DNA from: a virus
DNA: 40,102 nt
Reading direction: 5' to 3' (one strand)
IMG/VR virus record: IMGVR_UViG_3300018875_000069
Location: 1 to 40,102 of that record
Position numbers and translations under genes: made by a program
Notes under the pieces: generated by a model
What the model was told of the DNA's origin: nothing
Databases searched by the model: none
What the model saw: only the letters and a program-made list of their open reading frames with translations
Shown here: piece after piece, positions 1-40,102 of the stretch
Layout of the letters: each line of letters begins with the position of its first letter
Numbering within the stretch: position 1 is the stretch's first letter

Positions 1-126
1 GAAAAACGTCTTCAGCGCTTTGTACACTTCCCCCTTCTCCCGGATCACGCAATGCATGAACTTGGGGTCCTTGACGTGGCGGTAAGCCGACATCAGGGTG
101 GAGTGGCGGTTGTACTGATTGACTTC
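1..126 (-). pseudogene. yhbH: 3' fragment of yhbH (C-terminal piece, separated by the prophage)
   Basis: Reading the minus strand from 126 down to 1 gives [19 protein letters not shown] and continues open to the window edge. This is the natural continuation of the YhbH frame that ends prematurely at 39071 on the other side of the prophage. The codons for EVNQY are present in both copies because they lie in the attachment core. The fragment has no start or ribosome site of its own and would not be made in the lysogen. The true stop codon lies outside the window. Confidence 0.93.
111..126. other. attL core (16-bp direct repeat) with phage arm
   Basis: The core TGTACTGATTGACTTC is repeated exactly at 39079-39094. 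The phage-side arm ATGATATATAC at 130-140 is the exact reverse complement of GTATATATCAT at 39061-39071. In the excised circle these two 11-mers flank the core as a palindrome. The centre of that palindrome falls at the TG dinucleotide 116-117, the predicted crossover point (inference from serine-integrase sites). Confidence 0.93.
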
Positions 127-151
127 TTTATGATATATACTCTCAAATCAT

Positions 152-547
152 CTACATGGGAGGGAACAGTTTTTCGTATGTAGCATCAGAATCAATTTTT
201 ATCGCCGCCTGTTTTCCAAGATCAGTCACCAAACCATCGAGAAGTTTTTGCGCTTCTGCCCGCAGTTTGGTCTCGTGGATCCGAAACAGGTGCGTCTCCC
301 CGCGCTGCTTCCACATGACGAAGTGTTCTCCACGGTCCTGAGCGACTCCTAGGATCGAGATGCCGGATCGCCCGAGTTGCAGGTATAATTCCTTTGCTCG
401 GGCATCGGCCAGGCCGGAGATTTTCGTCATGATGCTGGAGTATCCGGTGGGGAACTTTACCGGAGCACCCACGATTTCCTCTTGATCATGCTGTAGGTAG
501 GTGACCAGCTGACGCCAGGTAAGCCAGGAGAGGATTTGGTCGTTCAT
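152..547 (-). CDS. Hypothetical protein next to attL
   Basis: 131 aa, last phage gene before attL. I do not recognise the family. The sequence is a mixed soluble protein without membrane segments. Its middle (about residues 65-95, ISILGVAQDRGEHFVMWKQR) looks like beta strands, followed by a helical region (about 93-115). The start ATG has only a weak ribosome site (GGTG about 8 bases upstream). A terminator immediately upstream (592-622) isolates it from the neighbouring gene, so it probably has its own promoter; TATATT at 568-573 on the minus strand is a possible -10. Position beside an attachment site suggests an accessory (moron) gene. Confidence 0.6.
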   Translation of the reverse strand: MNDQILSWLTWRQLVTYLQHDQEEIVGAPVKFPTGYSSIMTKISGLADARAKELYLQLGRSGISILGVAQDRGEHFVMWKQRGETHLFRIHETKLRAEAQKLLDGLVTDLGKQAAIKIDSDATYEKLFPPM

Positions 548-591
548 TCAAACACCGCCATTTGTTTGTAATATACCCAATACGAATAAAT

Positions 592-622
592 AAAAAAAGC
601 CCCTGCCGAGAGGGCAAAGGGC
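592..622 (-). terminator. Rho-independent terminator
   Basis: On the minus strand a GC-rich hairpin (GCCC...TTGCC, loop CTCTC, GGCAGGGGC; 599-622) is followed by seven T (592-598). It lies just downstream of the small gene ending at 634 and upstream of the gene starting at 547, separating the two. Confidence 0.8.
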
Positions 623-633
623 ATCAAAAGTGG

Positions 634-834
634 TTAATGAAAAACAGTTCCGTTTGTTTCAACTGGCCCGAATGCGATTTGTCCATCACCTTCAGGCGGG
701 CCAAACAGAGACTTGTCCCAGCCTGGACCGTTGCTCATTCTTTGCTCCACCTTCCAACCTGGACCGCCATCAACCAAGACAATTTTTCCACGTTCCCCGC
801 CATCTGCATTGAATTGATCGAGCAAATAAATCAC
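634..834 (-). CDS. Small hypothetical protein with GPGW repeats
   Basis: 66 aa from a GTG start at 834; AAGGG lies about 9 bases upstream. The protein is glycine-rich and contains two short related pieces, GGPGWKVEQ (about residues 23-31) and NGPGWDKSLFG (about 35-45). No family recognised. It ends 12 bases before the terminator at 592-622, which supports a real transcription unit. It could alternatively be a non-coding stretch with a chance open frame, since there are no strong coding signals beyond the start and the terminator. Confidence 0.45.
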   Translation of the reverse strand: MIYLLDQFNADGGERGKIVLVDGGPGWKVEQRMSNGPGWDKSLFGPPEGDGQIAFGPVETNGTVFH

Positions 835-900
835 CGCCTTTTTCCCTTGATCTTACTAAAATTCACATAAATGGTAAAGCCCCAAATCTACAAGAGGACT

Positions 901-1143
901 TCACTCATACGGCCGAAACTTCTTCCGGAGCTCCTCGGCTTCTTTTTTCCGAGCTTCGACGTCCGACAGAAAGAACAGCTTAGTGGCCTTCTCCTCGATG
1001 ATCGGTTTCAGCTTCCCACGCTGCACCAAAGAGTTGAGGGCGGCACGACTGACCTGCAAAATCTCCTGTGCCTGAGACGAAGTCACCACTTGCTCACGAA
1101 TAAAACGGGCCAGTTCATCTTTGTCGCTGAATACGAAACTCAC
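901..1143 (-). CDS. Small helix-turn-helix DNA-binding protein (candidate excision/regulatory factor)
   Basis: 80 aa from a GTG start at 1143 with GGAGGG 7 bases upstream; the longer upstream frame lacks a ribosome site and runs through the neighbouring gene. Residues about 20-48 (VTSSQAQEILQVSRAALNSL then QRGKLKPI) form a winged-helix/MerR-type DNA-binding motif of the kind seen in phage excisionases, and the C-terminal third is a charged helix. The GTG overlaps the stop of the upstream membrane-protein gene (GTGA), so translation is probably coupled. Its location beside attL, opposite to the integrase, makes it a candidate recombination directionality factor; that role is inference. A simple regulator is the alternative. 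Confidence 0.7.
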   Translation of the reverse strand: MSFVFSDKDELARFIREQVVTSSQAQEILQVSRAALNSLVQRGKLKPIIEEKATKLFFLSDVEARKKEAEELRKKFRPYE

Positions 1144-1319
1144 CGCCCAGCCCTCCTTACAAGCAGGTACTTTACCCCCATCAGTACGAGGGCAGCGACT
1201 ATGGCTACGTCGGCAACCGTTTGAAGGCCACTTCCGTAAGGCCACTGTCGTGTGAAGATATGAAGCGTAGCAACTATCAAGACCAAGATGTTCGAGTTTA
1301 TCTTTTGAAGCCAATTCAT
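1140..1319 (-). CDS. Small two-TM membrane protein
   Basis: 59 aa if it starts at the ATG at 1319 (weak GGATGG just upstream); a longer form from 1343 is possible but has no ribosome site. Two hydrophobic stretches are visible, NILVLIVATLHIF and VADVAIVAALVLMGVKYLLV, followed by a basic tail (RRAGR). The stop overlaps the start of the downstream helix-turn-helix gene, suggesting a two-gene unit. A TATAAT-like -10 on the minus strand (about 1356-1361) lies just upstream, but I see no good -35. Function unknown. Confidence 0.55.
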   Translation of the reverse strand: MNWLQKINSNILVLIVATLHIFTRQWPYGSGLQTVADVAIVAALVLMGVKYLLVRRAGR

Positions 1320-1372
1320 AATCCATCCAGGAAGTGCATTCAATTTATTTTTGTATTATATTTTATTTCAGA

Positions 1373-1392
1373 GGGAGTGGGTTCCCACTCCC
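1373..1392 (-). terminator. Perfect inverted repeat, possible terminator
   Basis: GGGAGTGGG, loop of two bases, CCCACTCCC. It lies 9 bases past the stop of the small gene at 1401-1562. The following sequence on the minus strand is AT-rich but not a clean T run, so termination efficiency is uncertain. Being symmetrical it could also act on the plus strand, where it is preceded by an AT-rich stretch. Confidence 0.55.
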
Positions 1393-1400
1393 CCGGCGGC

Positions 1401-1562
1401 TCATTTTCGCTTTCCGTGCTTGCGAGGCTTGGGGCGATTTTGAGCCTTTTTCTTGTTCTCCATCTTTTCGATGATGTCCATCACCGTTTTGATGATCGAC
1501 AGCACCGAGGCGATGATACCGAGTATCAGGAGAACAATCTGGAGTTTTGCTTGTTCCAGCAC
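1401..1562 (-). CDS. 53-aa single-TM protein with very basic tail, own promoter
   Basis: Starts at GTG 1562; a stop codon lies two codons upstream in frame, so this is the only reasonable start. The ribosome site AAGGAGGTGAT (1571-1581) is almost a full complement of the 16S rRNA 3' end. Residues 1-28 are a membrane helix (LQIVLLILGIIASVLSIIK), followed by a short amphipathic part and a lysine/arginine-rich tail (KKKAQNRPKPRKHGKRK). It is transcribed from its own sigma-A-type promoter (1588-1616) after the late-operon terminator. The layout fits a small membrane toxin, a holin-like peptide or a lysogenic-conversion peptide. I recognise no family; the open frame overlapping it (1363-1575) is a shadow. 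Confidence 0.72.
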   Translation of the reverse strand: MLEQAKLQIVLLILGIIASVLSIIKTVMDIIEKMENKKKAQNRPKPRKHGKRK

Positions 1563-1587
1563 TTCCTATGATCACCTCCTTGACTAT

Positions 1588-1616
1588 ATAATACCAAACC
1601 TATTTCAGATTGTAAA
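1588..1616 (-). promoter_or_regulatory. Sigma-A-type promoter for the 53-aa membrane protein
   Basis: Minus strand TTTACA (1611-1616), 17-base spacer, TATTAT (1588-1593). The predicted start of transcription falls about 1580, which leaves the ribosome site at the very 5' end of the message (leader of about 20 bases). Confidence 0.75.
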
Positions 1617-1625
1617 TAGGTTTAT

Positions 1626-1655
1626 CAAAAATTTTCCCCGCCCATCAGGACGGGG
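1626..1655 (-). terminator. Late (lysis) operon terminator
   Basis: CCCCGTCC, loop TGAT, GGGCGGGG (1636-1655) followed by AAAATTTTT on the minus strand. The stop codon of the upstream holin-like gene (TGA at 1645-1647) lies in the loop. It closes the long head-tail-lysis transcription unit. Confidence 0.85.
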
Positions 1656-1887
1656 GTTTTACTTTCTCTGGCTTCACATAGCTGTAAGCTCCGCTGGCAA
1701 TCAAACCAATCACAGCCGTCTGCAACACTCCCTGACGGGCACCTTCCGGCAGAAAGACAAACACAGAAGCGAAAGCCAAAGCAGCGACAGGGGCGTATCG
1801 GGGCGGCAGACCAAGAGCCTTCGTCACGCCAACCAGCGCTGCCACGATAGTTCCCAGAGTAGCAATGTCATATGTGAGTTGTTCCAT
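1645..1887 (-). CDS. Second holin-like membrane protein
   Basis: 80 aa; AAAGGAG 9 bases before the ATG. Two membrane segments are visible: about residues 8-27 (IATLGTIVAALVGVTKALGL) and about 33-48 (PVAALAFASVFVFL), with a further hydrophobic stretch at about 55-68 (LQTAVIGLIASGAYSYV). The end is charged (KPEKVKPPS). It sits one base after the amidase stop, in the place where Bacillus-type phages carry small holin partners. The likely role is helping pore formation or regulating lysis timing together with the TcdE-type holin at 2711-3124. The alternative is an unrelated small membrane protein. Confidence 0.75.
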   Translation of the reverse strand: MEQLTYDIATLGTIVAALVGVTKALGLPPRYAPVAALAFASVFVFLPEGARQGVLQTAVIGLIASGAYSYVKPEKVKPPS

Positions 1888-1888
1888 G

Positions 1889-2707
1889 TTAGCACGCTCC
1901 TTTCAGTTTGACCGTCCTCGTATCGCCGTCCCACTCGACCGACAGACCGAGCGCGGCGGCCAGCTCCCTGGCAGGCGCGTAAGCCGAACCGGAAACGAGC
2001 AGCTCGGTCAGGTCGCGACCGTTTACACTCACCTGCCTGGAGGCCGCGTCCCACTCCACCTTACCTCCGGCAGCCGTGGCTACCACTCGCACCGGCAGCA
2101 TGGACACCCCTTCCTGGAGGAAGCCGGGCGCAGGCAGCCGCATATCGTTCAGTTCGATCCCGACGGAGACTGGTTGTGGCGCCGACTTTTCCACAGGGTT
2201 AGCCACAGTATTCAGAAAAATTGCATACCCTGATCGGAACCAGTCCATCGAGAAAGCCGGGCAGTTCTTCCAGGAGTATCCAGGGTATTCCAGGTGACCG
2301 AATACCTGGCGGCAGTTCGGCAGCACACCCTGCAGGTACTTGAGCAGCCTGTGTGCCACGTCCACCTGCGCGGGCGTAGGCTTCTGTACCCGGAAGTCGC
2401 CTACCAGGCAGATGCCGAGCGCGTGACGGTTGCTGTTGCCGACGTGGTATGAGATCGCCTCCAGATCGAGACACCAGTAGATCGTCCCGTCCTTCTGGAT
2501 GACGAACGTATAAGCAATACCAGGCCACCCGTTCTTGGTGATGTGATAGTTGGCGAACGCCTCTGGAGAGCCTGTCAGTGTCAGCGAGTGGTGTATGGCC
2601 ACGGAACGGATGTCCTCCCGGCGTCGCCGAGCGTACCGCAGCCGCGGATGCCGTGGCAAAGAGGCGCGAACGTCTACGACGCGCACGCCTGGAATAACGA
2701 TCTGCAT
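1889..2707 (-). CDS. Endolysin: N-acetylmuramoyl-L-alanine amidase with C-terminal stalk-type domain
   Basis: 272 aa. The central part (about residues 33-160) is an Amidase_2/PGRP fold: AIHHSL at 37-42, a substrate-pocket YTF at 66-68, GICLVGDF at 98-105 and HLEYPGY...NCPAF with H138 and C149. H39 or H40, H138 and C149 are the expected zinc ligands of T7-lysozyme-type enzymes. Residues about 193-272 resemble the copper-amine-oxidase N-terminal/stalk domain common in Bacillales cell-wall enzymes (repeated VEWD...V.VNG/VKLKG) and probably bind the wall. The enzyme cleaves the bond between N-acetylmuramate and L-alanine at host lysis. No signal peptide is visible, so it depends on the adjacent holins. 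GGGGAG precedes the ATG. Confidence 0.92.
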   Translation of the reverse strand: MQIVIPGVRVVDVRASLPRHPRLRYARRRREDIRSVAIHHSLTLTGSPEAFANYHITKNGWPGIAYTFVIQKDGTIYWCLDLEAISYHVGNSNRHALGICLVGDFRVQKPTPAQVDVAHRLLKYLQGVLPNCRQVFGHLEYPGYSWKNCPAFSMDWFRSGYAIFLNTVANPVEKSAPQPVSVGIELNDMRLPAPGFLQEGVSMLPVRVVATAAGGKVEWDAASRQVSVNGRDLTELLVSGSAYAPARELAAALGLSVEWDGDTRTVKLKGAC

Positions 2708-2710
2708 AAC

Positions 2711-3124
2711 CTATCTCCCCTCTCTTTCGGATTGTCGGTTTTTGAGTCTATCCAGCGTGCTGATCAGGAAAGGTGGCACCGGCAGCCCCAGCTTCCCGCA
2801 GTTCTCCAAGATGGAGATGCCTTCCGTCCCAATAAGGAAAAGTAGGATGGCATCCCGGATAAACCCCTGTGTATTCCCGCTGATCACATCAAGCTGATGA
2901 GCCACGATCACGAAGGTGAACATGGCAACTTTCCTGCCGATACCAGCCAACGCCACGCGGCTACTCACCTGTTTTAGATAGAAGGCGGCGGCCAGCCCGG
3001 TCAGATAATCAAGTACAAGGAAAATAGCAAAGGCGGCCAGGAGATGGTCCAGACCGCCAAAAAGATAAGTAAGTGTTGCGATGGTTCCGCCAGTAGCAAT
3101 TGTCATCCAACCGTCGTGCTTCAT
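2711..3124 (-). CDS. Phage holin, TcdE/Cp1 family
   Basis: 137 aa with three hydrophobic segments: about residues 8-48, 65-82 and 90-107. The motif LDYLTGLAAAFYLKQVSS (about 38-55) and the later GTEGISILENCGKLGLPVP (about 97-115) are the hallmarks of the TcdE/Cp-1 holin family. It forms the membrane lesion that releases the amidase encoded 3 bases downstream. GGGAGG lies 6 bases before the ATG. The C-terminus is charged, as is usual for holins. Confidence 0.92.
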   Translation of the reverse strand: MKHDGWMTIATGGTIATLTYLFGGLDHLLAAFAIFLVLDYLTGLAAAFYLKQVSSRVALAGIGRKVAMFTFVIVAHQLDVISGNTQGFIRDAILLFLIGTEGISILENCGKLGLPVPPFLISTLDRLKNRQSEREGR

Positions 3125-3161
3125 CTTCTTCCTCCCTAGCCCCTATGGGCAAAACTAATCC

Positions 3162-3178
3162 CCCCGATCGGTTCGGGG
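3162..3178 (-). terminator. Hairpin between XkdX and holin genes (weak terminator or attenuator)
   Basis: CCCCGA, 5-base loop, TCGGGG on the minus strand, followed by GGATTAGTTTT. A wider pair AGCCCC/GGGGCT (3138-3143 and 3175-3180) could form a competing, larger stem. It may reduce readthrough into the lysis genes; the T tract is short. Confidence 0.4.
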
Positions 3179-3183
3179 CTAGC

Positions 3184-3318
3184 TTATGATACGTATGGTT
3201 CTTCCGTGATCTGCTCATATTCGGCAGCACTGATCCAGCCCGCGGTGACAAACACCTTCACATCATCCTTGCTGTAAATTCCATCGTCGTAGTACATTTT
3301 GATCCAGTCAAACCACAT
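3184..3318 (-). CDS. XkdX family protein
   Basis: 44 aa: starts MWFDWIKMYYDDGIYSKDDV and continues VFVTAGWISAAEYEQIT. This is the typical XkdX pattern (short helix, acidic YS.DDV, then GWIS..EYEQITG-like end) found after tail-fibre genes and before holins in PBSX-like and many Firmicute phages. The ATG at 3318 is preceded by AAAGGAG with about 10 bases spacing. The biochemical role of the family is unknown. Confidence 0.85.
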   Translation of the reverse strand: MWFDWIKMYYDDGIYSKDDVKVFVTAGWISAAEYEQITEEPYVS

Positions 3319-3333
3319 TGTTCTTCCACTCCT

Positions 3334-3546
3334 TTACTGGGATCTTGCCAGTTCCAACATGAGCGATGCGTTCTGTCTTTTGAGAAGGTTTATCGTAGTG
3401 GCATGCTGTTGGATAACGGTATCCTTCTGGGCTAACTGGAGAAGCGTCGTCGCCAGTTGCTGCTTGATGCTCGCTTCTTTGGCCTGTTCTGCCGCCTTCT
3501 GCTGATTGATCTCACTGATTTTTCTTTTGCTCCTCATCGAGTACAT
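3334..3546 (-). CDS. Small coiled-coil protein downstream of tail fibre
   Basis: 70 aa. The start ATG overlaps the fibre stop codon (ATGA at 3546) and has a GGGGGG ribosome site about 10 bases upstream; the next ATG (fourth codon) is a less likely start. The sequence from about residue 9 to the end is one long amphipathic helix rich in Q, A and L (KAAEQAKEASIKQQLATTLL, then QKDTVIQQHATTIN), predicting a coiled coil. It ends 16 bases before the XkdX start. Possibly a fibre-associated trimerisation or attachment factor, or an XhlA-like lysis accessory without a membrane segment. Family not recognised. Confidence 0.65.
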   Translation of the reverse strand: MYSMRSKRKISEINQQKAAEQAKEASIKQQLATTLLQLAQKDTVIQQHATTINLLKRQNASLMLELARSQ

Positions 3547-6500
3547 CAGTCAAATGCCCCCCCTTCTCCTTTCGCGAATGATCTCTCCGTTGCCGTCCCT
3601 TTGATGATGGTAAACCTGATGTTGATGCCCCACTGCTCCGCGGTCTTGGTCTGGTTGGTGAAGATATATCCTCTGCCGCTGCGTACCGATCCCGTGATGT
3701 CCTCCCAGGTGGGATTTTCATCGTAGGCGTTGTTGCACGCTTCAACCAACAGCTCGGCTCCTTCGGGTATCGTTCCGTTAAATGTCACGAGGATCCGGCT
3801 TGCTCTGGCGTCTGTTGTAAAGTCTGCCATGATATCCGGGTCCTCATAGTCCAGTTGGAAGATGGCATGTGTCTCCCGGCGAGTGAAGGTGAAAACCCGT
3901 TCCGAGGAAGAACCTTTGCTATCCGTGGCCCGAACCTTCATTTCGACCGGCACATCCAACGGGATCCGCAGCCAATCATCTTCGGAGATCGTCAAAGTGT
4001 AGGATTGGCCGGCCGTGCCATCAAACGTATTGACCGTCTTGCCGTTTACGATCTCGGCGATGGTGAACCCGTCACCTTCGGGATCTGTTACGGAGTAGCT
4101 CACGCTTGGCGGTTCGGTGAGGTCACCCAGGTTGGTGTTGCTGCCACTGATCTGCGGTGCCTGGTTATGGATGACTGTAAATGTGCGGGTCACCTCAGCC
4201 GACTTTCCGCCCTTGTCATCCTCTGCCCAGATGGTCAAGGTATAGGGCGTGCCTTCCGCCAGGTCGGCCCCGGTAACATCCGTTGAACCGAACCACAGAC
4301 GCTTGTTCCGGAAGGTTAGCGCTCGGGCAAATAAAATAGGCGTTCCATCGTTGGAGACGCCTGATCCTGCATTATTTGTCGGGCCGTTGTTGACGCGGTA
4401 CTTGATTGTCACGATGTCGTCCTGGTCATTATCAACCGCGCTACCGTCAAAGGAGTAATTTTGTCCGTCCGTCAGAGTCACGCCGGTTGGCGCGTTTACG
4501 GTGATGGCCGGCGCGTCATTGGTTGAGTACGAACCGTGGTATTTGACAGCATTGCTCGCTTGGAAGAAGGTCGGCGGAATGTCAAAATCTTGGGCGAACG
4601 TCGGGTCATAGAAGGTTGCTGGCATCGTGCCCTGCGCCACCGTGACCGGGCCTGTCCACGTTGCAAACTCGTCCGTGGATTCGATGCGCTTGATATAGCC
4701 GCCGTCCTGGTAGGTGATGAACAGCTTGCCGTCAGGATCGGATGTGATTACGGCATTTGTACCGGGAACCAGCTTCTTCGGCGTTGCCAGCCAATCCTCC
4801 CCGGTTGTCGCGTTGGAATAGCGGATGTAGTTGGTGGACGTGTGGGTAGCGTCCGTTCCGTGCCATACAACGTGTTGCTTGCCGTTTGGCGTGCGGATTG
4901 CGTGCGGTGCAGATTGCAGATAATTGATGCCAAAGACGAGAAGACTGCCATTCCAACTTGTGCCGTTCCACTTTCTGCTGTAAATTCGGTAAGTGGGCGT
5001 TGTTGTTTCGGCAAATTCCCATATAAGCACAGGGTTGTTGCCGTAGAATGTTATAACAGGATTCGCTGAATTTTGCGTCCCATTATTATGTGTCGTGTGC
5101 TGAACCGCCGCCCCTGGCGTTCCCAATGTCCCGTCCGGATTGATCGGGATTGACCCGGACCGGATGTTGAAGCTGTTCGGGTTTGTGGTCGTCTGTGCGC
5201 TAATAACCCACCAAAGTTTGGTTCCATCCGGGGAAATGCCCGCAGTCTTATTGTTGTTTACTGATGGATGAGATTCCAGGATTAGCTTGGTTAGGTGTAG
5301 GTCAATATTCGATACTGTCGCGGCATTAAACGCAACAACATGAACGTCATTTGATGTATTCCCACTGAAAAGGTAAACCATCGTCCCCTTGCTGTTGACG
5401 CTGAACCCGGAACGGCTGTTTGTGACGTAACACAATTGTTGCCATTCCTTGCCGTTGTCTTTTGACACATAAAAGTAAATTGTAGAATTTTGCACCGCCG
5501 CCCCAACCAACCACCCATTGCTCAACCGAACGGGCGGGGCCATCCGGGACACTAGGTAAGCGGACGAAACCACGTTGACCGGCGCAAGGATGCGTCCTGG
5601 TTCCTGCGCCACGCTGAACGTGCCGGATTGTGCGTAGCCGGACGCCGCGTCGCCGGAATCCACCGCACGCACGCGCACACGCGCCGCAGACGTGTCAACC
5701 ATCGGCGGAACCGTGGCGATAATCGGACTTCCCGCCTTGCCTGTGGCAATGTTGATCCACTGGCTCACGCCGTCATAAATACCCGCCTCGTAGGTCACGG
5801 CTTGGCCTTCTGGATCGGTTGAACCCGTGAAGTTGATTGTGATGCTGTCGCCTACATTGTAGGTTGATTTATCAACGGTTACGCCGGATGGATCGGTGGG
5901 TGACGCGTTTAAAGACACGGTTTCCAAGTATTCAACCTGATAAGGCCCGCTACCTGTTGTGTAGAAAATACCGATCTTCTTTGGTTCGCCGTTTTGTATT
6001 GCGTTAATAGCAATCCGTGACGTGATACTCGGTATTACATTTCGGAATGTCCAGTTATTGGCCGATCGGGTGTACTTATGCTCCCCAATTCGCCATGGGC
6101 TAGTGCTATTCAAATAGGCGTATACGTAAATATTTCCGTCTTTGTCGTAGCTTACAGACCCCCGCGAATATTCATGATTAAGCACAGGCCCGGAAACGTC
6201 TGTGATTTTTAAGGGGGAAGAACTTGGCCCCGCAATAGGATCTAATTCGTAGTGACGCAGGGCGTAAGTAGAGTTGCTCCCGTTGTACAGTTTTCCAACA
6301 AGGTTAAGGCGTGTGCCATCGAAAAAGATACGCGCCCAATGGTGAAGGTCAGACCCTGGTACATACCAACCGCCAGAAATAGTGCTAGCTTGCCAAGCGT
6401 ATGTCCCGTCACTTGAATTAAATGTCCCTTTTGCCCAAGCGACCCCCGGTGAACCGTAGCTATATCCAACGTACAAGTGCGGCGTCCCATTTTTCGGCGT

Positions 6501-7073
6501 CTTTCCATCTCCGTTATGGTAGAAGTCAATGCTAATCGGAACGTACCAGTCCCCGCCTATAACATCTACGTTATGGAAGCCGACTGAAACATGGTTTCCA
6601 TCCGCCCCCACAACTACTTGATGCACGCGGACAAGAGTCTGTGACCCGCTGTATATTCGGTATGCAATAGCTACCCGTCTATCCGTCCCAACCGGAAACG
6701 CAACCAAGTCCAATGAGTAGACATAAGTATTTGAGCTTAGGATACTGAAAGGTGGTCGTAGCGTCCACGTTTCCCCTCCCGCGTCCAGCGTCCCGCGAAC
6801 ATATACAATTTCATTACCATTTCTGTATAAAGCGGCATGCAACTCCCCTTGGGCATCAATGAAAATAGACCCGTCTAGGCTGAATCCGGAAGAAAGTAGG
6901 AAGGTCGCGCTTTTTTTCCACGTCTGCCCTTTATCTTTAGAAAAGTGAAGCTCTGCCGCCCCAGATGATGACCCAACCAGTAACCACCATGTGCCGTTAT
7001 GGTCTACGGCATGTTTTCTCGTAAATGGGAGTTGTAAAGCGGCACTCCCTGTTCCCGTTGTTATTACCGGCAT
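3546..7073 (-). CDS. Large tail fibre / receptor-binding protein with two sialidase-type propellers
   Basis: 1175 aa. Two halves each begin like a sialidase/BNR beta-propeller with an Asp-box: SKDKGQTW at 45-52 and SKDNGKEW at 537-544. Between them (about 388-490) is a cadherin/FN3-like domain (SPTDPSGVTVDK...STDPEGQAVTYEAG). After the second propeller come two more Ig/cadherin-like repeats (about 870-985 and 985-1080, each with a DPEGD or DNDQDD turn) and a C-terminal domain (THAIFQLDYEDPD...). The propellers probably bind or trim cell-surface carbohydrate; catalytic sialidase residues were not checked. It follows the fibre adaptor gene, as host-specificity proteins do. The 5' third of the gene (about 5900-7073) looks more AT-rich than the rest, suggesting module exchange. 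Confidence 0.85.
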   Translation of the reverse strand: MPVITTGTGSAALQLPFTRKHAVDHNGTWWLLVGSSSGAAELHFSKDKGQTWKKSATFLLSSGFSLDGSIFIDAQGELHAALYRNGNEIVYVRGTLDAGGETWTLRPPFSILSSNTYVYSLDLVAFPVGTDRRVAIAYRIYSGSQTLVRVHQVVVGADGNHVSVGFHNVDVIGGDWYVPISIDFYHNGDGKTPKNGTPHLYVGYSYGSPGVAWAKGTFNSSDGTYAWQASTISGGWYVPGSDLHHWARIFFDGTRLNLVGKLYNGSNSTYALRHYELDPIAGPSSSPLKITDVSGPVLNHEYSRGSVSYDKDGNIYVYAYLNSTSPWRIGEHKYTRSANNWTFRNVIPSITSRIAINAIQNGEPKKIGIFYTTGSGPYQVEYLETVSLNASPTDPSGVTVDKSTYNVGDSITINFTGSTDPEGQAVTYEAGIYDGVSQWINIATGKAGSPIIATVPPMVDTSAARVRVRAVDSGDAASGYAQSGTFSVAQEPGRILAPVNVVSSAYLVSRMAPPVRLSNGWLVGAAVQNSTIYFYVSKDNGKEWQQLCYVTNSRSGFSVNSKGTMVYLFSGNTSNDVHVVAFNAATVSNIDLHLTKLILESHPSVNNNKTAGISPDGTKLWWVISAQTTTNPNSFNIRSGSIPINPDGTLGTPGAAVQHTTHNNGTQNSANPVITFYGNNPVLIWEFAETTTPTYRIYSRKWNGTSWNGSLLVFGINYLQSAPHAIRTPNGKQHVVWHGTDATHTSTNYIRYSNATTGEDWLATPKKLVPGTNAVITSDPDGKLFITYQDGGYIKRIESTDEFATWTGPVTVAQGTMPATFYDPTFAQDFDIPPTFFQASNAVKYHGSYSTNDAPAITVNAPTGVTLTDGQNYSFDGSAVDNDQDDIVTIKYRVNNGPTNNAGSGVSNDGTPILFARALTFRNKRLWFGSTDVTGADLAEGTPYTLTIWAEDDKGGKSAEVTRTFTVIHNQAPQISGSNTNLGDLTEPPSVSYSVTDPEGDGFTIAEIVNGKTVNTFDGTAGQSYTLTISEDDWLRIPLDVPVEMKVRATDSKGSSSERVFTFTRRETHAIFQLDYEDPDIMADFTTDARASRILVTFNGTIPEGAELLVEACNNAYDENPTWEDITGSVRSGRGYIFTNQTKTAEQWGINIRFTIIKGTATERSFAKGEGGAFD

Positions 7074-7087
7074 GTTCCTCCCCCTTT

Positions 7088-7759
7088 CTAAACTTCAATG
7101 CGGCCCTGTGCTTCGTTGTAGTAGCCTCTGATTAGCTTGATCCCCTTTAAAGAAGTGAATTTGAACTCAAACAGATTGTGGGTGAAGCTGTCAGGCAGCG
7201 TGGCTTTGATGAGATTAAGCTCACTTCGCAATGCGTCCAGGTCTTGTTCATACTCCTGGCGGGTGATGTGAACGGTGGTATCCTGGACGTGATCTTGGAA
7301 CTGGGCAACGGTGACGTTCGCCTGGGAAGCGATGACGGCGGTCACGTTTTGGGCTTCCCCGATCACCGTGATCAAAGTGAAAATCTGCTCCACCGGTTCA
7401 CTGGTGAAGGCCGGCAGGTAGTCTGCCAGATCACCAGCGTTGGCCACGCAGTACAGGATTTCCCCCTCGTCCGGATCTTCCGCAAACAATCCAATCTCGC
7501 GGATATACATCCCCGTTGTCAGATTCTCATTGGACAGCATGGTTCTGGCATGTGTCTGTCCCTCCCCAATGATCTTCAACTCCAGGATGGGCAGCTCCAT
7601 TGTTTCATGAACCAGCGCAGTAAGCCGTCGCAAACTGTCCCGGTCCGGAACATGCCCGTCTCCAATGGCGATCCGGGTAAAATTTAAGGGAGTGCCGGTC
7701 TGTGCCTTGGTCTGCAAGGCCAGGCCTTTTTCAGTCAGTACAGTTTGTCCGAACGACAC
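7088..7759 (-). CDS. Tail fibre base / tail-collar N-terminal protein (gpH-like)
   Basis: 223 aa. The N-terminus (SFGQTVLTEKGLALQTKAQT, then TPLNFTRIAIGDG) is the conserved phage tail-fibre N-terminal domain that docks on the baseplate in P2-like phages (gpH family). MYIREIGLFAEDPDEGEILY at about 103-122 is the second signature. The C-terminal part (about 165-223) is a coiled coil (VAQFQDHVQDTTVHITRQEY) and a short tip. It is much shorter than P2 gpH, and the distal fibre is the separate 1175-aa protein encoded next. The gene starts immediately after gpI. Confidence 0.87.
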   Translation of the reverse strand: MSFGQTVLTEKGLALQTKAQTGTPLNFTRIAIGDGHVPDRDSLRRLTALVHETMELPILELKIIGEGQTHARTMLSNENLTTGMYIREIGLFAEDPDEGEILYCVANAGDLADYLPAFTSEPVEQIFTLITVIGEAQNVTAVIASQANVTVAQFQDHVQDTTVHITRQEYEQDLDALRSELNLIKATLPDSFTHNLFEFKFTSLKGIKLIRGYYNEAQGRIEV

Positions 7760-8326
7760 TCATATCACCTCCGGATTGATCGTGACACATTTCATGCGAG
7801 TGACCTTCCCGCCGATAAACATGGCGGAATCGTTGTCGCGTATGATGTTGACGACTTGCAAACGTGTGCTTTTTCGTTTTGCGGAGTCTACCGCGCGCAG
7901 CATCTCTTTGAACCTTTCCTCGCTGGTTATACGATCCCGAGTGGTGATCTTGAAGTGGTACGGTTCTCCCCCATACTCAAACCACTCGACCACCTGGGCC
8001 ACATCAAAGGCAATGGTGACTACTTCCTCCACCGCCGATGGGGTGCCCTTTCGCTCATGCCATTGGCGGCTGTTTTTCACCAGCGCTCGTTTCTTTTCCA
8101 TCGGGAGTGCCGGGTCATAAAAGTCAACGTGATATTCCCAGGCAAGGAGATCTACAACCGGTTCGGGCAACTCGTCAATGCGCGGATGTAGAACCACCTC
8201 AACGATAGCCTTGGAGATGGCCTGGAGTTCAGGAGTGAGGGCTTCGGCCATCGCTACAAACTGAGGATCTTTCTTCAAGCTCTCCGGCAAGATCGCCAGA
8301 AGTGCTGCGGAATATATATCAGTCAT
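7760..8326 (-). CDS. P2 gpI-like baseplate wedge protein
   Basis: 188 aa. The N-terminal helix (IYSAALLAILPESLKKDPQF), the DELPEPVVDLLAWEYHVDFY region (about 52-71) and REAL-like tail (KRALVKNSRQWHERKGTPSA at about 83-102) match the phage tail protein I family. In P2 this protein connects the baseplate wedge (gpJ) with the fibres (gpH). It overlaps gpJ by 8 bases upstream and abuts the fibre gene downstream, keeping the J-I-H order. Confidence 0.9.
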   Translation of the reverse strand: MTDIYSAALLAILPESLKKDPQFVAMAEALTPELQAISKAIVEVVLHPRIDELPEPVVDLLAWEYHVDFYDPALPMEKKRALVKNSRQWHERKGTPSAVEEVVTIAFDVAQVVEWFEYGGEPYHFKITTRDRITSEERFKEMLRAVDSAKRKSTRLQVVNIIRDNDSAMFIGGKVTRMKCVTINPEVI

Positions 8327-9434
8327 TCTCTAGCCCCCCATAGGTGACGGTGACCTGAGCGTCAACGGCGAACTGGTAGTTCTCGATGGTCTGGAAAACG
8401 GGCGATACAACACTTACCCGCTTTGCTCCTGTATTTTTCACTCGCGCGATGAGCTCCGAAGGGTCGATATTTCGGCCGAGTTTGGACTTTTGCCAGATGC
8501 GGTACTCATCCACTGCCTGCTGCACCCGGGACTGGGTGCTTGCGGCTATGCTGCTGTCCGCATGGTGTATCCAGTAGGTGAGCTCAATGTTGTAGGAGAT
8601 CGCTTCAGGTGCCAACACTTGCACATAATCGGTAAGTGGCCGGCGGGTTCGGTCATTACAAGCGGCATATACCAGGTCAAGGATCTCCTGCCCCGGGATC
8701 GCACCGTTTTGTAACAGAGGTCGGATCTCAATTTCGCCGGCTGCCGGGCTGCGCACGGAAACATCCACGATCAACGGACTGGCAGATTTTGCCCAATAGA
8801 CATATGCCCCTTCTGGCCCCGCCGTCGAAAATCCCTCTGGGGCTTGGCGGATACGCTCTGCGTATGAATCATCATCCTCTTCATCGGCTCCGCCTTCGGT
8901 AGTTGTCAGATTCTCCACCTTCTGAACCCACCGCAGAGGATCCACCAGTTGATTGATCTGCCCCGGCAGATAGCCGTTCCCTATTGCTCCGGACACCGTA
9001 CACTCTACCGGGATATCCACGCTCGTTTGCCCGCCAGATACGATGACGTCCGCTTTTGTTTCAAAGAAAACCCCGTCACCAGCAGTCACCCGGGTGCCGG
9101 CCGAGATGACTTGTTGACGGGGGGTAGAAAGTGTGAAACGCACGGTCGTTCTCGCTTTTTTCGGCTCCAGTCTCGGTGTCTTTACAAACTCTCCTTTGTG
9201 ATCCAGCATATCCCCGATGGCGTATGCTAACAGGTTCTGTTTGGCGCTGGAGTCAACCAAGACGCGCTGTTGTGTCAAAATCGTTACGATTGTCTGCAAA
9301 AACTTACGGCGGGGGTCGGCCGGCGCAAGCGTTGTGCTGAGTTCTTTTTCGACGGCCGTGACAAGTTCGGTTTCTATCTGCTGTGGTGACTTCTCGGCAA
9401 ACGTCACTTCAGGTAAATTAAATCGCGGTTTCAT
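8319..9434 (-). CDS. Baseplate J-like protein (P2 gpJ family)
   Basis: 371 aa. It has the Baseplate_J signature: a beta-rich centre (GTRVTAGDGVFFETKADVIV...), ATEGGADEEDDDSYAERIR-type acidic loop at about 179-193 and the FSTAGPEGAYVYWAKSASP motif at about 197-215. This protein forms the wedge that holds the baseplate closed until contraction. It overlaps the upstream gp25-like gene by 17 bases and the downstream gpI gene by 8. Confidence 0.95.
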   Translation of the reverse strand: MKPRFNLPEVTFAEKSPQQIETELVTAVEKELSTTLAPADPRRKFLQTIVTILTQQRVLVDSSAKQNLLAYAIGDMLDHKGEFVKTPRLEPKKARTTVRFTLSTPRQQVISAGTRVTAGDGVFFETKADVIVSGGQTSVDIPVECTVSGAIGNGYLPGQINQLVDPLRWVQKVENLTTTEGGADEEDDDSYAERIRQAPEGFSTAGPEGAYVYWAKSASPLIVDVSVRSPAAGEIEIRPLLQNGAIPGQEILDLVYAACNDRTRRPLTDYVQVLAPEAISYNIELTYWIHHADSSIAASTQSRVQQAVDEYRIWQKSKLGRNIDPSELIARVKNTGAKRVSVVSPVFQTIENYQFAVDAQVTVTYGGLEND

Positions 9435-9735
9435 CGACTCTCACCCTCACGATGGGCTTCAATTGCCCTTCATTTTCGTCTCCAGCAAAACGAATCTGCA
9501 CCACTTCTGCGCGTGACTCATACCTGCGCAGCGCCTCCATGACGCGGGCGGTCATCCGCGCTTGCGCCACCGGCAAGGGTGCATCCAGATCCGGACTCCA
9601 GGCAAAGTCCCGATCCAGAGGGCAAGAGAACGCTATGGTCGCCAGGATAAAGGCCACGTTTTGCAGAACCGCTTGAACCCCTTTTGCTCCAAAATCGTAC
9701 TGGACCACTTCGCCTGTCACTTCATACTCGTTCAC
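9418..9735 (-). CDS. gpW/gp25-like baseplate protein
   Basis: 105 aa. The family pattern is clear: a TIAFSCPLDRDFAW stretch at about 33-46 (the gp25/lysozyme-like fold) and the Y/E-SRAEVVQIRF region at about 73-83, which corresponds to the EPR core-bundle motif region. It nucleates the baseplate wedge together with gpJ and initiates sheath assembly. The start overlaps the stop of the gpU-like gene by 4 bases (ATGA). Confidence 0.85.
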   Translation of the reverse strand: MNEYEVTGEVVQYDFGAKGVQAVLQNVAFILATIAFSCPLDRDFAWSPDLDAPLPVAQARMTARVMEALRRYESRAEVVQIRFAGDENEGQLKPIVRVRVDETAI

Positions 9736-10139
9736 TTGCCCTTCCCTCCTTCAGCTGGATATTCTTTGAGTGTCAGATCAACGTCAGCTTGCAGCAGTAT
9801 TCCGTTCCCAGAGTGCGTCTTGTGTCCCTCCTGGATGCTCTCCAGCAGCCACAGGTTTTGCGACACAGGCTGTCCTCCGACGATGAACGGAGCGAGTTGC
9901 CCGGTGTCTCGCATCTTGCGGAGACGCTCTAATTCGGCCTTTGGATTGACGCCCAGCTGGGCTGACAGTCGAACTGAGAAGGTGATTTCCTCTTGGCCAG
10001 GTCCAAGGAATTCTGGCTTTGGCTTGGCATACAACACATCGTGATTGGCCCAGCGCGCTTCCCCGGTGCGTTTCAAGTCGTGAAAGGTGCGGATGAGGTT
10101 TGAGGATACCTCAAAAACCACTTCTCCAAACGTTGCCAC
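9732..10139 (-). CDS. P2 gpU-like tail protein
   Basis: 135 aa. The opening MATFGEVVFEVSS and LKRTGEARWANHDVLYAKPK (about 23-42), followed by FLGPGQEEITFSVRLSAQLG, are typical of the P2 gpU family (tail terminus/baseplate protein). GG..VSQNLWLLESI (about 87-102) is the second conserved block. In P2, U precedes X and D; here it lies between the spike (V) and gp25-like (W) genes, a rearranged order seen in some Firmicute P2-like tails. Confidence 0.82.
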   Translation of the reverse strand: MATFGEVVFEVSSNLIRTFHDLKRTGEARWANHDVLYAKPKPEFLGPGQEEITFSVRLSAQLGVNPKAELERLRKMRDTGQLAPFIVGGQPVSQNLWLLESIQEGHKTHSGNGILLQADVDLTLKEYPAEGGKGK

Positions 10140-10154
10140 TACCCCATACGATCA

Positions 10155-10688
10155 TCAGCTCCATTCTTCCGGTGGTTCCGGAGGCATCGGTTCGTTGGTG
10201 TTTACTCCTCCGGACAGCGTGATGCTGCCGTCGATCGTCAGCCCTTTGGGCAGAACCATCTTGAATTCTTCTGTTGCGATCACTTTGATCGGGGCGTTGA
10301 TCTCCAGCCGAATCGGCTGTGTCAGGCGGGTTTTGACGGACCCTTTCAACACCAACTTGAGCAGATGTTCCTCGTGGTCGTACTCGATATAGGTCCCGTC
10401 CGGGAACTCCAGGCGGCGTTTGGCCGCGCTGGTCACCGGCGGCGGATCCTCATCCGAGTAAACGGACCCCAAAACCAGCCCGTCTATGTCGCCGTTCGGG
10501 GAGTATAGGCACCATACCTGTTCACCAGGAGTGGGCATCCAGTAGTCCCTGACTCCCAAAGTGCCGCGCTGTAAGACGGACAATTCGTAGGAAACTACCC
10601 CCCGATCCTCAAATGCCACCCGAGCTGTTCCAGCCTCAGGGTTGACCGAAGAAACGATGCCGCATCTTATCAGCCGCGATTCTCTCAT
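10155..10688 (-). CDS. Baseplate spike/hub protein (P2 gpV / gp45-like)
   Basis: 177 aa from the ATG at 10688, which overlaps the gpD stop (ATGA) and has GGAGGGG 5 bases upstream; an ATG six codons earlier lies before that site. Residues about 10-75 form the OB-fold (IVSSVNPEAGTARVAFED, then WMPTPGEQVWCLYSPNGDI), and about 95-165 form a beta-helix-like tail (KRRLEFPDGTYIEYDHEEH...). It punctures the outer envelope during injection. The C-terminus is proline-rich (PMPPEPPEE), possibly a PAAR-tip substitute or disordered end. Confidence 0.88.
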   Translation of the reverse strand: MRESRLIRCGIVSSVNPEAGTARVAFEDRGVVSYELSVLQRGTLGVRDYWMPTPGEQVWCLYSPNGDIDGLVLGSVYSDEDPPPVTSAAKRRLEFPDGTYIEYDHEEHLLKLVLKGSVKTRLTQPIRLEINAPIKVIATEEFKMVLPKGLTIDGSITLSGGVNTNEPMPPEPPEEWS

Positions 10689-11698
10689 CAATACCCCTCC
10701 AAACATCTGCGGAGATCCAGTTGCACTTCGTAACCGTTCGATTGGCTGTGTACCGCCCGCGTGATGATGTACTTCCCATCAATCTTGCCGAATCCGGCCA
10801 GATCGATGGTGATCCCGGCCGCAAAACGGGTGTCTCCGGGCATCGTCAGGGAAAAAGTGACTGCGTTGCGATTGGCTTCTCTGAGCTTTTTCTTGGCGAG
10901 CCGCTGGGCTTCCTTAACTGAGGAAACCTGCTGGTTTACATGCAAGGTTCGACCGGTTTTTGGAGCATTCGGGGGCGTGAAAGTGTAGTCGATTTTCTTC
11001 TTGCCTTTTGAACTGTGGTATACAACCCGGCACGCGCGGTACAATCCCTGGGTAGTCCTCTTTCCCTGGTAAGACTTCACATGCTCGGGCCGAATCGTGG
11101 CCACCGCTGGCTTTTTCTCATACTCTTCCTCGTCAAAGATCACCATGTCCGAACCGGTTATCTTTAGGCAGAGGCCGGCATCGTTGCAAAGACGCATCAA
11201 AAAAGCCAGGTCGGTTTCGCCTGACTGTTCCACTCGATCATACTCCGGGTCGTCGTCTACTTGGTAGATCAGCCTCAGCTTTGCCTTGCCGGCGATATCT
11301 TTGGCAATGACGGACAACTTCACTTTTTCCCATGCCCGATACTTTTCCTGCCCTCGCAAGGAAGAGCTTTCTGGCACGGAAATACCTTTGATCGTTGCTG
11401 CCGATGGCGGCCCGGATATATCCACTTCATCGATTTCAAACTTCCCGATCGGTAACGCATCTACTTTGCCGTCTTGTTCCCAGTGCTCTCGAACAATTTT
11501 TCCGGTCAGTTCTGCCCCGTGATCCGGCATCCATGGGCCTATCCAGCGTTTGTCCTCGTCTTTGACCTTGATCTGCAGATCATCTGCCTGGCCACTCAGA
11601 TTGTCCGTATAGCTCCATGAGAGAAGATCCGGCTGCAGGTCAGCGGTGATGTCTTTGTTTTGGTAGGAGATCTGCAGTCGAGCTCGTCTTGCGTTCAT
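10688..11698 (-). CDS. Late control protein D-like tail hub (P2 gpD)
   Basis: 336 aa if started at the ATG at 11698, which overlaps the tail protein X stop. The longer open frame upstream only re-reads gene X in another frame. The fold is the gpD/gp27 hub: an N-terminal beta domain (LQISYQNKDITADLQPDLLS), the LTGKIVREHW strand, VSVIAKDIAGKAKLRLIYQV-type segment and the DLAFLMRLCNDAGL motif (about 163-176). The protein forms the central hub between tube and spike. The D family in P2 has a late-control side phenotype; no evidence for that here. Confidence 0.9.
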   Translation of the reverse strand: MNARRARLQISYQNKDITADLQPDLLSWSYTDNLSGQADDLQIKVKDEDKRWIGPWMPDHGAELTGKIVREHWEQDGKVDALPIGKFEIDEVDISGPPSAATIKGISVPESSSLRGQEKYRAWEKVKLSVIAKDIAGKAKLRLIYQVDDDPEYDRVEQSGETDLAFLMRLCNDAGLCLKITGSDMVIFDEEEYEKKPAVATIRPEHVKSYQGKRTTQGLYRACRVVYHSSKGKKKIDYTFTPPNAPKTGRTLHVNQQVSSVKEAQRLAKKKLREANRNAVTFSLTMPGDTRFAAGITIDLAGFGKIDGKYIITRAVHSQSNGYEVQLDLRRCLEGY

Positions 11699-11910
11699 CA
11701 GCTTTCCCCCCGTTTCCAGGGTGGAAGATTGTCCGGCTCCGGGATCGGAATATCCGGTATCGTCATCCGGACGTTGGCCGGGAATATGACCAAATGCTGA
11801 TATTGCGGATTGGCTTCCAAGAGTTCGGTCATGTAGTATTCGCTTCCCAGCGTTCGCTTGGCGATGGTATCCCACATATCACCTTGTGCTGTTACATACA
11901 CCCTGCTCAA
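11698..11910 (-). CDS. Tail protein X, LysM-like (P2 gpX)
   Basis: 70 aa. VYVTAQGDMWDTIAKRTLGS...LLEANPQYQHLVIFP is a LysM-like repeat as in the P2 gpX family. In phages the domain glues the hub and tube in the baseplate rather than binding the bacterial wall. It overlaps the tape-measure stop (4 bases) and the D start (1 base). Confidence 0.92.
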   Translation of the reverse strand: MSRVYVTAQGDMWDTIAKRTLGSEYYMTELLEANPQYQHLVIFPANVRMTIPDIPIPEPDNLPPWKRGES

Positions 11911-14069
11911 CTAAACGCCAACCTCCTTTGCTGGTGCATCCACTCATTAGCCTGTTTCTCAAAAGAGCGCTTGTCTTGTTGCAACACCTCGGATACTCCC
12001 GACGCGTCGTTTGCCTGAATCGTCGGGGAATAAACGAACTGAAAAGTCGCACCCGATGAAGAGTTTTTGAGGGAGAGATAATCGCGGTTCTCCCTAGCTG
12101 TAAGCACACCTTCCCCGCGGTGCAGTAAAGCCAGATATCCATCGTGGGGTACATACTCCCGACCGGTTGCATGGGACCCGTCGACTCCCATGTTCCGCAT
12201 CGCTTTTCGCTCGTTCATCTTCCGAATCTGGACAGAGTAGTCCATCTTTATTTCCGGAATATGGGCAATGCTAGCCCCCGTCAGCTTATTCCACGCAGTG
12301 ATAAGGGGGTTTAGAATAGCGATCGCTTTGTTTACTCCGGAAGCGAAGTGATTATTGATGCTTACCCAAAGATCCGCCGCATACTGTTGCACATCATCCC
12401 AATGACGGTACAGAGTGATACCTGCCGCGATTATCGCGCCAACGGGGCCGAGGATAGAAAGCGCCATTTCAGGATACTGCTTGAATCTCGCAAATAGATT
12501 ATTGAGTCCTTTCCGCACGGTCTCGTTTGTTTGGTAGAGATATACCAGAGTGCCAATCAACGTAGAGACCGCGATCACTATCAGACCAATGGGGTTGGCT
12601 GCCATCGCCATATTGAGTGCAAGAGTGGCTGCACGGACACCGTTAATCACACCGTTCAGAGTAAGGAACGCCACCCTGGCCGACCCCAAAGCAATAGCTA
12701 GCTGGATGATAGTTTTAACCGCTTCCGGATTGGCTTTGGCCCACTCTGCAACCTTCACTGCAACCGATCCAATTTTGCTAAATGCATCGTTTAGCATGGG
12801 CAATAGAGAACTACCAAGCGATGCCCCTACTTCCGCCATTTTGTTTTTCAGGATCTGCAGCTGTGCTGAAGTGTTTTGCATTCTTGCCGCAAACTCCCGG
12901 GACATCGAGCCTTTTGCAGCTTCACCGCTAGCTAAAGCCAATTGTCTGCGGAACTCTTCAATGTTTTGAGCCAGCCTTGCTGCGTCATCCCCATATTCCT
13001 TCCCGAATAGTTGAACAGTGACGGCGGTTTGTTGCTCCTTCGGCAACTTATTGATGGCCGCAAGTACCTTTTGGATGGTACCCGTGGCATCCTTCGCCAT
13101 ACCGTTTTGCACCTCGGATGCTGTCATACCCAAGGCTTCCAGTCCTTCTTGGAATCGTGCAGGCTGTTTGGTGGCAATCGCGAGTTCGCGCATCATGGCA
13201 TTTGCGGCCGTGGCTGCCACCTCTGCGGATGAACCAGTCGTTAGGAAGGTTGATGCTAGAGCTGCTGCGTCTTTGGCTGACATACCCACTTGCTGAGCAG
13301 TGCCGGAGATTCGGTTCAGAACCTCGATGATATCCGCCCCCTTACTGATGGCGTTATCATCCAGGAAGTTGATCGAATCAGCAAGTTCATTTACGGCTGT
13401 CACGGGGATCTTGAAGTTAGTGGCGACTTTCCCCATTTTTTCCGCCAATTCTCCGGCTGGCGCATCAAAAGCCGTAGCCATCATTGCTGCTGTCCGGGTA
13501 AAGCCAATCAGTGCTTCACGTGCAACCCCCATCCTCGCTCCAGCGGTTACCATATCCGCAATCTCGTTGGTGGCAATAGGGATTTCATGACCCACTTGCT
13601 GGATCCGCTTGGCCATATCGTAGTAGACAGCGGTAAGTTTCCCGCTTTGATCCCGCGCCCCCTCCACTTGTCGTGCTACTCCGAGCATCGCGTCTTCGAA
13701 AGCCATAGCTTGAGTTACTGCTATAGCAAATGGAGAGGCAGCAACCCCAACAGCCGCAAATTGTCCGGCCAGTTGGCTTTGCTGCCCCTGAATCTCGTTA
13801 TATTTTGCTTGAGCTTGAGATAATTGCTTCTGCCTCGCCAAAACCGCATCTAGTTGTTTCGTCAGCTTTTGATGGGCGGCTGCGTACTTTTCAGCAGCAA
13901 TCGTCCCGTTTTTATAGTCCTGCTCAAGCCGTTTAATCTGATCTTTGAGGGATTTGGCGGTATTGCCAAGATCTCGAATACGACCGGTTGCCTGGGCAAA
14001 GGATGATTGGAAGGTGGACATGATCTTCCCGGCAATCGCAAAACTTATTTCGTGCAGTTTACGAGCCAT
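11907..14069 (-). CDS. Tail tape measure protein (P2 gpT / TP901-like)
   Basis: 720 aa. An N-terminal coiled coil (about 20-100) is followed by the TP901-type core (about 120-390) with AFEDAMLGVARQVEGA and QLFGKEYGDDAARL (about 353-366). A hydrophobic segment follows (about 451-512, including IQLAIALGSARVAFLTLNGV and PIGLIVIAVSTLIGTLVYLY) and then a C-terminal hub-binding part. Length implies a tail of very roughly 100 nm by the usual residue rule. It determines tail length and probably forms the membrane channel on injection. The start follows the E' frame by an overlap of 11 bases. Confidence 0.95.
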   Translation of the reverse strand: MARKLHEISFAIAGKIMSTFQSSFAQATGRIRDLGNTAKSLKDQIKRLEQDYKNGTIAAEKYAAAHQKLTKQLDAVLARQKQLSQAQAKYNEIQGQQSQLAGQFAAVGVAASPFAIAVTQAMAFEDAMLGVARQVEGARDQSGKLTAVYYDMAKRIQQVGHEIPIATNEIADMVTAGARMGVAREALIGFTRTAAMMATAFDAPAGELAEKMGKVATNFKIPVTAVNELADSINFLDDNAISKGADIIEVLNRISGTAQQVGMSAKDAAALASTFLTTGSSAEVAATAANAMMRELAIATKQPARFQEGLEALGMTASEVQNGMAKDATGTIQKVLAAINKLPKEQQTAVTVQLFGKEYGDDAARLAQNIEEFRRQLALASGEAAKGSMSREFAARMQNTSAQLQILKNKMAEVGASLGSSLLPMLNDAFSKIGSVAVKVAEWAKANPEAVKTIIQLAIALGSARVAFLTLNGVINGVRAATLALNMAMAANPIGLIVIAVSTLIGTLVYLYQTNETVRKGLNNLFARFKQYPEMALSILGPVGAIIAAGITLYRHWDDVQQYAADLWVSINNHFASGVNKAIAILNPLITAWNKLTGASIAHIPEIKMDYSVQIRKMNERKAMRNMGVDGSHATGREYVPHDGYLALLHRGEGVLTARENRDYLSLKNSSSGATFQFVYSPTIQANDASGVSEVLQQDKRSFEKQANEWMHQQRRLAFS

Positions 14070-14250
14070 TCCGGTTCACCTTCCTTTCTTCCTCAAGTTC
14101 AATTGCAGCATCCAGGAATGAGTAAAACTGCCACAATGGCAATTCAAGCCACTCAAACACAGATGTGTGAGTGGCTTGTGCCATACTTATCGCCTGTTTT
14201 TTCAGGGTGATCAATTGATGTCTGCTGTCAAAACCGTACTGTACAAAAAA
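14059..14250 (-). CDS. E' extension of tail chaperone, reached by -1 ribosomal frameshift
   Basis: The minus strand has the heptamer T TTT TTG at 14244-14250, in frame near the end of gene E (preceded by A AAT, a second possible slip site). Shifting -1 opens a frame that runs 61 codons to a TAA at 14059, overlapping the tape-measure start. It reads ...AISMAQATHTSVFEWLELP, then LWQFYSFLDAAIELEEERK. No ATG with a ribosome site starts this frame, so it must be made as an E-E' fusion of about 151 aa. P2 uses the same T TTT TTG slip in its E gene (known from the literature). The product is a tape-measure chaperone. Confidence 0.87.
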   Translation of the reverse strand, partial: FFVQYGFDSRHQLITLKKQAISMAQATHTSVFEWLELPLWQFYSFLDAAIELEEERKVNRNGS

Positions 14251-14513
14251 TTTTGTACCTTGGTGGTGACCAACAGAAAATCTGATGCATCAAGCGTGAG
14301 AATGTCATCGACCACAAGACCCGACATTTTGGCTGCCGCGACAGCAAACCCGTATTGGCTAAAGAGAGGGTTGGGGTTGATCAAATCGCCGGATGCCCGC
14401 ACTTGCCGCTCAACATCAACCACATCCTTACCGTTAAACCCGGCCGTGTTCAGTTTGAGCACTTCGATTGTTTGTTCGTCCTTTTTAATCGGCTTGCAAA
14501 GTTTGATTTCCAT
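14211..14513 (-). CDS. Tail assembly chaperone gpE
   Basis: 100 aa. The sequence (LCKPIKKDEQTIEVLKLNTA...GKDVVDVERQVRASG) and position between the tube and the tape measure match the P2 gpE/TAC_7 family. It coats the tape measure during tail assembly together with its frameshifted form. The heptamer for frameshifting lies at codons 88-90. A GGGGG ribosome site lies about 10 bases before the ATG. Confidence 0.88.
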   Translation of the reverse strand: MEIKLCKPIKKDEQTIEVLKLNTAGFNGKDVVDVERQVRASGDLINPNPLFSQYGFAVAAAKMSGLVVDDILTLDASDFLLVTTKVQNFLYSTVLTADIN

Positions 14514-14527
14514 GCATTATTTGCCCC

Positions 14528-15049
14528 CTAAACTCCCAGAATTTTTCGAGTTTCTTTCAGCAAGTCCACGCCATCGATGACGCATACATAGTTCATCTTG
14601 TCGATCTCGACCAGCGTTTTACCGTCATACTGAATTTTGAGGTAAAGCGCCTCAATCTCGGTTGTACCGTCCGAGGATGCATTTTTTCCAAGTTTCCCGA
14701 TCTCGTTATTGGTTGTAGGACCTTGGACTACAACTCGAACGCCTACCTGTTTGTAGGTTCCGTTGCCGGCGTCGTATACTTGGACCACACCGCGGAGATC
14801 CAGGCGATGAGATCGTTGTGCGGAGAGTTTGATCTGCTCCTGTGTGATGGTCCGCCAGGTCAATTGTACCTTCATGCTCTGGAACTGACCGATTGTGGGA
14901 GATTCAAACTCGCCGGCGATACCCGCTCCGCTTACGGTTTCCACCAAACTTTGCAGGGGTGGTAGCGTTACATCTACGACCCCAAGCAAGTCATTTGTTC
15001 CATCCCGGTAAACCCGGAAATCGGTGATTCTTTCGGGAATCTTGTTCAT
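14528..15049 (-). CDS. Major tail tube protein (P2 FII-like)
   Basis: 173 aa, the usual FII length. The opening PERITDFRVYRDGTNDLLGV, the SGAGIAGEFESPTIGQFQSM block (about 40-59) and the end NYVCVIDGVDLLKETRKILG are diagnostic of the phage tube family. It polymerises into the inner tube through which DNA passes. GGAGGT lies 9 bases before the ATG, 15 bases after the sheath stop. Confidence 0.94.
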   Translation of the reverse strand: MNKIPERITDFRVYRDGTNDLLGVVDVTLPPLQSLVETVSGAGIAGEFESPTIGQFQSMKVQLTWRTITQEQIKLSAQRSHRLDLRGVVQVYDAGNGTYKQVGVRVVVQGPTTNNEIGKLGKNASSDGTTEIEALYLKIQYDGKTLVEIDKMNYVCVIDGVDLLKETRKILGV

Positions 15050-15064
15050 GCTATTTCACCTCCA

Positions 15065-16525
15065 TTAAGCTGCGAACAGGGATTGCAGGTAGCTGACATC
15101 ATACTCCAGCGTGAAGCTGATCTCGCGGGCCGGTACGGGCGGCGAGATGTAAACGTGGAATCGGATAATGCCATTCAACAGGTCTGTCGTCGGGTTTTCG
15201 TCCTCTCGGAACTCGATTCGGCCTCCGAGAAGTGCGCCGCGGGCCGTCAAACCGTTCAGCCAGATGTTGATCGAGTCAACCACCGTTTCGATCAGTCGGC
15301 GATTCATGGGGTTATCGACATGCTGCCAGTACGTCAGGATGATGGTATTTCCGATCCAGTTGAACATACGCCGAACGGCGATAAAGGAGTCTTTTACATC
15401 TGTTGTGGCCGGATATGCAGCTGTTCGGTTTCCCCAAAGTTTCCACCCTCCGGTCCAGTTGAGAGGGGTGATGATCCCTTCCCCATTCAGGTAGGCAGCC
15501 TGGTCCTGCCCCAGAGAAACCTCCTTGCCACTCGCGGTCACAGCACCGTTTGCTTGCAGGCTCTTATTCGACGGGCTGACATATGGGATATCATCGTTTG
15601 CAGCGTCTGTCTGGCAGGTCACGCCGGCAAACTGCGTGGAAAGATGATAAACCTTGTCCCCCAAGGCGACTTTTGGCCAGCACGCGGCCATGAAGGGGTC
15701 TGTGTAGTTGTTGTCATTTTTCCAGGCAGGCACTTCAGTGTACTGGACGGCGCCGTCCTCGGATGAATCAATGTCTGTCACGGCAATCGCATTGAACACC
15801 CCGTTGATCTTCTTTGCTTTGGCTTTCATCACCGCGGCAACCATAGGATCATGACTCCACCCAGGGGCCAGGATTTGCCCAGGAACCAGGCGATACATTG
15901 GGAACACTTTGTTCACCAGTTCCAAGCCAGTGTATTCGCCGGTTGTCCCATCGACACCGCCGATGACATCATTACCTGTCACTGCTCCCGGATTCAGCTT
16001 GTCATAAGAGACGATCAAGCTTCCCTGGGAAGTTCCGATTGCCCCATTGGCGACCGCGGTAATGACCACCTTGCCGCTCTTATCGTATGCGGCCACGTAG
16101 TCTGTTCCCTTCGCCAGTTCTGCACCTTCGGCAGTCAACTTGACGACCAATGTGCTGATCAGAACTCCGTCGTCATTGATCGTGGATACCTTATTGGCAT
16201 GAGTAACCGACTGGTTTACTACAGAGGTCTTGTGTGTCGAGGGATCCAGCACGTTTACGAATATGACGGGAGCAGCGTTGAACTTGGAAAAGTGAGAGTC
16301 CATGAACTCACACAATGTGTACTTGTCCCAGTCATCGGAATAACCAAGAGCCTTTACTGCCTCTTGATAACTAAAGACGAGAACCGGTTTATTCACATTC
16401 TCCTGGGTTTCCGCCAAGTGGAGAGGTGCGGTACCAAAAACAACTGGCAATCCTGCGCTTACCTCTACAGGGGAGACAATTGAGGTGGGAACCTCATTGA
16501 TATTTACACCATGTTGATAGGCCAC
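15065..16525 (-). CDS. Contractile tail sheath protein (P2 FI-like)
   Basis: 486 aa from a GTG that overlaps the preceding TAG; GGAGG lies 9 bases upstream. The N-terminus AYQHGVNINEVPTSIVSPVE and the C-terminal domain (NRRLIETVVDSINIWLNGLT, then RIEFREDENPTTDLLNG and ISPPVPAREISFTLEYDVSY) are standard sheath signatures. Its presence defines the tail as contractile (myovirus morphology). The N-terminal handshake strand and C-terminal strand are both present, so it should assemble. Confidence 0.96.
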   Translation of the reverse strand: MAYQHGVNINEVPTSIVSPVEVSAGLPVVFGTAPLHLAETQENVNKPVLVFSYQEAVKALGYSDDWDKYTLCEFMDSHFSKFNAAPVIFVNVLDPSTHKTSVVNQSVTHANKVSTINDDGVLISTLVVKLTAEGAELAKGTDYVAAYDKSGKVVITAVANGAIGTSQGSLIVSYDKLNPGAVTGNDVIGGVDGTTGEYTGLELVNKVFPMYRLVPGQILAPGWSHDPMVAAVMKAKAKKINGVFNAIAVTDIDSSEDGAVQYTEVPAWKNDNNYTDPFMAACWPKVALGDKVYHLSTQFAGVTCQTDAANDDIPYVSPSNKSLQANGAVTASGKEVSLGQDQAAYLNGEGIITPLNWTGGWKLWGNRTAAYPATTDVKDSFIAVRRMFNWIGNTIILTYWQHVDNPMNRRLIETVVDSINIWLNGLTARGALLGGRIEFREDENPTTDLLNGIIRFHVYISPPVPAREISFTLEYDVSYLQSLFAA

Positions 16526-16815
16526 TACTTCACACCTCCGTTAAAGTGCTTTTGCACTTCAGCATAAAAAATGCTCTCAGCCGTTCCTGCGGTTTCTACC
16601 GCTTTGGTGATTGCTGAGAGCTGGTCAACAGGTACAAACAGTTGCTGCAAAGACGGGCATTCTTCAAAGTGCGCTACCAAGTGCTTCGGCAGACCGTTTC
16701 GGTAAACGGTATGCTGTCGCAGCAAGCCGCCTGGAAGGGTTGGGCCACAGTAGATCAAGGGTTTTTCCTGGTCAATCGCGATCCTTTTCGTCGTCGTTTT
16801 TTTACCAGAAGACAT
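16525..16815 (-). CDS. Hypothetical small tail-module protein
   Basis: 96 aa from the ATG at 16815 with AGGGAGG 11 bases upstream; the longer open frame reads through the preceding gene. It starts with a basic region (GKKTTTKRIAIDQEKPLIYC), continues GPTLPGGLLRQHTVYRNGLP and ends with a helical part (QLSAITKAVETAGTAESIFY). It sits between the tail terminator-like gene and the sheath gene. I do not recognise it with certainty. Small proteins of this type and place occur in many Firmicute and Mu-like contractile tails (the L-upstream gene), with unknown function. Confidence 0.8.
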   Translation of the reverse strand: MSSGKKTTTKRIAIDQEKPLIYCGPTLPGGLLRQHTVYRNGLPKHLVAHFEECPSLQQLFVPVDQLSAITKAVETAGTAESIFYAEVQKHFNGGVK

Positions 16816-17281
16816 TGCTTTGATAACCTCCCTCTTCGTCGATTTTGGGCATCGCAACCTTAACCGTCTGAACGCCTATCCATACGGGAAAGGGCTGTTC
16901 CTCTGGGATCTCCGTCAAAAACGGCCGTTCGATCCTGAACCGATTGCCGCCGAACAGCGGGTTTTTCAGAAGTTCGGATTTGATGCGGGTCGTGACGTTC
17001 AGGATGTCTCGCCAACCTTCCCGCTCGTCTTCCGAGAAAGTTCCCGTGATGATGCGGACTGTTGCCAAACATCTGTCGTCGTCTTCCTCATCCTCGATAA
17101 AGCGAACGATCACCCAGGGAACGTCCGAACTCCCGGATTCGGTTGCGCTCTTCTTCGGAACGGTCTCGGCCCAGACTTGCGGTGCTCTCTGGATATCCGG
17201 ATCGGTTGTTCCAAGCCGAAGTTGTTGCACGATTTCTTTGATCCGCTCAACAAGCTCGTCAATCATCATAACTGGGGTCAT
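16802..17281 (-). CDS. Probable tail terminator / tail completion protein
   Basis: 159 aa. Acidic start helix (MIDELVERIKEIVQQLRLG), then a beta-rich domain (VPWVIVRFIEDEEDDDRCLA, VRIITGTFSEDEREGWRDIL). The alternating strand/helix arrangement and the place after the Z-like gene fit the tail-terminator group that caps the tube at the head end. The family assignment is by position and general fold rather than a specific motif. The start overlaps the Z stop by 4 bases and is preceded by GGAGGG. Confidence 0.72.
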   Translation of the reverse strand: MTPVMMIDELVERIKEIVQQLRLGTTDPDIQRAPQVWAETVPKKSATESGSSDVPWVIVRFIEDEEDDDRCLATVRIITGTFSEDEREGWRDILNVTTRIKSELLKNPLFGGNRFRIERPFLTEIPEEQPFPVWIGVQTVKVAMPKIDEEGGYQSNVFW

Positions 17282-17865
17282 CCGTAACCCTCCAGTATCC
17301 GGTTGATTTCATGCTCCAGGCGTGTCTCTAGCTGCTCCTTTGCCCTCGTCTCAACGGCCTCTGACACGCTCCGGCTACCCAGCATCTGAGGAATGGCCGG
17401 CCCGTACAGGTGCTCAACCGGATACTTGGCTTTCGTAGTCCGGCGGAAAACCCCAACATGGCCACTTTCCACCCTGGCCACAAAAGCCCCTGGGATTGAA
17501 CCCCCTTCTCCCTTTCGCACACGCGCAACCAGCGGGGAGGCTTTCCCTTTCTTCCACCGGGCCTTTGCTGCCTTCGCTGGGTTGGGATTTTTCGGTGTTA
17601 CCCTGAACTTGGACAAAGCCAAAAGATGTCCCCGCGAGACGACCATCGCTGACAAATCTGCGGGGGTCGCCCGGTACAGCTTCATGGTGTTGAGGACATC
17701 ACTATGTTTGACGTAATAGTTCTCCCGCGCAGCCTTCGACGCGGCCGTCATGGCGGACTGCGCCGCCCGGTTTATCGCTGCGGCCGCAGCCTTTTGGGCA
17801 GCCCCCGGGATGTGACTGAGCGCAGCTTCCGCCCTGGCCAGCTGTTCTGCGGTCAACTCGATCAT
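17278..17865 (-). CDS. Minor tail protein Z-like (lambda gpZ family)
   Basis: 195 aa. The alanine-rich start (IPGAAQKAAAAAINRAAQSA), KHSDVLNTMKLYRATPADLS, a basic middle (AKARWKKGKASPLVARVRK) and GAFVARVESGHVGVFRR...PVEHLYGPAIPQML are the gpZ family pattern. In lambda gpZ acts at the head-tail junction to connect the tail and position DNA. It overlaps its neighbours by 4 bases on each side. Confidence 0.88.
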   Translation of the reverse strand: MIELTAEQLARAEAALSHIPGAAQKAAAAAINRAAQSAMTAASKAARENYYVKHSDVLNTMKLYRATPADLSAMVVSRGHLLALSKFRVTPKNPNPAKAAKARWKKGKASPLVARVRKGEGGSIPGAFVARVESGHVGVFRRTTKAKYPVEHLYGPAIPQMLGSRSVSEAVETRAKEQLETRLEHEINRILEGYG

Positions 17866-18188
17866 GGCTGGTGCACCTCCAAGGTGATCTCCAGAATCCC
17901 CATTTGCTGTGCGGAACCTTTCACCAAGTACAGCTTCCCGTCCAGTCTGAGCGTGTCTTCGACATTCGGTTTCGCTCCAAATTCATCGGCACGAACAAAG
18001 AGACGAATCAGTTCCGTATTCACGCCATCCGCATTGTAGAACAACTCCGATGGCTGACGGGGCCTGCCTTCCGACAGGTCCTCGTCGACCACCACTTCCA
18101 TGTTTTTACCGTTGACGTTTCGGATATCGCCGAACTCTCCAAAAAAGATGTCGAGATCCATCTGAGAAATCTCTTTAAAGTTCGGCAT
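17862..18188 (-). CDS. Putative head-tail joining protein (gpFII-like)
   Basis: 108 aa from the ATG at 18188 (AAGG upstream). The longer frame begins inside the preceding gene with no ribosome site. A single beta-rich domain (DLDIFFGEFGDIRNVNGKNM, then ELIRLFVRADEFGAKPNVED and LRLDGKLYLVKGSAQQMGIL) is in line with the small beta-barrel joiners between the capsid and gpZ genes in lambda-type heads. No motif identifies it outright; the call rests on size, fold impression and position. Confidence 0.68.
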   Translation of the reverse strand: MPNFKEISQMDLDIFFGEFGDIRNVNGKNMEVVVDEDLSEGRPRQPSELFYNADGVNTELIRLFVRADEFGAKPNVEDTLRLDGKLYLVKGSAQQMGILEITLEVHQP

Positions 18189-18501
18189 CCTGACTACCTT
18201 CCTTGTGATTGTCCAGCCACTCCTGATATTGTTGCAGGCGCTGCTCTTCATTCGAAGCAGGCTCCATTCCCAACTGCTGCAGGAGTGCTTTTTGTTCGGC
18301 TGCTCTCATGTTTGAGAACTCCTCAACGGTCTTTACAGGATTCGCCTCCGGATCGTTGCTTTCACCATCGTCATGTTGAGTCTCTTCGATGTAGCCATTT
18401 TCTCGCAGGAGAGCAATCATATCCTGGGGAAGGTGTCCCTTGACACTCTCCCCAGGCATAAACAGCCTGCCCGAATAATTCAATGGTTTCGTCAGCTTCA
18501 T
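18175..18501 (-). CDS. Hypothetical head-module protein
   Basis: 108 aa. It begins with KLTKPLNYSGRLFMPGESVK and then LPQDMIALLRENGYIEE, a small SH3-like/edge domain often annotated as head-tail connector or DNA-packaging accessory in Firmicute phages. The rest is a charged helical tail (EEFSNMRAAEQKALLQQLGM, about 60-79). The ATG overlaps the capsid stop by 4 bases. Family not identified; a head completion or decoration role is possible. Confidence 0.78.
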   Translation of the reverse strand: MKLTKPLNYSGRLFMPGESVKGHLPQDMIALLRENGYIEETQHDDGESNDPEANPVKTVEEFSNMRAAEQKALLQQLGMEPASNEEQRLQQYQEWLDNHKEGSQDAEL

Positions 18502-20495
18502 GGCGTCGTTACCCCCGGATTCTTAAAGAGCCCGCGATAGTCGAGAACGGTCACGCCGTAGTCGAAGTAGATCCGGAAGTCCATACCCAGACGGTCAAAT
18601 GGAATGTCCGTTTCCAGCGTTGGCTCTTCCTGCCCACGCAGATAGGTGACCTCAATCGTATCGGCCAGGTTTTGATCAGCTGCAAGATACCATGCTTCTG
18701 GGCTGTAAGCATCCAGCTCAGCGTCCACAATCACGGTGTAAGAGTTGCGGAATACGTTGGCCACCCCGCTGTTCGAACTGCTCAGATCAGCCTCAGAGCG
18801 CATGAACTGGGATGCTTCGGTTTCCAGAGACGCAGGTACCAGCAGATATCTGGGCGAGAGGTTCAGAGTCGCAATGCCTCGCTGATCCTTTTGTGTGCGC
18901 ATTTTGAGACGGGCCTCGCTCATCGAATCCTTGCCGATGGGTCCCCCGGTACCCAGATTTCGATGGTCGGTATGGAACAATTGCTTGCCATCGAAGATAA
19001 CCGGGTTGGTGGCCAGCATCTTATATACCAGCTGATTAATGCCCCGTTTCGCTGCGGTAACATATGCGGCAGGCACGCGGGTCAGGATGGAAAGGTCATC
19101 ATTGATAAACGCCTCACGTGTGAAGCCCCAGCGCTTGCTGTAGGTCAGGACCGCCTTCGTTACTTTCTCATCCTTCATCGGCGTATCATAAGGGATGGTA
19201 TTGTTTTGCGGAGTCAATTCCAGATTCCCCGCTTCACTGATCCGATAGTGCTCGGCTGCTTTGAAGTCAGGGTTTGAGCCTTTGCTTGTCCAGAGTTGGA
19301 AGGTGGTCGGCGCCTCATGATACGTTTGAGAAAGGGTTTTATTGACGGCGTTCGAGACGATCGCCTGGAATGTACTGTCAGGCATGAGTGCGCGCTTGAG
19401 AAGTTCCTCATCTCGCAGCAGATGGGCCTGATCTTCCCCAGCGCGACGAAGGCACTCGATCGCGAGATCCCGCAGACGCAGGCTCCGAAGCTCCTGAGCG
19501 CCATCCGCTGGTTTTTGGAGATGACGACCAGCCCGCAACAGCAGGGCATCAGATGCCGCAGCTCGGAACTTGTCGGCTTCTTCCACTCGCACCTCAACAT
19601 GAGTGGTCTGCGGTTTTCGCGACTCGACTTGCTTTTGCAGGATGATGTCCTTTACTTCCTGGACACTTGCACCTGTTCGGATAAACTCCGCATCATCAAG
19701 ACCAAATGTCCGGCACAGTTGCGAGATTTCCGTCACACGAGCCCGCTCAGCCTCAGCTGCCTGGCGTTGCAATTCATCTACATTGACAGGTGGTTGCTGA
19801 GTCGAGCGTGCATTTGTCTCGCCGGCAGGTGCGGCACCGCCTACGTTTGCTCCTGTGTCGGGCACCATAAACCCTTGTGCTTGAAGTGCCAATCGTTTCA
19901 ATCCATGCATAGTATCTTCCTCTCTTTCTTGTTCAAAATTACGGCCTACACCGACGCTTGGGTCGGCAGGAGTGGGTTCAATACTGATCTCAAATGGCTG
20001 CCACTTTAAGGCTACATAGGCCGGCCCCATATGACGTCCATTGGCGGACATTTTCCCCGCCTTGACTTCTTCCCATGAACTGACCGCATACCCCACGGAG
20101 ACACCCTTGATCATTCCCTTCTTCACTTTCTGGAAGATCTTGTCGCTCTCCTCATCGTCATCAAACTTGACGACTGCTCTGGCTTTCCGTTGGGATTGGT
20201 CCAGCCAAACCTTCTCGATTGAACCGATCGGCAGTTTGCCATACCGGGCGTCGCGACCATGGGCAAACAATAAGACGCCAACTTCCTGAAGTCTTGTCAG
20301 GTCAATGGCGTCTGGGTCATGGCTCAGTATTTCCGGTCCAAACCATCGTTCATACGGTGTTTCTGAACTGAAAGACAGTTCTACCGTTCGCTCTTCCTCG
20401 TTAACAGTGGAGCGATCAAGTGTGAGCGTTCGGGAAAGCAGGTTATCCGGCGAGGGATTGTTTCTTGTTAACACCTGAGGGATTGTTTTCCCCAT
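18498..20495 (-). CDS. Prohead protease-major capsid fusion
   Basis: 665 aa from the ATG at 20495 (GGAGGTGG 5 bases upstream). Residues about 10-195 are an S78-type prohead protease domain (VELSFSSETPYERWFGPEIL, GVLLFAHGRDARYGKLPIGS, then KGMIKGVSVGYAVSSWEEV). About 225-310 is a scaffold-like, helix-rich linker (VDELQRQAAEAERARVTEIS). About 370-665 is a Mu gpT-like major capsid (TPMKDEKVTKAVLTYSKRWG, FHTDHRNLGTGG, NLSPRYLLVPASLETEA, ITYDF-type end FDYGVTVLDYRGLFKNPG). The protease must release the capsid from its own N-terminus. It overlaps the portal gene by 53 bases. The fusion is known in some lambda-like head modules. Confidence 0.9.
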   Translation of the reverse strand: MGKTIPQVLTRNNPSPDNLLSRTLTLDRSTVNEEERTVELSFSSETPYERWFGPEILSHDPDAIDLTRLQEVGVLLFAHGRDARYGKLPIGSIEKVWLDQSQRKARAVVKFDDDEESDKIFQKVKKGMIKGVSVGYAVSSWEEVKAGKMSANGRHMGPAYVALKWQPFEISIEPTPADPSVGVGRNFEQEREEDTMHGLKRLALQAQGFMVPDTGANVGGAAPAGETNARSTQQPPVNVDELQRQAAEAERARVTEISQLCRTFGLDDAEFIRTGASVQEVKDIILQKQVESRKPQTTHVEVRVEEADKFRAAASDALLLRAGRHLQKPADGAQELRSLRLRDLAIECLRRAGEDQAHLLRDEELLKRALMPDSTFQAIVSNAVNKTLSQTYHEAPTTFQLWTSKGSNPDFKAAEHYRISEAGNLELTPQNNTIPYDTPMKDEKVTKAVLTYSKRWGFTREAFINDDLSILTRVPAAYVTAAKRGINQLVYKMLATNPVIFDGKQLFHTDHRNLGTGGPIGKDSMSEARLKMRTQKDQRGIATLNLSPRYLLVPASLETEASQFMRSEADLSSSNSGVANVFRNSYTVIVDAELDAYSPEAWYLAADQNLADTIEVTYLRGQEEPTLETDIPFDRLGMDFRIYFDYGVTVLDYRGLFKNPGVTTP

Positions 20496-21921
20496 TGGTA
20501 CCACCTCCATTCAGTTGCGCAATCAATTGTTCTTCCGCCATGCGTTGCTTTATGACTTCTCTCCAGTCCTCCCCCCTTTCGGCGCAGATACGGGCTAACG
20601 TATCCTGATTGGATTCCAGAGCCACCCTGTTGGCATTGACTTCTTTCAGAGGATCGATCCAAGTGTAGCCGGGAGGAATCCAGACGTGAGCGGTATATTT
20701 GCTTTTGCTGGTCATGTAGTCCCGCATCTTGATTTTTCCCGCCAAAAACATCGCGTCCAGAAACTCAAGGTAGATCGGGGTCAACACCGTGCGGATGAGG
20801 GACTGCTGCATCTTCTTGAATATTTTACGGTCTTCAAGCATGCCCTGGCGCGCGCTGGAGTAATTGACCATGCTCAGGTCTCTGGAAACCGTCTCATAAC
20901 TTAATCCGAGTCCGGCAGCGATCAGCCGGACAAGCGTGGTGATAAACTCCTTGGAATCTGATGCCTGCCCGCTCGGGATGACCGTTTGCACTTCATCGCC
21001 CGGGTTCAACTCGCCAACCATCCCTGGGGATAGGGTGATGCCGGAGTAGTTTGTTTGATTGTTCCCAGTGTTGACGACCCTGCCGACTGACCCTGATGGA
21101 GTGGCTTTCTTGATGAAGACCGATAAGCAGGCCAACACTCGCTCCTTCACCGAAACTGCCTGGATAAATTGATTGGCGTCTTTGATACGTGTCATGGCGG
21201 TGGCCAACAGTGAAACCTCGCGGACTTGCTGCGGCATTGTTTTCCGGCGCCAGAAGATTACGTCCTTCGCATCCACTCGGATGCTTTCCCCATGCACCAC
21301 ATGGTTGTTGACGTACTTTTTGAAGTGATAAGCAACCGGCCGATTGTACTGGTCGATTTCCACCCCATCAACGATCCGATTGTTTCCGGAGGGAGTGGCC
21401 AGCGGGTTAAGCTCATCCACTTCTCTGACCTGGATCTTGAAGGGGAAGTTGCTGTCCTTCACATAGACCTTGACGATCAGGATGCCTCCATCAACAACGT
21501 AACGGCGAACCAACATCTCCTGTATCTCTTCAAGCGACTGCGTCCCTGTAATATCACAGTGCTGCGCTTGGCAGAACTCCTTCCAAAGAGATTCAATTTG
21601 GTCACTGAGTTCTTCATCGTCTGGAATTTTGACCTGCAGCACCATCCCGCTTCCAACCACATTACGCTCAAAGGCCGTGATGATCGATTCGGCAATGTCA
21701 CTGTTTCGCTCCAGATCGCGGGCGCGGGCCCGCAACAATTCACGGTCTGCTCGTGCCCGGTTCTCATCCACCGTCGCTGAAGGATTCCAGTTCATCTGCA
21801 GCCTGCCGCGTGAGGCACCATCGTATAAAGCATCCATGCCTGATCGCCAAGCCATGCGTTTGTAGGCCCATTGTGGGCTGATGGTGGCAATCGTCCGCTC
21901 CAACCATTTCACATTGTTCAC
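20443..21921 (-). CDS. Portal protein, lambda gpB family
   Basis: 492 aa. The start (WAYKRMAWRSGMDALYDGAS, WNPSATVDENRARADRELLR, then ARDLERNSDIAESIITAFER) and VVGSGMVLQVK match the lambda-type portal family. The GGxLIV-like segment (VVDGGILIVKVYVKDSNFPF) and FAGLGLSYETVSRDLSMVN (about 350-368) are further signatures. It forms the dodecameric gate at one capsid vertex for DNA entry. The C-terminus is rich in G and N (GGGTNGENNPSG). It overlaps the gpW-like gene by 4 bases. Confidence 0.95.
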   Translation of the reverse strand: MNNVKWLERTIATISPQWAYKRMAWRSGMDALYDGASRGRLQMNWNPSATVDENRARADRELLRARARDLERNSDIAESIITAFERNVVGSGMVLQVKIPDDEELSDQIESLWKEFCQAQHCDITGTQSLEEIQEMLVRRYVVDGGILIVKVYVKDSNFPFKIQVREVDELNPLATPSGNNRIVDGVEIDQYNRPVAYHFKKYVNNHVVHGESIRVDAKDVIFWRRKTMPQQVREVSLLATAMTRIKDANQFIQAVSVKERVLACLSVFIKKATPSGSVGRVVNTGNNQTNYSGITLSPGMVGELNPGDEVQTVIPSGQASDSKEFITTLVRLIAAGLGLSYETVSRDLSMVNYSSARQGMLEDRKIFKKMQQSLIRTVLTPIYLEFLDAMFLAGKIKMRDYMTSKSKYTAHVWIPPGYTWIDPLKEVNANRVALESNQDTLARICAERGEDWREVIKQRMAEEQLIAQLNGGGTNGENNPSGVNKKQSLAG

Positions 21922-22151
21922 CTCCCTTCAAAGACGGCGACTTTGAAAATGCCTCCGCCTTCTTCAAGCGAAGTGATCTCATCCACCAACCGGTCCCGCT
22001 CCTGATAAAGCACACGCAAGTCGGGTTTTTTCAGGTGCCTGTTACCAATCCGATACTCCTGGGCGCCGTTTTGGATGGCTACAATTGCCTGGTTCAACTG
22101 TTCCAACTGCTCGCGCAACCGTTGCAAACGCTCCTCATTTGTCATAACCAT
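21918..22151 (-). CDS. gpW-like head-tail joining protein
   Basis: 77 aa. It is nearly all helical (EERLQRLREQLEQLNQAIVA, about 6-25) with a short middle beta part (EYRIGNRHLKKPDLRVLYQE). Lambda gpW is 68 aa and sits, as here, between terminase and portal genes. It stabilises packaged DNA below the portal. The ATG at 22151 has GGAGG 6 bases upstream and overlaps the terminase end; an internal ATG at 22145 is a second possible start. Confidence 0.85.
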   Translation of the reverse strand: MVMTNEERLQRLREQLEQLNQAIVAIQNGAQEYRIGNRHLKKPDLRVLYQERDRLVDEITSLEEGGGIFKVAVFEGR

Positions 22152-23962
22152 TTTTCACCTCCAATCCAGTTGTTTTGCTGTTGCCGATTCGTCGCCACCT
22201 TTGGCTCTTCATTCTGAACCCTAACCGGCTCCTCGTAACGTGCATAGCGTATGCCCAGGCGATCAGCAGCAAATGCGGCATACACTTCACAGTCAAGGTA
22301 GTGGTTGTCCGCTCCCGCTGTTTTCAGCTGCCAGACATCAACTTCCCGCCCATTACGCTTGATAGTCACTTTATGCTCCGAGGTGATCTGTTCGGCATAT
22401 TCCCGATCACAGTCGTCGTGCACAAACCAACCACCGGGTTCATCCGGCTTGCGGGCGATCCGGTTCGCGATCAGGTCTTTGTAATGTGAGCCGTCCACAA
22501 GGTAAAGAGCAATGCCATACAAGCCTTTTTCTTCCCTGTCGATCCGGGTTAACCGGTATTTCGCGGGGATTTCCGTGCTTGAGCCCTTAACCGCAACCGC
22601 CCACTCGCTGTTCCGCGAGCAAAAATCGTAGGTGTCATCCGGGTTGTAACCAGAGTCAATGGCACAAAGATTCACATAGTGCTCAGTGCCGTCCCTAGTG
22701 AAGTATGGGGCATTCATCACATCTTCGATTTCAGACCAGGTCTCACAAAACCCATGCCTTATATTCCAGCTGGTCATCCTCTCTCCCCAGGCGCGGATCG
22801 TGAAGTAGAACCGGTCCTTCTGCACGTCTACCCCGCCGGTAAGGAAGATTGTCCTGTCCGGCACCACCCCCTCTTCATAACCGCTCGATCGACCGAGAAC
22901 CTTGTCACTGTTCAACTTCACCTGTGTGTTTTCCCAAGGTTCGGCCAGCCAACTGTTTACGAAGTTCATCAGCTGCTCAGGATCGCCCTTGCTGGTGATG
23001 AACTCGTATGCGACATCCCCAAAACGAACCCAAGGGCTGTAGATGGCGTTCAAGTGAAAGGCCGTTTTGGTACCGTACCGGGTTACTCCGGAGGCATCCC
23101 GCCACTCGCCATTGCGCAACATCGCTGGCTTATGAGCGTCCCTGATCTTCCCCTTGCATTTTTCACACTCGTAATAGGCGGTTTGACGTATTTGCTCAGG
23201 TGGCAGTTCCTTGTTAAACCTGATCCCCGACTTGAATTTGAATATTTGAAAATGGCCACAATGCGGGCACGGGACATAGTATTGCAACTTCACATCAGCC
23301 TTTTCATACGCTTGCCAGATTGCCCCAGACCTCAGTGTCGGTGTCGAGGTTTGGAAAATCTTCTTGTTATAGGGGAAAGTCTTGGTCCGCTCACGAGCCA
23401 GCGAGCGAGGATCCGCTTCTTTTCCAGCACTCTTGGGGTACTTATCGACCTCGTCCATAAATAGAAACCGGATCGGACGGCTGGCCAGGGAAGCCGGGCT
23501 GTTTGCACCCGAAATGACCACATACATCCCATCAAACTGCAATTCCAACACTTTGCTGTCATCATGGTGGAATCGCCCTTCCAGTGCTGGACTTAGCTGC
23601 ACCATAGGTTTTAAGCGGTTATTGGATGCAAACTCGGCTAGATCAAGCGTGGGATAGACGATCAACACCGGGCTTGGATCTTGGGCGATGACATACCCAA
23701 GCATGTTGTTCATGCATTCCGTGCCGCCAACCTGAGTCGGTTTGCAAAATATGATCTCTTCGACCAGTGGATTTGTGAATGCATCCATGATGCCGCGCAG
23801 GTACGGGGTGCGATCGGTTGACCATTGCCCGGGTTCCGCAGATGTTTTGCTGTCCAAGATGCGGTACTTATCCGCCCACTCAGAAACTGTCAGCTTTTCT
23901 GGCGGTTTTAATACCTGCAGGGCGGCCATCAGCCACTCCGGCCAGTTATTTTGCTTTTGCAT
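22142..23962 (-). CDS. terL: Terminase large subunit, GpA family
   Basis: 606 aa from the ATG at 23962. The motor motifs are IIFCKPTQVGGTE at about 70-82 (Walker A-like, GpA form) and RFLFMDEVDKYP at about 165-176 (Walker B). A zinc-ribbon is visible with CPHCGHFQ and YECEKCKG (about 235-275). The nuclease domain follows (TGGVDVQKDRFYFTIRAWGE; later CAIDSGYNPDDTYDF). It is a lambda-type gpA terminase, which cuts at cos sites. The gene overlaps the small subunit by 17 bases and the gpW-like gene by 10. Confidence 0.96.
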   Translation of the reverse strand: MQKQNNWPEWLMAALQVLKPPEKLTVSEWADKYRILDSKTSAEPGQWSTDRTPYLRGIMDAFTNPLVEEIIFCKPTQVGGTECMNNMLGYVIAQDPSPVLIVYPTLDLAEFASNNRLKPMVQLSPALEGRFHHDDSKVLELQFDGMYVVISGANSPASLASRPIRFLFMDEVDKYPKSAGKEADPRSLARERTKTFPYNKKIFQTSTPTLRSGAIWQAYEKADVKLQYYVPCPHCGHFQIFKFKSGIRFNKELPPEQIRQTAYYECEKCKGKIRDAHKPAMLRNGEWRDASGVTRYGTKTAFHLNAIYSPWVRFGDVAYEFITSKGDPEQLMNFVNSWLAEPWENTQVKLNSDKVLGRSSGYEEGVVPDRTIFLTGGVDVQKDRFYFTIRAWGERMTSWNIRHGFCETWSEIEDVMNAPYFTRDGTEHYVNLCAIDSGYNPDDTYDFCSRNSEWAVAVKGSSTEIPAKYRLTRIDREEKGLYGIALYLVDGSHYKDLIANRIARKPDEPGGWFVHDDCDREYAEQITSEHKVTIKRNGREVDVWQLKTAGADNHYLDCEVYAAFAADRLGIRYARYEEPVRVQNEEPKVATNRQQQNNWIGGEKWL

Positions 23963-24479
23963 CGTACACACCCCTGACCGACAACTGCAGCAACACCGCG
24001 TTTGTCGTGTCGGCGATGTTTTGTTCGATGATCCGCACCTGTTCTGGCTCTACATAAGGCGCCACTTCCATCGCGATCTTCCGGCTAAATCCGGTCATCG
24101 AGCGTCGCAGGGTAGTAAAAAAACGTTGGAGTTCACTCACAACGTCATCCCGCTTGATATATTCACCTTTGGCAATGGCATTTTTGAGTGCCGCTGCTTC
24201 CGTTTGCTGCTCTTTCAGCTTGGTCTCATAGTACAGTTTTTGTTGAGCCAACGTTTTTGGCTCGTCATCTTCCGTGACCTGGTTGCTGTTGGTTCCCTTA
24301 TAATCCTGCACCCATGCAAGACACTCCTTTAATGGGTACCAACCGTTTGCACATTTTGGCATCCCCAATTTCACCCAATGTGCAAGCGTATTTCGGTGAA
24401 CATTCAGCACTTCACACATGGTGGAAGTGCTTAAACACAAGCGATTCTCGATGACCTTTGCCATGGTTTTTACACTCAA
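23946..24479 (-). CDS. terS: Terminase small subunit, Nu1-like
   Basis: 177 aa from a TTG start at 24479 with AAGGAGG upstream; the longer frame has no ribosome site and is not in character. Residues about 15-50 are a helix-turn-helix (LSTSTMCEVLNVHRNTLAHW, then VKLGMPKC), like lambda Nu1 which binds cosB. A linker (EDDEPKTLAQQKLYYETKLK) leads to the coiled-coil second domain (KEQQTEAAALKNAIAKGEYI, VSELQRFFTTLRRSMTGFS) that joins GpA. It fits the DUF1441/Nu1 type. The upstream sequence is where a cos site would be expected. Confidence 0.88.
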   Translation of the reverse strand: MSVKTMAKVIENRLCLSTSTMCEVLNVHRNTLAHWVKLGMPKCANGWYPLKECLAWVQDYKGTNSNQVTEDDEPKTLAQQKLYYETKLKEQQTEAAALKNAIAKGEYIKRDDVVSELQRFFTTLRRSMTGFSRKIAMEVAPYVEPEQVRIIEQNIADTTNAVLLQLSVRGVYDAKAK

Positions 24480-24788
24480 ATCCGCCCCCTCCTTTTGCAC
24501 AATGACTAGTGCTTTTTGTTGTGCATACTCGGCGAAATTCCGGGGTCGTATCGACCCGCACCTCCCCCCACCCCTTGGGAAGGACCCGCAGAGGCAATAT
24601 GCCCTTTTCCTTAGAGCCACAAGGCTTCACGGCGTTCCCCTTGGCTCCACTGCCTCCCAGTCCTCTTTGAATGAACCATATCTATACAGAGTGTTTCATT
24701 CGCCAATGTTTCTCTAACGCTTGATATAACTGCATTCTCGAAACACCTCTCTTCTGAATGACACATTCGCTTAAAATGGAGAAAAGCA
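24480..24788. other. Gene-poor stretch before terminase: candidate cos/packaging region
   Basis: There is no convincing gene here; two tiny minus-strand frames (17 and 22 codons, the first with GAGGTG 8 bases before its ATG at about 24736) are doubtful. The stretch holds an exact inverted repeat GGGTCG-TAT-CGACCC (24543-24557) and the GC-rich segment 24558-24595 with GGGAAGGACCC. In lambda-type phages the cos site lies just upstream of Nu1, so this is the place to look. The exact nick positions cannot be read from sequence. Confidence 0.45.
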
Positions 24789-25331
24789 TCAAATTCGGAG
24801 CCTGAAGATGGCCTCGTCAATCGTGTCCTGCTCGATCCCGATATATCTCCGGGTGATGCTAACATCAGCATGGTTGAATATCTCCCGCAGCATCTCGCTG
24901 TTGTTCGTCTCCTTGTGGAAGTGATAGCCGAATGTCTTCCGCAGCGTATGCGTCCCGATGCTTTCCAAACCAAAGCGCCTGGCTACTTCCTTCAGGATCT
25001 TGTATGCCATACTGCGCTGGATCGGTTTGTTGCCACCTTTCCGGCTTGGGATCAGATATTGGTGGTCGTCCTTGCCTTCAATGTAAGGCTTTAGCGCTCT
25101 ACGCAATGCCGGATGAATCGGTATGCTCTTGCGCTTCTTGGTCTTGATTTCACGAAGATAAATCCTGTCCTTTTTGACATCGCCGACTTTGAGCAGCAGG
25201 ATATCTGAAATACGTAAACCTGTGTAGATCCCAACCACGAACAAGATGTAGTTTCGTTCGTTTGTGGATTTCAAATAACGCTTGATGGCTGCAATAACTT
25301 CGGGGTCGCGGATCGGCTGGACGAAGTTCAA
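24789..25331 (-). CDS. Short tyrosine recombinase (catalytic domain only)
   Basis: 180 aa from a TTG at 25331 with AAAGGAGG 8 bases upstream. All catalytic residues of the lambda-integrase family are visible: R40 (GLRISD), the HTLRKTFGYH motif with H128 and R131, H154 (FNHADVS) and Y163 (RRYIGI). The usual N-terminal DNA-binding domain is absent, so the protein is about half the normal length. Proteins of this kind are common between arpU-type regulators and terminase genes in Firmicute phages, with a proposed role in resolving concatemers or host arm sites (inference). The element's own integration is credited to the serine integrase at the other end. Confidence 0.88.
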   Translation of the reverse strand: MNFVQPIRDPEVIAAIKRYLKSTNERNYILFVVGIYTGLRISDILLLKVGDVKKDRIYLREIKTKKRKSIPIHPALRRALKPYIEGKDDHQYLIPSRKGGNKPIQRSMAYKILKEVARRFGLESIGTHTLRKTFGYHFHKETNNSEMLREIFNHADVSITRRYIGIEQDTIDEAIFRLRI

Positions 25332-25349
25332 CGGTATCACCTCCTTTTG

Positions 25350-25378
25350 AAAAAAGAAAAAGCACCGCGAAGGTGCTT
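25350..25378 (-). terminator. Terminator of the 25381-26130 membrane-protein gene
   Basis: AAGCACC, loop, GGTGCTT followed by TTTCTTTTTT on the minus strand. It ends the upstream AT-rich membrane-protein gene and lies just before the TTG start of the recombinase. Confidence 0.85.
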
Positions 25379-25380
25379 AA

Positions 25381-26130
25381 TTACTTTTTGTCCTTTTCTA
25401 TTCTGGAAATTAATTCACGAACATTAGCAAGCACACCATTAATACTTCTTAAAAATTCGCCACTACTCAGTTTATCCCATATTTCACCTTTTAACTGTTG
25501 CATTGATTCATTCTCATACTTGAATTTGTGATACAGCCCACTTGCTTTTCTGAATTCTACCTCTTCATGTTCAGATCTTTCTTTATTCAAAAGTGAGTCC
25601 ATTTGTAGCCTAGCTGTCTCAATAGTGACGAAGGATTGATTTAAATCATATTCCAATACACTTTGATATATTTTGAATAGATTTTTGATCTTAATTAGAG
25701 CAGATAATAAACTTTTATCTGTTATTGTACTAATTTCTGACCAGTTGTTTTCATCAAACCTGTAAAATGAAATAAAGGCAAATGATGTTCTCGAAAACTC
25801 CTCTCTAGTTAGCCTTTGTTCAACTATAGAATTAATTTGTTCAATCATATTTTGTAATTCAATCTCGATTTTAATAAGCGCAGGAAGTTGGGCCAAAAAT
25901 TCCTTTTCAGATTCCAACTTTTTATGAGACTTAATTTGAATTCTTGCTACGAGCAAAGCTACTATCCCACCGATAATACCACCGGAATAATTAGCTAAAA
26001 ACCCTAGCCAACCTTCTTCACTCCCTCCGACTCTTGGGGCTTCCCATGTAAATAAAGAGTAATTGATGACAATTGGAAATAAGATAATAAAAATAAATAT
26101 TACGGAACCAATCAATAAATACCTTTTCAC
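25381..26130 (-). CDS. Two-TM membrane protein of AT-rich accessory cassette
   Basis: 249 aa from a GTG at 26130 with AAGGGGG 8 bases upstream; the upstream open frame extension is GC-rich and lacks a ribosome site. TM1 is about 4-24 (YLLIGSVIFIFIILFPIVIN) and TM2 about 41-65 (WLGFLANYSGGIIGGIVALL). The rest is cytoplasmic, mainly helical and charged, with a motif NNWSEIST...LLSALIKIKNLFKIYQSV (about 135-165). The same layout and motifs occur in the protein at 35821-36387. Base composition is strongly AT-rich against GC-richer neighbours, and the gene has its own terminator. The likely role is a moron such as phage exclusion or defence; the function is unknown. Confidence 0.8.
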   Translation of the reverse strand: MKRYLLIGSVIFIFIILFPIVINYSLFTWEAPRVGGSEEGWLGFLANYSGGIIGGIVALLVARIQIKSHKKLESEKEFLAQLPALIKIEIELQNMIEQINSIVEQRLTREEFSRTSFAFISFYRFDENNWSEISTITDKSLLSALIKIKNLFKIYQSVLEYDLNQSFVTIETARLQMDSLLNKERSEHEEVEFRKASGLYHKFKYENESMQQLKGEIWDKLSSGEFLRSINGVLANVRELISRIEKDKK

Positions 26131-26331
26131 CGATTCATCCCCCTTTTTACTAAATTTTGAGGGATAATATTTAACTTGTCTATTTTGTTTTACCCCACTT
26201 CCTTCGGCAGGGGCCTCCGCCACGAGCCAATCCTTGGCCGCTGTGGTCGCGGTAAAGGAGGGAGTGCAGACCAGCAAGCTTTTGCCCCTGCTTGCCGACG
26301 TGATGGGGAAAGAGTCAAACCACCTGCACAC

Positions 26332-26517
26332 TTAGGGAGGATTGGCGTATTCGATTATGAGAAACACTGGACGGGGAGCGAGGGGCCGGAGCCGTAGGTC
26401 TCGCATGTTACTTCCCCGTGCGCTGCTTCTCAGTCCATTTTTGCCGTTCTTTCTCCGGTATGCCTTCACGCATGATTCCCACTCGGTGGTTGGCAGCGTG
26501 ATTGTCACCAGGACCAT
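26332..26517 (-). CDS. Doubtful small ORF after ArpU terminator
   Basis: 61 aa. The ATG at 26517 has a good ribosome site (GAGGTGATGAC). The first 17 residues (VLVTITLPTTEWESCVK) look natural, but the later part (RRKNGKNGLRSSARGS...) is low quality. A second frame through the same bases reads MREGIPEKERQKWTEKQRTG and stops at TAA, which looks more protein-like. A frameshift between the two is possible, or the second frame alone is the gene. Confidence 0.3.
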   Translation of the reverse strand: MVLVTITLPTTEWESCVKAYRRKNGKNGLRSSARGSNMRDLRLRPLAPRPVFLIIEYANPP

Positions 26518-26532
26518 GTCATCACCTCAAAG

Positions 26533-26559
26533 CAAAAAACCACCCGGTTGCCCGAGTGG
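26533..26559 (-). terminator. Terminator downstream of arpU
   Basis: CCACTCGG, loop GCAA, CCGGGTGG followed by six T on the minus strand. It lies about 95 bases past the ArpU stop codon. Confidence 0.85.
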
Positions 26560-26653
26560 CTTGTCCTACTTTCTGTCACTATCATCTTAACCCACCGATC
26601 ACCAAATGGCGCGCCAACTTTCCGCCATTTTCCCGCCAGATAGCCGCCATGCA

Positions 26654-27100
26654 TCACGCGCTTTCAGACTCGATAACTTCGAGCTTGAGCATCAGCGCCA
26701 GCAGGTAGAAAGCTCTGGCCTTTTCCCGCTCATACGTCCGCTTGCTCAGTCCCAACTCCCCACAGATGAGGTAGTCCAGGGCATCCTCGCTCTCCAGGTA
26801 ACGCCGGCGGATGATCTCCCTCTGCGTTGAGGAGAGGCGGTTCAATGCCCGGTCTACGCGATCAGTGAGTGACTGCAGCCGCTCTTCTTGGTCGGCGTTC
26901 CAGATTGCGCATTCCTCAGCCGGCGCGCTGGTCTTGTTTGTCTGTCCGTGGTACCGCGGTTCGTAATTCGGTGTGTTGCTGATCTCCCGTCGAACGAAGC
27001 CGATCTGCTTGTATATCCGTGCTGTCTCCAGGGCTTCCTCAACCCTTCTCTGCGTCTCTTTTCGGTCGATCTTCGGCAGAAACGATAGTTGTGTGCTCAT
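26654..27100 (-). CDS. ArpU family late transcription regulator
   Basis: 148 aa. The C-terminal half (SLTDRVDRALNRLSSTQREI, then RRRYLESEDALDYLICGELG and LSKRTYEREKARAFYLLALM) is a sigma-70 region-4-like helix-turn-helix with the ArpU spacing, and the N-terminal part (LPKIDRKETQRRVEEALETA) matches the family start. ArpU-type proteins are the last gene of early regions in Firmicute phages and switch on the late (packaging and structural) operon. AAGGGGGAG precedes the ATG. The downstream terminator means that the late operon needs its own promoter. Confidence 0.9.
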   Translation of the reverse strand: MSTQLSFLPKIDRKETQRRVEEALETARIYKQIGFVRREISNTPNYEPRYHGQTNKTSAPAEECAIWNADQEERLQSLTDRVDRALNRLSSTQREIIRRRYLESEDALDYLICGELGLSKRTYEREKARAFYLLALMLKLEVIESESA

Positions 27101-27127
27101 CTTCGCTCCCCCTTTTCAGGACGCCCG

Positions 27128-27180
27128 TGATATAATGATGGTGCGAACATCTATTTGGGCTCCTGTGAAGGGGCTTTTTT
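27128..27180 (+). promoter_or_regulatory. Plus-strand extended -10 followed by short terminator (antisense to early operon)
   Basis: TG-A-TATAAT at 27128-27136 is an extended -10; no -35 is visible. About 25 bases later CTCCT-gtga-AGGGG and CTTTTTT (27160-27180) could end a transcript of only about 40 bases. See the related pairs at 31702-31759, 32644-32699 and 31212-31263. The start of arpU lies just upstream on the other strand. Confidence 0.45.
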
Positions 27181-27195
27181 CTTTTTCTGATGGTA

Positions 27196-27426
27196 TTATT
27201 TACCCAATGCCTTTCGGGCTTTTTCGCCTCCATCATCACTGACTCTGCTTCGTCCAACAAGTCCGCCGCGCCAATTATCCTCATCCGCATAAAACTCCAA
27301 TGCTTCCCGCACCCGCTGACTCTCAACTTCCAGCTCGATGATCCTAGCCCTGGCTTACTCTGCCAGCGGGTCGCCGGAGTTGAGCAAGTCCTTTATGCGT
27401 TCATTCATTTCGGGGTACGTCTCCAC
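27196..27426 (-). pseudogene. Small early gene interrupted by an in-frame TAA
   Basis: From a GTG at 27426 (GGAGAGG 7 bases upstream) the frame encodes 23 codons ending ERIKDLLNSGDPLAE, then a TAA at 27355-27357. The same frame stays open for another 52 codons: ARARIIELEVESQRVREALE, then FYADEDNWRGGLVGRSRVSD and a normal stop at 27196. The second part is a typical phage early-protein end (REALEFYADEDNW...DGGEKARKAL). One nonsense change (for example CAA or GAA to TAA) would explain it. Internal re-initiation is possible but no ribosome site is visible. A sequencing error is the other alternative. Confidence 0.75.
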
Positions 27427-27458
27427 CGCATTCACCTCTCCCCACACTATCCATTGAG

Positions 27459-27656
27459 TTAAGAAACGCCTTGTTCTTGTTTCGCCCTTTCAAATGCCGC
27501 TTCCCAAAACTGTTGGCATTCAGGATCAGCGAGAAGCCCAGCAAAATAAGCGAGGTTTTTAAGACCGGTCTCATTAAGCTGACAGATGAATATCCAAGCC
27601 ATTTCATCGTTTTTGATGTTTAATACCGACCATGCCATCGGATGCTGGTATTCCAT
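27459..27656 (-). CDS. Small hypothetical early protein
   Basis: 65 aa from the ATG at 27656 (GAGGGG 9 bases upstream); an ATG at 27665 lies too close to that site. The sequence (MEYQHPMAWSVLNIKNDEMA, WIFICQLNETGLKNLAYFAG, LLADPECQQFWEAAFERAKQ) looks like a small soluble alpha/beta protein. I do not recognise the family. The gene is separated from the plus-strand gene at 27795 by an AT-rich divergent intergenic stretch of about 130 bases that should contain promoters for one or both. Confidence 0.7.
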   Translation of the reverse strand: MEYQHPMAWSVLNIKNDEMAWIFICQLNETGLKNLAYFAGLLADPECQQFWEAAFERAKQEQGVS

Positions 27657-27794
27657 AAAACCCATCCCCTCTTCCCACAAGTAATGTTTTGTCAAACCAA
27701 ATAGTTATTCGGTAAGTAAATAATATCCTAATTGAATAAAATGCCCTTCAACGTAAAACCTAAGAAAAAATAAATTAACCAAGGAGCTGATAGC

Positions 27795-28259
27795 ATGCCC
27801 GATTTCCCCAAAAAAGGATCACAACATACTGAACTAGGTGATCATCGAAGAATGTACTCAGAGATTACAATTTCATCAACTGGACGAATTGATGGTAGAA
27901 CGAAGACCTGGACAAGCAAAAAGTTCAAAGGTTTTACTGGCACTGTAGTGGTTTTTTTAACTGATGGAGACGGGAACATCCTACATGCAACTCAACCGCA
28001 TCGATACGGAGTCAATGGAACGGCATTAGGTGGTCATAAAAGGGATGAGCCATGGTGGGAAGAAATCCCCCAAAATATCCTCAATAATATTGTTGGGTAT
28101 GCTATCCACCACGCTCATACTCCTACCCCACGAATAACTCCAGAGGCTTTTAAGGAATGGGCAGAAGCAGTTGCCCCACTGGTTAAAGCATTCAATTCCC
28201 AGGAATTTTTGCTTCCAGAGGCCCATGAAGTAGAAGAGTTAGAATTGTCAACAGTATAG
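27795..28259 (+). CDS. Hypothetical protein of plus-strand AT-rich cassette
   Basis: 154 aa; AAGGAG 8 bases before the ATG. No family recognised. The first half is beta-rich and polar (MYSEITISSTGRIDGRTKTW, TGTVVVFLTDGDGNILHATQ), and the middle has HRYGVNGTALGGHKRDEPWW. The end is helical and acidic (EAFKEWAEAVAPLVKAFNSQ). It runs against the surrounding early genes, is AT-rich and is closed by its own terminator at 28297-28324. That is the pattern of a moron gene expressed from the prophage, possibly lysogenic conversion or defence. No signal peptide or membrane segment. Confidence 0.78.
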   Translation: MPDFPKKGSQHTELGDHRRMYSEITISSTGRIDGRTKTWTSKKFKGFTGTVVVFLTDGDGNILHATQPHRYGVNGTALGGHKRDEPWWEEIPQNILNNIVGYAIHHAHTPTPRITPEAFKEWAEAVAPLVKAFNSQEFLLPEAHEVEELELSTV

Positions 28260-28291
28260 TAAGTCATAAATTAATTATTAAAAGAGTACCT

Positions 28292-28423
28292 TTAGTACCT
28301 CTCAGTTTTTGAGAGGTTTTTTTTGACAACCTCCTCCTGCGCCGTGTGATGAACCATCTCCAGTTGGTCCATTGCATTACGAGCGCCCGTTACAACGATT
28401 GCGTTGTGTCTGATATATCCCAT
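28292..28423 (-). CDS. Small early protein, probably 3'-truncated
   Basis: 43 aa from the ATG at 28423 with GGGAAGG upstream. The start MGYIRHNAIVVTGARN is, from memory, the start of a widespread small phage protein family of roughly 110 aa. Here the frame runs out after KNLSKTERY, where the codons coincide with the terminator of the opposite gene (28297-28324). The simplest reading is that insertion of the plus-strand cassette removed the 3' part of this gene. If the recalled family length is wrong, it may be an intact short protein. Confidence 0.55.
   Translation of the reverse strand: MGYIRHNAIVVTGARNAMDQLEMVHHTAQEEVVKKNLSKTERY
28297..28324 (+). terminator. Terminator of the 27795-28259 gene
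   Basis: ACCTCTCA, 5-base loop, TGAGAGGT followed by a run of eight T (28317-28324) on the plus strand, about 40 bases after the stop codon. Confidence 0.92.
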
Positions 28424-28484
28424 TTTCCTTCCCCCTCTTCCCTCAATTGAGCTTTTGAATTGACTTTTTTGCTCCCTCAGCTTG

Positions 28485-28506
28485 TGATATGCTCCTGTCC
28501 AGGAGC
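28485..28506 (+). promoter_or_regulatory. Extended -10 with overlapping hairpin before the 66-aa plus-strand gene
   Basis: TG-A-TATGCT at 28485-28493 is an extended -10; the nearest -35 options are TTTTTT (17-base spacing) or TTGACT (22). The perfect inverted repeat GCTCCTG-TC-CAGGAGC (28491-28506) starts inside it, and would be an operator or a hairpin at the 5' end of the message. Confidence 0.5.
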
Positions 28507-28529
28507 GTGATCGTGAAGTGGAAAAGTCC

Positions 28530-28730
28530 ATGTACTTCGCCGTTGATTGGGCCGAGGCCAAGAAGTATTCGGATGCGCTGCAGGCCCTCGATGTTCCTTA
28601 CCTTCTCGAAACCCCTGAGGAGATCCCCACCCTCAAGCCCGGCCAGTTGGCATTTGTCCTCCCCAGCCTGCCGATCCGGGTGTATGTGAAGGTCCGGACG
28701 CTGTTCGGCCGGGATGGGGAACGCTACTGA
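28530..28730 (+). CDS. Small hypothetical plus-strand protein
   Basis: 66 aa from the ATG at 28530; a GTG start at 28518 would add four residues. The ribosome site is weak (GTGGAAAAG). The sequence (YFAVDWAEAKKYSDALQALD, VPYLLETPEEIPTLKPGQLA, FVLPSLPIRVYVKVRTLFG) looks like a genuine small alpha/beta protein. It is convergent with the helix-turn-helix gene at 28724 and overlaps its end by 7 bases. No family recognised; the orientation sets it apart from the early operon. Confidence 0.62.
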   Translation: MYFAVDWAEAKKYSDALQALDVPYLLETPEEIPTLKPGQLAFVLPSLPIRVYVKVRTLFGRDGERY

Positions 28731-28972
28731 GTCTTCAAGCCGAAAACTCCTCCCGGCCTACTTTTGATGTAACCTTTCTCCGCTTGATCGATAACCAATA
28801 TGGCAACCTCATTGATATGCCGACGCAACCTTATCGCAATTTCTCTCAATGGGATGCCCTCGCGCCACATCTGCCGAAAGTTCTTCATCTCATCCTTGGA
28901 CCATGTGAAGTCGTAGTCCTCACAGGCGATATAAGGGCACCCGGAAACCGGGTCATGCTGTTCGCGCTTCAT
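28724..28972 (-). CDS. Small helix-turn-helix early protein
   Basis: 82 aa from the ATG at 28972, overlapping the previous gene by 20 bases. Residues about 22-60 (FTWSKDEMKNFRQMWREGIP, LREIAIRLRRHINEVAILVI) form a helix-turn-helix like those in phage sigma/SANT-type regulators. The first part contains CPYIACED, with two cysteines. It is probably a DNA-binding regulator of early or late genes; the family is not identified. The ribosome site is modest. Confidence 0.7.
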   Translation of the reverse strand: MKREQHDPVSGCPYIACEDYDFTWSKDEMKNFRQMWREGIPLREIAIRLRRHINEVAILVIDQAEKGYIKSRPGGVFGLKTQ

Positions 28973-29105
28973 TCCGCCGCACTTCAAACCGGTGCCATTC
29001 ATCCATCAGTTCATCGATGCTGGCTTCTTCCACCGGTTTCCCGCAGGCTTCCGTGATACCATGGCGGAGCAATTTGCTCATCAGTACCTCTCGCAACAGT
29101 CTCAT
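28953..29105 (-). CDS. Small hypothetical protein
   Basis: 50 aa from the ATG at 29105 with GGGAGAG 8 bases upstream; the longer frame begins inside the preceding gene. The sequence is helical (LLREVLMSKLLRHGITEACG, KPVEEASIDELMDEWHRFEV) with an LLR.GI-type short motif also seen in small phage proteins near DnaC genes. Function unknown. Confidence 0.65.
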   Translation of the reverse strand: MRLLREVLMSKLLRHGITEACGKPVEEASIDELMDEWHRFEVRRNEARTA

Positions 29106-29121
29106 CTTCCCATCTCTCCCT

Positions 29122-29397
29122 TCAGATGACTGCTCCCAATGGGGCTTCATATCTTGCCAATTCAGTTCTCAAACGAGTGATTTCATCTTGCATTTGGCTG
29201 CAGTGCTCCATCATGGCCAAAAACTCTAGCTTGGCACGCTGACCGTCTTTGGACCACTGCAACGCGTGCTCCAGGGCATCCCGTTCGTTGAGCAGCCGTT
29301 GTGCCTCATCAATACTCAGGCTGCACGGCGTTTCCCCAAAGCACCGACAACGTAGCTCCTCCAGTTCTGCTGCCGAAAAACGTTTCCACGGAGTCAT
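29122..29397 (-). CDS. Hypothetical coiled-coil protein
   Basis: 91 aa. GGGGGAGG lies 10 bases before the ATG, which overlaps the preceding stop by 4 bases. The middle and end are heptad-like helices (EAQRLLNERDALEHALQWSK, EHCSQMQDEITRLRTELARY) and there is an RCRCFGETPC cysteine cluster at about 16-25. Early-operon member; no family recognised. Confidence 0.7.
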   Translation of the reverse strand: MTPWKRFSAAELEELRCRCFGETPCSLSIDEAQRLLNERDALEHALQWSKDGQRAKLEFLAMMEHCSQMQDEITRLRTELARYEAPLGAVI

Positions 29398-29588
29398 ATT
29401 GTTGGTTCCTCCCCCTTCCTGATCAGTACCATGAGATCCACGTCAAAGACCTCACCGCACCCCTTGCATGTTCGATGCAGTGCGTGATCCTGAAGCGCCA
29501 ATGAAAACGTACCCGCTCCACATGTCCGGCACCTTCCCGGTTGTTGATGGGGATTCAGATTCTCTTGTTTCCGCTTCTGCCGAGCCAT
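29394..29588 (-). CDS. Small zinc-ribbon protein
   Basis: 64 aa. Two CxxC knuckles, CRTCGAG (about 20-26) and CKGCGEVFD (about 41-49), form a classic zinc ribbon. The N-terminus is basic (RQKRKQENLNPHQQ). The start overlaps the stop of the DnaC-type gene (TGATG), so it is translated with it. Possible roles are nucleic-acid binding or an adaptor of the replication module; not identified more closely. Confidence 0.78.
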   Translation of the reverse strand: MARQKRKQENLNPHQQPGRCRTCGAGTFSLALQDHALHRTCKGCGEVFDVDLMVLIRKGEEPTI

Positions 29589-30391
29589 CAGCCGGCCGCT
29601 CCAACGATCCGGTAGTTGAGCTCTGACCCGCCCTTCATGATGACGCAGTAGTCGCGTGCCATCTCGTAGATCCGTGAGCCGGTTGCGGTATCGATCTCAC
29701 ACAACTCATCGATGTCCCGCTCCGAGGAGACGAGCATCGGCAGGTTGTTGAGATAGCGGTAGTTCACAATAGCGAAAAGTTGCTCAGTTTGAAATTCTGT
29801 AGGTATTTTGCGACCCTTGAATAGGTCATCGATGAAAAGCACCGGAACCTTCTGTAACTGGTGGATCCGAAAGTCTAAATTGTCCAGGTTGTCCTTCAGC
29901 TCATTGAACCCTTCCACCCAAGGGAAGTAGATCACGCCGACTCCCTGCCGCAGCAGGTTGTTCGCGACGGCCATGAGCAGGTGCGTCTTTCCGGACCCCG
30001 GCACGCCAAGAAGTGCGATGCTGTTTTGGCGCTGCTCTTTGATCTCGTGGAAGTTCTTGAAGTATGTACTTGCACAGGTGTATGCATCCACGATCGGTTG
30101 CGGCCGCCCCTGCGTTCGGAAATTCTTGAACCCGAGTTTCTGATAAGCCTCAGTGATCTGGCTCGAGCTGAACAAGCGCTCCACCCGCTTCAGCTCTCGG
30201 CACTCGCAGAACCGCCAGCGTTCGTACCCGTCCTCGTCCCGAACCAAGACCCCCTCTTCATCCCGGCACTTCTCGCAGTTATACGTCCGGCTTTGGTTTG
30301 GGCCGGTTGAGCCATCCTGTTTGACCGCCCGTGATCGAAGCCCCTCGAACATCTGGATTAGATCGTCCGGCTCGTTTATCACCTTGCGCAT
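29588..30391 (-). CDS. DnaC-like helicase loader (AAA+ ATPase)
   Basis: 267 aa. Walker A GVPGSGKT at 129-136, Walker B VPVLFIDD at about 182-189 and a sensor region (PMLVSSERDIDEL) are visible. The N-terminal part (about 36-66) carries a zinc-binding set (CEKCRD...CECRE) typical of phage DnaC/IstB-like loaders. It loads the replicative helicase at the phage origin with the DnaD-type initiator encoded upstream. GGAGG lies 7 bases before the ATG, and the first 113 bases overlap the initiator gene, unusually much for this genome. No helicase gene is present, so host DnaB/DnaC is presumably used. Confidence 0.93.
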   Translation of the reverse strand: MRKVINEPDDLIQMFEGLRSRAVKQDGSTGPNQSRTYNCEKCRDEEGVLVRDEDGYERWRFCECRELKRVERLFSSSQITEAYQKLGFKNFRTQGRPQPIVDAYTCASTYFKNFHEIKEQRQNSIALLGVPGSGKTHLLMAVANNLLRQGVGVIYFPWVEGFNELKDNLDNLDFRIHQLQKVPVLFIDDLFKGRKIPTEFQTEQLFAIVNYRYLNNLPMLVSSERDIDELCEIDTATGSRIYEMARDYCVIMKGGSELNYRIVGAAG

Positions 30392-31154
30392 GCTTTACCC
30401 TCCCCTCGTATTCCAGTGAGTAGGCTCTTACCTGTTGGAGCGTGCGTAGCTTGTTGTCTGCCCAGTCGAGCAGTATCTTGTTCGCATAGGCCCATCTGCG
30501 CGCTCCATTTTTCACCGCGATGCTGATGGCCTCCACGATGATCTCGTGGGGTTCATCAAAGTAGCCACCGTCCATCCAGTAACTGATATCCTCTCTGACG
30601 ATGGGAGCAAGCACGCCCATGTTCTGCTCATAAGTGATATATGGGTCTGGACGTTGCGCACGCGCGCCCTCATCCTCATCAACATCACTCTCTGATGTAG
30701 TCTCTGTAGTAATCTCTGGTATTGGTCTGCCCAAATTGGGCAAATCGTCTGCCCATTCTGGGCAATCCATCTGCTCATTTTGGGCAGACGATTGTGAATT
30801 TTTACAGTCGATCTGCCCATTTTGGGCAGTCGATAGCTCGTCCAACTTTGCATAGTCGATACTGTACCACTTGGTCTTATCGATCCGGCTCTGGTTGTAG
30901 TTGCCGGCGAGGATCACGCCCATCTGCTCCAACTTCTCGACGATGCGCCGGATGGTGTTCACGCCCCAAAACGGAAATTGCTCCTGCCACCCCTGGTAGG
31001 TGTTGTAGACCCAAGCCCGCCCGTCATAGTGGTGAGAACTTTTCTGCAACCAGTAGTGCAGCTGCTGGAGGAAGATGGCCTCGTTCAGGCCGATTATCTT
31101 CGCGAGTGAAGGTTGAATCACAAGCGGTTGATCGTCAAATAAAAGATTGCCCAT
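30279..31154 (-). CDS. Replication initiator, DnaD-domain protein
   Basis: 291 aa. Residues about 1-110 are a winged-helix initiator domain (LVIQPSLAKIIGLNEAIFLQ, QLHYWLQKSSHHYDGRAWVY, FWGVNTIRRIVEKLEQMGVI). A linker (about 110-160) rich in Q, N and D is encoded by the iteron repeats. The C-terminal part (about 175-260: ITYEQNMGVLAPIVREDISY, AISIAVKNGARRWAYANKIL, LDWADN) is a DnaD-like domain with the YxxxIL..W motif. It probably binds the iterons in its own gene and recruits the DnaC-like loader, as lambda O and SPP1/phi105-type initiators do (inference). Confidence 0.9.
   Translation of the reverse strand: MGNLLFDDQPLVIQPSLAKIIGLNEAIFLQQLHYWLQKSSHHYDGRAWVYNTYQGWQEQFPFWGVNTIRRIVEKLEQMGVILAGNYNQSRIDKTKWYSIDYAKLDELSTAQNGQIDCKNSQSSAQNEQMDCPEWADDLPNLGRPIPEITTETTSESDVDEDEGARAQRPDPYITYEQNMGVLAPIVREDISYWMDGGYFDEPHEIIVEAISIAVKNGARRWAYANKILLDWADNKLRTLQQVRAYSLEYEGRVKHAQGDKRAGRSNPDVRGASITGGQTGWLNRPKPKPDV
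30728..30828. repeat. Four phased palindromic iterons: candidate replication origin
   Basis: Four 15-bp copies of TGCCCA-NNN-TGGGCA (one has TGCTCA) start at 30728, 30750, 30772 and 30814. Spacing is 22, 22 and 42 bases, i.e. two helical turns and about four. An AT-rich gap (30790-30807, GATTGTGAATTTTTACAG) separates copies three and four. They lie within the linker-coding part of the initiator gene, the classic place for a phage origin (as in lambda O). Confidence 0.82.
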
Positions 31155-31211
31155 TACTTACTCTCCCCTCCCTCCGCTTGATCTTTGGGTCAAAATCCGT
31201 TACCCTGAGGA

Positions 31212-31263
31212 TAAGATGCTTTTGAATGAGACTCCGCGCCCCTACGCGGGGTCTTTTGCTTTT
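31212..31263 (+). terminator. Plus-strand terminator with upstream -10-like sequence
   Basis: GACTCCGCG, 6-base loop, CGCGGGGTC (31230-31253; nine pairs with one G-U) followed by TTTTGCTTTT. TAAGAT at 31212-31217 is a weak -10. It is oriented against the early genes and overlaps the last codons of the minus-strand gene at 31242 (end LKAKDPA). Confidence 0.7.
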
Positions 31264-31457
31264 AATACGGCGCGTTCCAACGGAAGTGATTCGGCGGAAA
31301 CCAATTCGATGCCGCTCATTCTGGAAAGCTTGGCCTTAAATAAATCTCTCGCCTGCCGGATCGCCGTCTCCTGATTAGGAGCCAGCATACGAATCAGCAA
31401 GTGTTGATTGCACCCCTGACGGTAGTAGACTGCGAATAATCTGATACCGCTCTTCAC
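31242..31457 (-). CDS. Small hypothetical early protein
   Basis: 71 aa from the GTG at 31457 with GAGGAGG 8 bases upstream; an earlier GTG lies inside that ribosome site. The sequence is SGIRLFAVYYRQGCNQHLLI, then RMLAPNQETAIRQARDLFKA. It has a beta-alpha start followed by a helix, similar to small phage proteins with an RNA- or ligand-binding ferredoxin-like fold. Family not recognised. The last codons lie in a plus-strand terminator. Confidence 0.65.
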   Translation of the reverse strand: MKSGIRLFAVYYRQGCNQHLLIRMLAPNQETAIRQARDLFKAKLSRMSGIELVSAESLPLERAVLKAKDPA

Positions 31458-31742
31458 GCGCTCCACCTCCTCTCGATTGAGTCACGAGGCCGCCACCGGC
31501 CCTACCTCTCCGGCAGCCGCGCGTCTCCTCGGACGCTCCCGCTTGGCCTCGTTATGTATGGCATTATTGCGCCACTATTCCTACTTGGAGGTTCGAACCT
31601 CCGTGAAAGCGCCGGCCAACTGGGGTGGTCGCCAGCCAACGCCTTCACGCAGGGCCGAAGCCCGCGTTTGCCGAATGAACTTGTCCATCCTTCGCTGAAT
31701 GTGTTATGCTTGTCGTAACGATATTTTCCAATCCGTCTGTCG
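31458..31742. other. GC-rich gap with palindrome, no firm gene
   Basis: About 285 bases. Short minus-strand frames exist (35 codons from about 31688; 20 codons from about 31562) but none has a proper ribosome site. It holds a 16-bp perfect palindrome GGAGGTTCGAACCTCC (31587-31602) and the plus-strand extended -10 at 31702-31710. The stretch is more GC-rich than the flanking early genes. Confidence 0.5.
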
Positions 31743-31759
31743 CTAGCAGGCGGTTTTTT
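31702..31759 (+). promoter_or_regulatory. Plus-strand extended -10 with terminator 20-odd bases downstream
   Basis: TG-T-TATGCT (31702-31710), with TTGTCC at 31681-31686 as a possible -35 (18-base spacing). A hairpin CCGTCTG-tcgctag-CAGGCGG (31733-31753) followed by TTTTTT ends the unit. A transcript would be about 40-45 bases. The terminator overlaps the last codons of the minus-strand gene at 31743 (end KEKTAC). Confidence 0.6.
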
Positions 31760-31880
31760 CTTTTTCTGTCATTTGGTGCAGTTCAATCATTTCACCGATG
31801 GTGATGATACGTTGACCGACTGGATGGTCACCATCACAGATCATTTCGATGATGCTTTCTGCTGTTGGCAGATAATTCAT
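31743..31880 (-). CDS. Small hypothetical early protein
   Basis: 45 aa: NYLPTAESIIEMICDGDHPV then GQRIITIGEMIELHQMTEKE. The ATG at 31880 overlaps the preceding stop (ATGA) and has GGAGG 10 bases upstream. The larger open frame in this place re-reads the preceding gene. No recognised family; a compact helical protein. Confidence 0.6.
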   Translation of the reverse strand: MNYLPTAESIIEMICDGDHPVGQRIITIGEMIELHQMTEKEKTAC

Positions 31881-32053
31881 CCCCCATGCGCCTCCCTTGT
31901 TTTCAGGATCTTTTTGTTGGCATACAGCCGTTGACGATAGTGTGCAGCAGCCTCCGCACCACCCGGCCATTGCTCCATCAGTTTCGCCTCGCGGTAAAAT
32001 GCCATTTCCAATACCTTTTGAACGCGCTGGTTCCAATCCTGATTTTTGTTCAT
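31877..32053 (-). CDS. Small hypothetical early protein
   Basis: 58 aa from the ATG at 32053, which overlaps the preceding stop (ATGA); GGGAGGGGAG lies 5 bases upstream. The sequence is NKNQDWNQRVQKVLEMAFYR then EAKLMEQWPGGAEAAAHYRQ, a helical and basic protein. Translation coupling and ribosome sites support it. Function unknown. Confidence 0.65.
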   Translation of the reverse strand: MNKNQDWNQRVQKVLEMAFYREAKLMEQWPGGAEAAAHYRQRLYANKKILKTREAHGG

Positions 32054-32601
32054 CGACACTCCCCTCCCCCTATCATCTTGAGGAAACCGCGGGCGATTAG
32101 TTTGGTTTTGTGCTTGGTCCACTGATTGATCCAGCCCAGCTTTGTTTCCCTGGTGATCACTGCGGCCATGTTGGTTGTCGAAGTCACCACATCCAGGGTT
32201 TCCTGTACCAAGTCTTCTATCTGCTGCCGTTCCTGAGTGGTGTAGCTCGATGGTGGCTTCAACAATATGGGTTGCGCCCGCTTGATGGCCAGCAACAGTT
32301 CCTCGACTTCTTCCACCGTCTTGGCTACTACCGTGTGCCGGTTAAGCTCAACTTTGTCTCCGTCAAGGATGACAGGGCTTGTCCCGGCCGTGGATTCGTG
32401 GGCCGCTGCCATTGCCAGAAACGGATTGTCGGTCACAAGAATCGATTTCGACTTGATATCCGGCGGTGCTGGTCTACGTCCACTCTTGTACGCGCTGACG
32501 GATTCCGGACTGACATTGGCTTCTAAACTGAAGCTAAGCTGGGTCTTTCCTTCCTCCATTAGCGCTTGTCCCAGTTGAAAACTGTACTGATTTACGCTCA
32601 T
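32050..32601 (-). CDS. Early DNA-binding-like protein with XRE-type N-terminus
   Basis: 183 aa; GAGGTGAT about 10 bases before the ATG. Residues about 8-45 (QLGQALMEEGKTQLSFSLEA, NVSPESVSAYKSGRRPAPPD) look like a divergent XRE-type helix-turn-helix. The middle and C-terminal parts (TVVAKTVEEVEELLLAIKRA, then ERQQIEDLVQETLDVVTSTT) are helical. It probably acts as an early regulator or antirepressor-like protein. The family is not identified; no antirepressor signature domain (Bro-N, KilA) is present. Confidence 0.68.
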   Translation of the reverse strand: MSVNQYSFQLGQALMEEGKTQLSFSLEANVSPESVSAYKSGRRPAPPDIKSKSILVTDNPFLAMAAAHESTAGTSPVILDGDKVELNRHTVVAKTVEEVEELLLAIKRAQPILLKPPSSYTTQERQQIEDLVQETLDVVTSTTNMAAVITRETKLGWINQWTKHKTKLIARGFLKMIGGGECR

Positions 32602-32615
32602 TTGTTCGTATCACC

Positions 32616-32663
32616 TCAACAGTCAAGTATGTAATTGTCGTAGTACAATGAAGCTGTGCTCAT
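32616..32663 (-). CDS. Possible 15-codon leader ORF
   Basis: ATG at 32663 with GAGGGAG 8 bases upstream; the frame reads MSTASLYYDNYILDC and stops 14 bases before the ATG of the gene at 32601, whose ribosome site overlaps the end. It could couple translation or be a chance frame. Confidence 0.3.
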   Translation of the reverse strand: MSTASLYYDNYILDC

Positions 32664-32699
32664 CTTCCAAACTCCCTCGGTCATGCCGGGGGCTTTTTC
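32644..32699 (+). terminator. Plus-strand terminator with upstream TACAAT
   Basis: CCCTCGG-tcatg-CCGGGGG (32674-32692) followed by CTTTTTCT. TACAAT at 32644-32649 is a possible -10 without a clear -35. The unit overlaps the last codons of the minus-strand gene at 32681 (end EKKPPA). It matches the other plus-strand terminators within the early operon. Confidence 0.6.
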
Positions 32700-32941
32700 T
32701 CACCAGCGATGATTGTGGGTGTGTGTTGTTTGCTGAAGATCTCCATTTCGTCCATGCTCACAAGTTGCCGCAGCGAATTGAAAATCTCCACGTCTTGCGT
32801 AAGCACACTGCGCATCATCTGATCAGCCTGCGGTGCCAGCTCCGGCGCCGTCATCTTGATCTCGTGGACGTAGTTGACGAGTGCTGCTTTCAGTTCGTCG
32901 GCAGCCCGGACGTACCGTGGAAATGTGTTGATTGTCATCAT
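32681..32941 (-). CDS. Small hypothetical early protein
   Basis: 86 aa from the ATG at 32941 (AAAGGTGG upstream; a second ATG follows immediately). The sequence TINTFPRYVRAADELKAALV, EIKMTAPELAPQADQMMRSV, LTQDVEIFNSLRQLVSMDEM is helical. Early-operon member of unknown function. The C-terminal codons form part of the plus-strand terminator at 32674-32699. Confidence 0.65.
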   Translation of the reverse strand: MMTINTFPRYVRAADELKAALVNYVHEIKMTAPELAPQADQMMRSVLTQDVEIFNSLRQLVSMDEMEIFSKQHTPTIIAGEKKPPA

Positions 32942-32992
32942 GTTCACCACCTTTCTTGGGGGCTTGTCCGGATCCGCACCGGTACTCCGGTG

Positions 32993-33283
32993 CTATGCAC
33001 TGTCGTTTTCCATTGCGGCCGCCTCTGCCCGCGCTACCGCAATCATCGAGTTGATCCAAGCGCGCTTAAAAGTCCTTACTTCCGGCAGCGAATCGTTTTC
33101 ATTCCACCAGCGCTCCTGATCTTCTGGAGGCATAAAGGGCAGCGCTGATCGAATTTTGATCGTCGTGTTACCGACCTGCATGACATAGGTTGGTCGCTTG
33201 AGCGGATCACGATCTTGTTCCATGTCGGCATTCCCCCTTGATCTATGGGTATGCCGTTGTGGCAGTGGGACGACCCTTGTCAT
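32993..33283 (-). CDS. Small hypothetical early protein
   Basis: 96 aa from the ATG at 33283 (AAAGGA 9 bases upstream, overlapping the end of the Cro-like gene), or 76 aa from an ATG at 33223, which has its own AAGGGGG site. The region after residue 21 (EQDRDPLKRPTYVMQVGNTT, IKIRSALPFMPPEDQERWWN, LPEVRTFKRAWINSMIAVAR) is the conserved-looking core, so the shorter form may be the main product. The family is not named. It is the second gene of the early operon, a usual place for transcription or replication helpers. Confidence 0.65.
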   Translation of the reverse strand: MTRVVPLPQRHTHRSRGNADMEQDRDPLKRPTYVMQVGNTTIKIRSALPFMPPEDQERWWNENDSLPEVRTFKRAWINSMIAVARAEAAAMENDSA

Positions 33284-33297
33284 TTGTTCACATCCTT

Positions 33298-33510
33298 TCA
33301 GGCTGGTTTTTGTTTCGTTTCGACACAATCCTCTTTAAAAAAAATCATCCAATCAAAATCCAAAACGGATGCGATACGCTTAGCCATACTCACACTTGGG
33401 TCTCTCTTTCCATTTTCGATGTTGGAATATGCGCCGCGACTTATTCCTGCTCGAGAGGCAACTTCCTCTTGAGTAAGCTCACCGCGCAAGTCAATGAGCC
33501 ATTTTCTCAT
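33298..33510 (-). CDS. Cro-like XRE repressor
   Basis: 70 aa; GGGGGTG 9 bases before the ATG. Residues about 8-60 are an XRE helix-turn-helix (LRGELTQEEVASRAGISRGA, YSNIENGKRDPSVSMAKRIA, VLDFDWMIFF), with recognition helix RAGISRGAYSNI. It is the first gene under the minus-strand early promoter at 33555-33583, opposite the CI-like repressor, which defines the lysis-lysogeny switch. Confidence 0.88.
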   Translation of the reverse strand: MRKWLIDLRGELTQEEVASRAGISRGAYSNIENGKRDPSVSMAKRIASVLDFDWMIFFKEDCVETKQKPA

Positions 33511-33554
33511 GATACTTCACACCCCCTTGCGTCATACCGAAACAACTGTAATCA

Positions 33555-33583
33555 GTATATGTTTCAAATAGAAGCATGTCAAT
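33555..33583 (-). promoter_or_regulatory. Early promoter (PR-like) with repressor site
   Basis: TTGACA (33578-33583), 17-base spacer, TATACT (33555-33560) on the minus strand: a near-consensus sigma-A promoter that reads into the Cro-like gene. The spacer contains ATTTGAAAC (33562-33570 in reverse), one of three related repressor-site-like repeats. Confidence 0.88.
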
Positions 33584-33632
33584 AAAAAAGTTGTCATTTT
33601 GAAGCAGATGTTTGTTGCGTCAATTTGAAACG
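33562..33632. promoter_or_regulatory. Three operator-like repeats of the genetic switch
   Basis: Related half-sites lie at 33562-33570 (GTTTCAAAT, reverse of ATTTGAAAC), 33597-33606 (ATTTTGAAGC) and 33623-33632 (AATTTGAAAC). The first lies in the spacer of the minus-strand promoter, the last in the spacer of the plus-strand promoter, and the middle between them, as in a lambda-like OR region. Confidence 0.65.
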
Positions 33633-33640
33633 ATATAATC
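33613..33640 (+). promoter_or_regulatory. Repressor (PRM-like) promoter
   Basis: TATAAT at 33635-33640 with TTGTTG at 33613-33618 (16-base spacing) on the plus strand. It reads into the CI-like repressor whose ATG is 20 bases downstream. One repressor-site repeat covers its spacer. Confidence 0.7.
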
Positions 33641-33660
33641 TATACAGAGGAGGTGTTCCA

Positions 33661-34065
33661 ATGTTAGGCAAACGTCTTGCTGAACTAAGAAAAGCTCGCA
33701 AACTGACGCAAGCAGACTTGTCTAAAATGCTGGGGATCCATAGAGGTACCTATGCAAATTATGAAGCAGGTAATCGTGAACCTGATAATGAAACCCTCCA
33801 AAAGCTTGCCGATTTTTTTGAGGTCTCAACGGATTGGTTGCTAGGTCGTACCAATGTATATCAGATTACTCCATCAAAGGAAAACTCGTTACTATATGAC
33901 ATAAGACCTCAGGATAAAAGGATTATTCATGAAAAGTCCGTAAGCCGCGCTTTCCTTGAACTGCCGGAGGATGTTACCGAGGAAGAAAAGGAGTTTTTGC
34001 GGGCACAATTGGATCTGCAACTGGAGATATTTCGGAAATTTAAGGAAAAGAAACGGGATAAATAG
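33661..34065 (+). CDS. CI-like repressor (XRE family)
   Basis: 134 aa from the ATG at 33661 with GGAGGTG upstream; the open frame before it lacks a ribosome site. Residues about 3-62 are an XRE helix-turn-helix (GKRLAELRKARKLTQADLSK, MLGIHRGTYANYEAGNREPD, then LADFFEVSTDWLLGRTN). The C-terminal part (about 100-134) is a charged helix (DVTEEEKEFLRAQLDLQLEI) resembling ICEBs1 ImmR-type and SinR-like repressors rather than LexA-type self-cleaving ones. With the ImmA metallopeptidase downstream (36459) this suggests ImmR/ImmA-type induction by repressor cleavage (inference). A terminator follows. Confidence 0.9.
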   Translation: MLGKRLAELRKARKLTQADLSKMLGIHRGTYANYEAGNREPDNETLQKLADFFEVSTDWLLGRTNVYQITPSKENSLLYDIRPQDKRIIHEKSVSRAFLELPEDVTEEEKEFLRAQLDLQLEIFRKFKEKKRDK

Positions 34066-34070
34066 GATCT

Positions 34071-34101
34071 AAACACACAGAAATTACTGTGTGTTTATTT
34101 T
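34071..34101 (+). terminator. Terminator after the repressor gene
   Basis: AAACACACAG, loop AAATTA, CTGTGTGTTT followed by ATTTT on the plus strand. It separates the repressor from the three-gene cassette. Confidence 0.88.
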
Positions 34102-34120
34102 AGCGATATTAATGCTAAAT
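34098..34120. promoter_or_regulatory. Inverted repeat and weak promoter before the three-gene cassette
   Basis: TTTAGC (34099-34104) and GCTAAA (34114-34119) are inverted repeats nine bases apart. TAAATA within the right arm could be a -10 with TTTATT (about 34094-34099) as a weak -35. The arms may be an operator controlling the cassette. Confidence 0.35.
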
Positions 34121-34140
34121 ATTTCAAGGAGAGCTGAAGA

Positions 34141-35328
34141 ATGGAAAAGTATTTTAAATTGAACAAACGCCTTATCGATTACTTAAACTTTGGTTCACTT
34201 CGAAACTTTCTTAGGCCCATTCGTTCCTTACAATCGTCTGGGCTCAAACATGAATTGATTGCTCGTATTGAAGAGGCAATTAACAATGGTAACTTACCCA
34301 AAGAGGCCTTCTATGATTACCTAGCTCATGAATTACGTTACGGACAAAATAGATCACTGTTCATAACTAGAATTAATTCCGCTTCATTACATAAAGTAAA
34401 GGATATCCTGAGGCTTAAGGCAGCCCTTCAAACAGCTGGTCTGAAAGATGAGGAATTCTCGGATTACGTTGATAGTTTTCCAACGTCTGAGGATCCAGAA
34501 TTAGTGCATCTTGAAATTGAGCGTGATGGTGCAGAAGTAAAAAAAATAATTCTTTGTTTTTCAAATTTAATAATGGTAAACAGAATTACTGAAGATGGAA
34601 TGGTCTCTGTCGAAGATACTGATTATGTTTGGATTACTATAGACATTGTTAATGAACAACTGCTAATTGCTGTAAGACCGCGAGGGAATTTAAACGACAC
34701 TTCTTCTCGAACGGTGGCTATTTATAATTATTTCACTCATTACTTGACTGATGTGTTCTCATTAAAATACTTTTCAAATGACGAAATGAAGTATACATTG
34801 TACAATATTTTCAAGGAGTTGACCACTAAAGCCGAAAGACCTTATGTAGAAAAGGTCGAACCATACTTGCCTCAGATTGAAGAATTTTGTCATCAAGTTG
34901 CTGCTGGTATAGGATTACCTTCCAGTGTGGCTCCTGTGAATCTTCCGTTTAGAATTAAAAGACTTCTTGAAAGGGCATTAATCCAAAATGATTTCTTTAA
35001 CTTCAAAGCCTATTCAAAAGGTAAAATCGGAACGGTTGAACGGTTCTTCTATGCCGATGAAACAGGAGCAAAAGTAAACGCAACTGCAAATGATGGTGAT
35101 GGAATTGAACTTAATGATATCTATTTTGACACGAGAGACACCATTGATGATCAAAGAATGTTTAAAAAGCTTTGGGTCAAATGGTTTTTACCGAACGAAA
35201 ATGAAATAGATACTAAATTAGAGGTAACCAGCAGTTATTTTTTGGTACACATTAATAGGTACCACTCGGGAGATGAGCAAAATTATGTACTTTCCACTAT
35301 TGAGGCGTTTAAGTCAGTATCAGATTGA
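34141..35328 (+). CDS. Cassette gene 1: 395-aa unknown protein
   Basis: 395 aa; AAGGAG upstream of the ATG. I do not recognise it. The first 75 residues are helical, with FGSLRNFLRPIRSLQSSGLK then HELIARIEEAINNGNLPKEA, which resembles a SAP-like DNA-binding or protein-contact element. About 120-240 is an alpha/beta domain (ELVHLEIERDGAEVKKIILC, YVWITIDIVNEQLLIAVRPR), and about 245-395 holds helices and a beta-rich end (WVKWFLPNENEIDTKLEVTS). No ATPase or nuclease motif is visible. AT-rich codon use sets it apart from the phage core. It opens a terminator-bounded operon with two overlapping genes. A role in immunity or phage exclusion is inference from place. Confidence 0.75.
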   Translation: MEKYFKLNKRLIDYLNFGSLRNFLRPIRSLQSSGLKHELIARIEEAINNGNLPKEAFYDYLAHELRYGQNRSLFITRINSASLHKVKDILRLKAALQTAGLKDEEFSDYVDSFPTSEDPELVHLEIERDGAEVKKIILCFSNLIMVNRITEDGMVSVEDTDYVWITIDIVNEQLLIAVRPRGNLNDTSSRTVAIYNYFTHYLTDVFSLKYFSNDEMKYTLYNIFKELTTKAERPYVEKVEPYLPQIEEFCHQVAAGIGLPSSVAPVNLPFRIKRLLERALIQNDFFNFKAYSKGKIGTVERFFYADETGAKVNATANDGDGIELNDIYFDTRDTIDDQRMFKKLWVKWFLPNENEIDTKLEVTSSYFLVHINRYHSGDEQNYVLSTIEAFKSVSD

Positions 35329-35824
35329 TTCCCTTGCGATTAATTTACTTGATTCATGGTTAGCCATGCAAAGAGATGCTGTACTTAACAACCTTTCACC
35401 ATTACGTTTTACTGGGCAAACAGACATAAATCATGATTTGGCAATCGACATGTTCTTATTGGCTGCAACACCTGAAATCGGGGTTCTAAGGACCAAGTAT
35501 AAAATCAACTGCCCTGTATGTGACACTCCAAACGGAGATTATTACTCCCTCAAAGATATACCGAATGAACAAATTTTTTGTAAACATTGCGAACATGGAT
35601 TTGTTCCTTCTACGAGACTCGACTATGTCGACTTAGTTTTCGAGAGGTGTTTAACTCCTACAAAACCCCTTATCGCTGAAACGGTGACAAGATATCATAA
35701 TCATAAAGGGGGCCACCCGGGAAAAGGGGATAGCCTTCGAGTAACAGATGTTATTTCGGGCCCCTCCAGTGCTCGAAGGCGCCTATTATTAGGACTCGAC
35801 GGTAGATATGAGGCAGCCCAATGA
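35285..35824 (+). CDS. Cassette gene 2: zinc-ribbon-containing unknown protein
   Basis: 179 aa from the ATG at 35285 (GGGAG 12 bases upstream); an ATG four codons earlier is the other option. It overlaps gene 1 by about 44 bases. The first part is helical (RRLSQYQIDSLAINLLDSWL). About 70-113 contains a zinc ribbon with CPVCDTPNGDYY and CKHCEHGF. The basic end (SSARRRLLLGLDGRYEAA) follows HNHKGGHPGKGDS. The ribbon suggests nucleic-acid binding or sensing. I do not recognise the family. Tight overlap with both neighbours means that the three proteins are made together. Confidence 0.75.
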   Translation: MYFPLLRRLSQYQIDSLAINLLDSWLAMQRDAVLNNLSPLRFTGQTDINHDLAIDMFLLAATPEIGVLRTKYKINCPVCDTPNGDYYSLKDIPNEQIFCKHCEHGFVPSTRLDYVDLVFERCLTPTKPLIAETVTRYHNHKGGHPGKGDSLRVTDVISGPSSARRRLLLGLDGRYEAAQ

Positions 35825-36387
35825 AAATTGATACTAGATATCTTATCGGCTTAATATTACTGACTATATCTTTAAGTTTAACATGCGCTTTTATCGTTGC
35901 TTTTGTTAAAGCAGATAAAGAATGGCTTGGGGCTTTAATTGGCTCACTTGGGAATATTATCGGCGGTGTTCTTGGGGGATATATCGCTTTTGCCGTTGCC
36001 AACTACCAATTGAATGAGACTAGACTTAATGATAATGTACGAGAAAAACAAGAAGCCAAAAACTTGGTTCTCGTACTAAAGGAGGAACTTCGTAACAACT
36101 CTATTGCGCTTGATGCTGTACTTCAGGATCAAGTAGTCGACCCGAAAATAATTAAGTTCAACTTAACAAGGGAAGCCTGGGGAGTATTCTCATCAAAAGT
36201 TGCTCACCTTCTTGAGGAAAATCTATTCATCACCTTAAATACTGTTTATAGAAAAGTACAAGTGTATGAATCTATGTCTATTGATGAGATCTCAAACGAA
36301 GTAGATCGTGAACAAGTGATCAGAATGAAGTCACAATTCGATGAATGTATTCGCAAATTGGACGATTTTAGGAAAAACTTAGAATGA
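35821..36387 (+). CDS. Cassette gene 3: two-TM membrane protein, relative of the 25381-26130 protein
   Basis: 188 aa; ATG overlaps the stop of gene 2 (ATGA), GAGG 7 bases upstream. TM1 is about 7-28 (YLIGLILLTISLSLTCAFIV) and TM2 about 36-60 (WLGALIGSLGNIIGGVLGGY). A charged helical cytoplasmic domain follows (REKQEAKNLVLVLKEELRNN; EAWGVFSSKVAHLLEENLFI; TVYRKVQVYESM). TM2 and the domain correspond to motifs in the membrane protein at 25381-26130. The architecture (membrane anchor plus coiled-coil domain) is like effectors of abortive-infection systems, but that is inference. A terminator follows at 36391-36417. Confidence 0.78.
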   Translation: MKIDTRYLIGLILLTISLSLTCAFIVAFVKADKEWLGALIGSLGNIIGGVLGGYIAFAVANYQLNETRLNDNVREKQEAKNLVLVLKEELRNNSIALDAVLQDQVVDPKIIKFNLTREAWGVFSSKVAHLLEENLFITLNTVYRKVQVYESMSIDEISNEVDREQVIRMKSQFDECIRKLDDFRKNLE

Positions 36388-36390
36388 AAT

Positions 36391-36417
36391 AATGCTCACT
36401 AAGAGCATTTCTTTTTT
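36391..36417 (+). terminator. Terminator after the three-gene cassette
   Basis: AATGCTC, loop ACTAA, GAGCATT followed by TCTTTTTT on the plus strand, 3 bases after the stop codon of the membrane protein. Confidence 0.9.
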
Positions 36418-36458
36418 CGTCTATACAGGAACATACGTTTGTGTTTTGGGGGGTATTT

Positions 36459-37085
36459 ATGTTTGATCTTTACCAAATCACTCCACTTGAAGAGTGGATT
36501 GAAACCCGGTACAAGGCTATTGGCATTCATTCCTCTGCTGACCTCGATATTGACGACATCGCACTGTCTTTCGGCATCAAAATATTTTACCTTCCATCGG
36601 CCAAAGAAGAAGCAATTTGGGATGATGAAGATGCTGCTATATTCCTTAATTCAAACAAATCGTTAGAGGAAATCCGTGAGTCTTTTTTTCATGAATTAAG
36701 CCATCCACTTCTTCATTCTGGTGATCAATTGATGCTCCCATCCATCTTTCGAGAGCTACAGGAAACCCAAGCAAGGCAGTTTCAACTATATGCAGCATTG
36801 CCATACTTTATGATTAAAGAGTTAAAACTCCCACCGCATAAGAACGAAGCCATTGGGCTGTTGGCCCAACGATTCAAGGTTACTCCCATGCTCGCCAAGC
36901 GACGGTTAGAGCAAATTGAGGCACGCATCAACAAAGTTATATTAGATCAGGAGCTTGTTTTGCATTTACAGAGCAAATACAGGAAAGCAGATCCGAAGAA
37001 ATGGACAGATGAAACGAAACGTATCTTGCATCAACTGAATCGGCAGTTAATTTCAAAAGGTGAGAAAGGAATCGTGATTCCCTAA
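36459..37085 (+). CDS. immA: ImmA/IrrE-family metallopeptidase
   Basis: 208 aa from the ATG at 36459 with GGGGGG upstream. The zinc motif HELSH lies at about residues 78-82 (SFFHELSHPLLHSG), with a downstream glutamate in QETQARQFQLYAALP (about 103-117) as the family's third ligand. The N-terminal part (PLEEWIETRYKAIGIHSSAD) and the C-terminal helices (LAKRRLEQIEARIN) agree with phage and ICE ImmA proteins. ImmA cleaves the XRE repressor (ImmR-type) to allow induction, so it probably acts on the repressor at 33661. It overlaps the next gene (TAATG). Confidence 0.88.
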   Translation: MFDLYQITPLEEWIETRYKAIGIHSSADLDIDDIALSFGIKIFYLPSAKEEAIWDDEDAAIFLNSNKSLEEIRESFFHELSHPLLHSGDQLMLPSIFRELQETQARQFQLYAALPYFMIKELKLPPHKNEAIGLLAQRFKVTPMLAKRRLEQIEARINKVILDQELVLHLQSKYRKADPKKWTDETKRILHQLNRQLISKGEKGIVIP

Positions 37086-37441
37086 TGGCAGAAATCAAAG
37101 TGTATTACGATTATCACGAGGGACAGCTTGTGCCACTCTGGTTCGTTTTTATATTCAAGCAAGGTACAATTGATTGGGACAAAAGTAGAATCAACTTCCG
37201 GATAGATGCACCTTTTCAGCGGATGCATACGGAAGACTCCGATCAGTCTGCCATCGGCGTCTCAATACTTGATTCTGACTTGACAGTAATTCCATCAAAA
37301 CCCGGACATTTTCGCGTAAACCTGGAGGCAGTACGACAACGAATTGAAACTGAATATGGAATTGATGTCCAAGAGGTTGAGCAACTTGTCATCCAGGTGT
37401 CCGATATTGAAGAAATATTGCAAATGAATCCATATCGCTAA
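37085..37441 (+). CDS. Unknown protein coupled to ImmA
   Basis: 118 aa. The ATG overlaps the ImmA stop codon (TAATG). The sequence KVYYDYHEGQLVPLWFVFIF, KQGTIDWDKSRINFRIDAPF, NLEAVRQRIETEYGIDVQEV is a small alpha/beta protein. It ends ...VIQVSDIEEILQMNPYR. No family recognised. Coupling to ImmA suggests a regulator or partner of repressor cleavage, but this is inference from gene order. Confidence 0.7.
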   Translation: MAEIKVYYDYHEGQLVPLWFVFIFKQGTIDWDKSRINFRIDAPFQRMHTEDSDQSAIGVSILDSDLTVIPSKPGHFRVNLEAVRQRIETEYGIDVQEVEQLVIQVSDIEEILQMNPYR

Positions 37442-37458
37442 TATCTTCCGAAACAAGT

Positions 37459-37464
37459 TATAAT
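37459..37464 (+). promoter_or_regulatory. -10 element before the integrase gene
   Basis: TATAAT on the plus strand, 17 bases before the integrase ATG; no clear -35 is present (GCTAAT at the 17-base distance). The ribosome site GGGAGGTGATCAC follows at once. The integrase may thus be expressed independently of the ImmA unit. Confidence 0.45.
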
Positions 37465-37481
37465 CATGGGGAGGTGATCAC

Positions 37482-39044
37482 ATGAACCGCCCTACCCATT
37501 TGGACGTATTTGTTTACCTTCGCAAGAGCCGGAAGGACGTTGAAGAGGAACGTAAAGCCCTTGAAAACAATACTCCCTTTGACACACTGGCCAAGCATCG
37601 CCGTGAATTGCTTGAGTTGATTCGTCGGGAAGGCCATAGTGTCATTGATATCTTTGAGGAAGTGGTCTCGGGTGAGTACATATCAGAACGTCCGGAGATG
37701 CAGGAACTGTTGCGAAGAGTGGATGATGGCGAAATTGAAGCAGTCGTAGTAATGGATCTGGATCGCCTGGGGCGGGGAGACATGGTAGACGCGGGAACCA
37801 TATTCCGGACATTCCGTGACTCCGAGACCTTGATCGTCACTCCTACAGAAGTGATCGACTGTACGGCCGAAGGTGCCGAGCTCTTGTTTGGTTTCAAATC
37901 TATGATCGCTCGTGAAGAACTCAAGCTGATCAACAAACGCCTCCAGGGGGGCCGGCGCCGATCAGCGAAAGACGGTAAATCGATCACTCGAAAACCACCC
38001 TACGGATACTCCCGGGACGAGAACCTCAAACTCTTCCCTCATCCAGAAGAGGCGGCCATTGTCAGGAAAATTTTCGAAATGATTGCCAGTGGCCACGGAC
38101 GGCAAGCCGTAGTAAAGCACCTGGACTCCCTCGGTATTAAGCCGCCTGAGGGAGGGTTATGGGAGCAGTCTACCATCTCAAGCATCGTCAAAAATGAAGT
38201 GTATCTTGGCCATATCATCTGGGGGAAGGAAAAGCACCTCAAACGGAATGGCAAGAGAGTTCGCAAGAAAGTCCCGCCAGAGCAATGGATTCGCCACGAA
38301 AACGCTCACGAAGCCATCGTCCGCCAAGAACTCTTTGATGACGCGAATGCTGCGCTCCGCGAAAGATGGAGGGCCCCTACTAAAGCTGGTGTAGGGCTTT
38401 CGAACCCTTTGGCTGGCATAATCAAGTGCGGCATTTGCGAAAGAGCGTTGTATTTGTCCAGAACTGCAGATCGGCCAAACCCACAGCTGCGCTGCATTAA
38501 TCCAAGGTGTCAGCCTATCCAAAAGGGCGTTCTGCTCCCCCTGGCTGAGCAGCGGATCCTTCTCGCACTTGACTTACTGGCTCAGAAGTCATCGGTCTCC
38601 GAAAAGGAACTGACCCAATCGCTCGATGACGATACAGACGACGTTATAGAAGCCAAGCAGAAACAGATTGCTCAACTCCAGCAGACAATTGAAGAATTGC
38701 ATTCAATGCGGGAAACCGCATTTGAAATGCTCGAGAAAAAGGTCTACAGTGAAGAAATATTCCTGCAGCGACACAAGAGCATTTCCGATAAATTGAAAGA
38801 AGTGGAATTGGCAATCTCCCGCCTTCAGGGCGAGATCGAAGAGGATCTGAGGAAAAAGAAGTATCAAAAAACCATTGTACCCAAGGTCCGTGCCCTGCTG
38901 GAAAACTACAACAGTCTTCCGACTGCTGAACAAAAAAATCACCTCCTCAAAACGATCATTGAGAAGGCGCTGTTCATCCGTAAAAAAGAATGGACAAAGA
39001 AAGACCACTTTGAAATCGAAATCATTCCGCGGTTCCCGGTATAA
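37482..39044 (+). CDS. Large serine integrase
   Basis: 520 aa. The catalytic serine is in VYLRKSRKD (S16), and the resolvase core continues with SGEYISERPEMQELLRRVDD, AVVVMDLDRLGRGDMVDAG and the E helix EELKLINKRLQGGRRRSAKD. The recombinase domain (KPPYGYSRDENLKLF...VYLGHIIWGKEK) and a zinc-ribbon (CGICERALYLSRT...CINPRC) follow, then a coiled coil (about 385-470: KQKQIAQLQQTIEELHSMRE). Domain order is that of phiC31/SPbeta-type large serine integrases. It lies beside attR and integrates and, with a directionality factor, excises the element. The gene ends 34 bases before the attR core. Confidence 0.96.
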   Translation: MNRPTHLDVFVYLRKSRKDVEEERKALENNTPFDTLAKHRRELLELIRREGHSVIDIFEEVVSGEYISERPEMQELLRRVDDGEIEAVVVMDLDRLGRGDMVDAGTIFRTFRDSETLIVTPTEVIDCTAEGAELLFGFKSMIAREELKLINKRLQGGRRRSAKDGKSITRKPPYGYSRDENLKLFPHPEEAAIVRKIFEMIASGHGRQAVVKHLDSLGIKPPEGGLWEQSTISSIVKNEVYLGHIIWGKEKHLKRNGKRVRKKVPPEQWIRHENAHEAIVRQELFDDANAALRERWRAPTKAGVGLSNPLAGIIKCGICERALYLSRTADRPNPQLRCINPRCQPIQKGVLLPLAEQRILLALDLLAQKSSVSEKELTQSLDDDTDDVIEAKQKQIAQLQQTIEELHSMRETAFEMLEKKVYSEEIFLQRHKSISDKLKEVELAISRLQGEIEEDLRKKKYQKTIVPKVRALLENYNSLPTAEQKNHLLKTIIEKALFIRKKEWTKKDHFEIEIIPRFPV

Positions 39045-39058
39045 ACGGGGGCCGCTTT
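39029..39058 (+). terminator. Terminator of the integrase gene
   Basis: GCGGTTCCCG, loop GTATAAA with the stop codon TAA, CGGGGGCCGC followed by TTTGT on the plus strand. Ten pairs with two G-U. It stops transcription just before attR. Confidence 0.7.
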
Positions 39059-39060
39059 GT

Positions 39061-39094
39061 GTATATATCATCATGAAGTGTACTGATTGACTTC
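39061..39094. other. attR core with phage arm
   Basis: The core TGTACTGATTGACTTC at 39079-39094 repeats the attL core. The phage arm GTATATATCAT (39061-39071) mirrors ATGATATATAC at attL. The reconstructed attP is GTATATATCAT-NANGAAGT-... about a centre at the TG dinucleotide (39084-39085), with 18 of 24 positions symmetrical. Confidence 0.93.
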
Positions 39095-40102
39095 CCCATA
39101 GCCAAAAATGTTGCTGCGCTGCATCAACTCCTGGACCAGTTTCACGCAGCGTTCGTTGTCGGAGGTGAGATTATCCCCGTCAGAGAAATGGAAGGGATAG
39201 ATATTGTACTGGGCCGGCGGGTAGCGGGCGTCGATAATCTCGAGCGCCTTCCTGTAGGCGGAGGAGCAAATCGTGCCGCCGCTCTCCCCTTTGGAGAAAA
39301 AGGCTTCCTCCGTCACTTCCTTGGCATCCGTATGATGGGCGATAAAGACGATCTCTACCTTTTCATACTTGGTTCGCAGGAAGCGCAGCATCCAGAAAAA
39401 GAAGCTGCGGGCGATGTACTTTTCAAAGACGCCCATCGAACCGGAGGTATCCATCATGGCGATGATCACGGCGTTGGAGTGCGGCTTGACGATCTCTTCC
39501 CAGGTTTTGAAGCGCAGGTCTTCGTCGGTAATCCCCAGTTCCATGTCACTGTAGCCGGCCAGGGCATTGCGGCGGAGTGCGGCCAGCAGCGTGCGCCGCT
39601 TGTCGATGTTGCCCATTAGCCCTTTTTTGCGGATATCATTGAAGCGGATCTCTTCGACGATGATGTTCTGCTCATCTTTCGGCTTCAGATTGGGCAGCTC
39701 CAGCTCGGCGAAGAGCATCGCTTCCAGCTCTTCCACCGTGATCTCCGCTTCGTAGTAATCCGCACCAGGTTGGTCGCCTGCGCCCTGCCCTTTGCCCGGT
39801 CCCTGGGCGGGGTCTCCGTCGCGGGCGATCACGTCGCCGACCTTGCTGTTTCCCTTGCCCTGGCCGCCGTGCTGCCCCTTCTGGAAGTTATAGCGAAACC
39901 GGTATTCATCCAACGAACGGATTGGGATTTTTACCACTTCCCGGCCATTGGACATGATGATGCTCTCTTCGCTGACCAGATCGGGCAGGTTTTTCTTGAT
40001 CGCCTCTTTGACCTTTTCCTGATGCCGCGTCTGGTCTTGATGCCCTTTGCGATGCAGCGACCAGTCTTCCTTGGAGACAATAAATGAGGTCGAATCGTCC
40101 AT
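39071..40102 (-). CDS. yhbH: YhbH (DUF444) sporulation protein, 5' part truncated by prophage
   Basis: 343 codons to a phage-borne stop. The first 341 codons are yhbH; the last two (TS) and TGA come from the phage arm. The N-terminal part ([20 protein letters not shown]) is the typical family start; the ATG is at the window edge, so a slightly longer start cannot be excluded. The glycine-rich linker (about 78-112) precedes a VWA-like domain with the metal-binding DTSGSMG at about 218-224 and FSDGDN at about 306-311. The C-terminal piece (starting NRHSTLMS) is at 1-126. YhbH/YeaH proteins occur with the PrkA kinase and SpoVR and are sporulation-associated in Bacillus (known from the literature). 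In this lysogen only a C-terminally truncated protein can be made until excision. Confidence 0.93.

What the first reader, a model, noticed from the sequence alone, without database searches (positions are those of the whole stretch)
30728..30828. Phased palindromic iterons inside the initiator gene
Four TGCCCA-N3-TGGGCA copies at intervals of 22, 22 and 42 bases are too regular for coding constraint and lie in the low-complexity linker of the DnaD-type initiator. The AT-rich break between copies three and four could be where the DNA opens. This matches the design of lambda oriO but with palindromic repeats.
Basis: partly seen in the sequence, partly recalled or inferred. Interest (0 to 1): 0.6.

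Follow-up and report, generated by a model that had tools for sequence, protein, structure and literature searches.

The report
Phage replication origin inside initiator gene
The palindromes are a lambda-style replication origin lying inside the gene of the phage's own replication initiator; comparison with about 200 relatives shows that two amino acids of the initiator predict the DNA letters of its binding sites, and that a second, almost unchanging DNA element (CAGAGA-N-TACTA repeats), probably where the strands open, follows them.

Summary
In detail: four 6-3-6 palindromes (three exact, one with one mismatch) at +22, +22, +42, found nowhere else in the window, lying in three reading frames, and not reproduced by 20,000 synonymous recodings. 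The origin reading is well supported, with corrections. (1) Lambda iterons are also 6-3-6 palindromes with the same CA-N3-(T/C)G core, so 'but with palindromic repeats' is no difference. (2) The 42-bp gap is a diverged iteron-sized slot; the least stable DNA of the gene lies after the last iteron (window 30694-30723), as in lambda. New: of 216 unique relatives, 150 carry at least three such iterons behind the N-terminal winged helix, 22-23 bp apart. Their half-site bases are predicted by residues 66 and 69 of the recognition helix in leave-clade-out tests (82-91% for the two inner variable bases; nearest relative 38-50%). Right after the iterons comes a near-invariant DNA element, CAGAGA-N-TACTACAGAGA, fixed at synonymous codons (Glu GAG 98/98). 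A scan with the bare DNA pattern returned 120 viral loci, all in initiator-like genes or fragments, several with other iterons. No description of the element or the code was found in the library. Binding and melting remain untested.

The parts
30279..31154 (-). Initiator gene, 291 aa: N-terminal winged helix (residues 1-116), disordered linker (117-164) that holds most of the origin, C-terminal DnaB_2/DnaD domain (174-245)
30921..30962 (-). Codons of the recognition helix (residues 65-78); N66 = 30957-30959, R69 = 30948-30950, the two residues that predict the iteron half-site
30814..30828 (.). Iteron 1 (in gene direction) TGCCCAAAATGGGCA
30793..30806 (.). Diverged palindromic slot TGTAAAAATTCACA inside the 42-bp gap (probably a lost or altered iteron)
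30772..30786 (.). Iteron 2 TGCCCAAAATGAGCA (one mismatch)
30750..30764 (.). Iteron 3 TGCCCAGAATGGGCA
30728..30742 (.). Iteron 4 TGCCCAATTTGGGCA
30685..30727 (-). Conserved post-iteron element GACCAATACCAGAGATTACTACAGAGACTACATCAGAG..., 12-bp repeat; candidate unwinding / helicase-loading site; includes the least stable 30 bp of the gene (30694-30723)
29588..30391 (-). Overlapping downstream gene: DnaC-like AAA+ helicase loader, 267 aa

Best explanation
This is the replication origin of a temperate tailed phage, built like ori-lambda inside the gene of its own initiator. Dimers of the initiator bind each palindrome with their N-terminal winged helix. Residues N66 and R69, on the first turn of the recognition helix, read half-site bases 3-4 (CC) and 1-2 (TG); the CA-N3-TG centre is common to the family. 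The phased array wraps or strains the DNA, and the strands open just beyond iteron 4, in the conserved CAGAGA-N-TACTA repeat. The DnaB_2 domain and the neighbouring DnaC-like loader then put the host replicative helicase on the opened strands. Shown by computation: the array, DNA-level selection, residue-to-base covariation, the conserved element, its low stability, the partner genes. Inferred: dimer binding, melting at the element, helicase loading.
For: Synonymous null and three reading frames. Iterons behind the same domain in 150 of 216 unique relatives, commonest spacings 22 and 23 bp, 148 of 150 arrays spanning at least two frames. Covariation concentrated on residue 66 (bases h3, h4: z 14.9, 13.3) and residue 69 (h1, h2: z 17.5, 10.1) in 75 representatives below 80% identity; the best column apart from these two stays below z 6. 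Leave-clade-out prediction h3 0.82-0.86 and h4 0.89-0.91, against 0.38-0.50 and 0.40-0.48 from the nearest relative (n = 88); loci fetched later by DNA pattern mostly agree. AlphaFold2 puts 66 and 69 on the recognition helix H65-78 and leaves the linker disordered; the best PDB match is DnaD. Lambda iterons share the layout (PMC5043065). Post-iteron element: codons fixed at GAG 98/98, ACA or TCA 97/98, GAG 95/98; least stable 30 bp of the gene; the weaker side in 75/75. DnaC-like loader next door.
Against: No binding, melting or replication assay exists for this phage. GC skew does not switch at 30.7 kb. 66 of 216 relatives show no regular CA-core array with the finder used; some have other repeats, some probably none. 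The link between residue and base is partly inherited: on supported branches only 1-6 independent pairs per class are available, nearly all in the expected sense, too few for significance. The element also encodes a fixed peptide (xE[INTS]TTE), so a share of its conservation may be protein-level.
Confidence: 0.83

Rival explanations
1. The palindromes are operators through which the initiator (or another phage dimer) represses or paces transcription of the replication operon; the origin lies elsewhere.
For: Winged-helix dimers often act on such palindromes (general knowledge); transcription through ori-lambda is regulatory as well (PMC5043065).
Against: The sites lie about 330 bp inside the gene, not at a promoter; arrays of 3-8 phased copies; followed in most relatives by a weak, conserved element; the same layout is a proven origin in lambda, and P22 has an annotated rep_origin at the same place of its initiator gene; SPP1 oriL lies in its initiator gene with repeats plus a DUE (PMC6316719).
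Confidence: 0.06
2. One reading: the duplex opens in the AT-rich break between copies three and four.
For: The 42-bp gap is AT-rich (z 1.7 for low stability within the gene).
Against: The gap is two 21-bp periods holding a diverged palindrome in register; many relatives have no gap; the least stable 30 bp are after iteron 4 and that side is the weaker in 75/75 representatives; in lambda the AT-rich region follows the iterons (PMC5043065).
Confidence: 0.05
3. The post-iteron CAGAGA element is not an unwinding site but an RNA-level signal (transcription pausing or priming) or a recombination boundary that lets phages swap initiator domains.
For: It is on the sense strand of the gene in every case examined; it sits between interchangeable N- and C-terminal modules; lambdoid phages are known for module exchange (general knowledge).
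Against: First repeat 10-11 nt after the last iteron in 46/75 representatives, whatever the iteron's reading frame; low duplex stability; lambda and P22 have a look-alike ACAAAAGACA repeat in the same position.
Confidence: 0.2
4. The repeats are a by-product of a repetitive, low-complexity peptide linker (AQNEQ, TTE repeats).
For: The linker is predicted disordered and peptide repeats are visible.
Against: Copies in three reading frames encode different peptides; synonymous null; codon fixation in the element.
Confidence: 0.01

Closest known systems
Bacteriophage lambda O protein / ori-lambda (PF04492 Phage_rep_O)
   Same: Origin inside the initiator gene between DNA-binding and C-terminal domains; four palindromic iterons, 6-3-6, CCCTCA-AAA-CGAGGG, spacing 20/24/23; weak-duplex region directly after the last iteron; helicase loader gene next downstream
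   Different: Other half-site; the N-terminal domain does not match PF04492 and the C-terminal domain is DnaB_2/DnaD instead of the lambda O one; the loader is a DnaC-like AAA+ protein, not P; post-iteron element is CAGAGA-N-TACTA repeats instead of ACAAAAGACAC...
mEp460-type 'primosomal protein I' (L300, P0004)
   Same: N-terminal domain and CA-core iterons of the window's kind, same post-iteron element
   Different: C-terminal domain is the lambda O one: a natural hybrid linking the two families
SPP1 gp38/oriL, TP901-1 Rep and 80alpha gp20 (Gram-positive phage in-gene origins)
   Same: Phages of Firmicutes with origin repeats inside the initiator gene (SPP1 from PMC6316719; 80alpha as annotated; TP901-1 from memory)
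   Different: Other repeats; no CAGAGA element in the TP901-1, 80alpha or A118 initiator genes; SPP1 sequence not held
Bacillus subtilis DnaD and its DnaD recognition element (TnnT, PMC10201434)
   Same: Fold and C-terminal domain; a single-strand element beside initiator boxes
   Different: TnnT density in the phage element is no higher than base composition gives; the element is shared by initiators without a DnaD domain

Membership tests
Lambda-type in-gene origin (ori-lambda design) | Iterons lie within the initiator coding sequence, between DNA-binding and C-terminal domains | tested here: met
Lambda-type in-gene origin (ori-lambda design) | Each iteron is an inverted repeat able to take a dimer | tested here: met
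   23 of 24 palindromic pairs; lambda layout the same
Lambda-type in-gene origin (ori-lambda design) | Weak-duplex region next to the iterons on the C-terminal-coding side | tested here: met
Lambda-type in-gene origin (ori-lambda design) | Initiator binds the iterons through its N-terminal domain | tested here: inconclusive
   residue-base covariation and prediction support it; binding itself not testable here
Lambda-type in-gene origin (ori-lambda design) | Functions as an origin in cis | not testable with these tools
   needs an experiment
Lambda O protein family (PF04492) | Phage_rep_O N-terminal domain | tested here: not met
   Pfam scan finds only DnaB_2; lambda O itself hits PF04492
Lambda O protein family (PF04492) | Lambda O type C-terminal domain | tested here: not met
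   DnaB_2 instead; mEp460 shares the lambda O C-terminal families
DnaD/DnaB_2-type phage initiator (phrog_6493) | Winged-helix N-terminus plus DnaB_2 C-terminus | tested here: met
   phrog_6493 E 5.8e-61, PF07261 E 2.1e-16, fold
Iteron plasmid origins (RepA/RepE type) | Direct, non-palindromic repeats bound by initiator monomers | tested here: not met
   Repeats are palindromic
DnaD recognition element (TnnT pairs) | TnnT motifs enriched on one strand of the unwinding region | tested here: not met
   1.75 against 1.37 and 8.79 against 8.40 in shuffles

The most novel reading that the evidence does not exclude
Phages of Firmicutes and Proteobacteria share a two-part in-gene origin: an exchangeable specificity part (winged helix plus iterons, readable through a two-residue code) and a near-invariant CAGAGA-N-TACTA element that is recognised as a sequence, probably as a melted strand, by something common to all hosts, such as the replicative helicase, primase or SSB. 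It would be a general helicase-loading sequence of this large class of phage origins.
Probability: 0.35. Interest if true: 0.85.

Novelty: new variant of a known kind. Interest (0 to 1): 0.64.

Why it matters
In-gene origins were worked out in lambda and a few other phages. Here a single comparison gives a tested, predictive rule for which initiator reads which iteron, so origin compatibility between phages, prophages and satellites could be predicted and tested with one- or two-residue swaps. The conserved post-iteron element makes an open question, where and how such origins open and take on the helicase, directly testable with point mutations that need not change the protein.

Tried and rejected
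DnaD recognition element / DnaA-trio reading of the element: an 8-nt word shared with one variant (ATTACTTC), but TnnT is not enriched over shuffles; kept only as a lead. GC skew as origin marker: no switch at the site. Rfam: nothing in the window. The element in the lambda, P22, TP901-1, 80alpha and A118 initiator genes: best 6-7 mismatches of 17, so it is not universal; lambda and P22 have an A-rich look-alike, judged by eye only. Paper search for the element sequence: twelve unrelated hits. The HK97 stretch fetched was the wrong part of that genome; the SPP1 record is not held. Independent-pair tests on the tree are too few on supported branches for significance. PADLOC search of the low-GC genes gave only weak hits for the IrrE-like peptidase.

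Full report
1. Observation. The four palindromes are at the stated places and spacings: 30728, 30750, 30772 (one mismatch, TGCTCA) and 30814, and nowhere else in the record with 0-1 mismatches. The record is a 40,102-bp IMG/VR virus contig. The sites lie in a minus-strand gene of 291 codons. In the gene's direction the order is iteron 1 (nt 327), 2 (369), 3 (391), 4 (413).

2. More than chance or coding. Because 22 is not a multiple of three, the copies fall in frames 2, 2, 0 and 1 and encode unlike peptides (TAQNGQ, SAQNEQ, CPEWAD, LPNLGR). Recoding the gene 20,000 times with synonymous codons never came near the observed fit (1 mismatch in 48 fixed positions; mean 11.6, minimum 5). Selection acts on the DNA.

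3. The gene and its neighbour. The protein matches phrog_6493 (DnaD-like helicase loader, E 5.8e-61) and, in its C-terminal part, PF07261 DnaB_2. The next gene overlaps it and is a DnaC-like AAA+ loader. The AlphaFold2 model has a confident winged helix (residues 1-116, recognition helix 65-78, wing 81-99), a disordered linker (117-164) and a confident C-terminal domain; Foldseek's best PDB match is DnaD.

4. Relatives. Protein searches in viral contigs and GTDB genomes gave 294 usable loci, 216 unique. A palindrome finder with no preset core found half-sites ending in CA in most of them; 150 genes have at least three in a regular array directly behind the winged helix. The commonest spacings are 22 and 23 bp; 148 of the 150 arrays span two or three reading frames. 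The common pattern is NNNNCA-N3-TGNNNN with variable outer bases. (The 97-98% CA is conditional on that filter.)

5. The code. In 75 representatives below 80% identity, half-site bases 3 and 4 covary with residue 66 (z 14.9 and 13.3) and bases 1 and 2 with residue 69 (z 17.5 and 10.1); columns other than these two stay below 6. N66 goes with CC (the window: N66, TGCCCA), S with TT (mostly with R69) or GT (with K69), R with GC or GA, K with GA or GT, D with TG or GG, small hydrophobic residues or Pro with AT or CT; R69 with TG, K69 with GG, AG or GT, I69 with TA. Predicting each representative from others no more than 55-80% identical gives 82-86% (base 3) and 89-91% (base 4), against 38-50% and 40-48% for the nearest relative and 45% and 60% for the commonest base. 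Loci fetched later by DNA pattern alone follow the code in most cases, with misses such as P66/K69 (L389) and one R66/K69 (L403). Both residues sit on the first turn of the modelled recognition helix. This is the strongest evidence that the initiator binds these sites. Caution: on a tree built without the recognition columns only 1-6 independent pairs per class lie on supported branches; nearly all go the expected way, but they are too few for significance.

6. The element after the iterons. In most relatives, usually 10-11 nt after the last iteron, begins a 12-bp repeat, ACCAATACC-AGAGAYTACTAC-AGAGAYTAC... (67 of 101 AGAGA spacings are 12, 18 are 11). In the window it is 30685-30727. 158 of 216 genes have at most 3 mismatches to CAGAGANTACTACAGAGA, against none of 216 shuffled. 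It follows the iteron in different frames (RPIPEITTE in frame 1, TNTRDYTEITTE in frame 2), and where the E-x-T-T-E peptide is present the codons are fixed: Glu GAG 98/98 (36% elsewhere), the second T/S codon ACA or TCA 97/98, the last Glu GAG 95/98. In 769 bacterial genomes of two classes the 22-mer occurs 13 times and its reversed control never; 12 of 13 lie in initiator-like genes, the thirteenth in what looks like a decayed one.

7. Where it opens. The least stable 30 bp of the gene are 30694-30723, inside this element; the 42-bp break is weaker than average but less so (z 2.4 against 1.7). In 75 of 75 representatives the stretch after the last iteron is weaker than any among the iterons. 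The break itself is two 21-bp periods with a diverged palindrome in the middle slot. In lambda the AT-rich region that opens also follows the iterons (PMC5043065; PMC7466680).

8. Comparison. Lambda iterons CCCTCA-AAA-CGAGGG have the same layout and core, so palindromic iterons do not set this phage apart. The protein is not a PF04492 member, so it works like lambda O without belonging to that family by its domains. Phage mEp460 joins the window's kind of N-terminal domain, iterons and element to a lambda O type C-terminus. P22 has ACAAAAGACAATAT repeats at its annotated origin and 80alpha has TACTAATAAT repeats, so other phages use other words there. The TnnT element of B. subtilis DnaD (PMC10201434) was considered; enrichment was not found.

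9. Verdict. An ordinary kind of origin, correctly spotted, with one wrong contrast and a probably wrong opening site; the surroundings hold two less expected things: a predictive recognition code and a near-invariant DNA element. The searched library (open-access PubMed Central only) gave no description of either; subscription papers were not searched.

Noticed in passing
30685-30727 (-) and L303-L443: Near-invariant CAGAGA-N-TACTACAGAGA DNA element in phage initiator genes of Bacilli and Proteobacteria, also beside unrelated iterons
   Followed up: yes
30793-30806: Diverged but still palindromic slot in register with the iterons (TGTAAAAATTCACA; L005 TGTGAAAAATCACA)
   Followed up: partly
L325, L402, L307, L341: Initiators with quite different iterons followed by the same element; their residue-to-iteron code was not worked out
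   Followed up: no
37482-40102: Large serine recombinase (PF07508/PF00239) next to a DUF444 gene that runs off the window; the latter looks like a host gene at the prophage boundary
   Followed up: partly
34000-37500: GC drops to 35-40% with two ORFs without PHROG match and an IrrE-like peptidase (PF06114; weak RmrA/capP PADLOC hits) at 36441-37085: a cargo or regulatory insert
   Followed up: partly
L423 nt 1926-1960 (P22): ACAAAAGACAATAT tandem after GGTAAA iterons at the annotated origin, resembling the lambda AT-rich region
   Followed up: partly
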